Assembly: GCA_000471925.1 (NCBI GenBank)
Contig: CP006667.1
Span: 1,116,001 to 1,180,000 of the forward strand
Source of the DNA: Ralstonia pickettii DTP0602
Lineage (GTDB): Bacteria; Pseudomonadota; Gammaproteobacteria; Burkholderiales; Burkholderiaceae
Reading direction: 5' to 3'
DNA: 64,000 nt
The notes beneath the pieces were generated by a model. It saw nothing but the letters and a program-made list of their open reading frames with translations, made no database searches and had not been told where the DNA came from. The position numbers and the translations under genes are program-made. This document shows positions 1 through 64,000 of the stretch, piece after piece; position 1 is the stretch's first letter; each line of letters begins with the position of its first letter.

Positions 1-2154
1 ATCGCTAAAGTCCGGCCACAGCGGCGCGCCGCCGGCGGCGCCGGTGGCGGTCTCGTGCGGGGCGATCTGGTAGCGCACGTGTTCGATCGGCACCTCGACG
101 CGGAACTCGCCCGCCTTCTCGTGCGGAGCGTGGAACGGGAAGTGCGCCAGGTCGCCCTTGAGCACGAAGCGCACGTTGGCCGCCTCGCCGCCCGCCAGCG
201 CGCCGGCTAGGTAGTGCCGGGTGCCGGCCGGGATCGACAGCGGCAGGTAGCGCGGCACGCGCGCCACCTGGGCCCGGGTCATTTCGCCGCTCAGGTCGGC
301 GATGCCGGAGCCGTCGTCGCCGCCTTCGCGCCAAGTGCCGCGCACCGTGCCCGCCGCGTCGGCATTGGCAAAGCGGATGCCGTCCAGCGTCACCGCCAGC
401 TTGCCGCCGGTATGGGTCCAGCGCACGTCGCCGCCGATCTGGTCGAAGGGCAGGCGCGGCTCTTCAAAGAGGCCGGGCAGCGTCAGCGCCGCGCCACTGC
501 CTTCGAAACGGATACTGCCCTGCTGGTCGTCAAAGGCGAAGGTTCCGGACAGGTTCGAGAAGCCGGGCGTGCCCAGCCGCGGCCTGCCGTCGGCGCCCAG
601 CGCCGGCGCCGCCGGCTGGCCGTTGAGCGAGACGTTGCGCAGCGTGCCCTGCAACTTGTAGTGCGCCTTGCCGTCGCGGCGATCCAGCATGCCGGTGCGC
701 TCGCGGCTCCAGCTGACGTCGAGGTTGTCCAGGTGGCCGGCCGGCTGCAGCGCCCGCAGCCGGCGCAGCAGCGCCGTGTCCAGCGGCATCGAGGTGGCTA
801 GCGCGCGCACTGTGTTCAGGTCCAGCGTGGGCGCCTTGAGTGAGAACTTGCGCAGGCTGCCGTCGTTGTTGCTGGCCCAGCCCAGGGTGACCTTGCGCAT
901 GCCTTCGCGCCAGGTGCTGTCGCCGGCAGCGGCCTGCCCGTCGCCCTCGGCCGGCTGCCATAGCAGCGTGTCGACGGTCAGCAGGTTACTGCCGTCTCGC
1001 TCGGTGCGGTGCAGCAGGAAGGCCTGCGCGTTGGCCAGCCGCAGCGGCGCGGTGGCGCCGGCCAGCTGCAGGTCGACGCCGCTGGCGCGCAGCCGGGTCT
1101 GGCTGCGCACGATGCGGCCCTCGCGGAATTCGATGCTGCCGTCGGTGCTGAAGGTGCCGCTGGCGACGCGCTCGAACATCGCCAGGTAGCGCTGCAGCAC
1201 CGGCAGCTGCAGCTGGCCGAGGTCCCAGGTGGCCTGGCCGGTCCAGTAGCGCCAGTTGCCGGCGCTGTGCAGGTAGTCGTTGCGGAAGGTGGACTGCACC
1301 ACCAGCGGGCGCGGGCCCAGCGCCGGAGAGCGCGCTTCCAGCGTCACCGCATGGCGCGCGCCAACGCGGCGGGCGTCGAGGCGGATCTCGCCCACGTCGA
1401 GCTGCGGCAGCTTTGCCTTTTCGTCGAGCCAGCGCAGCTTGCCGCCCGACAGTGAGACCCGGCCCTGCGACGTCAGCCAGCCCAGGAAGCGGTCGTCGTC
1501 CTGCTGGCCGCCGGTCGCGTCCACCAGCATGCCGCCGACCAGCAGCCGGCCTTCGGGCGTGCGGCGTACCAGCACGTCGGTGCCGGTGGCGCTGAGCGTG
1601 ACGAACTGCAAGTTCATGCTGAACAGCGAGCGCCACGCCAGCTTGCCGTCGAGCGTGGCGGAGGCGAGCAGCACGCGGCGCTGGGCGTCCACGGCGCGCA
1701 AGTCCCCCGCGCGGAAGGCGGGATGCCAGCCGTCCCAGTAGGTATCGAGCGTGCCGATGCTGACCTGTGCCGACAGCGCCGCCGAGGCGCGCTCTTCCAG
1801 CCACTGGCGCGCGGTCGATGCCTGCGGCCACAGCACGAAGCGGACCAGCAGGCCCACCACCAGCGCCAGCACAGCCAGCACCAGCGCCAGGCGCACCAGC
1901 GCGCGGCCCAGCCCGCGCCAGCACGGATGGCGCACGGCGGCGGCCGTCGCGCGCAGGCCGGCCTGCACGCCCGCGCGGGCCAGTCCGCCGGCGCGCGCAA
2001 AGGCGGACGCCTTGCGCGGGGCGCCGGGGGCATCGATCTGAGGGGAAGCCGCAGGATGTGAGGAGGACGAGGCCAGCGTAGCGGCGGCCTCGTGCCCACC
2101 CGCGCCGCTATTGGGGGGAGAACCGTCAGCGGGTTGTGGGGCACGGCTGGACAT
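1..2154 (-). CDS. YhdP-family AsmA-like envelope protein (3' end outside window)
   Basis: An open frame of 718 codons runs from an ATG at 2154 off the left edge, so only the N-terminal part of the protein is present. After an Ala/Pro-rich cytoplasmic leader of about 75 residues there is one hydrophobic segment (nt ~1850-1920). Beyond it lies a long, beta-rich, repetitive periplasmic region with phrases such as LSATGTDV and RLLVGGMLVDATGG, typical of the YhdP/DUF3971-AsmA group. In enterobacteria YhdP is one of the bridge-like proteins that move phospholipid between inner and outer membranes. That role is inferred here from family only. It is divergent from glnE. The family is usually about 1,250-1,400 residues, so about half is missing. 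Confidence 0.72.
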   Translation of the reverse strand, partial: MSSRAPQPADGSPPNSGAGGHEAAATLASSSSHPAASPQIDAPGAPRKASAFARAGGLARAGVQAGLRATAAAVRHPCWRGLGRALVRLALVLAVLALVVGLLVRFVLWPQASTARQWLEERASAALSAQVSIGTLDTYWDGWHPAFRAGDLRAVDAQRRVLLASATLDGKLAWRSLFSMNLQFVTLSATGTDVLVRRTPEGRLLVGGMLVDATGGQQDDDRFLGWLTSQGRVSLSGGKLRWLDEKAKLPQLDVGEIRLDARRVGARHAVTLEARSPALGPRPLVVQSTFRNDYLHSAGNWRYWTGQATWDLGQLQLPVLQRYLAMFERVASGTFSTDGSIEFREGRIVRSQTRLRASGVDLQLAGATAPLRLANAQAFLLHRTERDGSNLLTVDTLLWQPAEGDGQAAAGDSTWREGMRKVTLGWASNNDGSLRKFSLKAPTLDLNTVRALATSMPLDTALLRRLRALQPAGHLDNLDVSWSRERTGMLDRRDGKAHYKLQGTLRNVSLNGQPAAPALGADGRPRLGTPGFSNLSGTFAFDDQQGSIRFEGSGAALTLPGLFEEPRLPFDQIGGDVRWTHTGGKLAVTLDGIRFANADAAGTVRGTWREGGDDGSGIADLSGEMTRAQVARVPRYLPLSIPAGTRHYLAGALAGGEAANVRFVLKGDLAHFPFHAPHEKAGEFRVEVPIEHVRYQIAPHETATGAAGGAPLWPDFSD

Positions 2155-2342
2155 GCGCAGATTATCCGACAATACTAGCCGCTCTCCAATCTGGTGCCCG
2201 GCCGGCTAAAACAAGAATGCGTAGGTCGCGCGGGCCAAGCCTGCGCACGTGGCGTGCAGCGTTCACTACGATGGCGCGCCTGATGCGCTTGCAGGATGAC
2301 ACCGGCGCTGGCCGCACCTTTTCTCGCATTTCAAATACTGGA

Positions 2343-5315
2343 ATGACTGCCTCTGACCCGACGAGTTCCGCCGCCGGCGGCGCCACCGACCAACATGGCG
2401 CGCTCGCCACACCGGCACCTGCGGGGCAGGGCCCCGGCACCATGGCCACCGGCGCCTTTGCCACCACGGCGGCGCAGGGGCCCGAGCCAGCCGACGGCGG
2501 CGGCCAGGTCGGCGGCCACGCATTGTACTCGGCTGCGTATTCGCATTACGCGCGCCGCATCGTCCAGGCCCGCGCGGACCTGCCCGCCATCCTCGCCGAT
2601 GCCGCCACGCAGCCGCTGACGCGCGCCTGGATGCAGGCGCGCCTGCAAGCGCTGCACGAGCCCTCGGCCGATGCCGAAGAGGCCGCCAAGCGGGCGCTGC
2701 GCCGCCTGCGCGCCGAGGTCATGTGCGTGGTGATCGAGCGCGATCTGCGCGGCCTGGCCACGCTGGGCGAAGTCACCGGCGCCATGACCGACCTGGCCGA
2801 GCTGGTGATCCAGCATGGCCTGACGATGCTGGGCGACGACCTGGCCGCCACCTTCGGCCGCCCGGTCGGCGCCCACAGCGGCGAGGTGCAGGAACTGGTG
2901 GTGGTCGGCATGGGCAAGCTCGGCGGGCGCGAGCTGAACGTATCGTCCGATATCGACCTGATCTTCCTCTATGACGAGGACGGCGAGACCCAGGGCGGTT
3001 CGCGCAGCCTGTCCAACCACGAGTACTTCATCAGGCTGGGACGCCGGCTGATCAACCTGCTCGCCGACGTGACCGGCGACGGCTATGTGTTCCGCGTCGA
3101 CATGCGCCTGCGCCCCAACGGTGACGCCGGCCCGCTGGCGTGCAGCCTGGGCATGCTGGAGGAATACCTGGTGGTGCAGGGCCGCGAGTGGGAACGCTAT
3201 GCCTGGATCAAGGGCCGCGTAGTGTCGGCACTGGACACGCCGCACGCGCAGCGCACCGCCAGCCTGCTGGCGCGGCTGACCATGCCGTTCGTGTTTCGCC
3301 GCTACCTGGACTACGGCGTGATCGCGGCGATCCGCTCGCTGCACGCGCAGATCCGCAGCGAAGCCGCCAAGCGCAGCGGCGGGCTGGCCGGGCACGGCGT
3401 CAACCAGCGCTCGTTCAATATCAAGCTGGGCCGCGGAGGCATCCGCGAGATCGAGTTCATGGCGCAGGTGTTCCAGCTGATCCGCGGCGGCCAGGACCCG
3501 GCGCTGCGCGTGCGGCCGACGCTGGAAGTGCTCGCGGTCGCGGTCGAGCGCGGCCTGCTGCCCGCCGGCCAGGCCGAGCAGCTCGGCGATGCCTACCGCT
3601 TCCTGCGCCAGCTCGAACACCGGCTGCAGTACCGCGACGACGCCCAGACCCACCATCTGCCGACGTCGCCCGACGAGCAGCTGGCGGTGGCGCGGATGAT
3701 GGGTTGCGCCGACTGGCAGGCACTGCTGGCGCGCCTGGCGGCGCTGCAGGAGCCGGTGGCGCAGCAGTTCGAGGCGACCTTCTCGGATCCCGATGCCGCC
3801 CCCTGCGAAGCGCTCTGGCCGGGCATCGTGTTCGACGATAACGCCGCACAAGCGCAGGACAATCCGGAACAGGAACAGGACGACGCAGCCTGCGACGATG
3901 TCGCGGCGCCCTGCAATCGCCTGCAGGTCGCCGGCTTCACCGACTGCACCGGACTGCTTGACCGCCTGCGCGCGATCGCGACGTCGCTGCGCTACCGCGC
4001 GCTGTCCGAGTCCAGCCGCGCGCGCTTCGACCAGCTGGTGAATCGCGCGCTCGACCTGGCCGCGCGCCAGGAAGACGCCGACAGCACCATCGCCCGCTTT
4101 ATCGACTTCCTGGAAGCGATCAGCCGCCGCGCCTCGTACCTGTCCCTGCTGTCCGAGTACCCGCAGGCGATGGACCGCGTCGCGCAGACGCTGCATGCCT
4201 CGCGCTGGGCCGCGGCCTACCTGACGCGTCATCCGCAGCTGCTCGACGAGCTGCTCGACAGCGACGCGCTCGCCGGCCCGCCGGACTGGGCCGCGTTCCG
4301 CAAGCGGCTGCACGAACGGCTGCTCGCCGCCGAGGGCCAGGTCGAGCACCAGATGGATATCCTGCGGCGCGAGCATCATGCCGAGACCTTCCGCGTGCTG
4401 CTGCAGGACCTGCAGGGCATGCTGACGGTGGAGCAGGTGGCCGACCGCCTGTCCGACCTGGCCGACGCCATGCTCGAGGCCACGCTGGAGACGGTCTGGC
4501 GCCAGCTCGCCACGCGCCACCGCGACACGCCGCGCTTTGCGGTGATCGCCTACGGCCGGCTGGGTGGCAAGGAACTGGGCTACGCCTCGGACCTCGACAT
4601 CATCTTCCTCTATGACGACGAGCACGAGCGCGCGCCCGATGTCTACGCCACCTACGCGCGCCGGCTGATCACCTGGCTGACCAGCCATACCGCGGCCGGC
4701 GCGCTGTTCGACGTCGACACGCGGCTGCGCCCCAACGGCGCCGCGGGCCTGCTGGTGACCAGCTTCGACGCCTTCCGCCGCTACCAGCTGCGCGAGGGCG
4801 ACAACACCGCATGGGTGTGGGAGCACCAGGCGCTCACGCGCGCGCGCTACTGCGCCGGCGACGCCGTCATCGGCGACCGCTTCGAGGCGCTGCGCGGCGA
4901 GGTGCTGTGCCAGCAGCGCGACGCCGCCGCGCTGCGCAACGAGATCGTGCAGATGCGCCGCAAGGTGGCCGAGGGCCATCCCAACCCGACCGGCCTGTTC
5001 GACCTGAAGCACGACCGCGGCGGCATGGTCGATATCGAGTTCACGGTGCAGTACCTGGTGCTGCTGCACAGCCGCGCCCATCCGCAGCTGACCCGCAACG
5101 CCGGCAATATCGCGCTGCTGCGCGAGGCCGGCGAACTGGGGCTGATCGATGCCACGCTGGCGCTGGCGGTGGGCGATGCCTACCGGCTGTTCCGCGCGCG
5201 CCAGCACCAGTTGCGGCTCGACGGTCAGGCGCACGCGCGCGTGGCGCCGGCCTCGGTGGCGCCGCAGACCGCGCAGGTGCGCGCGCTGTGGCGGGCCGTG
5301 TTCGGTGAGGACTGA
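2343..5315 (+). CDS. glnE: Bifunctional glutamine synthetase adenylyltransferase / adenylyl-removing enzyme
   Basis: GlnE attaches AMP to, and removes it from, glutamine synthetase in response to PII state, and so sets nitrogen assimilation. The two nucleotidyltransferase halves are visible. The N-terminal adenylyl-removing domain has GMGKLGGRELN followed by SSDIDLIF (about residues 190-210). The C-terminal adenylylating domain has AYGRLGGKELG followed by ASDLDIIF (about residues 737-757). Each half is also followed by an RPNG motif. I chose the ATG at 2343 (990 aa), because longer frames reach back into the divergent yhdP gene and add low-complexity sequence. The first 60 residues are still Ala/Gly-rich and poorly conserved, so the start is uncertain. 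The rhombosortase gene overlaps the last codons. Confidence 0.93.
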   Translation: MTASDPTSSAAGGATDQHGALATPAPAGQGPGTMATGAFATTAAQGPEPADGGGQVGGHALYSAAYSHYARRIVQARADLPAILADAATQPLTRAWMQARLQALHEPSADAEEAAKRALRRLRAEVMCVVIERDLRGLATLGEVTGAMTDLAELVIQHGLTMLGDDLAATFGRPVGAHSGEVQELVVVGMGKLGGRELNVSSDIDLIFLYDEDGETQGGSRSLSNHEYFIRLGRRLINLLADVTGDGYVFRVDMRLRPNGDAGPLACSLGMLEEYLVVQGREWERYAWIKGRVVSALDTPHAQRTASLLARLTMPFVFRRYLDYGVIAAIRSLHAQIRSEAAKRSGGLAGHGVNQRSFNIKLGRGGIREIEFMAQVFQLIRGGQDPALRVRPTLEVLAVAVERGLLPAGQAEQLGDAYRFLRQLEHRLQYRDDAQTHHLPTSPDEQLAVARMMGCADWQALLARLAALQEPVAQQFEATFSDPDAAPCEALWPGIVFDDNAAQAQDNPEQEQDDAACDDVAAPCNRLQVAGFTDCTGLLDRLRAIATSLRYRALSESSRARFDQLVNRALDLAARQEDADSTIARFIDFLEAISRRASYLSLLSEYPQAMDRVAQTLHASRWAAAYLTRHPQLLDELLDSDALAGPPDWAAFRKRLHERLLAAEGQVEHQMDILRREHHAETFRVLLQDLQGMLTVEQVADRLSDLADAMLEATLETVWRQLATRHRDTPRFAVIAYGRLGGKELGYASDLDIIFLYDDEHERAPDVYATYARRLITWLTSHTAAGALFDVDTRLRPNGAAGLLVTSFDAFRRYQLREGDNTAWVWEHQALTRARYCAGDAVIGDRFEALRGEVLCQQRDAAALRNEIVQMRRKVAEGHPNPTGLFDLKHDRGGMVDIEFTVQYLVLLHSRAHPQLTRNAGNIALLREAGELGLIDATLALAVGDAYRLFRARQHQLRLDGQAHARVAPASVAPQTAQVRALWRAVFGED

Positions 5316-5955
5316 GAGCGCGGCAGGCCGGCCCGCGCCCGCGCCCGCCGGCGCATCGTGGCCGGGTTTGCTGGCCGCGATCGCGCTGGTGTGGGCGCTG
5401 TCGGCCTGGTTCACCTTCGTGCCGTGGTGGCATGCGCACGGTCTTTACCTGCGCGACGCGGTGCGGATGGAGGGCCAGTGGTGGCGGCTGGCGAGCGCCA
5501 TGTGGGTGCACCTGGGCTGGCGCCATTGGCTGGCCGACGCGCTCGCGGCCACCGGCCTGCTGGCGCTCGCGGGTCGCGTCGCGCGGGCGCGCGCGATGCT
5601 GCTGGTGCTGATCGCCTGCGGCATCGCGGTGCAAGCCGTGCTGCTGCGCGTGCCGGCGATCGGCTGGTATGGCGGGCTGTCCGGTGCGCTGCACGGGCTG
5701 GCCGTGTGGGGCGCGCTGGCGCTGCTGCGCGCGCCGGGCTTCTCACGCGCGCTGGGCGTGCTGCTGTGCCTGGGCGTGCTGGTCAAGGTCTGGCTGGAAC
5801 AGTCGTGGCTGGCGCCGGTGGTGTTCGAGCCGGCGCTGGGTTTCGGCGTGGTGCGCGCCGCGCATGCGGCGGGCGCCGTGGCCGGGTTGCTGTGCTGGGT
5901 GTTGCAGGAGTGGTGGCTGGCGCGGCGGCCGGCGGCAGGCGCGGGCGACGCCTGA
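5305..5955 (+). CDS. rrtA: Rhombosortase (rhomboid-family intramembrane serine protease)
   Basis: This is a membrane protein of about 216 residues with several transmembrane helices and the rhombosortase signature. It shows EGQWWRL, an HLGWRHWLAD segment, the catalytic serine in GGLSGALHGL (S126) and the catalytic histidine in RAAHAAGAVAG (H187). Rhombosortases are rhomboid proteases proposed to cleave the GlyGly-CTERM tail of exported proteins. The adjacent convergent gene, ending 31 bp away, encodes a subtilase with exactly such a tail. The start is probably the GTG at 5305, overlapping the glnE stop. No strong ribosome-binding site decides it, and no downstream ATG precedes the conserved part comfortably. 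Confidence 0.85.
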   Translation: MRTESAAGRPAPAPAGASWPGLLAAIALVWALSAWFTFVPWWHAHGLYLRDAVRMEGQWWRLASAMWVHLGWRHWLADALAATGLLALAGRVARARAMLLVLIACGIAVQAVLLRVPAIGWYGGLSGALHGLAVWGALALLRAPGFSRALGVLLCLGVLVKVWLEQSWLAPVVFEPALGFGVVRAAHAAGAVAGLLCWVLQEWWLARRPAAGAGDA

Positions 5956-5986
5956 CCGGCAGCGCCCGCGCGCCACGCTTCAGAAT

Positions 5987-7630
5987 TCAGGCACGCCGCC
6001 GCAGCGTAAAGGCCAGCAGGCCGGATAACGTCAGCAGCAACGCACCCCAGACCGGCATCGCGCCGCCGCCGCCGCCGGATGAGGGCGCCGGCGCCACTGC
6101 GGCGGCCGGTGCCGCCCCCGCCGCCACCAGGGCCCCGTCGGCATCGAGCAGCCCCGCGCCGCACACACCGGGGTTGGTGGTGCAGAAGGTGCCGGACGGG
6201 TGCGGCCGCGCCGAAGCTTTCAGCGCCGTGGTCACCTGCGCCGGGGTCAGCGCCCCGTTCACCGCAAACATCATCGCCACCACGCCCGACACCATCGGCG
6301 CCGCAAAGCTGGTGCCCTGCGACGACGACACCGTGTACGCGCCCAGCGAGGTCTGCCCGAGGTTGCTCAGCGTGCGGATCACCGACGGCGTCACCGTGCA
6401 CTGCCCGTTCTGCACGCGCGAATTGCCGCAGCCGCCGCCGGGCGCACTGATGGCGACCTGCGCGCCGATGTTGGCATAGGTGGCGTTCTCGCCGTCGTTG
6501 GCATGCGCGGTAACGGCGATCACGCCGCTGCAATCGGCCGGCGCTTCCACCGCGCCGCGGTTGTTGCCCGCCGCGGCCACCACCACCACGCCGCGCGCGT
6601 TCAGGTCGTTGACGGCCTGCTGCTCGATGCTGCTGCAGGTGCCGCCACCCAGGCTGATATTGACCACGCGCGCGGGCGTCGGGTTGGCCGGCACGTCGGG
6701 CACCGGCAGGCCACCGGCCCAGCGTAAGGCGTCGACGGTATCGGACAGCAGCGCGCCGCAGCGCCCCGATACGCGCACCGGCAGAATGCGCGCATTCCAG
6801 TCGACGCCGGCGATGTCCTGGGCGTTGTTGGTGAGCGCCCCCAGCACGCCCGCCACGCGCGTGCCGTGCCAGCTGTTTGGCGTAGCCTCCTGTTCCGCCG
6901 TGGAGCTGCCGGGGCAGGTGAAGCCCACCGGCACGTTGTCGCCCGCATCGGTGGCGTCGCTGTCACGGCCGTTGTCGTCATTGGAGATGGTGGTGCTGCT
7001 GATGAAGTCATAGCCCGGCAGCAGCCGTCCCGCCAGGTCGGGGTGGGGCAGCACGCCGGTATCGACCACCGCGATCACCACGCCGCTGCTGCCGCGCGTG
7101 CGGTCCCAGGCGCGCGGCAGGTTGACGCCGCCGACCGCAGTGCCGGTGCCCATCAGATAGGGCTGGTTGACGCGGAACTCAGGGTCGTCGGGCAGGGTGT
7201 CGTGCAGCCGCAGCCAGCGGTCGGGCACGGCGTCGGCCACGCGTGGGTCCTGGCGCAGCCGCGCCGCGGCCGCTTCGGGGTCGGCGGCGAGTTCGGCCGG
7301 GACCTGCAGCAGCTGCAGGTTGCCGCCCATCGGGCGGCGCAGCGTGGCCGCGATGCCGGTGCGCTCGCGCAGTTGCTGCAGGTTGTCCTTGGGCTCGCCC
7401 GTCGCTGCCGAGGCCGGGTTCTTGCCGGCGGTGGCAGGGTCGGTGACGGAGGTGGAGCCATCGCGCCAGCGCACGATGATATGGCCGGTGTAGGCCTGGG
7501 CGCCCGGCGCGGCAAGCGCCCCGGTCGCCGGCACCGCGCCGCAAATCGCGGCTGCGGTGAGGAGGGTTACCCGCCAGCGGCGGGCCGGCGAGCATCGGCG
7601 GAAGACGGGCTGCGCGTTGGATTGCGGCAT
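5987..7630 (-). CDS. Secreted S8 (subtilisin-like) serine protease with GlyGly-CTERM tail
   Basis: The protein has 547 residues. A signal peptide (about 1-40, with RRCSPARRWR before a hydrophobic core) precedes a propeptide-like region (about 47-140) beginning GHIIVRW and ending with DPRVADAVPDRW. The catalytic domain has the subtilase triad D190 (AVVDTG), H255 (SWHGTRVAG) and S441 (GTSFAAPM), with the oxyanion Asn in AAAGNN (N356). The C-terminus is a textbook GlyGly-CTERM: a Ser/Pro linker, five glycines (519-523), a hydrophobic helix and terminal RRRA. Such tails are proposed substrates of rhombosortase, and one is encoded next door. A strong Shine-Dalgarno sequence (AGGAGG) lies a few bases before the ATG at 7630. 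A propeptide-like lipoprotein gene lies 131 bp upstream in the same direction. Confidence 0.93.
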   Translation of the reverse strand: MPQSNAQPVFRRCSPARRWRVTLLTAAAICGAVPATGALAAPGAQAYTGHIIVRWRDGSTSVTDPATAGKNPASAATGEPKDNLQQLRERTGIAATLRRPMGGNLQLLQVPAELAADPEAAAARLRQDPRVADAVPDRWLRLHDTLPDDPEFRVNQPYLMGTGTAVGGVNLPRAWDRTRGSSGVVIAVVDTGVLPHPDLAGRLLPGYDFISSTTISNDDNGRDSDATDAGDNVPVGFTCPGSSTAEQEATPNSWHGTRVAGVLGALTNNAQDIAGVDWNARILPVRVSGRCGALLSDTVDALRWAGGLPVPDVPANPTPARVVNISLGGGTCSSIEQQAVNDLNARGVVVVAAAGNNRGAVEAPADCSGVIAVTAHANDGENATYANIGAQVAISAPGGGCGNSRVQNGQCTVTPSVIRTLSNLGQTSLGAYTVSSSQGTSFAAPMVSGVVAMMFAVNGALTPAQVTTALKASARPHPSGTFCTTNPGVCGAGLLDADGALVAAGAAPAAAVAPAPSSGGGGGAMPVWGALLLTLSGLLAFTLRRRA

Positions 7631-7761
7631 GTGTTCCTCCTGGGGCGCCGGCCGGCGGGGACGGTGCGGGGCATGCTATGTAGCGAATACGATCCTGGCC
7701 GATAGCGCAAGGGCTACCGAGGGCTTAGAACTCGTCTCTTCCGGACAGCGCCGGAGCGCCG

Positions 7762-8214
7762 TCAGCTTTGCGGCATGTCCCAGCTGGTGGGCATATTCCG
7801 GTTGGGCTTGATCAGGCGGTCGGGCTCGGCGGTGTCGATGCGCGGCGTGGCGCGCAGGGTGTCGACGGCCTGGTCGATGGTCGCCTCCGCCGACGGCGAG
7901 ATTGCCGTCACCAGCCAGACACCGTCCGACATCGGGCGCTTGACCACGAAGCGGATCGGCCCCTTGATCTCGGCCAGCAGCTTGCCGGCATCTTCTGACA
8001 GATTCACCGCGGGCGGCTTGAAGCGGACCATGATGTCGCCGAGCGAGCGGTCGTCGCTGATGCTGCCCGGCGGCGGGGCGTAGGCCTTGGACTGGGCCTG
8101 GCAGCCGGACAGCGCCAGCAGTGCCGCCGAGGCGGCGGTGGCGATCGCCAGAACGGCGCGCAGGGATGCCCGGGGGCGATGCAGGAAGCCGGCTTGCGGC
8201 GCTTGGCGGGTCAT
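7762..8214 (-). CDS. Small lipoprotein resembling a free-standing subtilase propeptide
   Basis: The product is a 150-residue predicted lipoprotein. A basic N-terminus and hydrophobic core lead to the lipobox LSGC with C38 as the lipidation site. The mature part (about 55-140) contains IMVRFKP near its start and TPRIDTAEPDRLIKPN near its end. This layout parallels the propeptide region of the protease encoded just downstream (IIVRW... DPRVADAVPDRW). I infer that it could act in trans as a folding chaperone or inhibitor of that protease; no such function is demonstrated. The ATG at 8214 is preceded by AGGAG at good spacing, which is why I prefer it to longer frames. Confidence 0.72.
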   Translation of the reverse strand: MTRQAPQAGFLHRPRASLRAVLAIATAASAALLALSGCQAQSKAYAPPPGSISDDRSLGDIMVRFKPPAVNLSEDAGKLLAEIKGPIRFVVKRPMSDGVWLVTAISPSAEATIDQAVDTLRATPRIDTAEPDRLIKPNRNMPTSWDMPQS

Positions 8215-8283
8215 GGTGAAGCTCCTGTCAGTATCGGGTGGGCGGCCGCCGCAGTGGGCGGCCATGGGCGGGCAGCGGGGAGA

Positions 8284-10038
8284 TCAGCCTGCGGCGCGGC
8301 GGCCGCGCCGGCCTTCCTTGGCGCCCGCGCTGCGCGCCGACTGGCTGGCTGGTGCCTCGGCCATGCCTTGCGCAAGCATTTCCTCGGCATGCTGCAGCGT
8401 GGTCGCGGTGACGGTGGCGCCGCCCAGCATGCGGGCAGTCTCGACCACGCGGCCGGCGGGATCGAGCACGCGGATGCGCGAGCGTGTGACCGAGCCGTCG
8501 CCTGCCCCGGTGGTTTCCTTGCTGACCAGCAGGTGCGTGCCGGCCTGCGCGGCGACTTGGGGCAAGTGGGTCACACACAGCACCTGGCGCGCGCGGCCCA
8601 GCTCCTGCAGGCGCCGGCCGACCACCTCCGCGACCGCGCCGCCGATGCCGGTGTCGACCTCGTCGAAGATCAGCGTGGGCGTGGGCGAGGCTTCGCTGGT
8701 GATCACCGAGATCGCCAGGCTGATCCGCGCCAGTTCGCCGCCGGAAGCCACCCGGGCCAGCGGCCGCGCGCTGACGCCGGCATGGCCGGCAACCAGGAAC
8801 TCGACCTGCTCGAGCCCGTAGCTCTGGCCTTCCTCGAGCGCGTTCAGCGCGGCCACAAAGCTGCCGCCGGCCATCGACAGTCCCTGCATGGCCTCGGTGA
8901 CCGCGGCCGACAGCGCCTGCGCCGCCTGCCGGCGGGCGTGGCTCAGGTGTTGCGCCAAGGTCAGGTAGGCGGCCTTGGCCGCGGCCTCGCGCGCCATCAC
9001 CTTGTTCAGGTCCTGGGCGGCCTGCAGGTCGTCGAGCTGCTGGCGGCGTGCGGTCAGTTCGTCGGGCAGTTGTTCCGGCGGCAGGCGGTACTTGCGCGCG
9101 GTGGCGTGCAAAGCCTGCATCCGCTCTTCCACCGCCTGCAGCCGCTCGGGGTCGAGTTCGAGCCGGTCGACATAGCGCGTCAGCGAGTGTGCGGCTTCCT
9201 CGGCCTGCATCTGGGCGGGTTCGAGCGCGGCCAGCACGTCGCGCAGCGCCGGGTCGAGATCGGCCAGCTGCTGCAGCCTGTGCACGATGGTGTTCAGCGC
9301 CGACAGCACCGAGCCGTCGGCCTCGGACAGCGCATCCAGCGCGGCGCGGCTGCCGTCGATCAGGCCGGCGGCGTGCGAGAGTCGGTTGTACTCGGACTGG
9401 ATCTCTTCCCATTCGCCCGGCTGCGGGTTGAGCTTGTCCAGCTCGCCCACCTGCCATTCCAGCCGCTCGCGCTCGAGCTGCATCTCGCGCGACTGGTGCT
9501 CGACCGCCTCGCGCTGGCGCACGCAGGCACGCCACGCGCGCCAGGCCTCGGCCACGGCGCCGGCCTGCTGGGTCAGCCCGGCATGGGCGTCGAACAGCAG
9601 GCGCTGGGCGTCGGGGCGCAGCAGCAGCTGGTGCGCGTGCTGGCCGTGGATGTCGACCAGCTGATCGCCGACTTCGCGCAGCTGCGCCAGCGTGGCGGCG
9701 GCGCCATTGATAAAGGCTTTGCTGCGGCCGCCGGCATCGACGGTGCGGCGCAGCAGCACGCTATGCACGCCGTCTTCCGCGTCGCCGTTGAGTTCGCGCT
9801 CGGCCAGCCAGGCGTCCAGCGCCGGGTGGGTCGAGAAGGTGGCGCTGACGCTGGCGCGCGGGGCGCCTTCGCGCACCACGCCGGCATCGGCGCGCTCGCC
9901 CAGCACCAGGGCCAGGGCATCGATCAGGATGGACTTGCCGGCGCCGGTTTCGCCGGTGAAGACGGTGAAGCCGGACGTGAAATCCAGGTCGAGCGTGTCG
10001 ACGATGACGAAATCGCGGATGGACAGGCTGCGCAGCAT
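8284..10038 (-). CDS. recN: DNA repair protein RecN
   Basis: RecN is an SMC-like ATPase that acts at double-strand breaks in recombinational repair. The 584-residue protein starts with MLRSLSIRDFVIVD and has Walker A GETGAGKS (residues 29-36). Long coiled-coil arms fill the middle. An ABC-type signature (ASGGELARISLA) and Walker B (LIFDEVDTGIGG) lie near the C-terminus. The length and order of motifs match the family. It lies 53 bp downstream of nadK in the same direction, a common nadK-recN arrangement. I could not see a convincing LexA box upstream. Confidence 0.96.
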   Translation of the reverse strand: MLRSLSIRDFVIVDTLDLDFTSGFTVFTGETGAGKSILIDALALVLGERADAGVVREGAPRASVSATFSTHPALDAWLAERELNGDAEDGVHSVLLRRTVDAGGRSKAFINGAAATLAQLREVGDQLVDIHGQHAHQLLLRPDAQRLLFDAHAGLTQQAGAVAEAWRAWRACVRQREAVEHQSREMQLERERLEWQVGELDKLNPQPGEWEEIQSEYNRLSHAAGLIDGSRAALDALSEADGSVLSALNTIVHRLQQLADLDPALRDVLAALEPAQMQAEEAAHSLTRYVDRLELDPERLQAVEERMQALHATARKYRLPPEQLPDELTARRQQLDDLQAAQDLNKVMAREAAAKAAYLTLAQHLSHARRQAAQALSAAVTEAMQGLSMAGGSFVAALNALEEGQSYGLEQVEFLVAGHAGVSARPLARVASGGELARISLAISVITSEASPTPTLIFDEVDTGIGGAVAEVVGRRLQELGRARQVLCVTHLPQVAAQAGTHLLVSKETTGAGDGSVTRSRIRVLDPAGRVVETARMLGGATVTATTLQHAEEMLAQGMAEAPASQSARSAGAKEGRRGRRAAG

Positions 10039-10091
10039 CGTGGCGTGAGGGGGTGTCGGTCCGGTGGGTCGGGCTCGGGCTGGGGGGCGGC

Positions 10092-11009
10092 TCAGAGGCG
10101 GTTGTCTTCGGACGGATACTCGTGCCAGTGCAGCTTCTTGCGCAGCGTGGCGTAGTAGTTGTAGCCGACCGGGTGCAGCAGGTTGATGTGCTTCTCCGAG
10201 CGCCGCACTACAATGCGGTCGCCCGGCAGCAGCGAGGTCAGCGACTGCATGTCGAAGTTGACGCTCGCGTCGCGCGCGCTGGCCACTTCGATGGTGACCT
10301 CGGCGTCGTGCGGCAGCACGATCGGGCGGTTCGAGAGCGCGTGCGGGGCGATCGGCACCAGCACCACGCCGGACAGCGTAGGATGCAGGATCGGGCCGCC
10401 GGCGGACAGCGCGTACGCGGTCGAGCCGGTGGCGGTCGACACGATCAGGCCGTCCGAGCGCTGGTTGTACATGAAAAAGCCGTCCACCGACACCGCCAGC
10501 TCGACCATGCCGGAGATGCCCGAGCGGTTCACCACCACATCGTTCAGCGCCAGCGCGGAAAAGATATCCATGTCGTCGCGCACCACGCGCGATTCCAGCA
10601 GCAGCCGGGTCTCGGCCTCGTAGCGGCCGTCGAGCATGTCGGGCAATACCGTATGCGCGTCTTCCAACGCGATATCGGTCATGAAGCCGAGCCGCCCGTG
10701 GTTGACGCCGATCAGCGGCACGTCGTGGCCGGCCAGCTGGCGCGCCAGGCCCAGCAGGGTGCCGTCGCCGCCCAGGACCACGGCGACATCGGCCTGTTCG
10801 GCGATCTCCTCGGCGGAGAGGGCCGGGTAGCCGGTCAGCCCGGTGGCCAGCGCGGTCTCGCGCTCGAACACCACATCCTGGCCGTTGCGCAGGATATAAG
10901 AGGCGATCTCCTCCAGCGGCCCTTCGATGCCGGCGGTGGAATACCGGCCCACCAGGGCGACGGTCTTGAACGGAGTGCGCAACGCGCTGTCTTTGGGGGG
11001 GGCGGACAT
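10092..11009 (-). CDS. nadK: NAD kinase
   Basis: NadK phosphorylates NAD to NADP using ATP or polyphosphate. The 305-residue protein carries the diacylglycerol-kinase-like fold motifs [11 protein letters not shown] (GGDGT at 80-84), [12 protein letters not shown] and [15 protein letters not shown] set the start at the ATG at 11009 ([13 protein letters not shown]). A longer frame to 11150 would overlap the divergent hrcA gene and adds sequence unlike NadK. Because hrcA is divergent, the 112-bp gap must hold both promoters. Confidence 0.95.
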
Positions 11010-11121
11010 GCCGGGATTAGACCATACCGCCGTAACCGTTGTCAGCATGCCGGGTGCGGAACCCGGCGCCGGGCGAGGCCGGGCGCCGGAAGGTCCAAAA
11101 CTTGCGTAAAATCGGGACATC

Positions 11122-12159
11122 ATGGATGAACGTTCCAAAACGCTGCTCAAGACCCTGATCGAGCGCTACATCGCGGAAGGTCAGCCGGTCGGTTCCCGCA
11201 CCCTGTCCAAGTACTCGGGGCTGGACCTGTCGCCGGCGACGATCCGCAATGTGATGTCCGACCTGGAGGAGATGGGCTTTATCTCCAGCCCGCACACCTC
11301 GGCTGGCCGTATCCCGACGCCGCGCGGCTACCGGCTGTTCGTTGATTCCATGCTGACGGCCAAGCCGCTCGAGCGCAACGCCGACCTGGCCGAGCTGACC
11401 GGCCAGATCCAGGACCAGCTCGGCGGCCAGCAGCTGGGCCCGCAGCGGATGATCACCATGGCGGCGCGCACGCTGTCCAACCTGTCGCACTTTGCCGGCG
11501 TGGTGATGACGCCGCGGCGCGCGCAGGCGTTCCGGCAGATCGAATTCATGCGGCTGTCGGAAAAGCGCATCCTGCTGATCATCGTCAGCCCTGAAGGCGA
11601 CGTCCAGAACCGCATCATCCAGACCGAACTGGCTTATACGCCGGCGCAACTGATCGAGGCGGCCAACTACTTCAACTCGCATTACGCCGGCATGAGCTTC
11701 GACTCGGTTCGCGACCACCTGCGCGTGGAACTGCGCGACCTGCGCCGCGACATGTCGCAGCTGATGCAGGCGGCGGTCGAGGCCGGCAGCACCGTCGAGG
11801 ACGAGGAGGACGACCACGTCTATATCAGCGGCGAGCGCAAGCTGCTGGAAGTGGAAGACCTGGCCTCCAGCATGGACAAGCTGCGCCGGCTGTTCGACGT
11901 GTTCGAGCACAAGACCAGCCTGCTGCAGCTGCTGGACGTGTCCAGCCACGCCCAGGGCGTGCAGATCTTCATCGGCGGCGAGAGCCGGCTGGTGCCACTG
12001 GAAGACATGGCGGTCATCACCGCGCCGTACGAAGTCGACGGGCAGATCGTCGGCACGCTGGGCGTGATCGGCCCCACGCGCATGGCCTACGAGCGCGTGA
12101 TCCCCATCGTCGACATCACCGCGCGGCTGCTGTCCAGCGCGCTGAGCCAGAACCAGTGA
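11122..12159 (+). CDS. hrcA: Heat-inducible transcription repressor HrcA
   Basis: HrcA represses class I heat-shock genes by binding CIRCE operators. The 345-residue protein begins [20 protein letters not shown] and contains the winged-helix segment ([19 protein letters not shown]), followed by [11 protein letters not shown], which is highly diagnostic. The C-terminal part carries the GAF-like HrcA domain, ending in [14 protein letters not shown]. It is divergent from nadK. A possible -10 hexamer (TAAAAT at 11106) lies just ahead of the start. I found no CIRCE repeat here or before grpE in this window, so its targets lie elsewhere. Confidence 0.95.
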
Positions 12160-12271
12160 CACGGCTGGCCGGTCTCAAAAGCTGCCCCATTCCTACCGAG
12201 CGCGGCAAATATTGCCGAAGCGTGTTGCGAGCGCTCGTTATCTGCGCTCGCCGCGCCAACCCGGAAGCGAC

Positions 12272-13387
12272 ATGACGTTTTCTCCCGAACCGGCCTACCA
12301 GCACGGCCAGGCGCCACGCACGGCGATCCTGCTGGTCAACCTGGGCACCCCCGACGCGCCCACGCCCAAGGCGGTGGGGCGCTACCTGAAGGAGTTCCTG
12401 TCCGACCCGCGCGTGGTGGAGATCCCGCGCGCGGCCTGGCTGCCGCTGCTGCACGGTGTGATCCTGCCGCTGCGTTCGCGCGCCTCGGCGCTCAAGTACG
12501 AATCGATCTGGCTGCGCGAGGCGCATATGACGGGCTCGCCGCTGCTGGTCTACAGCGAGCGGCAGGCGCATGCGCTGCAGCGGCTGCTGAACCAGAACGG
12601 CCATGAGGTGACGGTGGCCTGCGCGATGCGCTACGGCAACCCGTCGATCGCGTCGGTGCTGGAGGCGCTGCGCCGCCAGGGCTGCGAGCAGGTGCTGGTG
12701 CTGCCGATGTACCCGCAATACTCGGGCACCACCACGGCGACCGCGTTCGACGAGGTGTTCCGCGTGCTCGGCCAGTGGCGCAACCAGCCCGAGTTGCGGC
12801 TGGTCAAGCATTTCCATGACCACCCGGCCTATATTTCGGCACTGCACCAGCAGGTCGGCGCCTACTGGGCCCGGCACGGCATGCCGGACTTCGCCCACGG
12901 CGACAAGCTGATCCTGTCGTTCCACGGCGTGCCGCGGCGCACGCTGGAGCTGGGCGACCCGTACCACTGCGAGTGCCTGAAGACCGGCCGCTTGCTGGGC
13001 GAGGCGCTGGACCTGCAGCCGGGACAATACCAGGTGACGTTCCAGTCTCGTTTCGGTAAGGCGGAATGGCTGCAGCCGTACACGGCCCCGACGCTGGCCG
13101 AGCTGGGCAAGGTCGGCGCCGGCCGGGTCGACGTGTTCTGCCCCGGCTTCCCTGCCGATTGCATCGAGACGCTGGAAGAGATCGCCATGGAAGGGCAGAC
13201 TGAATTCAAGGTCGCGGGCGGCAAGGACTTCCACTTCATCGCGTGCATGAATGATTCGGCACCGTGGGTGGCGGCGATGGCGGAGATCGCGCTGCAGCAC
13301 CTGCAGGGCTGGCCACTGGCCACGCCGCACCCGCACGAACTGGAAGCGCGGCGCTCGCGCGCGCAGACCCGGGGAGCGGCGGCATGA
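12272..13387 (+). CDS. hemH: Ferrochelatase
   Basis: HemH inserts Fe2+ into protoporphyrin IX, the last step of protoheme synthesis. The 371-residue product has the N-terminal [12 protein letters not shown] motif, the metal-binding histidine region LSFHGVPRR (H218), the YHCEC segment, and the conserved acidic stretch [11 protein letters not shown]. The start is the ATG at 12272, preceded by GGAAG. An upstream in-frame extension to 12212 has no family support. The stop overlaps the start of hslR by four bases (ATGA), indicating translational coupling. Confidence 0.95.
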
Positions 13388-13779
13388 ATGTGGATTTTGA
13401 GGCAGATGCGCGCCAGCGCATCGACAAGTGGCTGTGGTGCGCGCGCTTTTTCAAGACGCGTTCGCTGGCGGCCGAAGCGGTGGAGCGTGGCAAGGTGACT
13501 GTCAACGGCCAGCCGTGCAAGAATTCGCGCGAGGTGAAGCCGGGCGACAAGGTCGTGCTGGAAGCGCACCAGCAGCGCTGGGAACTAGCGGTCAAGGGCA
13601 TTGCCCCGGCGCGCGGCCCGGCGCCGGTGGCGCAGACACTGTACGAGGAAAGCACAGAGAGCCAGGCGCGCCGGCAGGCCGATGCCGAACGCCGGCGCCT
13701 GCAGCCGGAGCCGTCCGCGCAGATCCAGGGCCGTCCGACCAAGCGCGACCGCCGCCGCATCGACGACTTCAAGGGATGA
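13384..13779 (+). CDS. hslR: Hsp15-type S4-domain RNA-binding protein
   Basis: The 131-residue protein begins with the S4 RNA-binding fold: [18 protein letters not shown], then [21 protein letters not shown] basic tail rich in Arg and Lys ([15 protein letters not shown]) follows. Hsp15 binds 50S subunits carrying stalled nascent chains after heat shock and helps recycle them. The start codon overlaps the hemH stop, so the two are probably co-translated. Its position between hrcA and grpE puts it in a heat-shock neighbourhood. Confidence 0.9.
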
Positions 13780-13787
13780 AATGACAA

Positions 13788-13822
13788 CGCGGCGGCACCG
13801 GCATAGCGCCGGTGCCGCCGCG
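13788..13822. terminator. Strong hairpin between convergent hslR and the small membrane gene
   Basis: A perfect 15-bp G+C-rich stem (CGCGGCGGCACCGGC and its complement) encloses a 5-base loop (ATAGC). On the minus strand it is followed by TTGTCATTT, so it may end the minus-strand small gene. On the plus strand there is no U tract, so for hslR it would be only a processing or stability structure. Confidence 0.5.
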
Positions 13823-13864
13823 CAGCGGAAGGGTGTCGGACAGGAGGCTGTTGGTCCCGGCCGA

Positions 13865-14038
13865 CTATTCCTGCGTGACTTCCTGACTGACGATAGGAAC
13901 GATGTAATGCTTGAACACCGCCTTGCCACTGCCATACTCCGTATCGCGCGGCGTGAACGCGCCGGAGAGGCAGATAAAGGTGGTCATGACCGCTAATGCG
14001 GCCACGAGGCACAGCGTCACCACAGGCAGCTTATGCAT
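13865..14038 (-). CDS. Small single-pass membrane protein of unknown function
   Basis: The frame encodes 57 residues starting MHKLPVVTLCLVAALAVMTT: a short N-terminus, one hydrophobic segment (about 5-27), then a small polar tail (TPRDTEYGSGKAVFKHYIVP). I do not recognise the family. The hydrophobic helix, the balanced composition and the AT-richer upstream DNA suggest a real gene, but the ribosome-binding site is weak. A Fur-like box (14109-14127) lies about 70 bp upstream of the start, which would suggest iron control. It could also be a chance frame. Confidence 0.45.
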   Translation of the reverse strand: MHKLPVVTLCLVAALAVMTTFICLSGAFTPRDTEYGSGKAVFKHYIVPIVSQEVTQE

Positions 14039-14108
14039 GGCCAAATTTTCCGAAGAGGCACAAATGTGAACCATCTCCTGGGCCCCCGACATTTTTGTCA
14101 TTTTTCTT

Positions 14109-14127
14109 AATGAGAATCTTAGTGAGT
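14109..14127. promoter_or_regulatory. Candidate Fur (iron) box
   Basis: The sequence AATGAGAATCTTAGTGAGT matches 14 of 19 positions of the classical Fur box, including the complete left half AATGAGAATC. It lies in an AT-rich dip between the divergent small membrane gene and grpE. The right half is poor, so this is a candidate only. Confidence 0.4.
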
Positions 14128-14209
14128 GCGGTGCAGCAAAGCAATAAGGCGTCTATTGCACAGGCCAACGCTTTGTAACGGTGTGTTTCCGCGTCTCGCT
14201 GGCGCCACT

Positions 14210-14240
14210 CTTGAAAACCGGCGCCTTGCCACCAACTGCA
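14210..14240 (+). promoter_or_regulatory. Possible sigma-32 heat-shock promoter of grpE
   Basis: CTTGAAA at 14210-14216 is the exact -35 consensus of the heat-shock sigma factor. A weak CCACCAACT (about 14229-14237) stands near the place of the CCCCATNT -10 element, with slightly short spacing. It lies about 75 bp upstream of the grpE ATG. The -35 is convincing but the -10 is not. Confidence 0.35.
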
Positions 14241-14313
14241 CGCAACACACGCCGATTTACCACCCGGGGCCGCGCCATCGGCCGGCCGCGACAATGTATT
14301 GATACGGATCGAC

Positions 14314-14883
14314 ATGGAAGACCAGAAGCAGACGCCATCCACCCAGACGCCTACGCCCGCGGGCGATGAGGCGGCCAGCGCCGCGACCGCAGGCCAGGAG
14401 ACCGCCGCGCCGGAAACCGCTGCCGTGGAGGATGTGGCGGCCCAGCTGGCCGCCCTCGAAGCCAAGGCACGCGAGAACTATGACCTGTACATGCGCGCCG
14501 TTGCCGACGGCGAGAACATCCGCCGCCGCGGGCAGGAAGATATTTCCAAGGCGCACAAGTTCGCGATCGAGAACTTCGCCGACAACCTGCTGCCGGTGAT
14601 GGACAGCCTGCAGGCCGCGCTGGCCGACGGCTCGGGCGATATCGCCAAGCTGCGCGAAGGGGTCGAGCTGACCGCGCGCCAACTGGCGGCGGCGTTCGAG
14701 CGCGGCAAGATCGTGGAACTGAACCCGGTGGGCGAGAAATTCGACCCGCACCGCCACCAGGCCATCTCGATGGTGCCGGCCGACCAGGAACCGAACACCG
14801 TGGTTGCCGTGCTGCAGCGCGGTTACACGATTGCCGACCGCGTGCTGCGGCCGGCGCTGGTGACGGTGGCGGCACCCAAGTAA
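14314..14883 (+). CDS. grpE: Nucleotide exchange factor GrpE
   Basis: GrpE drives ADP release from DnaK. The 189-residue protein has an acidic/Ala-rich disordered N-terminus, a long helix ([20 protein letters not shown] followed by DGENIRRR), and a C-terminal beta domain with [13 protein letters not shown] and [19 protein letters not shown], all typical. The start is the ATG at 14314; an upstream in-frame TTG adds five residues without support. dnaK and dnaJ are not adjacent. The next gene is a thioredoxin-like gene. Confidence 0.95.
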
Positions 14884-14987
14884 GCCGGGCAGGGCGGCTG
14901 CGCGACTGCGCTGTGTGTCCTGACCCTGTACCCTGATGCAGCGCCCGGTGCCGACTGGCCCGGGCGTTTGTCTTTTCGGAGCCAACC

Positions 14988-15404
14988 GTGAGTATGGAAC
15001 AGGAATCGTCCCAGGCCCCCCATCTCGACCACCGCGCCTTCGATGCCTTCGGCATGCGGCAGGTCGATGACAAGACCATCGACGCCGCCATTGCCGGCGC
15101 CGGCGATGCGCTGGTGTGCGTGTTCTTCTGGGGCGTGGACTGCTTCAACTGCGAGATGGCCAAGAAGGCCATGCTCGCCAATCCCGAGCCGATCCGAGCG
15201 CTCGAACTGCACTGGCTGCACGCCAATGTCTATACGTACCCGGAACTGGGCCGCCGCTTCGGGCTGCACGGGATCCCGGTCTTCATGTTCTTCCAGAATG
15301 GCAAAAAACTGGGCCGCGCCACCGGCTGGCACGGCCACGGCCAGTTTGCCGCCGCGGTCGGCAATGCGCGGCTGAAGGCGAGCGGCAAGCCGCTGGCGGG
15401 CTGA
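14988..15404 (+). CDS. Thioredoxin-fold protein with CxxC motif
   Basis: The 138-residue cytoplasmic protein has a thioredoxin fold with FFWGVDCFNCEMAKKAM, in which C52 and C55 form the CxxC redox motif, and the cis-proline region LHGIPVFMFF. The active-site dipeptide (Phe-Asn) differs from the Gly-Pro of classical thioredoxin, so a reductase or disulfide-handling role is inferred but its partner is unknown. The GTG at 14988 is preferred over the ATG at 14994, because GGAG lies at the right distance from the GTG. It follows grpE by about 100 bp and may be cotranscribed. Confidence 0.85.
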   Translation: MSMEQESSQAPHLDHRAFDAFGMRQVDDKTIDAAIAGAGDALVCVFFWGVDCFNCEMAKKAMLANPEPIRALELHWLHANVYTYPELGRRFGLHGIPVFMFFQNGKKLGRATGWHGHGQFAAAVGNARLKASGKPLAG

Positions 15405-15419
15405 GTCGGGCTAGCGCCG

Positions 15420-16712
15420 TCAGCGTGACAGCGCGTAGCCGATGCGGAACTGCCAGGGCAGCTTGTGGTTGTAGTCGAGCAGGCTCTCCCCGTAGCCAAC
15501 GAAGTAGCCCGCCACCAGGTACCCGGCGGTGCCGGGCAGCAGCCGCGCCATCGGGTAGCTGACCTGCGCGTCGACGCTGCCGTACCACTTGCGCGTGCCC
15601 TTGCGCAGGGTCGCCGAGAACTCCCACGAATCCGGCCGCCCGTAGGCGATGCCCAGGTCCATGTAGCCGCGGTAGTAGGCGATATCGGGGTTCTCCGACT
15701 TTTCCACGTAGGCGTAGACCTTGGGTGCGACGCGCCAGTGCCAGTCGTTCTGGTCGCCAAAGTAGAAGGTCGGCTTGACGAAGACCGTGTTGATGCTGCG
15801 CGATTCGTCGCCGTCGCGGCCGTTGGATTCATGCTCAAAGCCGGTGGCCAGCGACAGCCGGCTGATCACGCTGTTGCGCACGCCGGTATCGGACAGGTAA
15901 TAGAACAGGCTGGGCTTGTAGTTGGTATCGCGGAACGGCTTGGACTTCTCGGACAGATCCCATATCGAGAACTGGGTGTAGCCCACGTAGAGGTTGTCGA
16001 ACAGGCTTTTCGACGCGGGGTCCTCGCCTTCGAAGATGCGGTACTTGAAGCTGAGCTGGAACTTGGCGTTGGCGCCGCCATGCCCGCCGACCATCAAGTA
16101 CATCGGATCGTGGAACGACAGGCGTGCGCTGTCGCGCAGGTCGGCCGGTGCGGGGGCGGCGGCGCTGGCGGTAGTGACCGGGGTCACCGGCACGGGCGCG
16201 GCATCGGTTGTATCGGCGGGCGGCGCCGGCGGCTTGGCGGCGACCGGCGGGGTTGCCGTGGTCGACTCGCCGGGCTGCGGCAGGCGGTTCAGCGTTACCG
16301 TTACGGGAGCGGCGTCGATGCCGGTTGCGTCCAGCCGCACCTGGCCGCGCAGGGCCGGCGGCAATGCCACCGTGTAGCGGATCGCTCGGTGCTCGCCGCG
16401 GCGCAGGTTGACCACGGCCGGGCCCGACACCTCGCGCCATAGCACCAGACGTACCGGCGCCTGCAGGTCGCCGGAAGCGGTCACCTCCAGCGTGTCGGGG
16501 ATACGGTAGCGGCGCGTGGCGTCGTCGGCGCTGACCACCAGCGTCAGCGTCAGCGGCTTGTTACCGTCGATCACGCGCGGCGGTTGCAGCAGCGCCACGC
16601 CGGCGTGGCCGGCCAGCGGCCAGGCCAGCATCAGCGACAGGTAGATCGGGGCAAGGGCGCGGCCGGCGAGCGCCAGCCGGCGCCGGCGGGGAGGAGGGGC
16701 AATGCGGGACAT
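15420..16712 (-). CDS. pldA: Outer-membrane phospholipase A (OMPLA family)
   Basis: OMPLA hydrolyses phospholipids that reach the outer leaflet. The catalytic pattern is exact: H294 and S296 in FEHESNGR, and N308 in SRSIN, with the same 12-residue Ser-Asn spacing as the E. coli enzyme. The C-terminal half (from about residue 205) is a beta barrel ending in an aromatic-rich strand (PWQFRIGYALSR). Unlike the 269-residue enteric enzyme there is a long N-terminal periplasmic extension (about 45-150) and a Pro/Thr/Ala-rich linker (about 155-195). The start is ambiguous between ATG 16712 and ATG 16736; I chose 16712 because the signal peptide then begins promptly. Confidence 0.9.
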   Translation of the reverse strand: MSRIAPPPRRRRLALAGRALAPIYLSLMLAWPLAGHAGVALLQPPRVIDGNKPLTLTLVVSADDATRRYRIPDTLEVTASGDLQAPVRLVLWREVSGPAVVNLRRGEHRAIRYTVALPPALRGQVRLDATGIDAAPVTVTLNRLPQPGESTTATPPVAAKPPAPPADTTDAAPVPVTPVTTASAAAPAPADLRDSARLSFHDPMYLMVGGHGGANAKFQLSFKYRIFEGEDPASKSLFDNLYVGYTQFSIWDLSEKSKPFRDTNYKPSLFYYLSDTGVRNSVISRLSLATGFEHESNGRDGDESRSINTVFVKPTFYFGDQNDWHWRVAPKVYAYVEKSENPDIAYYRGYMDLGIAYGRPDSWEFSATLRKGTRKWYGSVDAQVSYPMARLLPGTAGYLVAGYFVGYGESLLDYNHKLPWQFRIGYALSR

Positions 16713-16834
16713 GGCTTGCGGGCACCGCGCAACCATGTGACGGCAACGCGGCTAGGGAAAATACTGACCCGCAAAGCCTACCACGCACCCGTCCGAGGGT
16801 TGTGACGAAATGTACGCTGCACTTGGCGCGTACC

Positions 16835-17266
16835 TTAGCGGTTGGCGCGGCGCTTGATGCAGTCGACGTAGTGGTCGCCGTCGGGGGGCTGGCCGGTGCG
16901 CTGCGCCTGCCACAGCATTTCTCCGAGGCATTCCATCACCTGGTGCTGCGCTTCGTGCGGCGAGTCCAGGCGGCGCGCCAGCGTCTCGTAGGCCTGGCGG
17001 ATGCCGCGCGGCTGGTCGACCGAGACCTGCTCGGAAATCGACAGGTGCATGGCCAGATGCAGGAAGGGATTGGCCTGGCCGTGCTCCGGGGTGTAGTCCT
17101 GCGCCAGCGCGCCTTCGGTGTCGCGCAGCAGGTCCTGGTACTCGGGATGCTCGCCGATCCAGTCGACGGCGATGGCTTCCAGCGGGGTCAGCACGCCGCC
17201 TGCAATCTGCTTCTGCCAGGCATCGCAGAAGAACCGGCGGACTTCTTCTCGTGAGGGATTGAACAT
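16835..17266 (-). CDS. DUF1841 family protein
   Basis: The 143-residue protein starts MFNPSREEVRRFFCDAWQK and is all-helical. The motifs NPFLHLAMHLSISEQ and the region around VDQPRGIRQAYETLARR are typical of the DUF1841 family of Beta- and Gammaproteobacteria. Its function is unknown. The conserved histidines in HLAMHLSISEQ could bind a metal, but this is speculation. The start at 17266 is chosen because the family begins at MFNPS. It is divergent from the EamA transporter gene. Confidence 0.85.
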   Translation of the reverse strand: MFNPSREEVRRFFCDAWQKQIAGGVLTPLEAIAVDWIGEHPEYQDLLRDTEGALAQDYTPEHGQANPFLHLAMHLSISEQVSVDQPRGIRQAYETLARRLDSPHEAQHQVMECLGEMLWQAQRTGQPPDGDHYVDCIKRRANR

Positions 17267-17360
17267 GGTGGCGCCATTGTAAACGAGGGCTGCGGCCCTC
17301 GCTGGCGTGCCCCGCCGCGCCAAGTAGAATGCAGCATCGCCGACTCCCGCCCCCCCCCCG

Positions 17361-18293
17361 ATGACCGCTTCCACCGCCGCCGACCACGCCCGCAACAAAC
17401 TCGCTGGCGTGCTGCTGATCGCGTTGTCGGCCAGCGCCTTCGGGGCCATGGCGATCTTTGCGCGCTTTGCCTACGCGGCCGGCGCGGATGTCTACGGCCT
17501 GCTGTTCGTGCGCTTCGTGCTGGCGGCCGTGGCGCTGGCGTGGGTGATGCGCGCGCGCGGCATCGGCCTGCCGCCATGGCGCCGCGTGCTGGCGCTCGCG
17601 GCGATGGGCGGCATCGGCTATGTGGGGCAGTCGTTCTGCTTCTTCAGCGCGCTCAACCATGCACAGGCCAGCCTGGTGGCACTGCTGCTGTACCTGTATC
17701 CGCTGTTCGTGACGATCCTGGCGGCCATCTTCCTGAAGGAGCGGCTGACTACGGCGGCGGTGATCGCGCTGGTGCTGTGCTCGGTCGGTGCCGGCCTGAC
17801 CGTGGGCGGCGGCGAGGGCTCGCCGCTGGGCATTGCACTGGGCCTGGCGGCGGCGGTGATTTATTCCGTCTACATCATCGTCGGCGCGCGCGTGACCGCC
17901 AGCGTCAACCCCATCGCCACCACCACGGTGATCTGCACCGCGGCCGCACTGGTTTACGGCGTGGTCGGCTTGCTGCGCCTGGGCGCGGGCGCGCCGCCGC
18001 AGTTCCCGGCCACCGCCGGCGGCTGGCTGGCGATGGTGGGCATCGCGCTGCTGTCGACGGTGTTGGCGATCCTGACCTTCTTTGCCGGCCTGCAGCGGCT
18101 GGGTGCGGCGCAGGCGTCGATGCTGTCGACGCTGGAACCGGTGGTGACCGTGCTGCTGGCCGCCGTGCTGCTGGGCGAGCATATCGGCCCGGCGCAGGCC
18201 GTCGGCGGCGGGCTGATCCTCGCCGGCGTGCTGTGGCTCACGCGCCGCGCGAATGCGCCCGTGCCAGCCCGGGCCAACGTGCAAGAGAATTGA
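17361..18293 (+). CDS. EamA/DMT-superfamily membrane transporter
   Basis: The 310-residue protein has about ten hydrophobic helices in two repeats. Each repeat carries EamA-type phrases: FGAMAIFARFAYAAGADVYG in the first half, and LGAAQASMLSTLEPVVTVLL with LLGEHIGPAQAVGGGLILAG in the second. This superfamily exports amino acids, nucleotide precursors and other metabolites, and the substrate cannot be told from sequence. The ATG at 17361 directly follows a run of about ten C residues, and there is no clear ribosome-binding site. Confidence 0.88.
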   Translation: MTASTAADHARNKLAGVLLIALSASAFGAMAIFARFAYAAGADVYGLLFVRFVLAAVALAWVMRARGIGLPPWRRVLALAAMGGIGYVGQSFCFFSALNHAQASLVALLLYLYPLFVTILAAIFLKERLTTAAVIALVLCSVGAGLTVGGGEGSPLGIALGLAAAVIYSVYIIVGARVTASVNPIATTTVICTAAALVYGVVGLLRLGAGAPPQFPATAGGWLAMVGIALLSTVLAILTFFAGLQRLGAAQASMLSTLEPVVTVLLAAVLLGEHIGPAQAVGGGLILAGVLWLTRRANAPVPARANVQEN

Positions 18294-18380
18294 ACGGCTT
18301 GCTCAAAGGTGCTGTCGCGGCACGCTGACACCGTTCGGTACAATCGCGTCTTCTCACCAATCCTGACCAGGAAGGAGCAC

Positions 18381-18968
18381 ATGTCCCAGATCGACCAAGC
18401 CGCGCTGGCGCAGCTGTTTACCGAAGCCCGCACCCACAACGTGTGGCAGGACCGCCACGTGGACGATGCCGTGCTGCACCAGGTCTATGAAGCGATGAAG
18501 TTCGGCCCGACCGCCGCCAACAGCTGCCCGGTCCGCATCGTCTTCGTCAAGACCGCCGCCGAAAAGGCGCGCCTGGTCGAGTGCGTGTCGGCCGGCAATA
18601 CCGAGAAGACCCGCTCGGCGCCGGTGACCGCGATCATTGCCTATGACACCGCGTTCCACGACCAGTTGCCCAAGCTGTTCCCGCACGCCGACGCCCGTTC
18701 CTGGTACGCCGGCAACGACGAGAAGATCGCCCGCGATGCACTGGTGAACAGCTCGCTGCAAGGCGGCTACTTCATCCTGGCGGCACGCGCGCTGGGCCTG
18801 GACTGCGGTCCGATGGGTGGTTTCGATGCCGACAAGGTCAACGCGGCGTTCTTCCCGGACGGCAAATGGAAGGTCAACTTCCTGTGCAACCTGGGCTACG
18901 GTGAAATCGACAAGCTGCATCCGCGCGGCCCGCGCCTGTCGTTCGACGAAGCCTGCCGCATCGTCTGA
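18381..18968 (+). CDS. rutE: RutE-like nitroreductase (malonic semialdehyde reductase family)
   Basis: The 195-residue FMN-dependent nitroreductase-fold protein contains [35 protein letters not shown] and CGPMGGFD, which characterise the RutE/HadB group. RutE reduces malonic semialdehyde to 3-hydroxypropionate in uracil breakdown. No other rut genes are nearby, so the physiological substrate is uncertain. The ATG at 18381 has AGGAAGGAG upstream, a strong ribosome-binding site. A terminator follows. Confidence 0.82.
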
Positions 18969-18988
18969 CGCACGGCCAGCGTGAATAA

Positions 18989-19017
18989 GAAAAACCCGCC
19001 TCGGCGGGTTTTTCTTT
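18989..19017. terminator. Bidirectional rho-independent terminator
   Basis: The sequence AAAACCCGCC-TC-GGCGGGTTTTT forms a tight stem with A and T runs on either side. It serves the rutE-like gene on the plus strand and nth on the minus strand, which converge here. Confidence 0.9.
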
Positions 19018-19024
19018 TGCCGGC

Positions 19025-19669
19025 TCACACGCGCGGCGCCTCCGTTTTCTCACGGTACTCGCACAGCGGCTCGATCACGCAGTGCCAGCACTCCGGCCTG
19101 CGCGCCTTGCACACGTAGCGCCCATGCAGGATCAGCCAGTGGTGGGCATCGTGCAGGAATTCATGCGGCACGCACTTGAGCAGCTTCTGCTCGACCTCCT
19201 GCACGTTCTTGCCCGGCGCCAGCCCGGTGCGGTTCGAGACGCGGAAGATATGCGTGTCCACCGCGATGGTGGGCTCGCCGAACGCCGTGTTGAGCACCAC
19301 GTTGGCGGTCTTGCGCCCCACGCCCGGCAACGCCTCCAGCGCTTCGCGGTCGGGCGGGACCTTGCCGCCGTGGCGCTCGACCAAGATGCGGCAGGTCTCG
19401 ATCACGTGCTTGGCCTTGGTCTTGTACAGCCCGATGGTCTTGATGTATTCGCTCAGCCCGGCCTCGCCCAGGTCGAGCATCTGCTGCGGGGTATGAGCGA
19501 CCGGGAACAGCCGGCGCGTGGCCTTGTTGACGCCGACGTCGGTGGCCTGGGCCGACAGCAGCACGGCGATCAGCAGCTCGAACGGCGAGCTGTATTCGAG
19601 TTCAGTGGTCGGGGCCGGATTGACCTCGCGCAGCGTCTCGAAGATGGCACGGCACTTGGCGGCGTTCAT
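19025..19669 (-). CDS. nth: Endonuclease III
   Basis: Nth removes oxidised pyrimidines and nicks the abasic site. The 214-residue protein has the helix-hairpin-helix [13 protein letters not shown] with catalytic K120, then D138 in AVDTH. The [4Fe-4S] ligands C187, C194, C197 and C203 fall at the same positions as in E. coli. Its ATG overlaps the stop of rsxB by four bases, so the two are cotranslated. Confidence 0.97.
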
Positions 19670-20517
19670 TGTTTTTCTTCTGGAACTTTGTTGGCGTTCT
19701 TGTCTGTCGCAGGCGCGGTGAGGCCGGCACGCGCGCGGCGCGCTTCCGCTTCATCGATCTGAGCCTGCACCGCGGGCGAAACGTTCTCCGTATTGCGCGG
19801 TTGCACAGCCTGCTGCTTCTGCCGGGCGCGCTCGATCGCGGCCTGGATGATGGCGCGCTTGCGTTCCCGCGCGGCGCGCTCGGCTTCGCTTTCCGGCGTT
19901 TCCGCCTGCACCGCGGCGAGCTTGGCCGCGGCCTTGGCGGCCAGGCGCGCGTCGTTCTCTTCGCGCTCGCGCACCAGCCGCGCCTTGCGCGCGAGGTAGC
20001 GCGCGTGCGCGGCATCGGCCTGTTCCTGCGACCACGCGGCCCAGCCGGTGCGCTCGCCGGTGACCGGGAGCATGGCGATGCAGTCGACCGGGCAGGGGGC
20101 CACGCACAGGTCGCAGCCGGTGCACAGCTCCGGGATTACGGTATGCATCTGCTTGGCCGCGCCGGCGATGGCATCGACGGGGCAGGCCTGGATGCACAGC
20201 GTGCAGCCGATGCAGAGGCTCTCGTCGATGCACGCCACCGCGCGCGGCTGCTCGATGCCGCGCTCAGGATCGAGCGGCAGCGGTTCGACCTTCAGCACCG
20301 CGGCCAGGCGGCGCACCCCTTCCGCGCCGCCCGGCGGGCAGCGGTTGCAGGCGGCCTCGCCGCTGGCCATGGCCTCGGCGTAGGGGCGGCAGCCATTAAA
20401 GCCGCACTTGGTGCACTGGGTCTGCGGCAGCAGCGCCTCGATGCGGTCGGCAAGGGTCTGGGCGGCGGGATTCACGACAGCGGGCAGGAAATCAGGGGAC
20501 AAAACCGGAAAAGGCAC
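19666..20517 (-). CDS. rsxB: Orphan RsxB/RnfB-like iron-sulfur electron-transfer protein
   Basis: The 283-residue protein has an N-terminal [4Fe-4S] domain ([16 protein letters not shown] and CNRCPPGG; C35, C38, C43, C60). Two ferredoxin clusters follow ([16 protein letters not shown] and [16 protein letters not shown]), then a long charged Ala/Lys/Arg/Glu-rich helical tail. In enteric bacteria RsxB is one subunit of the six-protein Rsx/Rnf membrane complex. Here no A, C, D, G or E subunit is encoded nearby, and the N-terminal membrane anchor usual in RnfB is absent. It is translationally coupled to nth, as in several Betaproteobacteria, which hints at electron supply to iron-sulfur proteins. 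That link is inference. Confidence 0.85.
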
Positions 20518-20779
20518 ACGGTGGACAGGACATGACAGGACATTGGCGGGGCGCTGTGCGTGCTTGGCGACATAACGTCCGCATCATCGGGCGAACAATA
20601 GGGGCGGACAATATGCCGGCTGGCCGCTGCGGCCCCTGCAGGCTTCTCCGAGCCTTCGCGCCGCAAGGATTATCCCCGATTTCGCCGGCGGACAGAAACG
20701 GCGATGATGCGCGTCGCACAGCCGGATTGCCGCACTCCGGCCTGTGCCATAATCCGCGCAACAATCGACCAGCCACCCA
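20518..20779. other. Divergent promoter region between rsxB and the TetR gene
   Basis: The region is 262 bp long with no gene I can support. A weak -35/-10 pair (TTGCCG at 20727 and CATAAT at 20748, spacing 15) could serve the TetR gene. Nothing else stands out. Confidence 0.35.
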
Positions 20780-21415
20780 ATGTCAACAGAGACCAAGACC
20801 AAACGCGACCCGGAAGGGACGCGCCGACGCATCCTCGCTGCGGCCACCGAGGAATTCGCCAAGGGGGGCCTGGCCGGCGCCCGCGTCGACCAGATTGCCC
20901 GACGCGCGGAAACCAACGAGCGCATGCTGTATTACTACTACGGCAGCAAGGAAGGCCTGTTTCTCGCTGTACTTGAGAAGCAATACGCGGAATTCCGCGC
21001 CGCCGAAGAGCAACTCCACTTGGTCGACGAAGACCCCGTGGCGGGCGTGCGCACCCTGGCGCGCTTTGTCTGGGACTGGTACTACGAGCACCCCGAGTTC
21101 ATCCGCCTGGTCAACAGCGAGAACCTGCACGAGGCCCGGCACCTGAAGAAGTCCGCACAGCTGCAGCAGCTGATCAACCCGGTGGTGGACGTGCTGGCCG
21201 ATGTGATCCGGCGTGGGCAGCAGCAGGGCGTGTTCCGCGACAATATCGACGTGCCGCAGTTCTACCTGACGATCTCCGCGCTGGGCTACTACGTGCTGTC
21301 CAACCGCTACACCATCAGCGCCGTGATCGGCCGCGACGTGGCCTCGCAGCACGAGCATGAGCGCTTTGCCGAGCTGCACTCCGAAATGCTGCTCTGTTAC
21401 CTGAAGCGGCACTGA
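20780..21415 (+). CDS. TetR/AcrR-family transcriptional regulator
   Basis: The 211-residue protein has an N-terminal TetR helix-turn-helix (TRRRILAAATEEFAKGGL, then RVDQIARRAETNERMLYYYY and GSKEGLF). The C-terminal ligand domain includes FVWDWYYEHPEFIRLVNSEN and ALGYYVLSNRYTIS. The C-terminal domain resembles the subgroup that often controls catabolic or nitroreductase-type genes, but the ligand and targets are unknown. It converges on phaZ, with a terminator between them. Confidence 0.88.
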   Translation: MSTETKTKRDPEGTRRRILAAATEEFAKGGLAGARVDQIARRAETNERMLYYYYGSKEGLFLAVLEKQYAEFRAAEEQLHLVDEDPVAGVRTLARFVWDWYYEHPEFIRLVNSENLHEARHLKKSAQLQQLINPVVDVLADVIRRGQQQGVFRDNIDVPQFYLTISALGYYVLSNRYTISAVIGRDVASQHEHERFAELHSEMLLCYLKRH

Positions 21416-21426
21416 CCGCCCAAGAA

Positions 21427-21456
21427 GAAACGCCCGCGATTGCGGGCGTTTTCTTT
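21427..21456. terminator. Bidirectional terminator between tetR-type gene and phaZ
   Basis: AAACGCCCGC-GATT-GCGGGCGTTTTCTTTT forms a strong stem with A and T tracts. It lies between two convergent genes. Confidence 0.9.
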
Positions 21457-21458
21457 TG

Positions 21459-22736
21459 TTACTTGGCTGCCGCAGTGGCAGCGGAAGCTGTGGCCGGGTG
21501 GTACTGGCGGATGAAATCGCGCAGCAGCGGGTAGATGTCGTCGCGCCAGCGTCGGCCCGAGAAGATCCCGTAGTGGCCGCAGCGTTCGGCGTTCAGGTGC
21601 TGCTTGCGCGCTTTCGGGATGCCGCTGCACAGGTCGTGCGCGGCCGCGGTCTGGCCGGCGCCGGAGATATCGTCCAGCTCGCCTTCGATGGTCAGCAGCG
21701 CGGTGCTCTTGATGTCCTGCGGACGCACCGGTTTGCCGTCGATGGCCCAGGTGCCGTTGGCCAGGCGAAATTCCTGGAACACTTCGCGGATGGTGTCGAG
21801 ATAGTACTCGGCGGCCATGTCGAGCACGGCGTTGTACTCGTCGTAGAAGCGTACATGAGCCTCGGCGTCGTCGGCATCGCCTTCGACCAGGCTCAGGTAG
21901 TAGTCATAGTGTGAGGAGAGGTGCCGGTCCGGGTTCATCGCCACGAAACCGGCATGCTGCAAAAAGCCCGGGTAGACGCGGCGGCCGTGGCCGGGATAGT
22001 TGGCCGGCACGGTGTAGATGACGTTGTTCTCGAACCACTCGTAGGATTTGTTGATCGCCAGCGAGTTGACCGCGGTCGGGCTCTTCCGTGCGTCAATGGG
22101 GCCGCCCATCATCGTCATGGTGCGCGGCGTCTTCTCGCCGGCCGAGGCCATCAGCGAGATCGCGGCCAGCACCGGTACGGTCGGCTGGCACACCGAGATC
22201 ACATGCAGGTTCTCGGCGCCGATATGGCGGATGAATTCCTGGATGTAGTAGATGTAGTCCGAAAGGTGGAACGCCCCCTGGTCGGCCGGCACCATGCGCG
22301 CGTCGATCCAGTCGGTGACGTAGACCTTGTGGTCCTGCAGCAGCGTGCGCACGGTGTCGCGCAGCAGCGTGGCGTGGTGCCCGGACAACGGCGCGGCCAC
22401 CAGCACCACCGGCTCGTCCTTGAGCAGCTTGATGGTTTCCGGATCGTCGGCATAGCGCTTGAAGCGCAGCAGCTTGCAGAACGGTTTTTCCAGCACGGTC
22501 TGTTCGACGATGGGGATGTCGCGGCCGTTGGAGCGCACCGACTTGATGTCGAACGCCGGCTTTTCATATTCCTTGCCGAGCCGGTACAGCAGTTCGTAGC
22601 CGGCTGCCAGGCGGGGGGCGCCAGGAACCAGCGACATCGGGCTGAGGGGGTTGGTGAAGGTCTTGGCGGTCGCCTGGGCCCACGCGGTCAGCGGGTGCAG
22701 GATCGAGCGCTGGAACTCATGCAATTGATAGAGCAT
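21459..22736 (-). CDS. phaZ: Intracellular polyhydroxybutyrate depolymerase PhaZ
   Basis: PhaZ mobilises stored PHB granules. The 425-residue protein has the triad of the Ralstonia eutropha PhaZ1 type: C183 in VCQPTVPVLA (a cysteine in place of the usual lipase-box serine), D355 in EGELDD, and H388 in CGHYGIF. The N-terminus MLYQLHEFQRSILHPLTAW is also typical. There is no signal peptide, consistent with granule-associated cytoplasmic action. This enzyme is the best taxonomic pointer to Cupriavidus in the window. Upstream lies an AT-rich region with inverted repeats. Confidence 0.96.
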   Translation of the reverse strand: MLYQLHEFQRSILHPLTAWAQATAKTFTNPLSPMSLVPGAPRLAAGYELLYRLGKEYEKPAFDIKSVRSNGRDIPIVEQTVLEKPFCKLLRFKRYADDPETIKLLKDEPVVLVAAPLSGHHATLLRDTVRTLLQDHKVYVTDWIDARMVPADQGAFHLSDYIYYIQEFIRHIGAENLHVISVCQPTVPVLAAISLMASAGEKTPRTMTMMGGPIDARKSPTAVNSLAINKSYEWFENNVIYTVPANYPGHGRRVYPGFLQHAGFVAMNPDRHLSSHYDYYLSLVEGDADDAEAHVRFYDEYNAVLDMAAEYYLDTIREVFQEFRLANGTWAIDGKPVRPQDIKSTALLTIEGELDDISGAGQTAAAHDLCSGIPKARKQHLNAERCGHYGIFSGRRWRDDIYPLLRDFIRQYHPATASAATAAAK

Positions 22737-22776
22737 GCCGTTTCTGCCTGGTCTTACAACGAAATACGTACCACCA

Positions 22777-22790
22777 AGTACTAATGTACT
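22777..22790. repeat. Inverted repeat in phaZ upstream region
   Basis: AGTAC-TAAT-GTACT is a perfect inverted repeat about 40 bp upstream of the phaZ start. A second perfect palindrome, TACCTTAAGGTA, is at 22868-22879. Either could be an operator, but no known consensus is matched. Confidence 0.4.
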
Positions 22791-22957
22791 GACAATACAC
22801 CTTGGATCGTGGCGCTGATTATGCCCTTAATCGAACGGCCGTGCTAACGATCTTGCTGTGCAGCATATACCTTAAGGTACATCGATATCCGCAGAAAACA
22901 ATACGACAAAGGCCTGATTTCTGGATGACACCGTCTTACAAAAAACGCAAACAAATG

Positions 22958-22986
22958 CAAAAAGCGGCCGAAGCCGCTTTTTTTGT
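22958..22986 (-). terminator. Terminator downstream of the aminotransferase gene
   Basis: The sequence AAAAAGCGGC-CGAA-GCCGCTTTTTTT forms a stem flanked by A and T tracts. It lies about 110 bp past the minus-strand aminotransferase stop and could work in either direction. Confidence 0.85.
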
Positions 22987-23094
22987 GTTGCTTTGTGATC
23001 TTCTCGGCAGTCGCCCGCCGAAGGGTGACCTCGAAAATCATCCCTTTCCGACCGCAGAAATCATCCTTTTCTGACGGCCGGATTGCACATCGCC

Positions 23095-24291
23095 TTACAT
23101 TACCGTTGCGATCGCATCGACCACTGCGTCGATATTGCGACTGTTCAGCGCTGCCACGCAGATACGGCCGGTACCGACCGCGTAGATGCCGTGCTCGTTG
23201 CGCAGGCGGTCGACCTGGGGCGAGGTCAGGCCCGAGTACGAGAACATGCCGCGCTGCGCCTTGACGAAGGAGAAGTCGCCCGGCACGCCTTTGGCGGCCA
23301 GCTTGTCCACCAGTGCGTGGCGCATCAGCTTGATGCGGTCGCGCATCTCGGCCAGCTCTTCTTCCCACATGGCGCGCAGTTCCGGGCTGTTCAGCACGGT
23401 GGCGACCACGGTGCCGCCGTGCGTCGGCGGGTTGGAGTAGTTGGTGCGGATCACGCGCTTGACCTGCGACATCACGCGTTGCGCTTCTTCCTTGCCGGTG
23501 GTGACGATCGACAGCGCGCCCACGCGCTCGCCGTACAGCGAGAAGCTCTTGGAGAACGAGCTCGACACGAAGAAGGGCAGGCCGGAGTCGGCGAACAGGC
23601 GCACCGCGGCGCCGTCGGCGTCGATGCCGTCGGCAAAGCCCTGGTAGGCCATGTCCAGGAACGGGATCAGGTTGCGTTCCTTGACCAGCTCGACCACCTG
23701 CTTCCACTGCTCGGGCGACAGGTCGACACCGGTCGGGTTGTGGCAGCAGGCGTGCAGTACGACGATGGTGTTGGCCGGGTATGACTTCAGCGATTCCACC
23801 ATGCCGGCGAAGTTCAGGCCGTGGCTGGGGGCGTCGTAGTAGGTGTAGTTGACCACCGGGAAGCCGGCGGCTTCGAACAGCGCGCGGTGGTTTTCCCAGC
23901 TCGGGTCGCTGATGGCGACCTTGGCGTCAGGGTAAAGGCGCTTCAGGAAGTCGGCGCCGATCTTCAGCGCGCCGGTGCCGCCGAGTGCCTGGGCCGTCAC
24001 CACACGGCCTTCCGTGATCAGCGGCGATTCCTTGCCGAACAGCAGCGTCTGCACGGCCTGGTCATAGGCGGCGATGCCTTCGATCGGCAGATAGCCACGC
24101 GGCGTGGCGGTGGTCAGACGGGCCTTTTCTGCCTCCTGGACGGCGCGCAGCAGGGGGATTTTCCCTTCGTCGGTGAAGTACACGCCAACGCCCAGGTTGA
24201 CCTTGGTCGGGCGGGTGTCGGCATTGAAGGCTTCGTTGAGGCCCAGGATCGGGTCGCGCGGGGCCATCTCGACGGCAGAAAACAAACTCAT
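23095..24291 (-). CDS. tyrB: Aromatic amino acid / aspartate aminotransferase (class I, PLP)
   Basis: The 398-residue protein belongs to the AspC/TyrB family. It begins MSLFSAVEMAPRDPILGLNE and shows NLGVGVYFTDEGKIPLL, the CCHNPTGVDLS segment, the PLP lysine in SSSFSKSFSLYGERVG, and the substrate-arginine region near the C-terminus (VGTGRICVA). It transfers amino groups between aspartate, tyrosine or phenylalanine and 2-oxoglutarate. The choice between TyrB and AspC activity cannot be made from sequence alone. A longer frame to 24528 would run into uvrB and is rejected. Confidence 0.92.
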   Translation of the reverse strand: MSLFSAVEMAPRDPILGLNEAFNADTRPTKVNLGVGVYFTDEGKIPLLRAVQEAEKARLTTATPRGYLPIEGIAAYDQAVQTLLFGKESPLITEGRVVTAQALGGTGALKIGADFLKRLYPDAKVAISDPSWENHRALFEAAGFPVVNYTYYDAPSHGLNFAGMVESLKSYPANTIVVLHACCHNPTGVDLSPEQWKQVVELVKERNLIPFLDMAYQGFADGIDADGAAVRLFADSGLPFFVSSSFSKSFSLYGERVGALSIVTTGKEEAQRVMSQVKRVIRTNYSNPPTHGGTVVATVLNSPELRAMWEEELAEMRDRIKLMRHALVDKLAAKGVPGDFSFVKAQRGMFSYSGLTSPQVDRLRNEHGIYAVGTGRICVAALNSRNIDAVVDAIATVM

Positions 24292-24475
24292 TTGGAATCT
24301 CGTGGTCGGCAATGAAAGAAAACGGGAAGGCGTAGAATGCTCCGGACTGCGCTGGGGGCTGGCAGGCCCCCGTTCTCTTCCGGCTTGAAGCGGGGGCTGA
24401 CAACCCCAAGATTCTAGCGTATCCGCCCCGTATTCCTGAGGTATTTCCCTAATCTCGCCCGTAATTTCGCCCCCT

Positions 24476-26560
<2,085 letters not shown>

Positions 26561-26625
26561 TGTGCGATGGCGGCCGGCCCGGCTCGCCTATAGTGAAATG
26601 CGTCACACCTGAACGGAGACGCGTC

Positions 26626-26925
26626 ATGGTCAAGCTTGGACTGTGGGTACCGCTGGAAGCCAGGCCCGGCAAGGAGCAGGAAGTCGAGCAGTTCCTGCGC
26701 GACGCGGCGGCGCTGGTAGAGCAGGAGGCCGGCACCACGGCCTGGTTTGCGCTGCGCCTGGGCGCGTCGATGTTCGGCATCTTCGATGCCTTTGCCGACG
26801 AGTCCGCGCGCGAGGCGCACCTGGGCGGCAAGGTCGCGGCGGCGCTGATGGCGAGGGCGCCGGAGCTGTTCGTGGGCACTCCGCCGATCCAGAGGCTGGA
26901 GGTGCTGGCGGCCAAGCTGCCTTGA
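26626..26925 (+). CDS. Antibiotic biosynthesis monooxygenase (ABM)-domain protein
   Basis: The 99-residue protein has the dimeric alpha/beta-barrel ABM layout: KLGLWVPLEARPGKEQEVEQF, then an AGTTAWFALRLG strand and FGIFDAFADESAREAHL. Small ABM proteins include quinol monooxygenases and unknown proteins; no catalytic assignment is possible here. The ATG at 26626 has GGAG upstream. It is followed by two more small genes in the same direction. Confidence 0.78.
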   Translation: MVKLGLWVPLEARPGKEQEVEQFLRDAAALVEQEAGTTAWFALRLGASMFGIFDAFADESAREAHLGGKVAAALMARAPELFVGTPPIQRLEVLAAKLP

Positions 26926-26947
26926 TGCCCACGGACGAGGAGCTACG

Positions 26948-27169
26948 ATGGAACGCCAGTTCGAATACGGCGGTTACGCGGTCGTGGTCTGCGCGGTGCC
27001 GAACGCCGCCGGCGGGTTTGCGGCCCAGCTGCGCATCGCCGACGCCTTCGGCGAGCAAGCCGGCCCCACCTACGAGGCGATCGCGGGCGATGCGCCCACG
27101 CCCGAAGCGGCCGTCGCCATGGCGGAAGCCGCCGCCATGCGGGCCATCGACGCGGGCGAGGTCAACTAG
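26948..27169 (+). CDS. Small hypothetical protein
   Basis: The 73-residue frame starts MERQFEYGGYAVVVCAVPNA, after a GAGGAG ribosome-binding site. It has a short beta-strand pattern followed by an Ala/Glu-rich helix (PTPEAAVAMAEAAAMRAID). I do not recognise it. The strong ribosome-binding site and tight spacing after the ABM gene support expression as part of a small operon. Confidence 0.65.
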   Translation: MERQFEYGGYAVVVCAVPNAAGGFAAQLRIADAFGEQAGPTYEAIAGDAPTPEAAVAMAEAAAMRAIDAGEVN

Positions 27170-27209
27170 CCGCGCCAGCCCCGCGTCCCCATTTCCCGAG
27201 GAGAACACG

Positions 27210-27452
27210 ATGCCCGACATCGGCGAATGGAAGAAAAAAGTCTATGAAACCCACGAGGTGCAGGTCCAGGTCAAGCCGCGCTCGCAGAGCGAATGGACCT
27301 ACACCGTGCGCGTCTGCCGCCCGGGCACCAATATCCGTGCGGCCGGCACGCTGACCGAAAGCTCCCGCATCACCGATCACTACAAGTCGGCCGAGGCCGC
27401 GGAGATCGCCGGTTTTGCGCACGGCGATCGGCTGGCCAAGCAGCTGGCCTAG
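27210..27452 (+). CDS. Small hypothetical protein
   Basis: The 80-residue frame starts MPDIGEWKKKVYETHEVQV, after CGAGGAGAAC, a good ribosome-binding site. It contains WTYTVRVCRPG and ends in a basic helix (HGDRLAKQLA). No family is recognised. It follows the 73-residue gene by 40 bp and ends against the convergent methyltransferase gene, overlapping its stop by a few bases. Confidence 0.62.
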   Translation: MPDIGEWKKKVYETHEVQVQVKPRSQSEWTYTVRVCRPGTNIRAAGTLTESSRITDHYKSAEAAEIAGFAHGDRLAKQLA

Positions 27453-28282
27453 GCGCCTGCCACGCCGGCGGCCTGTGCTTCGGCGCCTGGCCTGACGGCG
27501 CTGCGCTCGAGTTCGTAGGCGATGGTGCGGATCACGCCACCGCCCGAGGACACTTCGCACAGCACGCGCGAGGAGCGCACGCGCAGGTTGAACGGCGGCG
27601 CGGTCACGATCACGCCGCTCGGCGGCCGGTCCCACAATCGGATCGCAGCACCGGACGTCTTGTCCGTATTGGGCATGAAGCCGCCCAGTGGCACCTGCTC
27701 GGTCAGCACCAGCGTGCGGTACTGGCCCAGCTTGGCCAGCACGCTGGCAATGCGGGCGTTGTCCAGGTGCTGCAGCACCATGCGCACGAACACCACGTCG
27801 CCGGGTGGCAGCGGGTCGCCGGCAATGTCGAGGCAGCGGAAGTCGACGTCCAGGCCGGCATGGCGCCTGCGATTGACCGCGATTACGGCTTCCACCACGT
27901 CGCAGGCGATGTAGCGCCCGCAGGCGGCGCGCAGCTGGCTGCCAATATGGAAGTCGCCGCAGCCGAGGTCGACTACGTCCGGCGGGGCGCCCTGCGCGGC
28001 CAGCCACGCGGTGACGCTGGAGAGGTAGGCATTGGCGATCTCGGGCGAGTGCGTGCCGACGCCGCTGTAGTGCTCCCCATGACCCTTGGGCGCGCCCCAG
28101 GCCTGCGAAGCGTAGACATGCGAGAAGATTTCGCCGGGCGTCTTGCCCTGGTACAGGTCGGCGTCGCGGCGCAGTGCGCGGGCGTGGTACTGGTCGAGCA
28201 GCCAGCGGGGCACGAGCGGTTTCACCAGGAGCTTCAGGCGCTGCATCAGCCGCGGCTGCGACGACGGGGAAGGGGCGGGCAC
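27449..28282 (-). CDS. Class I SAM-dependent methyltransferase
   Basis: The 277-residue protein has a SAM-binding motif I (VVDLGCGDFHIG, about 103-114), an acidic motif II region (YIACDVVEAVI), and a later VVFVRMVLQHLDN segment typical of class I methyltransferases. The N-terminal part (PRWLLDQYHARALRRDADLY) resembles small-molecule methyltransferases found near sugar or lipid genes. The substrate is unknown and the neighbours give no clue. Confidence 0.82.
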   Translation of the reverse strand: MPAPSPSSQPRLMQRLKLLVKPLVPRWLLDQYHARALRRDADLYQGKTPGEIFSHVYASQAWGAPKGHGEHYSGVGTHSPEIANAYLSSVTAWLAAQGAPPDVVDLGCGDFHIGSQLRAACGRYIACDVVEAVIAVNRRRHAGLDVDFRCLDIAGDPLPPGDVVFVRMVLQHLDNARIASVLAKLGQYRTLVLTEQVPLGGFMPNTDKTSGAAIRLWDRPPSGVIVTAPPFNLRVRSSRVLCEVSSGGGVIRTIAYELERSAVRPGAEAQAAGVAGA

Positions 28283-28523
28283 TATGTTCTCCTTGCAGGA
28301 TGGCGGCGCTGGCGACCGGTTGCCGGCGGGCCGTCATGCCGGCCACCGGCGCTCAGTGACTGTAGGGGGGCGGCGTGCGGGCTGGCGGTGGGCTCGCGCA
28401 CATAACCCGGCAGGAACATAGCTCGCGGTGGCGCGGGCTACAGTGGGTAGAATTACGCCTGCCCGCACGTCGCCGCAGCGCGCCGGAATCCCTCGCCATT
28501 CCTCCCCTCGAAGTCGTGATCCT

Positions 28524-29012
28524 ATGAAGAAATACGCCATCCTGATGTGCTGCATGGGAAACATCTGTCGTTCCCCGACGGCGGAGGGCGTGCTGCGCGC
28601 CAAGCTGGCCGCAGCCGGGTTGGAGCCGATGGTCGAACTGGATTCGGCCGGCACGCACGAATACCACCTCGGCCGTGCGCCCGACCCGCGCACCCAGCGT
28701 CATGCGCTTACCCGCGGCTATGACCTGTCCGCGCTGCGCGCGCGCAAGGTGGGCCTGCCCGACTTCGACCGCTTCGACCTGATCCTGGCGATGGATCGCG
28801 AGAACCTGGCCGGCCTGACCCGGCTGCGCCCCGACGCCGCCGACAGGGTGCGCCTCCTGATGAGCTTCGCCACCCGCCACGATGCCGACGAAGTGCCGGA
28901 TCCGTACTACGGCGAGGGTGACGGCTTCGAGCGCGTGCTCGACTACATCGAAGACGCCTGCGACGGCCTGGTCGAGGTGCTGCGCCAGCGCCTGCAAGAC
29001 GACGCCGGCTGA
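28524..29012 (+). CDS. Low-molecular-weight protein-tyrosine phosphatase
   Basis: The 162-residue protein has the signature CMGNICRSP near the N-terminus, with nucleophile C10 and R16 (C-X5-R). It also has DSAGTHEYHLGRAPD and the general-acid loop DPYYGEGDGF. Such enzymes dephosphorylate tyrosine kinases of capsule systems or low-molecular-weight substrates. No kinase or exopolysaccharide gene is nearby. It starts at ATG 28524, and the family begins at this methionine. Confidence 0.93.
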   Translation: MKKYAILMCCMGNICRSPTAEGVLRAKLAAAGLEPMVELDSAGTHEYHLGRAPDPRTQRHALTRGYDLSALRARKVGLPDFDRFDLILAMDRENLAGLTRLRPDAADRVRLLMSFATRHDADEVPDPYYGEGDGFERVLDYIEDACDGLVEVLRQRLQDDAG

Positions 29013-29022
29013 TCCCGGCGCG

Positions 29023-29196
29023 GTGAGCTTTGCGCTGGCGTTCAATATGGCACTGCGGTCACGCAACCTGCGCCGCGTGGATCGGGCCGAACTGAGCCGG
29101 GCCGTGCGGCGGCGCATCCTGAAACAGCCGTTGTCGCTGGTGATGCCGCCGCGCGTGGCCGACCCGCAACCGGCCGCGGGCGGCCGGGAGGCTTGA
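29023..29196 (+). CDS. Possible small basic protein (uncertain)
   Basis: A GTG-started frame of 57 residues lies directly after the phosphatase gene and contains FNMALRSRNLRRVDRAELSR and a basic stretch. The family is not recognised and there is no good ribosome-binding site, so it may be non-coding. It ends just before the iscR promoter. Confidence 0.28.
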   Translation: MSFALAFNMALRSRNLRRVDRAELSRAVRRRILKQPLSLVMPPRVADPQPAAGGREA

Positions 29197-29211
29197 TGCA
29201 CTGCGGGAGGG

Positions 29212-29236
29212 GTAGTTGACTGAATTAGTCGGGTAC
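29212..29236. promoter_or_regulatory. IscR type 1 box, upstream copy
   Basis: The 25 bases match the type 1 IscR consensus at 23 positions, with core arms TTGACT and AGTCGG around an AATT centre. The box overlaps the -35 hexamer of iscR, so holo-IscR bound here would block transcription. Confidence 0.8.
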
Positions 29237-29245
29237 CTTTATACT
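29216..29245 (+). promoter_or_regulatory. iscR operon promoter
   Basis: TTGACT (29216-29221) and TATACT (29240-29245), 18 bp apart, form a good sigma-70 promoter about 60 bp ahead of iscR. Both elements fall inside or beside IscR boxes, the layout expected for autorepression. Confidence 0.75.
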
Positions 29246-29265
29246 TGACGGAATCGATCAAGTAT
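29241..29265. promoter_or_regulatory. IscR type 1 box, downstream copy
   Basis: This second type 1 element has arms ATACTTGAC and GATCAAGTAT and about 22 of 25 matches. It covers the -10 hexamer and the probable transcription start. Confidence 0.75.
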
Positions 29266-29268
29266 TAG

Positions 29269-29299
29269 CTTTACCCCAAAAGCGTTTTACCCCAAAAGC
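29269..29299 (+). repeat. Tandem direct repeat in the iscR leader
   Basis: TTTACCCCAAAAGC occurs twice, starting 17 bp apart, just ahead of the iscR start codon. The role is unknown; it may be a recent duplication or part of the leader structure. Confidence 0.7.
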
Positions 29300-29307
29300 C
29301 CTGCACC

Positions 29308-29859
29308 ATGAGACTGACCACCAAAGGCCGCTTCGCGGTCACCGCGATGATCGACCTGGCCATGCGCCAGGACCAGGGACCGGTCACGCTCGCCGGCATC
29401 AGCCAGCGGCAGAAGATCTCGTTGTCCTACCTGGAGCAGCTGTTTGGCAAGCTGCGCCGGCACGAGATCGTCGAAAGCGTGCGCGGCCCGGGCGGCGGCT
29501 ACAGTCTCGCCCGCAAGGCCGAAGACGTCACGGTGGCGGACATCATCATCGCCGTGGACGAGCCCCTGGACGCCACCCAATGCGGTGGGAAGGGCAATTG
29601 TAACGGAGATGACGGCTCCGGGCGCTGCATGACCCATGAACTGTGGGCCACGCTGAACCAGAAGATGGTCGAGTACCTCGACTCCGTTTCCCTCAAGAAC
29701 CTGGTGGACCAGCAGCGCGAGCGCCAGCCCGCGGTGCTGCACGACATGCGCGAGGAAGCCGCCGCACAGTCGGCTACGGCACGCGGCAAGGCCGACAAGC
29801 AGGAAAAGCCGGTCCGGGCCCGGGTGGTGAATTCAGTTTTCAGCCTGGCGCAGTCCTGA
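29308..29859 (+). CDS. iscR: Fe-S cluster assembly regulator IscR
   Basis: IscR is an Rrf2-family regulator that senses [2Fe-2S] supply and represses the isc operon. The 183-residue protein has the winged helix at the N-terminus ([18 protein letters not shown], and [20 protein letters not shown]). The cluster ligands are C92, C98, C107 and H110. The spacing C-X5-C-X8-C-X2-H is three residues longer in the middle than in E. coli (X5). An extended Lys/Arg/Gln-rich tail follows residue 140. Two IscR boxes precede the gene, so autorepression is expected. Confidence 0.95.
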
Positions 29860-29932
29860 GCACTTACTCGGGCGCACGACAGGCAACGGTAGAAATCAGC
29901 GATCAGCGGTCCCTAAAAAGGCAGTCATAACG

Positions 29933-31150
29933 ATGAGCACCCCACATTTCCCCATCTACATGGATTACTCGGCCACCACGCCGGTGGACCCGCGCGTGGC
30001 GGACAAGATGATTCCGTACCTGCGCGAGCAGTTCGGCAACCCCGCTTCGCGCAGCCACGCGTACGGCTGGGAAGCGGAGCGCGCGGTGGAAGAGGCGCGT
30101 GAGCAGGTGGCCGCACTGGTCGGCGCCGACCCGCGCGAGATCGTGTGGACATCGGGTGCGACCGAATCGAACAACCTGGCGATTAAGGGTGCCGCGAACT
30201 TCTATTCGGGCAAGGGCAAGCACCTCATCACCGTGAAGACCGAGCACAAGGCCGTGCTCGACACCACGCGCGAACTGGAGCGCCAGGGCTTCGAGGTGAC
30301 CTACCTGGACGTGAAGGAAAACGGCCTGCTCGACATGGAAGTGTTCAAGCAGGCGCTGCGCCCGGACACGATCCTGGTGTCGGTGATGCTGGTCAATAAC
30401 GAGATCGGCGTGATCCAGGACGTCGAGCAGATCGGCGAGATCTGCCGCGCGAAGGGCATTATCTTCCACTGCGACGCCGCGCAGGCGACCGGCAAGGTGG
30501 CGATCGACCTGAACAAGCTGAAGTGCGACCTGATGTCGTTCTCGGCCCACAAGACCTACGGCCCCAAGGGCGTCGGCGCGCTGTACGTGCGCCGCAAGCC
30601 GCGCGTGCGCATCGAGGCGCAGATGCACGGCGGCGGCCATGAGCGCGGTATGCGCTCGGGCACGCTGGCCACGCACCAGATCGTCGGCATGGGCGAAGCC
30701 TTCCGCATCGCCCGCGAAGAAATGGCAACGGAAAACGAGCGCATCCGCATGCTGCGCGACCGCCTGTGGAACGGCCTGTCGGACATGGAAGAGGTCTACC
30801 TGAACGGCGACCTGGAACATCGCGTGCCGCACAACCTGAACGTCAGCTTCAACTTCGTCGAAGGCGAGTCGCTGATCATGGCAATCAAGGACGTGGCGGT
30901 GTCGTCGGGCTCGGCCTGCACCTCGGCCTCGCTGGAGCCGTCCTACGTACTGCGCGCGCTGGGCCGCAACGACGAACTGGCGCACAGCTCGATCCGCTTC
31001 ACGGTCGGCCGCTTCACCACCGAGCAGGAAATCGACTACACCATCCAGTTGCTCAAGTCGAAGATCGGCAAGCTGCGCGATCTGTCGCCGCTGTGGGAAA
31101 TGTTCAAGGATGGTGTCGACCTGAATTCGATCCAGTGGGCTGCGCACTGA
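29933..31150 (+). CDS. iscS: Cysteine desulfurase IscS
   Basis: IscS takes sulfur from cysteine as a persulfide and delivers it to IscU. The 405-residue protein has [13 protein letters not shown] at its N-terminus, the PLP lysine K207 in [12 protein letters not shown], and the mobile active-site cysteine C329 in [17 protein letters not shown]. All are canonical for group I NifS/IscS enzymes. It is the second gene of the isc operon, 73 bp after iscR. Confidence 0.97.
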
Positions 31151-31216
31151 CGCGCCCGCCGGAACAGCACAAATAACAGCAATACCCCCGCAAAAGATAC
31201 GCAAGAGGTAAGCAAA

Positions 31217-31618
31217 ATGTCATACAGCACAAAGGTTCTCGACCACTATGAAAACCCCCGCAACGTCGGTTCGTTCGACAAGAACGACGATGCGGTCGGC
31301 ACCGGTATGGTTGGCGCACCGGCTTGCGGCGACGTGATGAAGCTGCAGATCAAGGTCAACGAGGCTGGCGTGATCGAAGACGCCAAGTTCAAGACCTACG
31401 GCTGCGGCTCGGCCATCGCTTCGTCCTCGCTCGTGACCGAGTGGGTCAAGGGCAAGACCGTGGACCAGGCGCTGGAGATCAAGAACACCCAGATCGCCGA
31501 AGAACTGGCGCTGCCGCCGGTGAAGATCCACTGCTCGATCCTGGCCGAAGACGCGATCAAGGCCGCTGTCGAGGACTACAAGAAGAAGCACGGCGAGGCC
31601 GAGCAGAAGGCTGCCTGA
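31217..31618 (+). CDS. iscU: Fe-S scaffold IscU
   Basis: IscU is the scaffold on which [2Fe-2S] and [4Fe-4S] clusters are built. The 133-residue protein has the three ligand cysteines C37 (APACGDVM, with D39), C63 ([11 protein letters not shown]) and C106, with H105 next to it (KIHCSIL). It also has the LPPVK motif (99-103) recognised by HscA. The gene lies 66 bp after iscS. Confidence 0.97.
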
Positions 31619-31649
31619 TTCTGTCGAGCCGACGAAGGAAGACGCAACG

Positions 31650-31970
31650 ATGATCACGATGACCGAGAAGGCGGCCAAGCATGTCGCCCGCTACCTGGAA
31701 CGCCGCGGCAAGGGCGTGGGCCTGCGCCTGGGCGTGAAGACCACCGGCTGCTCGGGCCTCGCCTACAAGCTGGAATACGTGGACGACCTGCTGCCGGAAG
31801 ACAAGGTGTTCGAGTCGCACGGCATCAAGGTCATCGTCGACGCCAAGAGCCTGCCGTATATCGACGGCACCGAACTCGACTATGCGCGCGAAGGGTTGAA
31901 CGAAGGTTTCCGCTTCAACAACCCCAACGTCAAGGACGAGTGCGGCTGCGGCGAGTCCTTCACGGTCTGA
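31650..31970 (+). CDS. iscA: Iron-sulfur carrier IscA
   Basis: The A-type carrier delivers iron or clusters to target proteins. The 106-residue protein has its three conserved cysteines, C34 (TTGCSGLAY) and C98 and C100 (ECGCGESF). It is placed canonically after iscU, with a 31-bp gap. Confidence 0.96.
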
Positions 31971-31995
31971 GCCGCGTCAGCGTACGCAAGCCGCG

Positions 31996-32223
31996 GTGGA
32001 GCGCAGCATCGTCGGGTTCCGCCGGGACGAGGAAGGCCACTGGGTGGCGGAACTCGACTGCGGGCACGGCCAGCATGTGCGGCATGATCCGCCGTGGCAG
32101 TCGCGGCCATGGACTCAGAGCGAGCAGGGCCGCGCCGGCATGATCGGCAGGCGGGTGAACTGCCTGAAGTGCGACCGCAACGAGCCGCCAGCCGAGTGGG
32201 CAGGTAAGCCTGCTGAGCGGTAG
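31996..32223 (+). CDS. DUF3565 family protein within the isc operon
   Basis: The 75-residue protein starts at a GTG and reads MERSIVGFRRDEEGHWVAEL, followed by DCGHGQHVRHDPPW and VNCLKCDRNEPP. The pattern of histidines and cysteines (CGHGQHVRH and CLKC) is typical of DUF3565 and could bind a metal. It lies between iscA (25 bp before) and hscB (57 bp after), so it is probably transcribed with the cluster-assembly machinery. Its function is unknown. Confidence 0.8.
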   Translation: MERSIVGFRRDEEGHWVAELDCGHGQHVRHDPPWQSRPWTQSEQGRAGMIGRRVNCLKCDRNEPPAEWAGKPAER

Positions 32224-32280
32224 CGGGGCGGCAAATGGACAAAGGGGCGGCGCGGCCGCTCCTTTTTCTTGGGGAAGCAG

Positions 32281-32799
32281 TTGAAAGACGATTTTTTTGC
32301 GCTGTTCGGCCTGCCCGCGCAGTACGGCGTCGACGAGGCCGCGCTGGATGCGGCGTACCGCACCGTGCAGTCGCAGGCGCATCCGGACCGCTTTGCCAGT
32401 GCGGGCGACGCCGAACGCCGTGTGGCCATGCAGTGGGCCGCGCATGCCAATGAAGCCTATCGTACGCTGCGCCAGCCGCTGCGGCGCGCGACCTACCTGC
32501 TGAAGCTGCGCGGCGTCGATGTGCAGGCCGAGAACAACACGGCCATGACGCCGGCCTTCCTGATGCAGCAGATGGAATGGCGCGAGGCGCTGCAGGAGGC
32601 GGTGGAAGCGCGTGACGTGGACCGGCTCGATGCGCTGCTGCGCAGCCTGCGCCAGGAAAAGCGCGAGCGCCACGCCGCGCTGGGTGCGCTGCTGGACGCC
32701 GGCGACAACGAGGCGGCCGGCGGCGCGGTACGGCAACTGATGTTCATCGAGAAGATCGAGCACGATACCAGCGAGGCCATCGACCGGCTGGAAGACTGA
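32281..32799 (+). CDS. hscB: Fe-S protein co-chaperone HscB
   Basis: HscB is a J-domain protein that brings IscU to HscA. The 172-residue protein has a J domain with the HPD motif (34-36, in [10 protein letters not shown]) and a C-terminal three-helix domain that binds IscU. No ATG is available before the conserved part. I chose the TTG at 32281, preceded by GGGGAAG; an alternative TTG at 32269 adds four residues. The non-ATG start may lower its translation relative to its neighbours. Confidence 0.92.
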
Positions 32800-32895
32800 C
32801 CGGCACGATTGCCGGGCCCGTGACACAATGGCGCCCGGCGCGAAATCCGCCCGCATGGCGGTTTCCCCTGCCGCACAAGACAGCGAAGAATTACC

Positions 32896-34761
32896 ATGGC
32901 ACTGCTCCAGATTTCCGAACCCGGCATGTCGCCGGCGCCCCACCAACGCCGCCTGGCGGTCGGCATCGACCTCGGCACCACCAACTCGCTGGTGGCCGCG
33001 GTACGCAGCAGCATCCCCGAAGTGCTGGGGGACGAGCGCGGCCGCGCGCTGCTGCCCTCGGTCGTGCGCTACCTGCCGGACCGCACCACGCATATCGGCT
33101 ACCGGGCCCAGGATGAGGCGGTGCGCGACCCGAAGAACACCATCGTCTCGGTCAAGCGCTTCATGGGCCGCGGCCTGCGCGACATCGCCAATATCGAGCA
33201 CAGCCCGTACGACTTCGTCGACGCGCCTGGCATGCTGCAGATCAAGACCGTGGCCGGCGTGAAGAGCCCGGTCGAGATCTCGGCCGAGATCCTCGCCACG
33301 CTGCGCCAGCGCGCCGAGGATTCGCTCGGCGACGACCTGGTCGGCGCGGTCATCACCGTGCCTGCGTACTTCGACGAGGCCCAGCGCCAGGCGACCAAGG
33401 ACGCCGCGCGCCTGGCCGGCCTGGAAGTGCTGCGCCTGCTCAACGAGCCGACCGCGGCGGCCATCGCCTATGGGCTGGACAATGCATCGGAAGGCATTTA
33501 CGCGGTCTACGACCTGGGTGGCGGCACCTTCGATATTTCCGTGCTGAAGCTCACCCGCGGCGTGTTCGAAGTGATGGCCACGGGCGGCGACTCGGCGCTC
33601 GGCGGCGACGATTTCGACCAGCGCGTGCTGTGCTGGATCGTCGAGCAGGCCGGCCTGCAGCCGCTGTCGGCGCAGGACATGCGCCTGCTGATGGTGCGCG
33701 CGCGCGCCGCCAAGGAAGCGCTGTCGGAAGCGGACAGTACCGTGATCGATGCCGTGCTGGATTCCGGCGAGATCGTCCACCTGACGCTGACCGACGAAAC
33801 CTTTGAGCAGATCACTGCCCATCTGGTGCAGAAAACGCTGGCGCCGGTGCGCAAGGTGCTGCGCGACGCCGGTGTGAGCCCCGACGAGGTCAAGGGCGTG
33901 GTGCTGGTTGGCGGCGCCACGCGCATGCCGTCGATCCGCAAGGCCGTGGGCGACTACTTCGGTCAGACCCCGCTGACCAACCTCGATCCGGACCGCGTGG
34001 TGGCGCTGGGCGCCGCGATGCAGGCCAACCTGCTGGCCGGCAACCATGCCCCGGGCGAAGACTGGCTGCTGCTCGACGTGATCCCGCTGTCGCTGGGCGT
34101 GGAGACCATGGGCGGCCTGGTCGAGAAGATCATCCCGCGCAACAGCACCATCCCGGTGGCGCGCGCGCAGGAATTCACCACCTTCAAGGATGGCCAGACC
34201 GCGATGGCGATCCATGTGCTGCAGGGCGAGCGCGAGCTGGCCAGCGACTGCCGCTCGCTGGCGCGCTTCGAGCTGCGCGGCATCCCGCCGATGGTGGCGG
34301 GCGCGGCACGCATCCGCGTGACCTACCAGGTCGACGCCGACGGGCTGCTGTCGGTGACCGCGCGCGAAACCCATTCGGGCGTGGAAGCGTCGGTCACGGT
34401 CAAGCCGTCGTACGGCCTGGCCGACGACGATATCGCGCGCATGCTGCAGGAGAGCTTCCGCGAAGCCGAGCACGACATGAAGAGCCGCGCGCTGGCGGAA
34501 GAGCGCGTCGAAGCCGACCGCCTGGCCGAGGCCACGCTGCGCGCGCTGGAAACCGACGGCGACCTGTTGTCGGCGGACGAGCGCGCCGCGGTCGAGGCGC
34601 TGGTGGCTTCGGTGCGCGAGATTGCCACCGGCGAAGACCACCACGCCATCCACGCCGCGGTGGAGAAGCTGTCGCACGGCACCGACGAATTCGCCGCACG
34701 CCGTATGGACCGCTCGATCAAGAGCGCGCTGGCGGGGCGCAAGGTGCAGGAGCTGGGCTGA
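32896..34761 (+). CDS. hscA: Fe-S assembly chaperone HscA
   Basis: HscA is a specialised Hsp70 that releases clusters from IscU. The 621-residue protein has the ATPase phosphate loops [14 protein letters not shown] and [14 protein letters not shown], the [13 protein letters not shown] segment, and [16 protein letters not shown], followed by a substrate-binding domain. It is slightly shorter than DnaK, as usual. The gene lies 96 bp after hscB. Confidence 0.97.
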
Positions 34762-34801
34762 TCACCACGCCTGCACCGCATTACAGATACCAGGACACGA
34801 G

Positions 34802-35140
34802 ATGCCACAGATCATAGTTTTGCCACACGTCGAATACTGCCCGGACGGGACGGTGATCGAAGCCGAGCAGGGCGTCAGCGTCTGCGACGCGCTGCTTTCC
34901 CACGGCATCGCGATCGAGCATGCGTGCGAGAAATCGTGCGCCTGCACCACCTGCCACGTGATCGTGCGCGAGGGCTTCAACTCGCTCAACGAGGCCGAGG
35001 AGAAGGAAGAGGACCTGCTCGACAAGGCCTGGGGGCTGGAGCCGAATTCGCGGCTCTCGTGCCAGGCCATCGTCGATGAGGACGACCTGACCATCGAGAT
35101 CCCGAAGTACACCATCAACCACGCCAAGGAAGGCCACTGA
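34802..35140 (+). CDS. fdx: [2Fe-2S] ferredoxin of the ISC system
   Basis: Fdx supplies electrons for cluster assembly. The 112-residue protein has ligands C42, C48, C51 and C87 in CEKSCACTTCHV and LSCQAIV, with the extra C46 found in this family. The start is the ATG at 34802, where the family begins (MPQIIVLPH). The gene is 40 bp after hscA. Confidence 0.96.
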   Translation: MPQIIVLPHVEYCPDGTVIEAEQGVSVCDALLSHGIAIEHACEKSCACTTCHVIVREGFNSLNEAEEKEEDLLDKAWGLEPNSRLSCQAIVDEDDLTIEIPKYTINHAKEGH

Positions 35141-35174
35141 GCGGCCGGCACTGACCTCAGCGGAGAAGAACCTC

Positions 35175-35369
35175 ATGAAGTGGACCGATACCTACGCCAT
35201 CGCGGCAGCCCTGTACGACAAGTATCCTGACGTCGATCCGGTCGGCGTGCGCTTTACCGACCTGCGCCGCTGGGTGCTGGAGCTCGACGGCTTTGCCGAC
35301 GTGCCGGAACGCTCGGGCGAGAAGATCCTGGAGGCCATCCAGCAGGCCTGGATCCAGGAAGCGGAATAA
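35175..35369 (+). CDS. iscX: IscX (Fe-S assembly protein)
   Basis: The 64-residue acidic protein contains TDTYAIAAALYDKYPDVDPV and FTDLRRWVLELDGF, the conserved features of IscX/YfhJ. It binds IscS and iron and is proposed to tune cluster assembly. It is the last gene of the operon, followed by a strong terminator. Confidence 0.95.
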   Translation: MKWTDTYAIAAALYDKYPDVDPVGVRFTDLRRWVLELDGFADVPERSGEKILEAIQQAWIQEAE

Positions 35370-35389
35370 CTTCGCAGTATCGGGAGGAA

Positions 35390-35422
35390 GCAGAAAGGCC
35401 GGCCAGATGCCGGCCTTTCTGC
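35390..35422. terminator. Terminator of the isc operon
   Basis: A perfect 14-bp stem (GCAGAAAGGCCGGC and its complement) encloses a 5-base loop (CAGAT), followed by TTTGGTG. It lies 21 bp after iscX and could also serve the convergent glycine-zipper gene. Confidence 0.88.
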
Positions 35423-35445
35423 TTTGGTGTTTCGCAAGAGCCTGG

Positions 35446-36186
35446 TCAGCCCCGCACCAGCGCGCCGTTCTCCATGTGCACGCGCTCGCCTACCTGCACT
35501 GCAGGATCCTGCTCGTAGGTGAAGCTGCGTTGACTGCCATCGTCCATGCGCACGCGGACTTCGTAATGCGTGTCCTTGCTGACCGCCTTCTCGATCTGGT
35601 TGCCGGCCACGCCGCCGCCCACCGCACCGACCACGGTGCCGACGATGCGGCCGTTGCCCTTGCCGACCTGGTTGCCCAGCAGGCCGCCGACCACGGCACC
35701 GCCTAGCGCGCCCAGGCCGCTGGTGTTGGGCTTCTGGGTCTGGATCGGGGTCACGGCGACCACGCGGCCGGCGTAGGGACTGCCCTTGGCGGCCTGGCGC
35801 TCGGTGTCGGCGCGCTGGCTGGCGCGCGGCTCGCTCTCGCGCTGCGCGGCCTGGCTTGCCGGGGCGGTGCGTGGTGCGGCTTGCGACGAACGGACGGCGT
35901 CCGGATTGGCCGAGCGCGGCTGGCCGTCATCGTAGACCGGTGGGCGCGTGGTGCTGCCCGGCGGGGGCGCAGTCTCCGCGGTGACTGGCAGCGGGCCTTG
36001 CGGACCTTGTTGCGTTTGCAGGTCAGGGTTGGCCTTGCTGATCGGCAGCACGCCGGTTACGGCGGCAACGGCGGTCAGGCTGGCGATCACCACGGCCACG
36101 GCTGCCGCGCCGATCAGCGGATGCAGCCGGCGTTGCGGCGGCAGCGGGGCAGGGGTGTGGTCTTGCGAGGTGGCTTGGCTCTGCAT
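35446..36186 (-). CDS. Glycine-zipper 2TM-domain membrane protein
   Basis: The 246-residue protein has an N-terminal membrane anchor (about 24-48) and a disordered Pro/Gln/Ala-rich linker (about 55-140). A glycine-zipper segment follows (GALGGAVVGGLLGNQVGKGN, then VVGAVGGGVAGNQIEK), then a small beta domain (YEVRVRMDDGSQRSF). This is the Rickettsia 17-kDa/SlyB-like fold associated with envelope integrity. No lipobox is present, so it is probably anchored in the inner membrane. The function is unknown. Confidence 0.82.
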   Translation of the reverse strand: MQSQATSQDHTPAPLPPQRRLHPLIGAAAVAVVIASLTAVAAVTGVLPISKANPDLQTQQGPQGPLPVTAETAPPPGSTTRPPVYDDGQPRSANPDAVRSSQAAPRTAPASQAAQRESEPRASQRADTERQAAKGSPYAGRVVAVTPIQTQKPNTSGLGALGGAVVGGLLGNQVGKGNGRIVGTVVGAVGGGVAGNQIEKAVSKDTHYEVRVRMDDGSQRSFTYEQDPAVQVGERVHMENGALVRG

Positions 36187-36426
36187 TGTTGTGGCTCCGG
36201 TGCGGCGAAGGCCGCGATGGGATGGAACCAGTGTGGCCGAAGCGGGTGGCGTTTTCCGTTTGTTTTTGTAAATATATGTAGGCGGAAAAGGCCTTTTGTA
36301 TCAATGGGTTGGGTGTTGCTCGCGCTGCCTGTTGGCGGGATGGCTGTAACAATCGGGGGCCGCGCGACGCGATCTGGATGACCGCTGTGTGCTCCCTCTC
36401 CCGCTTGCGGGAGAGGGAGCACACCA
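36187..36426. other. Intergenic region between lysS and the glycine-zipper gene
   Basis: The region is 240 bp. The right part is a low-G+C stretch that would hold the glycine-zipper gene promoter on the minus strand. The left part, adjoining lysS, holds the long palindrome listed separately. I see no gene. Confidence 0.5.
36387..36424. repeat. Dispersed palindromic repeat with 18-bp perfect stem
   Basis: GTGTGCTCCCTCTCCCGC-TT-GCGGGAGAGGGAGCACAC (arms at 36387-36404 and 36407-36424) is a perfect hairpin ending three bases past the lysS stop. A related, decayed copy lies at 46821-46864. It may act as a terminator of lysS, although it has no U tract. Related CTCCCTCTCCCGC elements are common between genes in high-G+C Proteobacteria. 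Confidence 0.8.
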
Positions 36427-37971
36427 TCAGTCTTCCCGGCGCAGGTGCGGGAACAGGATGACGTCGCGGATATTGGGGCTGTCCGTCAGCAGCATCACCA
36501 GGCGGTCGATGCCGATACCGCAGCCGCCCGTCGGGGGCATGCCGTACTCCAGCGCGCGGATGTAGTCGGCGTCGAAGTACATCGCCTCCTCGTCGCCGGC
36601 GTCCTTCTGCTCGACCTGCTTGCGGAAACGATCAGCCTGGTCCTCGGCATCGTTCAGCTCCGAGAAGCCGTTGGCGATCTCGCGGCCGGTGATGAACAGC
36701 TCGAAGCGCTCGGTAATGCCCGGCACCGTGTCCGAGGCGCGCGCCAGCGGCGAGACCTCGACCGGGTAGTCGACGATGAAAGTCGGCTCCCACAGCTGGC
36801 TTTCAGCGGTTTCCTCGAACAGCACCAGTTGCAGTGTGCCCAGGCCGGCGTTGAGGAACTGCGGCGCGTTGGTGTTGACGCCGAACTTCTTCAGCTCGGT
36901 GCGCAGGAATTCCGAATCGGCCAGCTGCGCGTCGGTGTACTGCGGCGCGAACTTCTGGATCGCCTGGCAGATGGTCAGGCGGTGGAACGGCTTCGACAGG
37001 TCCAGCTCGCGGTCCTGGTAGGTCAGCACGGCGCTGCCGCGCGCATCGATGGCGGCCTTGCGGATCAGGTCCTCGGTGAAGTCCATCAGCCAGCGGTAGT
37101 CCGTGTAGGCCGCGTAGAACTCCATCATGGTGAACTCGGGGTTGTGGCGCGGGCTCACCCCTTCGTTGCGGAAGTTGCGGTTGATCTCGAACACCCGCTC
37201 GAAGCCGCCCACGACCAGGCGCTTCAGGTACAGCTCAGGCGCGATGCGCAGGAACATCTGCATGTCCAGCGCATTGTGGTGCGTGATAAAGGGCTTGGCC
37301 GCGGCGCCGCCCGGGATCGGGTGCAGCATCGGCGTTTCCACTTCCATGAAGCCTGCATCGGCCATATGGCGGCGCAGCGACGAGATCGCGTTGGTGCGGG
37401 CGCGGAAGGTGTTGCGCGTTTCCGGCGACACGATCAGGTCGACATAGCGCTGGCGGTACTTCATTTCCTGGTCGGCCAGGCCGTGGAACTTGTCCGGCAG
37501 CGGGCGCAGCGACTTGGACAGCAGGCGCAGCTCGCGCACCTGCACCGACAGCTCGCCCTTGTTGGTGCGGAACAGCTCGCCGCGGGCGCTGATGATGTCG
37601 CCCAGGTCCCAGTGCTTGAACGCGGCGTAGACTTCTTCGCCGACCTTGTCGCGCGTGATGTAGAACTGGATCTGGCCGCTGCCGTCCTGCACGGTGGCGA
37701 AGCTGGCCTTGCCCATCACGCGCTTGAGCATCATGCGGCCGGCGATGGACACCTCGACGGGGCTGGCTTCGAGCGCGGCCTGGTCGGTTTCGCCGTACTG
37801 CGCGTGCAGCGTGGCGGCCTGGTGGGTCGGGCGGAAATCGTTGGGGAAGGCCACGCCTTGCTGGCGCAGCGCGGCCAGTTTCTCGCGCCGCTCCGCGATG
37901 ATCTTGTTCTCGTCGACGGCGGGCGTTTCTGCGGCGGCGGGCTTGGCCTGGGCGCGGTTCGGTTCAGTCAT
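36427..37971 (-). CDS. lysS: Lysyl-tRNA synthetase (class II)
   Basis: LysS charges tRNA-Lys. The 514-residue protein has the OB-fold anticodon-binding domain in the first third, class II motif 2 ([20 protein letters not shown]) and motif 3 ([15 protein letters not shown]), and the ending [15 protein letters not shown] typical of bacterial LysRS. It lies downstream of the SDR gene and prfB on the same strand, recalling the prfB-lysS operon of enteric bacteria. Confidence 0.98.
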
Positions 37972-38022
37972 GATGTCTGGTGGGATCGCGCGCGGCAGGC
38001 CGCGCGCGGATTCGTTATGGCT

Positions 38023-38781
38023 TCAGTAATTGCGGAGATCGTCCAGTTCGGTCGTGCCGAAATCCGGACGATGCAGGTAGGCAACGATGCGGCCCGCGGT
38101 TTCCTCGGCGGAGGCCAGCTGCTGGTTCGCCTTCAGGTCGCGGAAGCGCTGCACCTGCGCGAAGTCGGCATTGCGGATCACGTCCTGCATGCCGGTGTCG
38201 ATCACGCCCGGGGCCAGCGCCACCGCGCGCACCGTGCGCGGTGCTGCGGCCTGCGCGTATTCGGCGTTGACCGAGCGCATGAACATGTCGAGTCCCGCCT
38301 TGCTGGCGCAGTAGGCGCTCCAGCCCTCGACCGGGCGGCGCGCCGCGCCGGACGAGATCGCCAGCACCTTGCGCGGGCAGTCGAACTTTTCGGTGCGCTC
38401 CAGGAACGTCCCGGTCATCGTCATCGGCGCCGCCAGGTTGGTCAGCAGGTGTGGCACCAGCGTGCTTTCCTGCAGCCGCGAGACCGGGCCGATCGGCTCG
38501 ACCACGCCCGCGTTCAGGATCAGCGTGGCGCTGGTCGGCGGCTGGTCGAGCGTGTCGAGCACGCTGGCCAGCCAGGTGGCGGCGGGGCCGGCCTGCGACA
38601 GGTCCTGCAGGTGCCACGCCACCGGCACGCCGCTCAGGGTGGCAATGCGCTCCAGCTCGTTGTTGCGGCTGCGCGCCACGCAGATCAGGCGGTTGCCCGG
38701 CACGAGCAGGGCATTGGTCAGTGCCGCGCCCAGCCCGCGCGAGGCGCCGGTGATGATGTACAGGTGATTGGCTTCGCTCAT
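38023..38781 (-). CDS. Short-chain dehydrogenase/reductase (SDR)
   Basis: The 252-residue protein has the NAD(P)-binding TGASRGLG motif (11-18), the NAG motif (LILNAGVVEPIG), and the catalytic YxxxK in SAYCASKAGLD. It resembles YueD/sepiapterin-reductase-like SDRs. The substrate is unknown. The ATG at 38781 is preferred because the family starts at MSEANHLYIITG. It lies between prfB and lysS on the same strand. Confidence 0.86.
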   Translation of the reverse strand: MSEANHLYIITGASRGLGAALTNALLVPGNRLICVARSRNNELERIATLSGVPVAWHLQDLSQAGPAATWLASVLDTLDQPPTSATLILNAGVVEPIGPVSRLQESTLVPHLLTNLAAPMTMTGTFLERTEKFDCPRKVLAISSGAARRPVEGWSAYCASKAGLDMFMRSVNAEYAQAAAPRTVRAVALAPGVIDTGMQDVIRNADFAQVQRFRDLKANQQLASAEETAGRIVAYLHRPDFGTTELDDLRNY

Positions 38782-38924
38782 GGTGCCCCGGTCGGAAAGG
38801 CCGCCGTGCCGGTGTGGCGCGGGCGGCGGTACAGCGATGATCCAGCGATTGCGGTGATGTTGCTGTGCCGCCGCGGGCGCCACCGCCGCGCCGGAGGGCG
38901 CGGGGCGGGCGGCCCGGTTCGGCC

Positions 38925-40029
38925 TTACAGTCCCTGCTTGAGGCTGGCCTCGATGAACGGGTCCAGGTCGCCGTCCAGCACCTTTTGGGTGTTGGACATT
39001 TCCACGTTGGTGCGCAGGTCCTTGATGCGGCTCTGGTCCAGCACGTACGAGCGGATCTGGTGGCCCCAGCCCACGTCGGTCTTGCCGGCTTCGAGCTTGT
39101 CGGCCTCGGCCTGGCGCTTGCGCATCTCATGCTCGTACAGGCGCGACTTCAGCATCGACATGGCCTCGGCACGGTTGCGGTGCTGCGAGCGGTCGTTCTG
39201 GCACTGCACCACGATGCCGGTCGGGATGTGCGTGATCCGCACGGCCGAATCGGTCTTGTTGATGTGCTGGCCGCCGGCGCCCGAGGCGCGGTAGGTATCC
39301 ACGCGCAGGTCGGCCGGGTTGACTTCCACTTCGAACGATTCGTCGACCTCGGGGTAGACGAACACCGACGAGAACGAGGTATGGCGCCCCCCCGACGAAT
39401 CGAACGGCGACTTGCGCACCAGGCGGTGCACGCCCGTTTCCGTACGCAGGTAGCCGAAGGCATATTCGCCCTCGATCTTGATGGTCGCGCTCTTGATGCC
39501 GGCCACGTCGCCTTCGGACTCTTCCAGCACCTCGGCCTTGAAGCCCTTGCGCTCGCAGTACTTCAGGTACTGGCGCAGCAGCATCGAGGCCCAGTCGCAC
39601 GCTTCGGTGCCGCCTGCGCCGGCCTGGATGTCGATAAAGGCGTTGGCCTGGTCCATCTCGCCCGAGAACATGCGGCGGAATTCCATGCCCGCGACGATCT
39701 CCTCGAAGCCCGTGACGTCGGCCTCGATCGCTTCGAGCGTGTCGTCGTCGCCTTCTTCCTTGGCGAGCTCGAACAGCTCCTCGGCGCCGCTAAGGTCGTC
39801 GGTGAGCTTGCCGAGGACGCTTACCACGCCCTCGAGTGCCTTCTTTTCCTTGCCGAGGTCCTGGGCCCGCTTGGGGTTGTTCCAGACGTCGGGGTCTTCC
39901 AGCAAGCCGTTGACTTCGTCCAGCCTTCCTACTTTGACATCGTAGTCAAAGATACCCCCGTAGATCTTCCGTCCGGGAACGGAGATCGGAGATGGCACCG
40001 GAGATGGCGTTGAGGCGTTCTGCTTCCAT
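38925..40029 (-). CDS. prfB: Peptide chain release factor 2 (programmed +1 frameshift)
   Basis: RF2 terminates translation at UGA and UAA. The gene starts at ATG 40029 and reads 27 codons ([13 protein letters not shown]... LRGYL) to CTT at 39949-39951. It then meets an in-frame TGA (39946-39948) and continues in the +1 frame as [14 protein letters not shown]. The product has 367 residues. The RF2 specificity motif SPF ([14 protein letters not shown]) and the catalytic GGQ ([11 protein letters not shown]) are present. Reading only the downstream frame gives an artificial start at 39998 with a wrong N-terminus. It heads the prfB-SDR-lysS set. Confidence 0.97.
39945..39951 (-). promoter_or_regulatory. 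Programmed +1 frameshift site in prfB
   Basis: On the coding strand the site reads AGGGGGTATCTTTGAC: a Shine-Dalgarno-like GGGGG, TAT spacer, slippery CTT, and TGA followed by C. Slippage from CTT to TTT at the UGA is autoregulated by RF2 abundance, as in E. coli. Confidence 0.95.
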
Positions 40030-40232
40030 GATGTTCCTGCGCTTCGAAAACCTTGAATTATAGCGGATCAGGGCCCTGATCCGGGCGCGGATTCAGGGAT
40101 TTGGGCCGGTTCGCGGGCCTTGGACGGCGAACGGAACGCGCCCGAAACGGTCTATCCGGCGGTGCCGGGCAGTGCACGCGGCGATAATACGCGTTAGCAA
40201 GCCGCCCCCGGCTAGACAACGAACAGGGACGA

Positions 40233-40946
40233 ATGACGCAAACCAGACATGACATCGAGCCAGGCCGGCGCCGCGCGCTGGGCCTGCTGCTGGCCGCCGC
40301 GGCCATGGTCGCAGCGGGCTGCAGCACCTTGGACAGCGGCCCGGCGCCGGACGGTTTCTACCGCGTGGAGCGCGGCGACACGCTCTATTCGATCGCCCGC
40401 AAGCACCGCCGCAGCGTGCGCGACCTGACCCGCTGGAACCCCGACCTGGCGCGCCCCGAACAGATCGAGGTCGGCCAGCTGATCCGCGTGCGGCCGCCTG
40501 GCGCAAGCGCATCAGCGTCTAACGGCACCGGCCAGACCGTCACCGAGACCCCGCGCGTGGACAGCGGCTCGTCGAAGCCGCCCGCCAGCAGCATTCGCTT
40601 GCAATGGCCGGCCGACGGCCGCGTCACGGCCGGCTTCTCGCCTCCGGCCAGCAAGGGCCTGAGCATCGCCGTGCCCGCCAACGGCACGGTGCGTGCCGCT
40701 GCCGCCGGACGGGCCATCCATGTCGGCAACCTGCGCGGCTACGGCATGCTGGTGATCGTCAAGCACAACGACGACTGGCTGACCGTCTACGGCAACCTGG
40801 ACCAGCCGCTGGTCAGCGAAGGCGCGCAGGTCTCCGCCGGCCAGGACGTAGGCCGCATGGGCGCGAGCCCGAGCGAGCTGCATTTCGAGGTGCGCGGCAA
40901 CGGCAAGCCGGTCGATCCGGCCAACTACCTGCCGGCGCGGGGCTGA
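40233..40946 (+). CDS. LysM / degenerate M23-domain lipoprotein (NlpD-like)
   Basis: The 237-residue protein is a predicted lipoprotein (lipobox MVAAGC, C30). A LysM domain (YRVERGDTLYSIARKHRRSV, about 43-88) binds peptidoglycan. A Ser/Pro-rich linker follows, then a C-terminal M23 (LytM-like) domain ending in LHFEVRGNGKPVDPANYLP. The usual zinc ligands are partly missing: the HxxxD stretch is replaced by KGLSIAV, and YAHN by YGNLDQ. The domain is therefore probably not a peptidase but an amidase activator of the NlpD/EnvC type. That function is inferred from family. It is divergent from prfB. Confidence 0.82.
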   Translation: MTQTRHDIEPGRRRALGLLLAAAAMVAAGCSTLDSGPAPDGFYRVERGDTLYSIARKHRRSVRDLTRWNPDLARPEQIEVGQLIRVRPPGASASASNGTGQTVTETPRVDSGSSKPPASSIRLQWPADGRVTAGFSPPASKGLSIAVPANGTVRAAAAGRAIHVGNLRGYGMLVIVKHNDDWLTVYGNLDQPLVSEGAQVSAGQDVGRMGASPSELHFEVRGNGKPVDPANYLPARG

Positions 40947-40962
40947 GCGCCCCCGGGGCAGG

Positions 40963-42660
40963 CTATTGCGCGTGCTCGATCACCAGTTGCACCCGCGTGA
41001 CGCCGTTAAAGGTGTTGTTGTCGAGCCGGTAGGCCACCTGCGCACTGGCGCCGAGCGAGTCGGCGTGGTTGAACCAGATCGCGTCGAAGCGCTGGCTGCC
41101 GCGCCCGAGCTGCAGCTTCAGGTGCTTGCCCTTGAGCACGCTCTGGCGCAGCACGTCGAACTCGCCGCAGAAGGTCGGTGCCGGGAAGCCCTGGCCCCAC
41201 ACCTGCTGCTCCAGCAGCGTGACGAATTCCGGGCTGAAGCACTGGTCCTCGATATCGCCGTCGGTCTCTATCACGCGCGCGAGCTGGTCGTCGGTCAGCC
41301 ATTCCTTGCCGATCGATTCGAACGCTTCCTGGAACTCGGCAAAGCGCTCGGCTCGCACGGTCAGGCCTGCCGCCATCGCGTGGCCGCCGAACTTGACCAG
41401 CATGCCGGGATGGCGCTTGGACACCAGGTCGAGGGCATCGCGCAGGTGGAAACCGGGGATCGAACGGCCTGAGCCCTTGATGGTGGCTTCGTCGCCCGGC
41501 GCGAAGGTGATGGTGGGGCGGTGGAACTTGTCCTTCAGCCGCGAAGCCACGATGCCGATCACGCCCTGGTGCCAGGTGTCGTTGAACACGCTGACGGTAA
41601 ATCGCGCCGACGGGTCCGGGCCGGCCAGCGGCTGCTCCAGGATCTGCAGCGCCTCCTGCTGCATGCCGGCCTCGATATCGCGCCGCTCGCGGTTCATGCT
41701 GTCGAGCTCCTGGGCGATCTCCCAGGCGCGGTTGGCATCGTCGGTCAGCAGGCATTCGATGCCGAGCGACATGTCCGCCAGCCGCCCGGCCGCGTTCAGG
41801 CGCGGACCGAGTCCGAAGCCCAGGTCGAAGGTATTGGCGCGCGAGGCCTCGCGGCCCGCCGCGCGGAACAGCGCCGCCACGCCAGGCTGCATGCGCCCGG
41901 CGCGCATGCGACGCAGGCCCTGCGCGACCAGGATGCGGTTGTTGGTGTCGAGCTTGACCACGTCCGCCACGGTGCCCAGCGCCACCAGGTCCAGCAGCGT
42001 CTGCAGCGGCGGCTGGGTCGCCTGCGTGTAGACCCCGCGGTTGCGCAGCTCGGCGCGTAGCGCCAGCAGCACATAGAACATCACGCCCACGCCCGCCAGG
42101 TTCTTGCTGGGGAATTCGCAGCCGGGCTGGTTGGGGTTGACGATCACTGCGGCTTCCGGCAGCTCCGCGCCCGGCAAGTGGTGGTCGGTCACCACCACGT
42201 CGATGCCCAGCGCATTGGCCGCGGCCACGCCGTCGACGCTGGCGATGCCGTTATCCACCGTGACGATCACGTCCGGCTGCTGCTTCGCCGCCAGCGCCAC
42301 GATTTCCGGCGTCAGGCCGTAGCCGTACTCGAAGCGGTTCGGCACGATGTACTCGACCCGCGCGCCCAGCATGCGCAGCCCGCGTACGCCCACCGCGCAG
42401 GCGGTGGCGCCGTCGCAGTCATAGTCGGCGACGATCAGCAGGCGCTTGCCGGCGGCGATGGCGTCGGTCAGGTAGGCGGCGGCGTGGCCGATGCCCTTCA
42501 TCGCGGCAGGAGGCACCAGTTCAGGCAGATCGGTCGCCAGTTCGGCGGTGCGGGCCACGCCGCGCGCGGCCAGGATGCGGGCCAGCGTGGGATGCAGGCC
42601 GGCGGCGGCCAGCGAGCTGGCGTGTTCGGGGGAATATTGGCGGATGGCGATCCGGGTCAT
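40963..42660 (-). CDS. recJ: Single-stranded-DNA exonuclease RecJ
   Basis: RecJ degrades single-stranded DNA 5' to 3' in repair and recombination. The 565-residue protein shows the DHH phosphoesterase motifs VADYDCDGATACAVG and VVTDHHLPG, the region PKNLAGVGVMFY, and the DHHA1 C-terminal part with FGGHAMAAGLTV. An OB-fold at the C-terminus is expected for this length. It lies downstream of the RpfE-like gene on the same strand. Confidence 0.96.
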   Translation of the reverse strand: MTRIAIRQYSPEHASSLAAAGLHPTLARILAARGVARTAELATDLPELVPPAAMKGIGHAAAYLTDAIAAGKRLLIVADYDCDGATACAVGVRGLRMLGARVEYIVPNRFEYGYGLTPEIVALAAKQQPDVIVTVDNGIASVDGVAAANALGIDVVVTDHHLPGAELPEAAVIVNPNQPGCEFPSKNLAGVGVMFYVLLALRAELRNRGVYTQATQPPLQTLLDLVALGTVADVVKLDTNNRILVAQGLRRMRAGRMQPGVAALFRAAGREASRANTFDLGFGLGPRLNAAGRLADMSLGIECLLTDDANRAWEIAQELDSMNRERRDIEAGMQQEALQILEQPLAGPDPSARFTVSVFNDTWHQGVIGIVASRLKDKFHRPTITFAPGDEATIKGSGRSIPGFHLRDALDLVSKRHPGMLVKFGGHAMAAGLTVRAERFAEFQEAFESIGKEWLTDDQLARVIETDGDIEDQCFSPEFVTLLEQQVWGQGFPAPTFCGEFDVLRQSVLKGKHLKLQLGRGSQRFDAIWFNHADSLGASAQVAYRLDNNTFNGVTRVQLVIEHAQ

Positions 42661-42700
42661 GGGCGGGGCAGGTGAGGTTTCGGGAGTCGGCCGGAGCGGG

Positions 42701-43810
42701 TCAGGCGGCGAAGGCGAGGTCGGACAGCAAGGCGCGCCAGTCGCCGCGCGAGCCCATGCCGCGCCAGAACTTGCGCAGGTCGGCGCGCCGCACGGTGAAC
42801 TCGGCGAAGTGGTTCTCGCCGCCCAGCACCAGCGTCACCGAGCCGATCTGGCCGGCAGCGAGCGCGTCCAGCGCCGGGCCGAACCAGTCTGCGTCGAGCG
42901 CGTGCATGCGGTCCAGCCACAGACCCCAGTCTTCGAAGATATGCGCCTCGGTGGCGTGGTCGAGCATGGCCAGCACCGAGCCTTCCAGATCTGCCGCGCC
43001 GGCAAGGTCCGCCGGCACCGGCAGCACGCGGCTGCCGGCTGCCAGCGCCAGGCCGCCGAGGAAAGGATCGCCGCTGAGCACCGTGTCGGCCAGCCGTGGC
43101 ACCGGCTGCAGCGTGCCGCCGCCATACAGCCAGACCGAGTTGACCGTCGGCTCGCCGGCGGCCTCGCGGGCCTGGTTGACCGGGTGGTCGTACCAGGTCA
43201 TCTGGATTTCGTTCTGGATGCGGCGCCAGTCGCGAGCGCGCTCGCCGGCCTGCATCCAGATATCGATGTTGCGGCCGGCGGCGCGCAGTGGCGTGGTAGC
43301 CTCCAGCGGGCCGAACACCGCCTCGGGCAGGTACCAGCGCGACGGGCAGGGGGCTTCCAGCACGATGCCGGATTCCTGCAGCAGCCCGTCGATGGCGGCG
43401 TAAAGGGCGGCGGATTCCTCCGGGCGGATATTGAGCTGCGCCGGCGGCATCAGCACCAGATGGTCGCGCGCGGCGTGGATATGCACCGGCTGCAGACAGG
43501 CCCAGGCCTGGCCGTCCGCGGCTGCGGGGCCGGTCGCTCCGCTGTCGGCCAGTCGCATATAGGGCGCCAACGGCACCCGGCTGGTGTCCAGCCCCGCCTT
43601 GCCGGCCAGCCAGCGCTCTTGCGGCAGGCTGCGCAGGAAGGGGTCGTCGTGCCGCTCGCGCGGGCCGGGCTCGGCCCGGGTCAGCAACTTTCCGAGCGCG
43701 GGCAGCTCCAACTGCCGCAGCAGCGCGCCGGGTACGACATCGTCCCGGCCGTCGTCGCCGGCGCCTGGCGGGACGGAAAAGGGCACAATCAGGGTCAGGT
43801 GCGTCATCAT
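42701..43810 (-). CDS. RpfE-like protein of unknown function (COG4255 type)
   Basis: The 369-residue protein starts MMTHLTLIVPFSVPPGA. It contains AWACLQPVHIHAARDHLVLM, SVWLYGGGTLQPVPR and HIFEDWGLWLDRMHALD, which I associate with the family named after RpfE of Xanthomonas. RpfE, prfB, lysS and recJ also lie close together in the rpf region of Xanthomonas, which supports the call. Some databases label relatives as cofactor-independent phosphoglycerate mutase; I see no metal-binding active site to support that. It is divergent from lolC/E. Confidence 0.55.
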   Translation of the reverse strand: MMTHLTLIVPFSVPPGAGDDGRDDVVPGALLRQLELPALGKLLTRAEPGPRERHDDPFLRSLPQERWLAGKAGLDTSRVPLAPYMRLADSGATGPAAADGQAWACLQPVHIHAARDHLVLMPPAQLNIRPEESAALYAAIDGLLQESGIVLEAPCPSRWYLPEAVFGPLEATTPLRAAGRNIDIWMQAGERARDWRRIQNEIQMTWYDHPVNQAREAAGEPTVNSVWLYGGGTLQPVPRLADTVLSGDPFLGGLALAAGSRVLPVPADLAGAADLEGSVLAMLDHATEAHIFEDWGLWLDRMHALDADWFGPALDALAAGQIGSVTLVLGGENHFAEFTVRRADLRKFWRGMGSRGDWRALLSDLAFAA

Positions 43811-43959
43811 GGTGGCGAGATTGTAAACTCCCGGCTGGCCCGCGCCACTCCCGCGAAACGCCGTTGCGTGACCGGGGCGACGCACGCCAGGGCGCGCAAG
43901 CGTGCCGCCAACGCCCCACCACCGGGCGCCGGCGATTTCCCGAAACAACAGGAATTCTC

Positions 43960-45943
<1,984 letters not shown>

Positions 45944-45955
45944 GCCGGCCCGCCC

Positions 45956-46789
45956 ATGTGGATCGACACCCATTGCCACCTCGACGCCAGCGAGTTCGAC
46001 GCCGACCGCCGCCAGGTGGCCGATGCGGCCGAAGCCGCCGGTGTGCGCGGCATCGTGGTGCCGGCGGTGGCGGTGTGGAATTTCGAGGCCGTGCGCGCGC
46101 TGTCGCGGCAGGATGCGCGCTGCGTCTATGCGCTCGGCATCCACCCGCTGTGCTCGCCCGGGGCGGGCCAGGCCGATGTGGACACGCTGCGGCGCGAAGT
46201 TGCGGCCAGCATGGGCGATCCGCGTTTTGTCGGCATCGGCGAGATCGGGCTCGATTTCTTCGTGGCCGGGCTCGATGCCGAACACCAGACCTGGCTCTAT
46301 GCCGAGCAACTGAAGATCGCGCGCGAGTTCGACCTGCCGGTGCTGCTGCATGTGCGCAAGTCGCAGGACCAGGTCGGCGCGCAACTGCGCAAGCTGGGCG
46401 TCAAGCGCGGCATTGCGCATGCGTTCAACGGCAGCAACGAGCAGGCGCGGCGTTTTGTCGAGCAGGGGATGAAGCTGGGCTTTGGCGGCAACGTCACGTT
46501 CAGCCGCGCGCGGCAGATCCGCCGGCTGGCGGCGGAGTTGCCGCTGGAGGCGCTGGTGCTGGAAACCGATGCGCCCGACATTGCCCCGGCATGGCTGTCG
46601 GACGACCAGTTCGGCGAGCAGCACAAGTTCCGTAATACGCCGGCGGAGGTTGCGGGCGTGGCGCGCGTGATGGGCGAGCTGCGCGGCATCGATGCGCCCA
46701 CGCTGGCGCAGGCGACATGGCGCAATGCCGTGGACGCGTTGCCGCGGCTGTCGGCGTTTGCCGAGAGCATGGCGCCGCGATTGGGCTGA
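45956..46789 (+). CDS. TatD-family metal-dependent hydrolase
   Basis: The 277-residue protein begins MWIDTHCHLDASEFD (the metal-binding HxH) and has GEIGLDFF, the LPVLLHVRKSQDQ histidine, the HAFNGSNEQA segment and LETDAPDIAP. These are the conserved ligands of TatD DNases. The family removes 3' ends of DNA or acts on D-aminoacyl-tRNA; the exact substrate here is not known. It lies 12 bp after lolD, so it may be in the same operon. Confidence 0.9.
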   Translation: MWIDTHCHLDASEFDADRRQVADAAEAAGVRGIVVPAVAVWNFEAVRALSRQDARCVYALGIHPLCSPGAGQADVDTLRREVAASMGDPRFVGIGEIGLDFFVAGLDAEHQTWLYAEQLKIAREFDLPVLLHVRKSQDQVGAQLRKLGVKRGIAHAFNGSNEQARRFVEQGMKLGFGGNVTFSRARQIRRLAAELPLEALVLETDAPDIAPAWLSDDQFGEQHKFRNTPAEVAGVARVMGELRGIDAPTLAQATWRNAVDALPRLSAFAESMAPRLG

Positions 46790-46820
46790 AGCGCAGGGAG
46801 CCCATCGCAAGCCGGTGGTT

Positions 46821-46864
46821 TGCTCCCCTCTCCCGCCTGCGGGAGTAGGGCCGGGGGTGAGGGC
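46821..46864. repeat. Decayed copy of the CTCCCTCTCCCGC palindromic repeat
   Basis: The sequence GCTCCCCTCTCCCGCCTGCGG at 46822-46842 is followed by GAGTAGGGCCGGGGGTGAGGG. Arms CTCCCGC/GCGGGAG match those of the repeat at 36387-36424, with a longer tail. The surrounding 206-bp gap between tatD and comEC holds no gene. Confidence 0.65.
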
Positions 46865-46995
46865 AGGCGCTGGAAGTAAAGTGCCTCACCACATCCCGAT
46901 CACTGGCATGCCATACAGATGCCAGTCACACATCTTCACTCCCTCCTGACAGCCTGACAACCATCCAGCCCCGCCGCGGCGGTACAACCCTCACT

Positions 46996-49431
46996 GTGCG
47001 AAACACACAGGAGCATGGTGGTGCGCAGATTCGTGCTGGCCTTCGTCGCAGGATGCTGGACACTGCAGCAGCAGGCAAGCTGCCGGCGCCGCATGCCTTG
47101 CGCGCGACCGCACTCGTGCTAGCACTGCTCGCTATCGGCATGATCATGCGTGGCTGGCGGCTGCATCCCGCACTTCGCAGCCTGGCGCTCGCCAGCCTGG
47201 CATTCGCCGCCGCGTTCAGTTGGACCGCCTGGCGCGCTGACCTGCGCATGCGCGACTGGCTGCCCGCGACGCTGGAATCGCGCGATCTCGACGTGCGCGG
47301 CGTGGTGTCTGGCCTGCCGGCGGGGACCGCTGCCGGGACCCGCTTTGCCTTCACCGTCGAGCATGCCGGAGCAAACGTGCAATTGCCCACCCGCCTGATC
47401 GTCAACTGGCGCGGCGCGCCGCCCGACCTGCGCCCGGGGCAACGCTTCACGCTGACCGTACGCCTGCGGCGTCCGCGCGGGCTCGCTAATCCCTTTGGCT
47501 TCGACTACGCCTACTGGCTGCTGGCGCTGGGCTATGGCGCCACCGGCTATGTGCGCCGCGCGCAAGGGCCGCCGCAGGATGCGACCGGCGAACGCCTCGC
47601 ATGGCGCATCGAAGCCCAACGCGCCGCCATGCGCGACCACCTGCGCGCGGCACTGCCACCCGATGCCCGCTTCGGCGCCGTGCTAGTCGCGCTGGTGATC
47701 GGCGACCAGCGCGGCATCGAGGCCGACGACTGGCCGCTGTTCCGGCGCACGGGCATCAGCCACCTGGTCGCCATCTCGGGGCTGCATATCACCATGATTG
47801 CCGGCATGGTGGCGTCGGCGGCGGCGCTGTTGTGGCGGCACTCGTTCGGTCTCGGCCGCTGGCTGCGCCGGCCGTTGCCGCTGTGGCTGCCGGCCCGTCA
47901 GGCGGCGCTGGTGGCTGCGGTGGCCAGTGCGCTGACTTATGGGCTGCTGGCCGGCATGCAGATTCCGGCGCTGCGAACTGTGGCGATGCTGTGCGTGGCG
48001 GCGATTGCGGTCTGGGGCGCACGCGCGCCGCCGGCATCGGTGGTGCTGGCCTGGGCGGCGCTGGTGGCGTTGCTGCTGGATCCGTGGGCGGTGATGTCGC
48101 CGGGCTTCTGGCTGTCCTTTGGTGCGGTGGCGGTGATCTTCTTCGCCGCGCGGCCCGGGTGCGATGCCGTGCAGGATGGACGTTGGCAACGCTTGCGGGC
48201 GACGCTGGCCGCCGCGGCGCACACCCAATGGGCCGTGACCATCGGGCTGGTGCCGCTGACGCTGCTGCTGTTCCGGCAGGTGTCGGTGGTATCCCCGTTC
48301 GCCAATGCGGTGGCGATCCCGGTCGTGAGCCTGCTGGTGACGCCACTGTCCCTGCTGGCGGCGGCCTTGCCGCTGGCGCTTGCCGTGCCCGTGCTGGTGG
48401 TCGCGCACCAGGCAATGGTGTGGCTGGCTGCGGCGCTGGCGTGGCTGTCCGCCTTGCAGTGGGCGATGTGGGAGGCGGCCAGCGCCGGACCTGTGCTGCT
48501 GCTGGCGGCGATGGGCGTGGCACTGCTGGTTGCGCCGGCCGCGACGGCTCGGGTGCGCCTGCACGGCGGCCTGCTGATGTTGCCGATGGTGCTGGCACGC
48601 GGCCCGCCGGTGCCGCATGGCGAGTTTCGGGCGGTGGTGCTGGACGTGGGGCAGGGCACCGCCGTGCTGGTGCAGACGCGCTCGCATGCGCTGCTGTACG
48701 ACGCCGGACCCGGCTATGCATCGGGATCGAGTGCCGGGGCGCAGGTGGTCGTGCCGCTGTTGCGCGGCGCGGGCATTGGGCGGCTCGATCACCTGATGGT
48801 CAGCCATGAGGATGCCGACCATGCTGGCGGTGTGGCGGACGTGTCCGCTGCGGTGGCGGTGGTCGCGCGCAGCACCGGGGCGCCGGCAGGGCACGCGCTG
48901 CTCGGGCCAGAGCGCGAGGACTGTGGGCCGTGTGCGGCAGGCCAGCAATGGGCGTGGGACGGCGTGCGCTTCGCGGTGCTGCATCCGCTTGCCGGGCATG
49001 CTCAGCGTGCCGTGGTCGCCAGCAATGCGCGCAGCTGTGTGCTGCGCGTGGACACGGCGCGGCACAGCCTGCTGCTGACCGGCGATATCGGACTGGCGGA
49101 AGAGCGCGCGTTGATCGAGCGCGAGCCTGGCGCCGCGTTGCGAGCCGACGTGCTGGTGGTAGCGCACCATGGCAGCGGCACGTCCTCCGGTGCGGCCTGG
49201 CTGGACGCGGTGCGACCGCACGCGGCGGTGTTCCAGCTCGGCTATGCCAACCGCTATCGCCACCCGCAGGCAGACGTGTGGGAGCGCTACGGCCGCGCCG
49301 GCATCCTGCGCTATCGCACCGACGAAACCGGGGCGGTGACCATGACGACGTCGCCGGCGGGCTATGTGCTGTCCATATTTCGGCAGGCTGAGCCACGCTA
49401 CTGGCGGGCGCGGCCGCTGGCGCCGCGCTAG
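46996..49431 (+). CDS. comEC: DNA internalisation competence protein ComEC/Rec2
   Basis: ComEC is the inner-membrane channel for single-stranded DNA uptake. The 811-residue protein has an N-terminal membrane and soluble DUF4131 region, the competence domain of many transmembrane helices (LVALVIGDQRGIEADDW and FRRTGISHLVAISGLHITMI), and a C-terminal metallo-beta-lactamase-like domain (VVLDVGQGTAVLVQTR, HEDADHAGG, LTGDIGLAEERAL, VAHHGSGTSSGAAW). The start is a GTG at 46996, but a shorter start at ATG 47056 is possible. Its presence suggests natural competence, although the other com genes are outside the window. Confidence 0.92.
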   Translation: MRNTQEHGGAQIRAGLRRRMLDTAAAGKLPAPHALRATALVLALLAIGMIMRGWRLHPALRSLALASLAFAAAFSWTAWRADLRMRDWLPATLESRDLDVRGVVSGLPAGTAAGTRFAFTVEHAGANVQLPTRLIVNWRGAPPDLRPGQRFTLTVRLRRPRGLANPFGFDYAYWLLALGYGATGYVRRAQGPPQDATGERLAWRIEAQRAAMRDHLRAALPPDARFGAVLVALVIGDQRGIEADDWPLFRRTGISHLVAISGLHITMIAGMVASAAALLWRHSFGLGRWLRRPLPLWLPARQAALVAAVASALTYGLLAGMQIPALRTVAMLCVAAIAVWGARAPPASVVLAWAALVALLLDPWAVMSPGFWLSFGAVAVIFFAARPGCDAVQDGRWQRLRATLAAAAHTQWAVTIGLVPLTLLLFRQVSVVSPFANAVAIPVVSLLVTPLSLLAAALPLALAVPVLVVAHQAMVWLAAALAWLSALQWAMWEAASAGPVLLLAAMGVALLVAPAATARVRLHGGLLMLPMVLARGPPVPHGEFRAVVLDVGQGTAVLVQTRSHALLYDAGPGYASGSSAGAQVVVPLLRGAGIGRLDHLMVSHEDADHAGGVADVSAAVAVVARSTGAPAGHALLGPEREDCGPCAAGQQWAWDGVRFAVLHPLAGHAQRAVVASNARSCVLRVDTARHSLLLTGDIGLAEERALIEREPGAALRADVLVVAHHGSGTSSGAAWLDAVRPHAAVFQLGYANRYRHPQADVWERYGRAGILRYRTDETGAVTMTTSPAGYVLSIFRQAEPRYWRARPLAPR

Positions 49432-49435
49432 CCGG

Positions 49436-50425
49436 TCAGCCGGCCTTGCCGCGGCGCGTGCGGGTAGTGGGCTGCGCGGTATCGCGCTTGCGTGGTGGCG
49501 CTGCGGCAGCCGGATCTGCCGGGTCTTCCGTGGGCGCAGTCGCCGGCCTTGCGCGGCCTTTGGCGGGCGGTACCGCCCGTGCCGGCTCGGCGCCGGCGAT
49601 GCGCCGTTCGCGCAGATGCGCCTTGGCGCGCTGCAGGCCGGCCGCGACCGTATCCGCGCGCTCCAGCGCCACGCCGGCGGCCAGCACGTCGCCCAGCACC
49701 AGGTGGCTGATGCGCGAGGTCATCGGCGTATAGACCTCGCTGTCTTCCTCGACGTCCGAGAACACGCACACGTCGGCCAGCCGCGCCAGCGGCGAGCCAC
49801 TGTGGGTGATGGCCAGCACGCTGGCGCCGCTGCTGCGCGCCAGCGTGGCGGCGGTCAGCATGTCCCAGGTGCGGCCGCTGTTCGAGACCAGCACGGCCAC
49901 GTCGCCAGGGCCGAGCAGCGCTGCCGACATGCTGAACACGTGCGGGTCGGAGTAGGCCACGGTCGGCATGCCCAGGCGGAAGAACTTGTGCTGGATATCC
50001 AGCGCGACGATGCCGGAGTTGCCGCAGCCATAGAACTCGATGCGGCGCGCGCTGGCCAGCAGTTGGATGCCATGTTCGATCTGGTCGGCCGACAGCGCAT
50101 TGCGCACACTCATCAGCGTGGCGATGGTGCGGTCGAAGACTTTGCCGGCGATATCGGCAGGGCGGTCGTGCGCCTCCACGTCCTGGTGCACGAAGGGCGT
50201 GCCGCCGCCGACGTTTTGCGCAAACTGCAGCTTGAATTCGCGAAAGCCGTCATACCCCAGCGCCGCGCAGAAGCGCGCGATGGTCGGCTGCGACACGCCG
50301 GCGCGCTCGGCCAGCTCGGGCATCGACAGCCGGATCACGGCGGCGCCGTGCCTGGCGACGTAGTCCGCCAGGCGGCGTTCGGAAGGGCGGAGCGTGTCGT
50401 AGACGGCAAGGATTCGGTCGCGCAT
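49436..50425 (-). CDS. hexR: HexR-type RpiR-family regulator of central carbon metabolism
   Basis: HexR represses Entner-Doudoroff and related genes and is released by 2-keto-3-deoxy-6-phosphogluconate (KDPG). The 329-residue protein has an N-terminal RpiR helix-turn-helix (MPELAERAGVSQPTIARFCA) and a SIS sugar-phosphate domain (ARRIEFYGCGNSGIVALD and LVSNSGRTWDM). A long basic Pro/Ala/Arg-rich tail (about 275-329) is unusual. Two palindromic operators flank its promoter and that of the divergent edd gene. Confidence 0.93.
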   Translation of the reverse strand: MRDRILAVYDTLRPSERRLADYVARHGAAVIRLSMPELAERAGVSQPTIARFCAALGYDGFREFKLQFAQNVGGGTPFVHQDVEAHDRPADIAGKVFDRTIATLMSVRNALSADQIEHGIQLLASARRIEFYGCGNSGIVALDIQHKFFRLGMPTVAYSDPHVFSMSAALLGPGDVAVLVSNSGRTWDMLTAATLARSSGASVLAITHSGSPLARLADVCVFSDVEEDSEVYTPMTSRISHLVLGDVLAAGVALERADTVAAGLQRAKAHLRERRIAGAEPARAVPPAKGRARPATAPTEDPADPAAAAPPRKRDTAQPTTRTRRGKAG

Positions 50426-50458
50426 GGCGGCGGGGTGTTAGCAAGCGGGTAGGAGATA

Positions 50459-50473
50459 TGTAGATATTCTACA
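50459..50473. promoter_or_regulatory. HexR operator near the hexR start
   Basis: TGTAGATATTCTACA (15 bp, perfectly symmetric with flanking A and T) lies 34 bp upstream of the hexR ATG. It matches the HexR consensus TGTA-N7-TACA and overlaps a minus-strand TAGAAT that could be the hexR -10. Autorepression is expected. Confidence 0.85.
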
Positions 50474-50604
50474 TGGATTAGCGCGAAATCTTGCCCGAAA
50501 CCCGGCATGGTGCGCAGTCGGGGTTTGCCCGTATTCCGTGCATTCTCCGTGTGAAGATGTGCAATTGTGACGCATGACCCCGTCGACGGCACGCTCTCGA
50601 TCGG

Positions 50605-50610
50605 TATAAT
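50605..50610 (+). promoter_or_regulatory. -10 hexamer of the edd promoter
   Basis: A perfect TATAAT lies 71 bp upstream of the edd ATG. A weak -35 (GTCGAC at 50582) is at 17 bp. The HexR operator begins within its last bases, so a bound repressor would cover the transcription start. Confidence 0.72.
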
Positions 50611-50625
50611 GTAGAAATTCTACAT
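50609..50625. promoter_or_regulatory. HexR operator of edd
   Basis: ATGTAGAAATTCTACAT is a 17-bp palindrome nearly identical to the operator at 50459-50473. It sits immediately downstream of TATAAT. Confidence 0.88.
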
Positions 50626-50680
50626 ACGCTGGCACAGCGCATGCTGCGCCGTCGCCAAGCCCACAAGGAACGTCTCCGCC

Positions 50681-52588
50681 ATGCCCATCGCCGTCCATGC
50701 CGAGCTTCTGGCCGTCACCGAACAAATCGTCGAACGCAGCCGCGCCAGCCGCGCCGCCTACCTTGCCCGCTGCGAGCGCGCGCAGGCCGAGCTGGGTCCG
50801 CTGCGCGGCATGTCATGCGCTAACCTGGCCCATGGCTTTGCCGCGCTGCCGGCCAATGACAAGCTCAAGCTGCGCGTCGATCATGCGCCCAACCTGGGCA
50901 TCGTCACCGCCTACAACGACATGCTGTCGGCGCACCAGCCCTACGAGCGCTATCCCGGCGTGATCCGCGAAGCGGCGCGCGCGGTCGGTGCGGTGGCGCA
51001 GGTGGCAGGCGGCGTGCCGGCGATGTGCGACGGCATCACGCAAGGCAATCCGGGCATGGAGCTGTCGCTGTTCTCGCGCGACGCGATCGCCATGGGCACC
51101 GCGGTCGCACTGTCGCACAACACCTTTGACGCGGCGCTGATGCTGGGCGTATGCGACAAGATCGTGCCGGGCCTGCTGATGGGCGCACTCCAGTTCGGCC
51201 ACCTGCCGATGGTGTTCGTGCCGGCGGGGCCGATGGCCACCGGCCTGTCCAACAAGGAAAAGGCGCGCGTGCGCCAGCTCTATGCCACCGGCCAGGTGGG
51301 CCGCGACGCGCTGCTCGAGGCCGAATGCCAGGCCTACCACGGCGCCGGCACCTGCACCTTCTACGGCACCGCCAACAGCAACCAGTTCCTGATGGAAATC
51401 ATGGGCCTGCACCTGCCGGGCGCGGCCTTCGTGCACCCGGACAGCGGCCTGCGCGACGCGCTGACGGCCGCCGCGGCGCAGCGGGCCATCGAACTGCGTG
51501 CGCGTGGCGACCAATACCTGCCGCTGGCGCGCATCGTCGACGAGCACGCGATCGCCAACGCGATGGTCGGCCTGCTGGCCACCGGCGGCTCCACCAACCA
51601 CACCATCCACCTGGTGGCGATGGCGCGCGCGGCCGGGATCGTGATCGACTGGAACGACTTCGATCGCCTGTCGCGCATCACGCCGCTGCTGGCGCGCGTC
51701 TACCCGAACGGCTCGGCTGACGTGAACCACTTCCACGCCGCCGGCGGCGCCGGCCTGGTCATTCGCGAGCTGTTGCAGGCCGGGCTGCTGCACGAGGACG
51801 TGCAGACCGTGGCCGGCCCCGGCCTGGCGCGCTACACGCAGGAGCCGGTGATGACCGACGGCGTGCTGCGCTGGCGCGACGGCGCGGCGCAAACCGGCGA
51901 CGAGCAGGTGGTGGCCAGCGCCGCGGCGCCGTTCTCGCCCGAGGGCGGGCTGCGGCTGATGCAGGGCAACCTGGGCCGCGGCGTGATCAAGGTGTCCGCG
52001 GTCGCGCCGGAGCACCGCGTGGTCGAGGCGCCGGTGCGGGTGTTCGATGCGCAGGAAGGGCTGCAGGCTGCCTTCGATGCCGGCGAGCTGACCGGCGACG
52101 TGGTCGCGGTGGTCCGCTTCCAGGGCCCCAACGCCAACGGCATGCCCGAGTTGCACCGGCTGACGCCCGTGCTGGGCGCGCTGCAGGACGCCGGCCACAA
52201 GGTGGCGCTGGTGACCGACGGCCGCATGTCCGGCGCGTCGGGCAAGGTGCCGGCGGTGATCCACGTCGGTCCGGAAGCGCTCGCCGGTGGTCCGCTGGCG
52301 CGCGTGCGCGACGGCGACCGCGTTCGCGTGGACGCCGTTGCCGGCACGCTGCAATGGCTGGGCGACGAGGCGGCGTTCGCGGCGCGGGAGCTGGCCGCGG
52401 CGCCGGCCGACGATTTTGCGCAGTTCAGCCTGGGGCGGGGCTTGTTCGGCCTGTTCCGGCGCCATGCCCGCATCGCGGAAGAGGGCGGCAGCGCACTCGA
52501 CCTGTCCGAGGCGGATGCCGCCGCGGTTGCCAAAGCCGGCGCAAGCGGCAGCAAGCCTGCCGCCGCGGAGCAAACCGTCGCACAATAG
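50681..52588 (+). CDS. edd: 6-Phosphogluconate dehydratase (Entner-Doudoroff)
   Basis: Edd converts 6-phosphogluconate to KDPG. The 635-residue protein is an IlvD/Edd-family dehydratase with the conserved segments [55 protein letters not shown] and [12 protein letters not shown]. The cluster cysteines lie in MCDG, GVCDK and GAGTCTFYG. It starts at ATG 50681 after AAGGAACG. KDPG aldolase (eda) is not in the window. It is controlled by the HexR operators upstream. Confidence 0.96.
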
Positions 52589-52735
52589 CCAGGCCAGAGG
52601 CCGATTTTTCCCCCTGAAGTTTCCAGCGGGGCGGCAGCGCCCCCGGACGCCTTTGCGTCGCCGCAAGGACGTCAGGCTGGACAAGGACCGACAAGGATGG
52701 CCACACCATCCGATACCAAGACCGACGGAGCAGAC

Positions 52736-53242
52736 ATGATCTATATCCTGATGGGCGTTTCCGGCAGCGGCAAGACCACGGTCGGCCAGATGCTGGCGCA
52801 GCGCCTTGGCTGCGGCTTCCAAGACGCCGACGCGTTCCACAGTGAAGCCAACAAGGCCAAGATGCACGCAGGCATCCCGCTCACCGACGAGGACCGCTGG
52901 CCCTGGCTGGCGGCGATGCGTGCGGCCATCGACGCGGCTCGCGCCGAAGGCCGCACGCACGTGTTCACCTGCTCGGCGCTGCGCCAGGTGTACCGTGACC
53001 GGCTGACGCCGCCCGACGGCGGCGTGACCTTCGTCTTCATGAAGGGCGATGCGTCGCTGATCGGCCAGCGCCTGTCCGAGCGTACCGAGCACTTCTTTAA
53101 CCCGGACCTGCTGCAGAGCCAGCTCGATACCCTCGAGGAACCGCGCGACGCGCTGGTGCTCGATATCCGCCAGTCCCCCGAGGCGCTGGTGGACACGATT
53201 CTGCAGGCCAACACAGCGCAGGGCGCCGGCGCGACGCGCTGA
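52736..53242 (+). CDS. gntK: Gluconokinase (GntK type)
   Basis: GntK phosphorylates gluconate to 6-phosphogluconate, the substrate of Edd. The protein has Walker A GVSGSGKTTVGQ at the N-terminus, the segment FQDADAFHSEANKAKM, FTCSALRQVYRD, and the lid-type LLQSQLDTLEEPRDAL, typical of this family. I chose the ATG at 52736 (168 aa), because GGAG lies at optimal spacing. The ATG at 52697 gives 181 aa and is possible. It follows edd in the same direction and ends at a strong terminator. Confidence 0.92.
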   Translation: MIYILMGVSGSGKTTVGQMLAQRLGCGFQDADAFHSEANKAKMHAGIPLTDEDRWPWLAAMRAAIDAARAEGRTHVFTCSALRQVYRDRLTPPDGGVTFVFMKGDASLIGQRLSERTEHFFNPDLLQSQLDTLEEPRDALVLDIRQSPEALVDTILQANTAQGAGATR

Positions 53243-53268
53243 GCGCCGCACCGATCCTCCCGGGCTCC

Positions 53269-53302
53269 AAACGGCCGCCAGCCTCGCTGGCGGCCGTTTT
53301 TT
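53269..53302 (+). terminator. Terminator after gntK
   Basis: The perfect stem AAACGGCCGCCAGC-CTC-GCTGGCGGCCGTTT is followed by more T residues (TTTTTT in all). It ends the edd-gntK unit. Confidence 0.93.
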
Positions 53303-53540
53303 ACGTGCGCTGGCAGACATCTTGCTAGTTCACTTTCCGTGCCGGCCAGCGTCTGCCAGCTTGCGGCTTTCGCCGGCACAAGTATGCTGAAAGGGCCAGT
53401 GACTCGACAGCATCGCCGCGGCACCCCCGAACGGGCAGCGGCGGCGGGCTTGGGGCAGGACAGCCAGGGCAAAACCAGGGCGCCGGTAGCAGCGAGGAAG
53501 TGGCGGCACCGGAAGCCCGCGACATGGAGGAACGGCCATC

Positions 53541-55016
53541 ATGGCGGGGCGGTATTTCGACGAGATGCTGGACTGGCGCACCGACGGGGCGCCCAAGGTC
53601 ATCCAGGCAGGACAGGCATTGCCCGAAAGTGCGGTGCGTCAACACTACCGGCATTTCGCGGACTGGCTGGCGCGGCAGTCTGAAAGCACCATGGACAACA
53701 AGCGCGCAGAGGCGGACCTGATCTTCCGGCGCGTGGGGATTACCTTTGCCGTCTACGGCGACAAGGACGAAGCCAACAGCGGCACCGAGCGCACCATCCC
53801 GTTCGACGTGATCCCGCGCATCTTCCCGGCCAGCGAGTGGGCGCTGCTGGAAAAAGGCCTGCGCCAGCGCGTGGCGGCGCTGAACCGCTTTATCCACGAC
53901 ATCTACCACGGCCAGGACATCATCCGCGCCGGCGTGATCCCGCCCGACCAGATCTACAACAACGCCCAGTACCGGCCCGAGATGCTCGGCGTCGACGTGC
54001 CGCGCGACATCTACGCCCATGTGGCCGGCATCGACGTGGTGCGCGCCGGCGAGGGCGAGTTCTACGTGCTGGAAGACAACCTGCGCGTGCCTTCGGGCGT
54101 GTCGTACATGCTGGAAAACCGCAAGATGATGATGCGGTTGTTCCCGGACTTGTTCGCTCGCAACCGTGTGGCGCCGGTGGCGCACTACCCGGACCTGCTG
54201 CTCGACATGCTGCGTGGCGTCTCGCCGCAGGCCATCGCCGATCCCACCGTGGTGGTGCTGACCCCCGGCATGTACAACTCGGCCTACTTCGAGCATGCCT
54301 TCCTGGCACAGCAGATGGGGGTGGAGCTGGTGGAAGGCAGCGACCTCTTCGTCGAGGACGACCACCTGTTCATGCGCACCACGCAGGGCCCGCAGCGCAT
54401 CGACGTGATCTACCGCCGCGTCGACGACGACTTCCTCGATCCGCTGGTGTTCCGGCCCGATTCCGCGCTGGGCGCGGCGGGGCTGCTGTCGGTCTACCGT
54501 GCCGGCAACGTGACCATCTGCAATGCGATCGGAACCGGCGTGGCCGACGACAAGTCGATCTATCCGTACGTGCCGGACATGATCCGCTTCTACCTGGGCG
54601 AGGAGGCCATCCTCAGCAACGTGCCGACCTATATGTGCCGGCGCCCGGACGACCTGCAGTACGTGCTGGACCACATGGACGAACTGGTGGTGAAGGAAAC
54701 CCACGGTGCCGGCGGCTACGGCATGCTGGTGGGGCCGGCCGCCACGCGCGCGGAGATCGACGCTTTCCGCGAGGTGGTGAAGTCGCGGCCGGAGCAGTAC
54801 ATCGCGCAGCCGACGCTGGCGCTGTCGACCTGCCCGACCTATGTGGAGGCCGGCATCGCGCCGCGCCATATCGACCTGCGGCCGTTCGTGCTGTCGGGCA
54901 AGGAAGTGCGCATGGTGCCCGGCGGGCTGACCCGCGTGGCGCTGCGCGAAGGCTCGCTGGTGGTCAATTCCTCGCAAGGGGGCGGCACCAAGGATACCTG
55001 GGTGCTGGAACGATGA
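53541..55016 (+). CDS. Circularly permuted type 2 ATP-grasp protein
   Basis: The 491-residue protein has motifs of the permuted ATP-grasp family: RTIPFDVIPRIFPASEW, YNNAQYRPEMLGVDVPRDIY, GEFYVLEDNLRVPSGVSYML, VVVLTPGMYNSAYFEHAFLA and VVKETHGAGGYGMLVGP. Members form a predicted amide ligase that works with alpha-E and transglutaminase proteins. It is the first of five genes in one direction; the fourth is an Anbu peptidase. In this kind of cluster it is thought to make a small peptide-like product, but the product is unknown. Confidence 0.93.
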   Translation: MAGRYFDEMLDWRTDGAPKVIQAGQALPESAVRQHYRHFADWLARQSESTMDNKRAEADLIFRRVGITFAVYGDKDEANSGTERTIPFDVIPRIFPASEWALLEKGLRQRVAALNRFIHDIYHGQDIIRAGVIPPDQIYNNAQYRPEMLGVDVPRDIYAHVAGIDVVRAGEGEFYVLEDNLRVPSGVSYMLENRKMMMRLFPDLFARNRVAPVAHYPDLLLDMLRGVSPQAIADPTVVVLTPGMYNSAYFEHAFLAQQMGVELVEGSDLFVEDDHLFMRTTQGPQRIDVIYRRVDDDFLDPLVFRPDSALGAAGLLSVYRAGNVTICNAIGTGVADDKSIYPYVPDMIRFYLGEEAILSNVPTYMCRRPDDLQYVLDHMDELVVKETHGAGGYGMLVGPAATRAEIDAFREVVKSRPEQYIAQPTLALSTCPTYVEAGIAPRHIDLRPFVLSGKEVRMVPGGLTRVALREGSLVVNSSQGGGTKDTWVLER

Positions 55017-55071
55017 CGACGACAACCAACCACGTGATGAACACTGCCGCCGCCATGCGAGGAGAGTCGAT

Positions 55072-56037
55072 ATGCTGAGCCGTACCGCCGACCACCTGTT
55101 CTGGATGGCCCGCTATACCGAGCGCGCGGAGAACACCGCCCGCATGCTCGACGTCAACTATCAGACCTCGCTGTTGCCGCAATCGGCCGAGGTGGCCGAG
55201 CAGGGCTGGTGGGCCATGCTCGATATCTCCGAGCTGACGCAAGCCTTCGACCACAAGTACGGGCTGCTGTCGCGCGACGACGTGATCGACTTCATGGTGC
55301 GCGACATGACCAACGCCTCGTCGATCATGAGTTGCCTGCGCGCGGCGCGCGAGAATGCGCGCGCGGTGCGCGGCTCGCTGACCACCGAGGTATGGGAGAC
55401 GGTCAACACCACCTGGCTGGAGGTGCAGCGCATGATCGCAGACGGCGTGTTGAAGGAGGACCCGTCGGCGTTCTTCGAGTGGGTCAAGTTCCGCTCGCAC
55501 CTGGCGCGCGGCGTGCAGTTCGGCACCATGCTCAAGGATGACGCCTTCCACTTCATGCGGCTGGGCACCTTCCTGGAGCGCGCCGACAACACCGCGCGGA
55601 TCCTCGACGTCAAGTTCCAGGCCTCGGCCAGCGACGACAGCGACGTTCACCGCGACCCCAGCCGCGACCAGAACGACTTCTACCACTGGGCCGCGGTGCT
55701 GCGCTCGGTATCGGGCTTCGAGGTCTACCGCAAGGTCTATCGTGCGGTGATCACGCCGCAGCGCGTGGCCGAGCTGCTGATCCTGCGTCCGGACATGCCG
55801 CGCTCGCTAGTATCGAGCATGGACGAGGTGGTGGCGATCCTCGGCACGGTGCACAACCAGCAGTCGGCGGAAACCGAGCGCCAGGCTGGTAAACTCCACG
55901 CCGACCTGAAGTACGCGCGGATCGACGATATCTTTGCCGTCGGCCTGCATGCGTACCTGACCAGCTTCCTGGAGCGCATCGGCGATCTCGGCAATGGCAT
56001 CAGCCGGGACTTCCTTGTGCCGCTGCAGGCGGCCTGA
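55072..56037 (+). CDS. Alpha-E domain-containing protein
   Basis: The 321-residue helical protein begins MLSRTADHLFWMARYTERAE and contains FFEWVKFRSHLARGVQFGTM and FLERADNTARILDVKFQASA, the hallmarks of the alpha-E domain. It occurs almost always next to permuted ATP-grasp and transglutaminase genes and is thought to bridge them. The ATG at 55072 is preceded by GAGGAGAG. The gap to the ATP-grasp gene is 55 bp. Confidence 0.93.
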   Translation: MLSRTADHLFWMARYTERAENTARMLDVNYQTSLLPQSAEVAEQGWWAMLDISELTQAFDHKYGLLSRDDVIDFMVRDMTNASSIMSCLRAARENARAVRGSLTTEVWETVNTTWLEVQRMIADGVLKEDPSAFFEWVKFRSHLARGVQFGTMLKDDAFHFMRLGTFLERADNTARILDVKFQASASDDSDVHRDPSRDQNDFYHWAAVLRSVSGFEVYRKVYRAVITPQRVAELLILRPDMPRSLVSSMDEVVAILGTVHNQQSAETERQAGKLHADLKYARIDDIFAVGLHAYLTSFLERIGDLGNGISRDFLVPLQAA

Positions 56038-56095
56038 CGTGGGCCTGCCGGCGGCGCCACCATGTGCTGCCGCCGCCGCGCCGCGCCCTGATACC

Positions 56096-56941
56096 GTGAA
56101 ATACAAGATCCACCACCATACTGTCTACCGCTACGCCGAGCCGGTGCGCCGCAGCGTGCACGAGGTGCGGCTCGAGCCGCGCTCGGGCCCGCTGCAGACC
56201 GTGCACCGCTGGCAACTGGCCACGCCCGGCAACCCGTCGGCGGCACGCGACGGCTTCGGCAATATCGTGCACAACTTCACCGTCGCCGGGCCCACCAGCA
56301 CCATCTCCATCGAGGCCAGCGGCGAGGTGGAAGTCCTGCCGCCGCATGGCGACCTCGACCGCGACGGCCATCACGCGTTCTACGATGTGCCGCCCCCCGG
56401 CGAGTCGCGGGTGTCGCCGCTGTACTTCCTCGGCAGCACGCCGCTGACCACGGCGCCACCGGAAATGCAGGCGTTCGCCGCGCCGTTCCTGACCGCCGGC
56501 CATGACATCCCGGCGCTGCTGGCGCTGGCCCAGGGCATTGCCGAGCGGGTGCGCTACAAGCCCAATACCACCGATGTCGGCACCTCGGCGGCCGAGGCCT
56601 TCAGCCTGGGCAGCGGCGTGTGCCAGGACCAGGCGCAGGTGATGGTGGCGGCGTGCCGGGCGCTGGGCATCCCGGCGCGCTATGTGAGCGGATACTTCTA
56701 CGATCCGGCCGCCACCGAAATGGCGAGCCATGCCTGGGCGGATGTAAGCCTGGATGCCGAACGCGAACTGTGGTGCAGTATTGACGTCACGCACGGATGC
56801 GTGACCGATGAGCGCCATGTGCGCCTTGCGGTGGGGCGCGACTACCAGTCCGCCGCACCAGTCCGGGGCATTCTTGAGGGAGGCTCCGGCGAAACGCTGG
56901 AGGTAAATGTCAGTATCACGCCACTTCCGGCCGAGGACTGA
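56096..56941 (+). CDS. Transglutaminase-like cysteine protease/amidase
   Basis: The 281-residue protein has the transglutaminase triad C176 (GSGVCQDQAQVM), H212 (ASHAWADV) and D230 (SIDVTHG), with an N-terminal beta domain (KYKIHHHTVYRYAEPV) seen in this bacterial subgroup. It lacks a signal peptide, so it is cytoplasmic. Together with ATP-grasp and alpha-E it is predicted to make or cleave peptide-like amides. The start is the GTG at 56096, the point where family similarity begins. Confidence 0.9.
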   Translation: MKYKIHHHTVYRYAEPVRRSVHEVRLEPRSGPLQTVHRWQLATPGNPSAARDGFGNIVHNFTVAGPTSTISIEASGEVEVLPPHGDLDRDGHHAFYDVPPPGESRVSPLYFLGSTPLTTAPPEMQAFAAPFLTAGHDIPALLALAQGIAERVRYKPNTTDVGTSAAEAFSLGSGVCQDQAQVMVAACRALGIPARYVSGYFYDPAATEMASHAWADVSLDAERELWCSIDVTHGCVTDERHVRLAVGRDYQSAAPVRGILEGGSGETLEVNVSITPLPAED

Positions 56942-57080
56942 GCGCAGTTGCGCCAATTAGGTGCTTGATTCCAGACAGGGCCCGATGCCGAGGCACCGGC
57001 GCTAGAATCCGGGGTAATGCAGCCCACCGGCCCCCGTCGAACCCTTCAGGGGCCGCCGTGAAGAACAACACAACAAGACC

Positions 57081-57902
57081 ATGACGTATTGTGTAGCCAT
57101 GCGGCTGGATGCCGGCCTGGTATTCCTGTCCGACTCCCGCACCAATGCCGGAGTAGACGCCATTTCGACGGCGCGCAAGATGACGGTGTTCGAGGAACCC
57201 GGCGACCGCGTGATGGTGCTGCTGACCGCCGGCAACCTGGCCATCAGCCAGTCGGTGCGCCAGATCCTGGCCGAGAACCATGACGAGAAGCGTTCGCTGT
57301 GGACCGCGCGCGACATGTTCGAGGCCGCCTCCATCGTCGGCGAGGCCGTGCGCCAGGTGCACAAGCGCGATGCGCACGCATTGCGCGACGCCGGCATCGA
57401 ATTCAATGTCAGCCTGGTCTTCGGCGGCCAGATCCGCGGCGAGCGGGTGCGGCTGTTCAACATCTACGCGGCCGGCAACTTTGTCGAGGCCACGCCCGAG
57501 AACTGCTACTTCCAGATCGGCGAGGCCAAGTACGGCAAGCCCATCATCGACCGCGTGGTGCACCCGTCGCTGCCGCTGGGCGAGGCCGCCAAATGCGCGC
57601 TGATCTCGATGGACTCGACCCTCAAGTCCAATATCTCGGTCGGGCTGCCGCTGGACCTGCTGGTCTACGAAGCCGATTCGCTGCGCGTCACGCGCTTCGT
57701 CAACATCGACGAGCGCAACACCTACTTCCGCATGATCCGCGACACCTGGGGGCACCGCCTGCGCCAGGTCTTCGGCGAGATCCAGAACCCGGAATGGAAT
57801 CCCACCGAGCCGGCGGAATTCCCACTGGCGCGCGCCGGCGAGCCGGACTGCTGGGGCCAGCCGGTACGCGCCAGGCGCAATCCTGCGCGCACCCAGGAAT
57901 AG
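57081..57902 (+). CDS. Anbu proteasome-like peptidase
   Basis: The 273-residue protein is an Anbu (ancestral beta subunit) member of the Ntn-hydrolase superfamily, related to HslV and the 20S proteasome. After loss of Met1 the N-terminus is Thr (MTYCVAMRLDAGLVFLSDSR). The proteasome-type D18 and K33 (numbered with Met) match the catalytic T1/D17/K33 pattern. Anbu forms an open ring of subunits in other bacteria; its substrate is unknown. It is the fourth gene after ATP-grasp, alpha-E and transglutaminase, following a 139-bp gap that may contain its own promoter. Confidence 0.93.
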   Translation: MTYCVAMRLDAGLVFLSDSRTNAGVDAISTARKMTVFEEPGDRVMVLLTAGNLAISQSVRQILAENHDEKRSLWTARDMFEAASIVGEAVRQVHKRDAHALRDAGIEFNVSLVFGGQIRGERVRLFNIYAAGNFVEATPENCYFQIGEAKYGKPIIDRVVHPSLPLGEAAKCALISMDSTLKSNISVGLPLDLLVYEADSLRVTRFVNIDERNTYFRMIRDTWGHRLRQVFGEIQNPEWNPTEPAEFPLARAGEPDCWGQPVRARRNPARTQE

Positions 57903-57916
57903 GCGGCGGAGCGGCG

Positions 57917-58759
57917 ATGCGCGAGATCATCCATTTTTCCCATGCCAACGGCTTCCCGGTGACCACCTACCGCAAGCTGTTCGCGGAGCTGGAAGACGAC
58001 TTCGAGTTCCGCGCGGTGGACCGCTATGGACACAAGCCCCAGTTCCCGGTCACGCGCGGCTGGCCGCACCTGGTGGAGGAGCTGCTGGGCGAGATCGACC
58101 GCCAGTACCATGAGCCGGTCTGGCTGGTGGGGCATTCGCTGGGCGGCTTCCTGTCGCTGATGGCGGCGCTGCGCCGCCCCGGGCAGGTGCGCGGCGTGGT
58201 GATGCTGGATTCGCCGATCATCGCCGGCTGGCGCGCTTCGTTGCTGAAGACCGCGCAATGGCTGGGCGTGGACGAGAAACCGGGTCCGGCCGCGGTGACC
58301 AGGAACCGCCGCACCCACTGGCCCGATGCCGAGGCGGTGTGGGAGCACTTCCGCTCCAAGCCGAACTTCGCGGTGTGGGACGAGGAAGTGCTGCGCGACT
58401 ACGCCATCCACGGCACCGAGCCCACCGGCAAGGACAAGGAGCGCCGGTTGCGCTTCAATCGCGAAGTCGAGTACTGGATCTACCGCACGCTGCCCACCGG
58501 CCTGGGGCGCAAGGTGTCGCGCGGCGCGCCGGTGCCGGTGGGATTCGTCGCCGGCACGCGCTCGCGCGAAGTCCGCCAGGCCGGGTTGGGGGCTACCCGC
58601 AAGCTGGTGGGGCCGAACCTGCGCTTTATCGAGGGCGGCCACCTGTACCCGATGGAGCGGCCGCTGGAAACCGCGCAGCTGGTACAGGACCTGATCGGGG
58701 CGATGCGCCGCGACGGACGCTGCCCCCCCCAGGCGGCGCATGCGCCGCAGGACGGCTGA
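57917..58759 (+). CDS. Alpha/beta-fold hydrolase linked to Anbu
   Basis: The 280-residue hydrolase has nucleophile S74 in VGHSLGGFL, an acidic residue in VVMLDSPIIAG, and a C-terminal histidine in EGGHLYPMERP, so the triad is complete. It begins 14 bp after Anbu, so it is very likely cotranscribed. No substrate can be assigned; esters or amide-type products of the operon are a possibility. It starts at ATG 57917 after GGAGCGG. Confidence 0.86.
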   Translation: MREIIHFSHANGFPVTTYRKLFAELEDDFEFRAVDRYGHKPQFPVTRGWPHLVEELLGEIDRQYHEPVWLVGHSLGGFLSLMAALRRPGQVRGVVMLDSPIIAGWRASLLKTAQWLGVDEKPGPAAVTRNRRTHWPDAEAVWEHFRSKPNFAVWDEEVLRDYAIHGTEPTGKDKERRLRFNREVEYWIYRTLPTGLGRKVSRGAPVPVGFVAGTRSREVRQAGLGATRKLVGPNLRFIEGGHLYPMERPLETAQLVQDLIGAMRRDGRCPPQAAHAPQDG

Positions 58760-58852
58760 ACCCCCGTTTGCGGCCGTTTGCAACCCCGCCGCAGCCCCGC
58801 TGAAGAGGGGCGATGTCACAATTTCCGGGTCGGCGGGGATCGGGCTCTCATG

Positions 58853-60537
<1,685 letters not shown>

Positions 60538-60563
60538 GGCCCGGCGGCAAGCAGGAGACTGTC

Positions 60564-61433
60564 ATGAAACTCTGTGGATTCGAGGCCGGCCTCGACAAGC
60601 CGTTCTTCCTGATCGCCGGTCCGTGCGTGATCGAGTCCGAGCAGATGGCGCTGGATACGGCCGGCGAGCTCAAGGCCATCACCGCTGAACTGGGTATCCC
60701 GTTCATCTACAAGTCGTCGTTCGACAAGGCCAACCGTTCCTCGGGCAAGTCGTTTCGCGGCCTGGGCATGGAAAAGGGCCTGGAGATCCTGGCGACCGTC
60801 AAGCGCGAGATCGGCGTACCGGTGCTGACCGACATCCACGAGATCGACGAGATCAAGCCCGTCGCCGCCGTGGTGGACGTGCTGCAGACGCCGGCCTTCC
60901 TGTGCCGCCAGACTGATTTCATCCGTGCCTGCGCCCAGAGCGGCAAGCCGGTGAACATCAAGAAGGGCCAGTTCCTGGCGCCGCACGACATGAAGAACGT
61001 GATCGACAAGGCCCGCGATGCCGCGCGCGAAGCCGGCCTGCCCGATGACGTCTTCATGGCCTGCGAACGCGGTGTCTCGTTCGGCTACAACAACCTGGTG
61101 TCCGACATGCGCTCGCTGGCGATCATGCGCGAGACCGGTGCTCCGGTGGTGTTCGACGCCACCCACTCGGTGCAGCTGCCGGGCGGCCAGGGCACCAGTT
61201 CGGGCGGCCAGCGCGAGTTCGTGCCAGTGCTGTCGCGCGCCGCCGTCGCCACCGGCGTGGCGGGCCTCTTCATGGAAACGCACCCGGACCCGAGCAAGGC
61301 CATGTCCGATGGCCCCAACGCGGTGCCGCTGTCGCGCATGAAGGAACTGCTGGCCATGCTCAAGGACCTGGACACGCTGGTCAAGCGCGCCGGCTTCCTG
61401 GAAGACAATTTCGGCTGGCCGGCCTGCACCTGA
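60564..61433 (+). CDS. kdsA: 3-Deoxy-8-phosphooctulonate synthase
   Basis: KdsA condenses PEP with arabinose 5-phosphate to make Kdo 8-phosphate for lipopolysaccharide. The 289-residue protein begins [20 protein letters not shown] and has [30 protein letters not shown] and the C-terminal [17 protein letters not shown]. It starts at ATG 60564, just after pyrG and preceded by GCAGGAGA. Confidence 0.97.
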
Positions 61434-61444
61434 GCAGGCCCGGT

Positions 61445-61476
61445 TTTGTCACCACCGCAATGCCGGTGGTGACAAA
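61445..61476 (+). other. Strong hairpin downstream of kdsA
   Basis: TTTGTCACCACCG-CAATGC-CGGTGGTGACAAA is a perfect 13-bp stem 12 bp after kdsA. It has no U tract (CCATATCG follows), so it is not a classical terminator. It may protect the kdsA message 3' end or reduce read-through to the DUF1330 gene. Confidence 0.55.
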
Positions 61477-61515
61477 CCATATCGAAAGACAATACAAAAA
61501 ATCGGGAGATACTTC

Positions 61516-61809
61516 ATGGCCGCGGGCTATATCATCGCCTACGTCGACGTGACCGACCCCCAGCAGTACGAGGAGTACAAGGTGCTCTCGAGCAAGGCCA
61601 TGCAGATCCATGGCGCCGAGGTGCTGGTACGCGGCGGCAAGACCGAGCCGCTGGAGGGCGAGTGGGCGCCGACGCGCGTCGTGGTGCTGAAATTCCCCAG
61701 CTATGACGCCGCCAAGTCGTTCCATGACGGCGAAGCCTATCGCGCCGCCCGCAAGGCGCGCGAGCATGCGGCAAAGATGAACATGATCGTGGTGGAAGGC
61801 GTGGCCTGA
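61516..61809 (+). CDS. DUF1330 family protein
   Basis: The 97-residue protein, starting MAAGYIIAYVDVTDPQQYEE, has the dimeric ferredoxin-like fold of the DUF1330 group (GAEVLVRGGKTEPLEGEW, and a RVVVLKFPSYDAAKSFHDG strand-helix pair). Its function is unknown. It lies between kdsA and eno. Confidence 0.9.
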   Translation: MAAGYIIAYVDVTDPQQYEEYKVLSSKAMQIHGAEVLVRGGKTEPLEGEWAPTRVVVLKFPSYDAAKSFHDGEAYRAARKAREHAAKMNMIVVEGVA

Positions 61810-61865
61810 GATCGGTTGAGGCCGGGCCGCAGGCATGGCATGCGCCTGCCACGCGGACAGGTTGA

Positions 61866-63197
<1,332 letters not shown>

Positions 63198-63207
63198 GGC
63201 CTGTGGT

Positions 63208-63235
63208 CGTCATTCCCGCCCGCGCGGGAATGACG
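63208..63235. repeat. Short intergenic palindrome (CGTCATTCCCGC family)
   Basis: CGTCATTCCCGC and GCGGGAATGACG are perfect 12-bp arms around a 4-base loop, 11 bp past the eno stop. CATTCCCGC palindromes of this sort are dispersed repeats in many Betaproteobacteria. It may stabilise the eno mRNA. Confidence 0.75.
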
Positions 63236-63249
63236 TACTGGTTCGCAAA

Positions 63250-63287
63250 GGGCGGCGGTACGGATTGATCTCCGGCCGCCGTTTTTG
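63250..63287 (+). terminator. Probable terminator of eno
   Basis: GGCGGCGG and CCGCCG-type arms around a loop of about 20 bases are followed by TTTTTG. The stem is imperfect and the loop long, so it is weaker than the other terminators. Confidence 0.4.
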
Positions 63288-63365
63288 TATCGAAATCTGC
63301 CTGGCAATTGCCTTCCGGCCTGAGTTCGCAGATCATTGTGCGGAATTTCTTGTCCGCAACCTTTC

Positions 63366-63707
63366 ATGCGTCTGATCTCGCTGCTGTTGTTCGTGCTGCT
63401 GCTTGCGATCCAGTATCCGCTCTGGCTGGGCAAGGGTGGCTGGCTGCGTGTCTGGGACCTGAACCGGCAGCTGACCGAGCAGGGCACCCGCAACCAGACG
63501 CTCAAGCTGCGTAACGCCAAGCTGGAAGGGGAAGTCGCCGACCTGCAGGACGGCACCGGCGCCATCGAGGAACGGGCCCGCTATGAGCTGGGCATGGTGA
63601 AGGAAGGCGAGGTGTTCGTACAGTTCGTCGCGCCGGCACCCAAGGTCAGCGCCACGCCCCCGCTGCCGCCGCCGCCGAACTCCGCGGCCGGCATGGCGCG
63701 CCACTGA
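63366..63707 (+). CDS. ftsB: Cell-division protein FtsB
   Basis: FtsB forms the FtsQBL complex that activates septal peptidoglycan synthesis. The 113-residue protein has a short N-terminus, one transmembrane helix ([17 protein letters not shown]) and a periplasmic coiled coil ([31 protein letters not shown]), ending with [19 protein letters not shown] Pro-rich tail is added. It starts at ATG 63366, where the family begins. Confidence 0.93.
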
Positions 63708-63772
63708 GCGGGCGCCTGAGAGCCCGCCGTCTTCACAAGCACACCCAGGCAGTGGCATTGCGCCCGCTGCCG

Positions 63773-64000
63773 TCACCACCAGTACGGATAGCCCCAGCCG
63801 CCCCAGTAGCCGGGCATGCCGACGCTGACGCCACCGCCCCAGCCACCCCATCCGCCGTAGAACAGGCTCCAGTTCGTGTTGGGGTACGCCGCGCGCGCAT
63901 ACGCCTCAGCCTGCTGTTGGCGCGCGATGGCGTCCGCCTGTTCGCGCAGCACTTCCTGGTTGAGCGTATCGAGTTTCTGCCGCTGTTCAGCCGTCAGCCG
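63773..64000 (-). CDS. C-terminal part of a Trp/Gly/Tyr-rich protein (5' end outside window)
   Basis: The frame of 76 codons, running off the right edge, ends with alternating Gly, Trp and Tyr (FYGGWGGWGGGVSV, and YWGGWGYPYWW). Before it lies a charged helical region (TAEQRQKLDTLNQEVLREQA). I do not recognise a named family. It resembles small secreted Trp/Gly-rich proteins in Burkholderiales; the signal peptide would be outside the window. Confidence 0.55.
   Translation of the reverse strand, partial: RLTAEQRQKLDTLNQEVLREQADAIARQQQAEAYARAAYPNTNWSLFYGGWGGWGGGVSVGMPGYWGGWGYPYWW

Follow-up and report, generated by a model that had tools for sequence, protein, structure and literature searches.

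A lipoprotein homologous to a subtilase propeptide accompanies a rhombosortase–subtilase pair in Ralstonia pickettii DTP0602 and is a candidate tethered inhibitor

Genes and features of the locus

The DNA analysed was a 64,000-nt stretch (the window) of CP006667.1 from Ralstonia pickettii DTP0602, which has a genome of 8.1 Mb. A rhombosortase gene and a subtilase gene converge in it with 31 nt between them, and a predicted lipoprotein gene lies 131 nt upstream of the subtilase gene in the same direction (Table 1). The tail-to-tail arrangement given in a preliminary description of the locus was confirmed in its coordinates and in S126, H187, glycines 519–523, and RRRA. The three genes are bordered by frames that we take to be glnE and recN. 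A consensus scan around the genes found no promoters or terminators; shuffled sequences averaged 0.1 and 1.3, respectively, and the scan is uninformative.

Table 1. Features of the locus, with positions in the window
Feature	Position	Strand	Basis
glnE-like frame, directly upstream of rhombosortase	2136..5315	+	conserved border in assembled loci
Rhombosortase (rhomboid-family intramembrane serine protease, S126/H130/H187)	5305..5955	+	TIGR03902, PF01694, motif positions
MprA-type S8 subtilase (signal peptide region, propeptide, catalytic domain, GlyGly-CTERM tail)	5987..7630	-	PF00082, TIGR03867, D190/H255/S441
GlyGly-CTERM/MprA_tail sorting signal (glycines 519–523, hydrophobic helix, RRRA)	5993..6073	-	TIGR03867
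Cis propeptide of subtilase, about residues 47–145	7196..7492	-	hhalign to lipoprotein; several solved relatives
Lipoprotein, free-standing subtilase-propeptide homologue	7762..8214	-	lipobox Cys38, hhalign, AlphaFold2 model
Lipoprotein folded core, about residues 56–139	7798..8049	-	AlphaFold2 model; VIA-align over about 58–139
recN-like frame, directly upstream of lipoprotein	8284..10038	-	conserved border in assembled loci

The rhombosortase gene starts with GTG at 5305, stops at 5955, and encodes 216 aa. Its product scored 136.9 bits against TIGR03902 (cut-off 84) and 30.8 bits against Pfam Rhomboid (PF01694; 22.6). The hallmarks described for the subfamily are SGxxH, with the catalytic Ser and the His typical of the subfamily, AHxxGxxxG, and WRxxS/T (PMC3237569); here they appear as SGALH with S126, AHAAGAVAG with H187, and WRLAS starting at residue 60. 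The curated-model score and the presence of all hallmark motifs place the predicted product in the rhombosortase family.

The subtilase (547 aa) scored 150 bits against Peptidase_S8 (PF00082) and carries the catalytic motifs around D190, H255, and S441 (GTSFAAP, 439–445); several solved relatives align from residue 147 onward. RRRA begins at residue 544, and G520–G523 were invariant in 19 aligned Cupriavidus-type proteases. NCBIfam already holds a model for such a tail, MprA_tail TIGR03867, which matched residues 520–546 of 547 with 32.6 bits (cut-off 19.7), in C-terminal position. The whole-genome check had been suggested with the generic GlyGly-CTERM model TIGR03501; the tail itself went unreported by that model in both the whole-genome search and the protein scan, each up to E 10, and was found by TIGR03867 instead. 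The predicted subtilase structure was poor (mean pLDDT 54.3) and was left unused.

The lipoprotein and the subtilase propeptide

The lipoprotein gene runs from an ATG at 8214 to 7762 on the minus strand and encodes 150 aa with the lipobox LSGC, which contains Cys38. Both Cys38 and Asp132 were invariant in 13 diverse lipoproteins, and the lipobox with its invariant Cys near the N-terminus predicts that the product is lipidated. Comparison of an alignment of Cupriavidus-type lipoproteins with an alignment of cis propeptides by hhalign gave an E value of 9.7e-11 over 115 columns, with E values of 0.086 to 0.73 in 12 control comparisons (catalytic domain, rhombosortase, and reversed or shuffled propeptide columns). 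Moreover, the genome search with the lipoprotein also matched the N-terminus of the neighbouring protease in five genomes (G004, G069, G131, G166, and G196). The Pfam subtilase prodomain PF22148 gave weak matches to 5 of the 13 diverse lipoproteins (best E 0.0012), and the Pfam prodomain models matched neither the lipoprotein in the window nor the propeptide of the subtilase itself.

The AlphaFold2 model of the lipoprotein has the order strand-helix-strand-strand-helix-strand, the topology expected of a propeptide, with a core pLDDT of about 95. VIA-align matched it to subtilisin prosegments (about residues 58–139), tied with other ferredoxin-like folds, and Foldseek returned no match to the model at E <= 0.001. 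A profile search of solved structures with the lipoprotein found BPN' prosegments at E 0.48 and 1.3, amid unrelated entries. By our own reading, Asp132 aligns with Asp71 of the BPN' propeptide, a residue for which capping of helices in the enzyme has been reported (PMC6993865). The propeptide-like character noted in the preliminary description is thus borne out by the hhalign result: judged from sequence, the lipoprotein is a free-standing homologue of the subtilase's own propeptide, which the subtilase also retains. A role as substitute for a missing propeptide was ruled out because the subtilase has its own.

In 168 of 171 pairs, conservation was higher over the lipoprotein core than over that of the cis propeptide (mean identities 0.755 and 0.612; catalytic domain, 0.754). 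The lipoprotein core is therefore under constraint.

The homology suggests that the lipoprotein may keep the protease in check. The main rival to this inhibitor role, which we hold to be less likely, is that the lipoprotein serves in trans as a foldase or stabiliser: a propeptide tethered to the membrane that aids the folding, maturation, or membrane retention of the protease, much like PrcB in the dentilisin complex. The lipase foldase Lif offers another possible parallel. Subtilase propeptides act both as folding aids and as inhibitors (PMC6993865), which speaks for this reading, but a second foldase looks redundant, since the protease has retained a propeptide of its own that is homologous across this core. 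In addition, sister-genus lipoproteins end exactly 7 residues past the invariant Asp in 16/16 cases, close to the 6 residues of the 77-residue BPN' prosegment (1spb). Their C-terminus thus lies about where a cleaved propeptide would stop, which speaks for the inhibitor reading and against a foldase.

Targets in the genome and distribution among relatives

Across the whole genome, one rhombosortase exceeded the cut-off (second match, 14.8 bits), as did one MprA_tail, with five weaker matches below cut-off. The sole TIGR03501 match was, by our own reading, internal to a longer transglutaminase-like membrane frame. An extra tail model built from 16 chosen sequences was also run on the whole genome; its best match after the subtilase tail (E 0.056) was antisense to another ORF, and six further matches were weaker (E 0.26 to 4.1; only some inspected). 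Many other GlyGly-CTERM proteins in the genome would have spoken against a dedicated system; none that was solid emerged, the extra TIGR03501 match being internal and the best extra match of the 16-sequence model antisense, and a multi-target rhombosortase was ruled out within the sensitivity of the tail models. Within the same sensitivity of such short models, the predicted rhombosortase and tailed subtilase are the only such pair found in the genome, and a dedicated rhombosortase–substrate pair is supported.

The adjacent single-target pair is already published: Haft and Varghese (2011, PMC3237569) tabulated examples for Ralstonia eutropha strains H16 and JMP134 and for Cupriavidus taiwanensis (Table 3). 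Their GlyGly-CTERM/rhombosortase pair (TIGR03867) likewise comprises one rhombosortase and one target in adjacent genes, but a third gene is unmentioned in the available text, and the sister genus analysed here has between one and three copies of the target. The lipoprotein is the less expected part.

In a family sample of 200 genomes, the lipoprotein was present in 38/38 genomes with a rhombosortase over the cut-off. An MprA-like protease occurred in 68 sampled genomes; 39 belong to the three module genera and all have the lipoprotein, which was not found in the other 29, whose related protease is tail-less. This absence argues against a foldase, whereas the location of one lipoprotein with one to three proteases, as seen across the three genera, is favourable to a foldase. 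The order glnE-rhombosortase > < protease(s)-lipoprotein-recN was kept in all three genera. The sister genus has one rhombosortase and one lipoprotein beside one to three tandem glycine-tailed proteases, and a further tailed protease elsewhere in 3/16 genomes. The proposal of a dedicated system therefore held for the rhombosortase–substrate pairing but not as a strict one-to-one relation; the proposal that the lipoprotein belongs to the module is upheld by conserved order, co-occurrence, and homology to the protease's own propeptide.

All three catalytic motifs were found in 44/57 cluster proteases with a looser His pattern. Among the remaining 13, one has a broken frame and one is cut by a contig end; the other 11, which miss only the His pattern, are second or third copies from the sister genus. 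The glycine tail was present in 55/57, the exceptions being L057, which ends before the tail, and L052, which is broken. An apparent loss of the rhombosortase in G166 was discarded because the contig stops inside the protease.

Three genomes from other families also have a similar lipoprotein gene ahead of a tailed subtilase; in two of them the subtilase bears a JDVT-CTERM-like tail and the genome carries the unrelated sorting enzyme MrtJ. By these gene neighbourhoods, the predicted lipoprotein occurs with two unrelated tail-sorting systems. A protease tree was built from 29 rows, three of them fragments; the pattern used to cut out the domain failed on one GG row, on most rows without a tail, and on the three extra rows from the sister genus. 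In this tree the two JDVT-like-tail rows paired at 84/56 only and the deep forks stayed open; no event order was drawn.

The lipoprotein might instead steer localisation: by holding the face of the processed protease that binds the propeptide, it could dock or retain this protease at the outer membrane or present it to the secretion system. In the family sample its occurrence follows the tailed form rather than the protease family as such, and its presence alongside two sorting systems also fits. However, 7/8 rhombosortase/S8 pairs examined outside the family are without the lipoprotein, and retention of VesB depends on the modified C-terminus of VesB itself, with no such partner mentioned in the available text (PMC6219818); we judge this role quite improbable. 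Less probable still, to the point of being nearly dismissible, is that only the published pair forms a unit and the lipoprotein is an unlinked neighbour, a relic of a duplicated propeptide. Its gene follows recN with the same orientation and might simply be recN-linked, but its core equals the catalytic domain in conservation and exceeds the cis propeptide, and its recurrence before tailed subtilases in other families, twice with another sorting enzyme, points the same way.

A possible tethered inhibitor and its known counterparts

The reading we favour is that of an inhibitor. The subtilase would leave the cytoplasm bearing both its own propeptide and a GlyGly tail at the C-terminus. In the inner membrane, this tail would be cut by the neighbouring rhombosortase and the C-terminus so exposed would gain a lipid-type anchor; transport of the protease to the cell surface would then fall to the type II system. 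We infer tail cleavage, anchoring, and secretion from the published VesB/RssP case of Vibrio cholerae, in which a serine protease with propeptide and GlyGly-CTERM is cut by a rhombosortase, retained on the surface, and dependent on type II secretion (PMC6219818). Of the two fates named in the preliminary description, release or re-anchoring, this case supports re-anchoring on the cell surface, as seen in V. cholerae, although VesB is trypsin-like rather than a subtilase, and a propeptide lipoprotein is unmentioned in the text available. GspD scored above its cut-off in the DTP0602 genome (618.6 vs 351.35 bits). The subtilase is probably anchored on the cell surface.

The lipoprotein would contribute a second, separately encoded propeptide fold with its own lipid anchor and would act as a tethered inhibitor by binding in trans to the catalytic domain. 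Once its own propeptide is gone, the anchored protease would thus stay inactive while in the periplasm or have its activity dosed at the surface. We give even chances to a dedicated surface-anchoring module in which the lipoprotein has this function; in its favour count the propeptide homology, the co-occurrence with tailed proteases, the constraint on the lipoprotein core, the invariant Asp132, the C-terminus of the sister-genus lipoproteins, and the GspD match. A wider formulation is more tentative, and we hold it at somewhat below even: a protease-immunity module, in which a copy of the propeptide with a lipid of its own controls a lipid-anchored subtilase in trans, may have been plugged in different lineages into two unrelated intramembrane sorting enzymes, rhombosortase and MrtJ.

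In eukaryotes, mimics of the subtilisin propeptide that are encoded on their own act as inhibitors (PMC6993865). These MEROPS I9 proteins (SUB1-ProM, TgMIC5, and Pleurotus peptidase A inhibitor 1) likewise have a propeptide fold encoded apart from the protease, and the SUB1-ProM gene also adjoins subtilase genes; however, they are eukaryotic and, as described there, are not lipoproteins and have no link to tail sorting. The MrtJ/JDVT-CTERM system also pairs a single intramembrane sorting enzyme with a single adjacent tailed target, but MrtJ is a CPBP glutamic protease rather than a rhomboid, and two genes, not three, are described in the available text (PMC11980579); two subtilases with JDVT-CTERM-like tails were found here with a similar propeptide lipoprotein. 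The dentilisin operon prcB-prcA-prtP of Treponema denticola (PMC8167434) resembles the locus in combining a surface subtilase with a lipoprotein partner from the same operon, but PrtP itself is acylated and PrcB is said there to have no homologues outside oral Treponema. A non-polar prcB deletion left prtP transcribed and PrtP protein undetected (PMC8167434), which favours the foldase or stabiliser alternative. No bacterial propeptide lipoprotein was described among the literature matches listed, and mention elsewhere is possible.

Bacteria with surface-fixed proteases must spare their own envelope, and a lipid-tethered trans propeptide, if the inhibitor reading is true, would be a simple answer. 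It would also be a third component for some rhombosortase and MrtJ systems, and would offer a small, testable protein through which to study an anchored protease.

The module and its detectable target

The rhombosortase residues S126 and H187 and the subtilase glycines 519–523 named in the preliminary description were correct as motif positions in the sequence, and the subtilase tail is the MprA form of GlyGly-CTERM. The window lipoprotein gave no usable match in NCBIfam or Pfam. The putative GTG start of the rhombosortase shares 11 bases with the end of the bordering glnE-like frame (window 5305–5315), an overlap that may couple translation of the two.

Genes of the module in the window
Feature	Position	Strand	Model matches
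Rhombosortase	5305–5955	+	TIGR03902, 136.9 bits (cut-off 84); Pfam Rhomboid
Subtilase, convergent with the rhombosortase	5987–7630	-	Pfam Peptidase_S8; tail TIGR03867, 32.6 (cut-off 19.7)
Lipoprotein, upstream of the subtilase, same direction	7762–8214	-	

The 8.1 Mb genome (three contigs) contains one rhombosortase (TIGR03902) and one MprA tail (TIGR03867) over cut-off. The genome search with the generic GlyGly model TIGR03501, as suggested in the preliminary description, found no other GlyGly-CTERM target; this model did not report the subtilase tail, and its match elsewhere in the genome fell within a transglutaminase-like membrane frame, on an internal helix and not a tail. A custom tail model built from 16 chosen sequences recovered the subtilase tail with an E value of 9.8e-14, and its next match (E 0.056) was an antisense frame, followed by six weaker matches. 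The earlier proposal of a single target therefore stands, within what tail models can detect.

The rhombosortase/subtilase pairing is already known: pairs of the kind in Table 3 of Haft and Varghese (2011), which includes Ralstonia eutropha H16, JMP134 and Cupriavidus taiwanensis, were termed dedicated systems by these authors (PMC3237569). For VesB of Vibrio cholerae, a trypsin-like protease, cleavage of the GlyGly-CTERM by rhombosortase and retention on the cell surface, dependent on the type II system, have been published (PMC6219818). GspD is over cut-off in the genome described here. Between release and re-anchoring of the protease, re-anchoring is the better supported outcome.

Co-occurrence and gene order in the family

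Of 200 family genomes, 40 gave a lipoprotein match, 34 an MprA tail and 68 an MprA-like protease (E <= 1e-40). The rhombosortase exceeded its cut-off in 38 genomes, and three more had a match below it. All 38 genomes with a rhombosortase over cut-off carry the lipoprotein, and none was found in the three below it (G023, G106 and G155). As for the two lipoprotein genomes outside the 38, the contig of G166 stops within the protease, and the match of G122 lies inside the frame of a tail-less protease. The module genera g1 (Cupriavidus), g24 (which we infer to be Ralstonia) and g4 hold 39 of the 68 protease genomes (22, 16 and 1, respectively), all with the lipoprotein. The tail model had no match in five of them, although a glycine-rich protease tail was visible in four (G079, G098, G152 and G004) and the protease of the fifth, G166, is cut off.

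The 29 protease genomes outside the module genera had no rhombosortase over cut-off. C-termini were inspected at a single protease locus in 28 of these genomes and at both in G122, leaving out the second protease matches of G011, G083, G162 and G169; none combined glycines with a subsequent helix and basic residues, and the inspected loci yielded no separate lipoprotein gene. The co-occurrence pattern rests mostly on two genera. MprA-like proteases of other family genera (loci L118–L145, L086 and L087) were without the tripartite sorting tail, that of L134 ending in a short glycine-containing stretch. Weak lipoprotein matches in L132, L134 and L143 lay within the protease frame and were not separate genes.

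Of the 39 module genomes, 35 (18/22 in g1, 16/16 in g24, and G004) show the full order glnE–rhombosortase, facing protease(s)–lipoprotein–recN, and in the remaining four a contig end falls inside it. The order was also complete in 34 of 39 named loci retrieved by lipoprotein alignment, a set that overlaps g1 in species; three of the others had no rhombosortase and glnE matches and two no recN match. The g24 loci contained one protease in two cases, two in ten and three in four, and always one lipoprotein; an extra glycine-tailed protease lay away from the locus in 3/16 g24 genomes (G105, G113 and G151). By eye, 55 of 57 cluster protease frames carried a glycine tail, one being cut before the tail and one broken.

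Several side observations were made at these loci. The tandem glycine-tailed subtilases of g24 (L063–L078) include eleven second or third copies without the usual catalytic-His pattern. One in-frame TGA, either a sequencing error or a recent loss, breaks the protease frame of G131 (L052/L102), and its lipoprotein and rhombosortase frames look intact. A second, divergent rhombosortase adjoins a frame of 820–906 aa with a glycine/serine-containing tail in G121, G113, G043, G096, G137 and G190 (L080–L085); the two long frames scanned, in L080 and L085, contain Lamin Tail Domain and Exo_endo_phos domains. Two rhombosortases have been published for C. metallidurans.

Constraint and anatomy of the lipoprotein

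Across 171 pairs among 19 Cupriavidus-type loci, mean identity was 0.755 for the lipoprotein core, 0.754 for the catalytic domain, 0.676 for the rhombosortase and 0.612 for the core of the protease's own (cis) propeptide, and the lipoprotein core was more identical than the cis propeptide core in 168 pairs. Lipobox Cys38, Ala129 and Asp132 were invariant in 13 diverse lipoproteins. As read from the alignment, Asp132 would be the counterpart of Asp71 in the BPN' propeptide, which has been reported to cap enzyme helices (PMC6993865). All 16 g24 lipoproteins end exactly seven residues past the Asp132 position, and the 77-residue BPN' prosegment (1spb) ends six residues past Asp71; this is about the point at which a cleaved propeptide would offer its end to the active site. 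Cupriavidus-type lipoproteins are about ten residues longer at the C-terminus. None of the 39 lipoproteins has Asp directly after the lipobox Cys, which by the E. coli rule would point to the outer membrane.

Association beyond the family and possible role

Among 399 order genomes, rhombosortase (E <= 1e-20) was found in 24, 21 of them over cut-off and three of the 24 in the module genus. The lipoprotein profile matched nine, again three in the module genus; four of the other six matches lay in long, protease-sized frames (G225, G431, G513 and G575), and the frames of the remaining two (G215 and G256) are small. Of the 21 rhombosortase loci that lie outside this genus, 18 were retrieved (G202 and G513 being just under cut-off), together with G215 and G225. 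An S8 protease with a glycine-rich tail adjoins the rhombosortase in 8/18 loci, and the other ten had no such protease nearby. The lipoprotein gene was present in one of these eight pairs (L202 of G256, taken as Derxia gummosa; profile E 1.5e-7) and undetectable in seven.

G215 and G225 are not among the 24 rhombosortase genomes. In both, a similar lipoprotein gene precedes a subtilase with a JDVT-CTERM-like tail (L203 of G215, 3710–5769; L219 of G225, 4508–6819); the JDVT-CTERM cut-off is 27 bits, and the tails score 26.6 (just below it) and 30.0 bits, respectively. The lipoprotein match is clear in G215 (E 8.9e-11). In G225 it is weak, at E 0.0016 for the lipoprotein profile and 4.4e-5 for that of the propeptide, but the protein has a lipobox and its gene stands directly before the protease. 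MrtJ, the cognate sorting enzyme, exceeded its cut-off of 75 bits in both (114 and 107 bits); in G215 the match follows the protease frame on the same strand at a distance of 138 bases, and in G225 it is on another contig. Two-gene MrtJ/JDVT-CTERM neighbourhoods have been published, with no mention of a third gene in the account consulted (PMC11980579). A similar lipoprotein therefore accompanies the tailed subtilases of two unrelated intramembrane sorting enzymes, so that its link, on two cases, one of them weak, is with the anchored protease and not with the rhombosortase.

The structure model of the protease was poor and the protease tree unresolved. Subtilase propeptides aid folding of the enzyme and then inhibit it, and stand-alone eukaryotic propeptide mimics (SUB1-ProM, TgMIC5 and others) are subtilase inhibitors or regulators (PMC6993865). 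The main rival, somewhat less likely, is that the lipoprotein helps the protease to fold or stabilises it, a role that PrcB has for PrtP, a subtilase of T. denticola (PMC8167434). Because the protease retains its own propeptide, we favour trans inhibition by a second, lipid-tethered propeptide copy as the best fit, with about even confidence. The tethered lipoprotein would then inhibit the protease in trans and shield the periplasm ahead of secretion, or alternatively may set protease activity on the cell surface.
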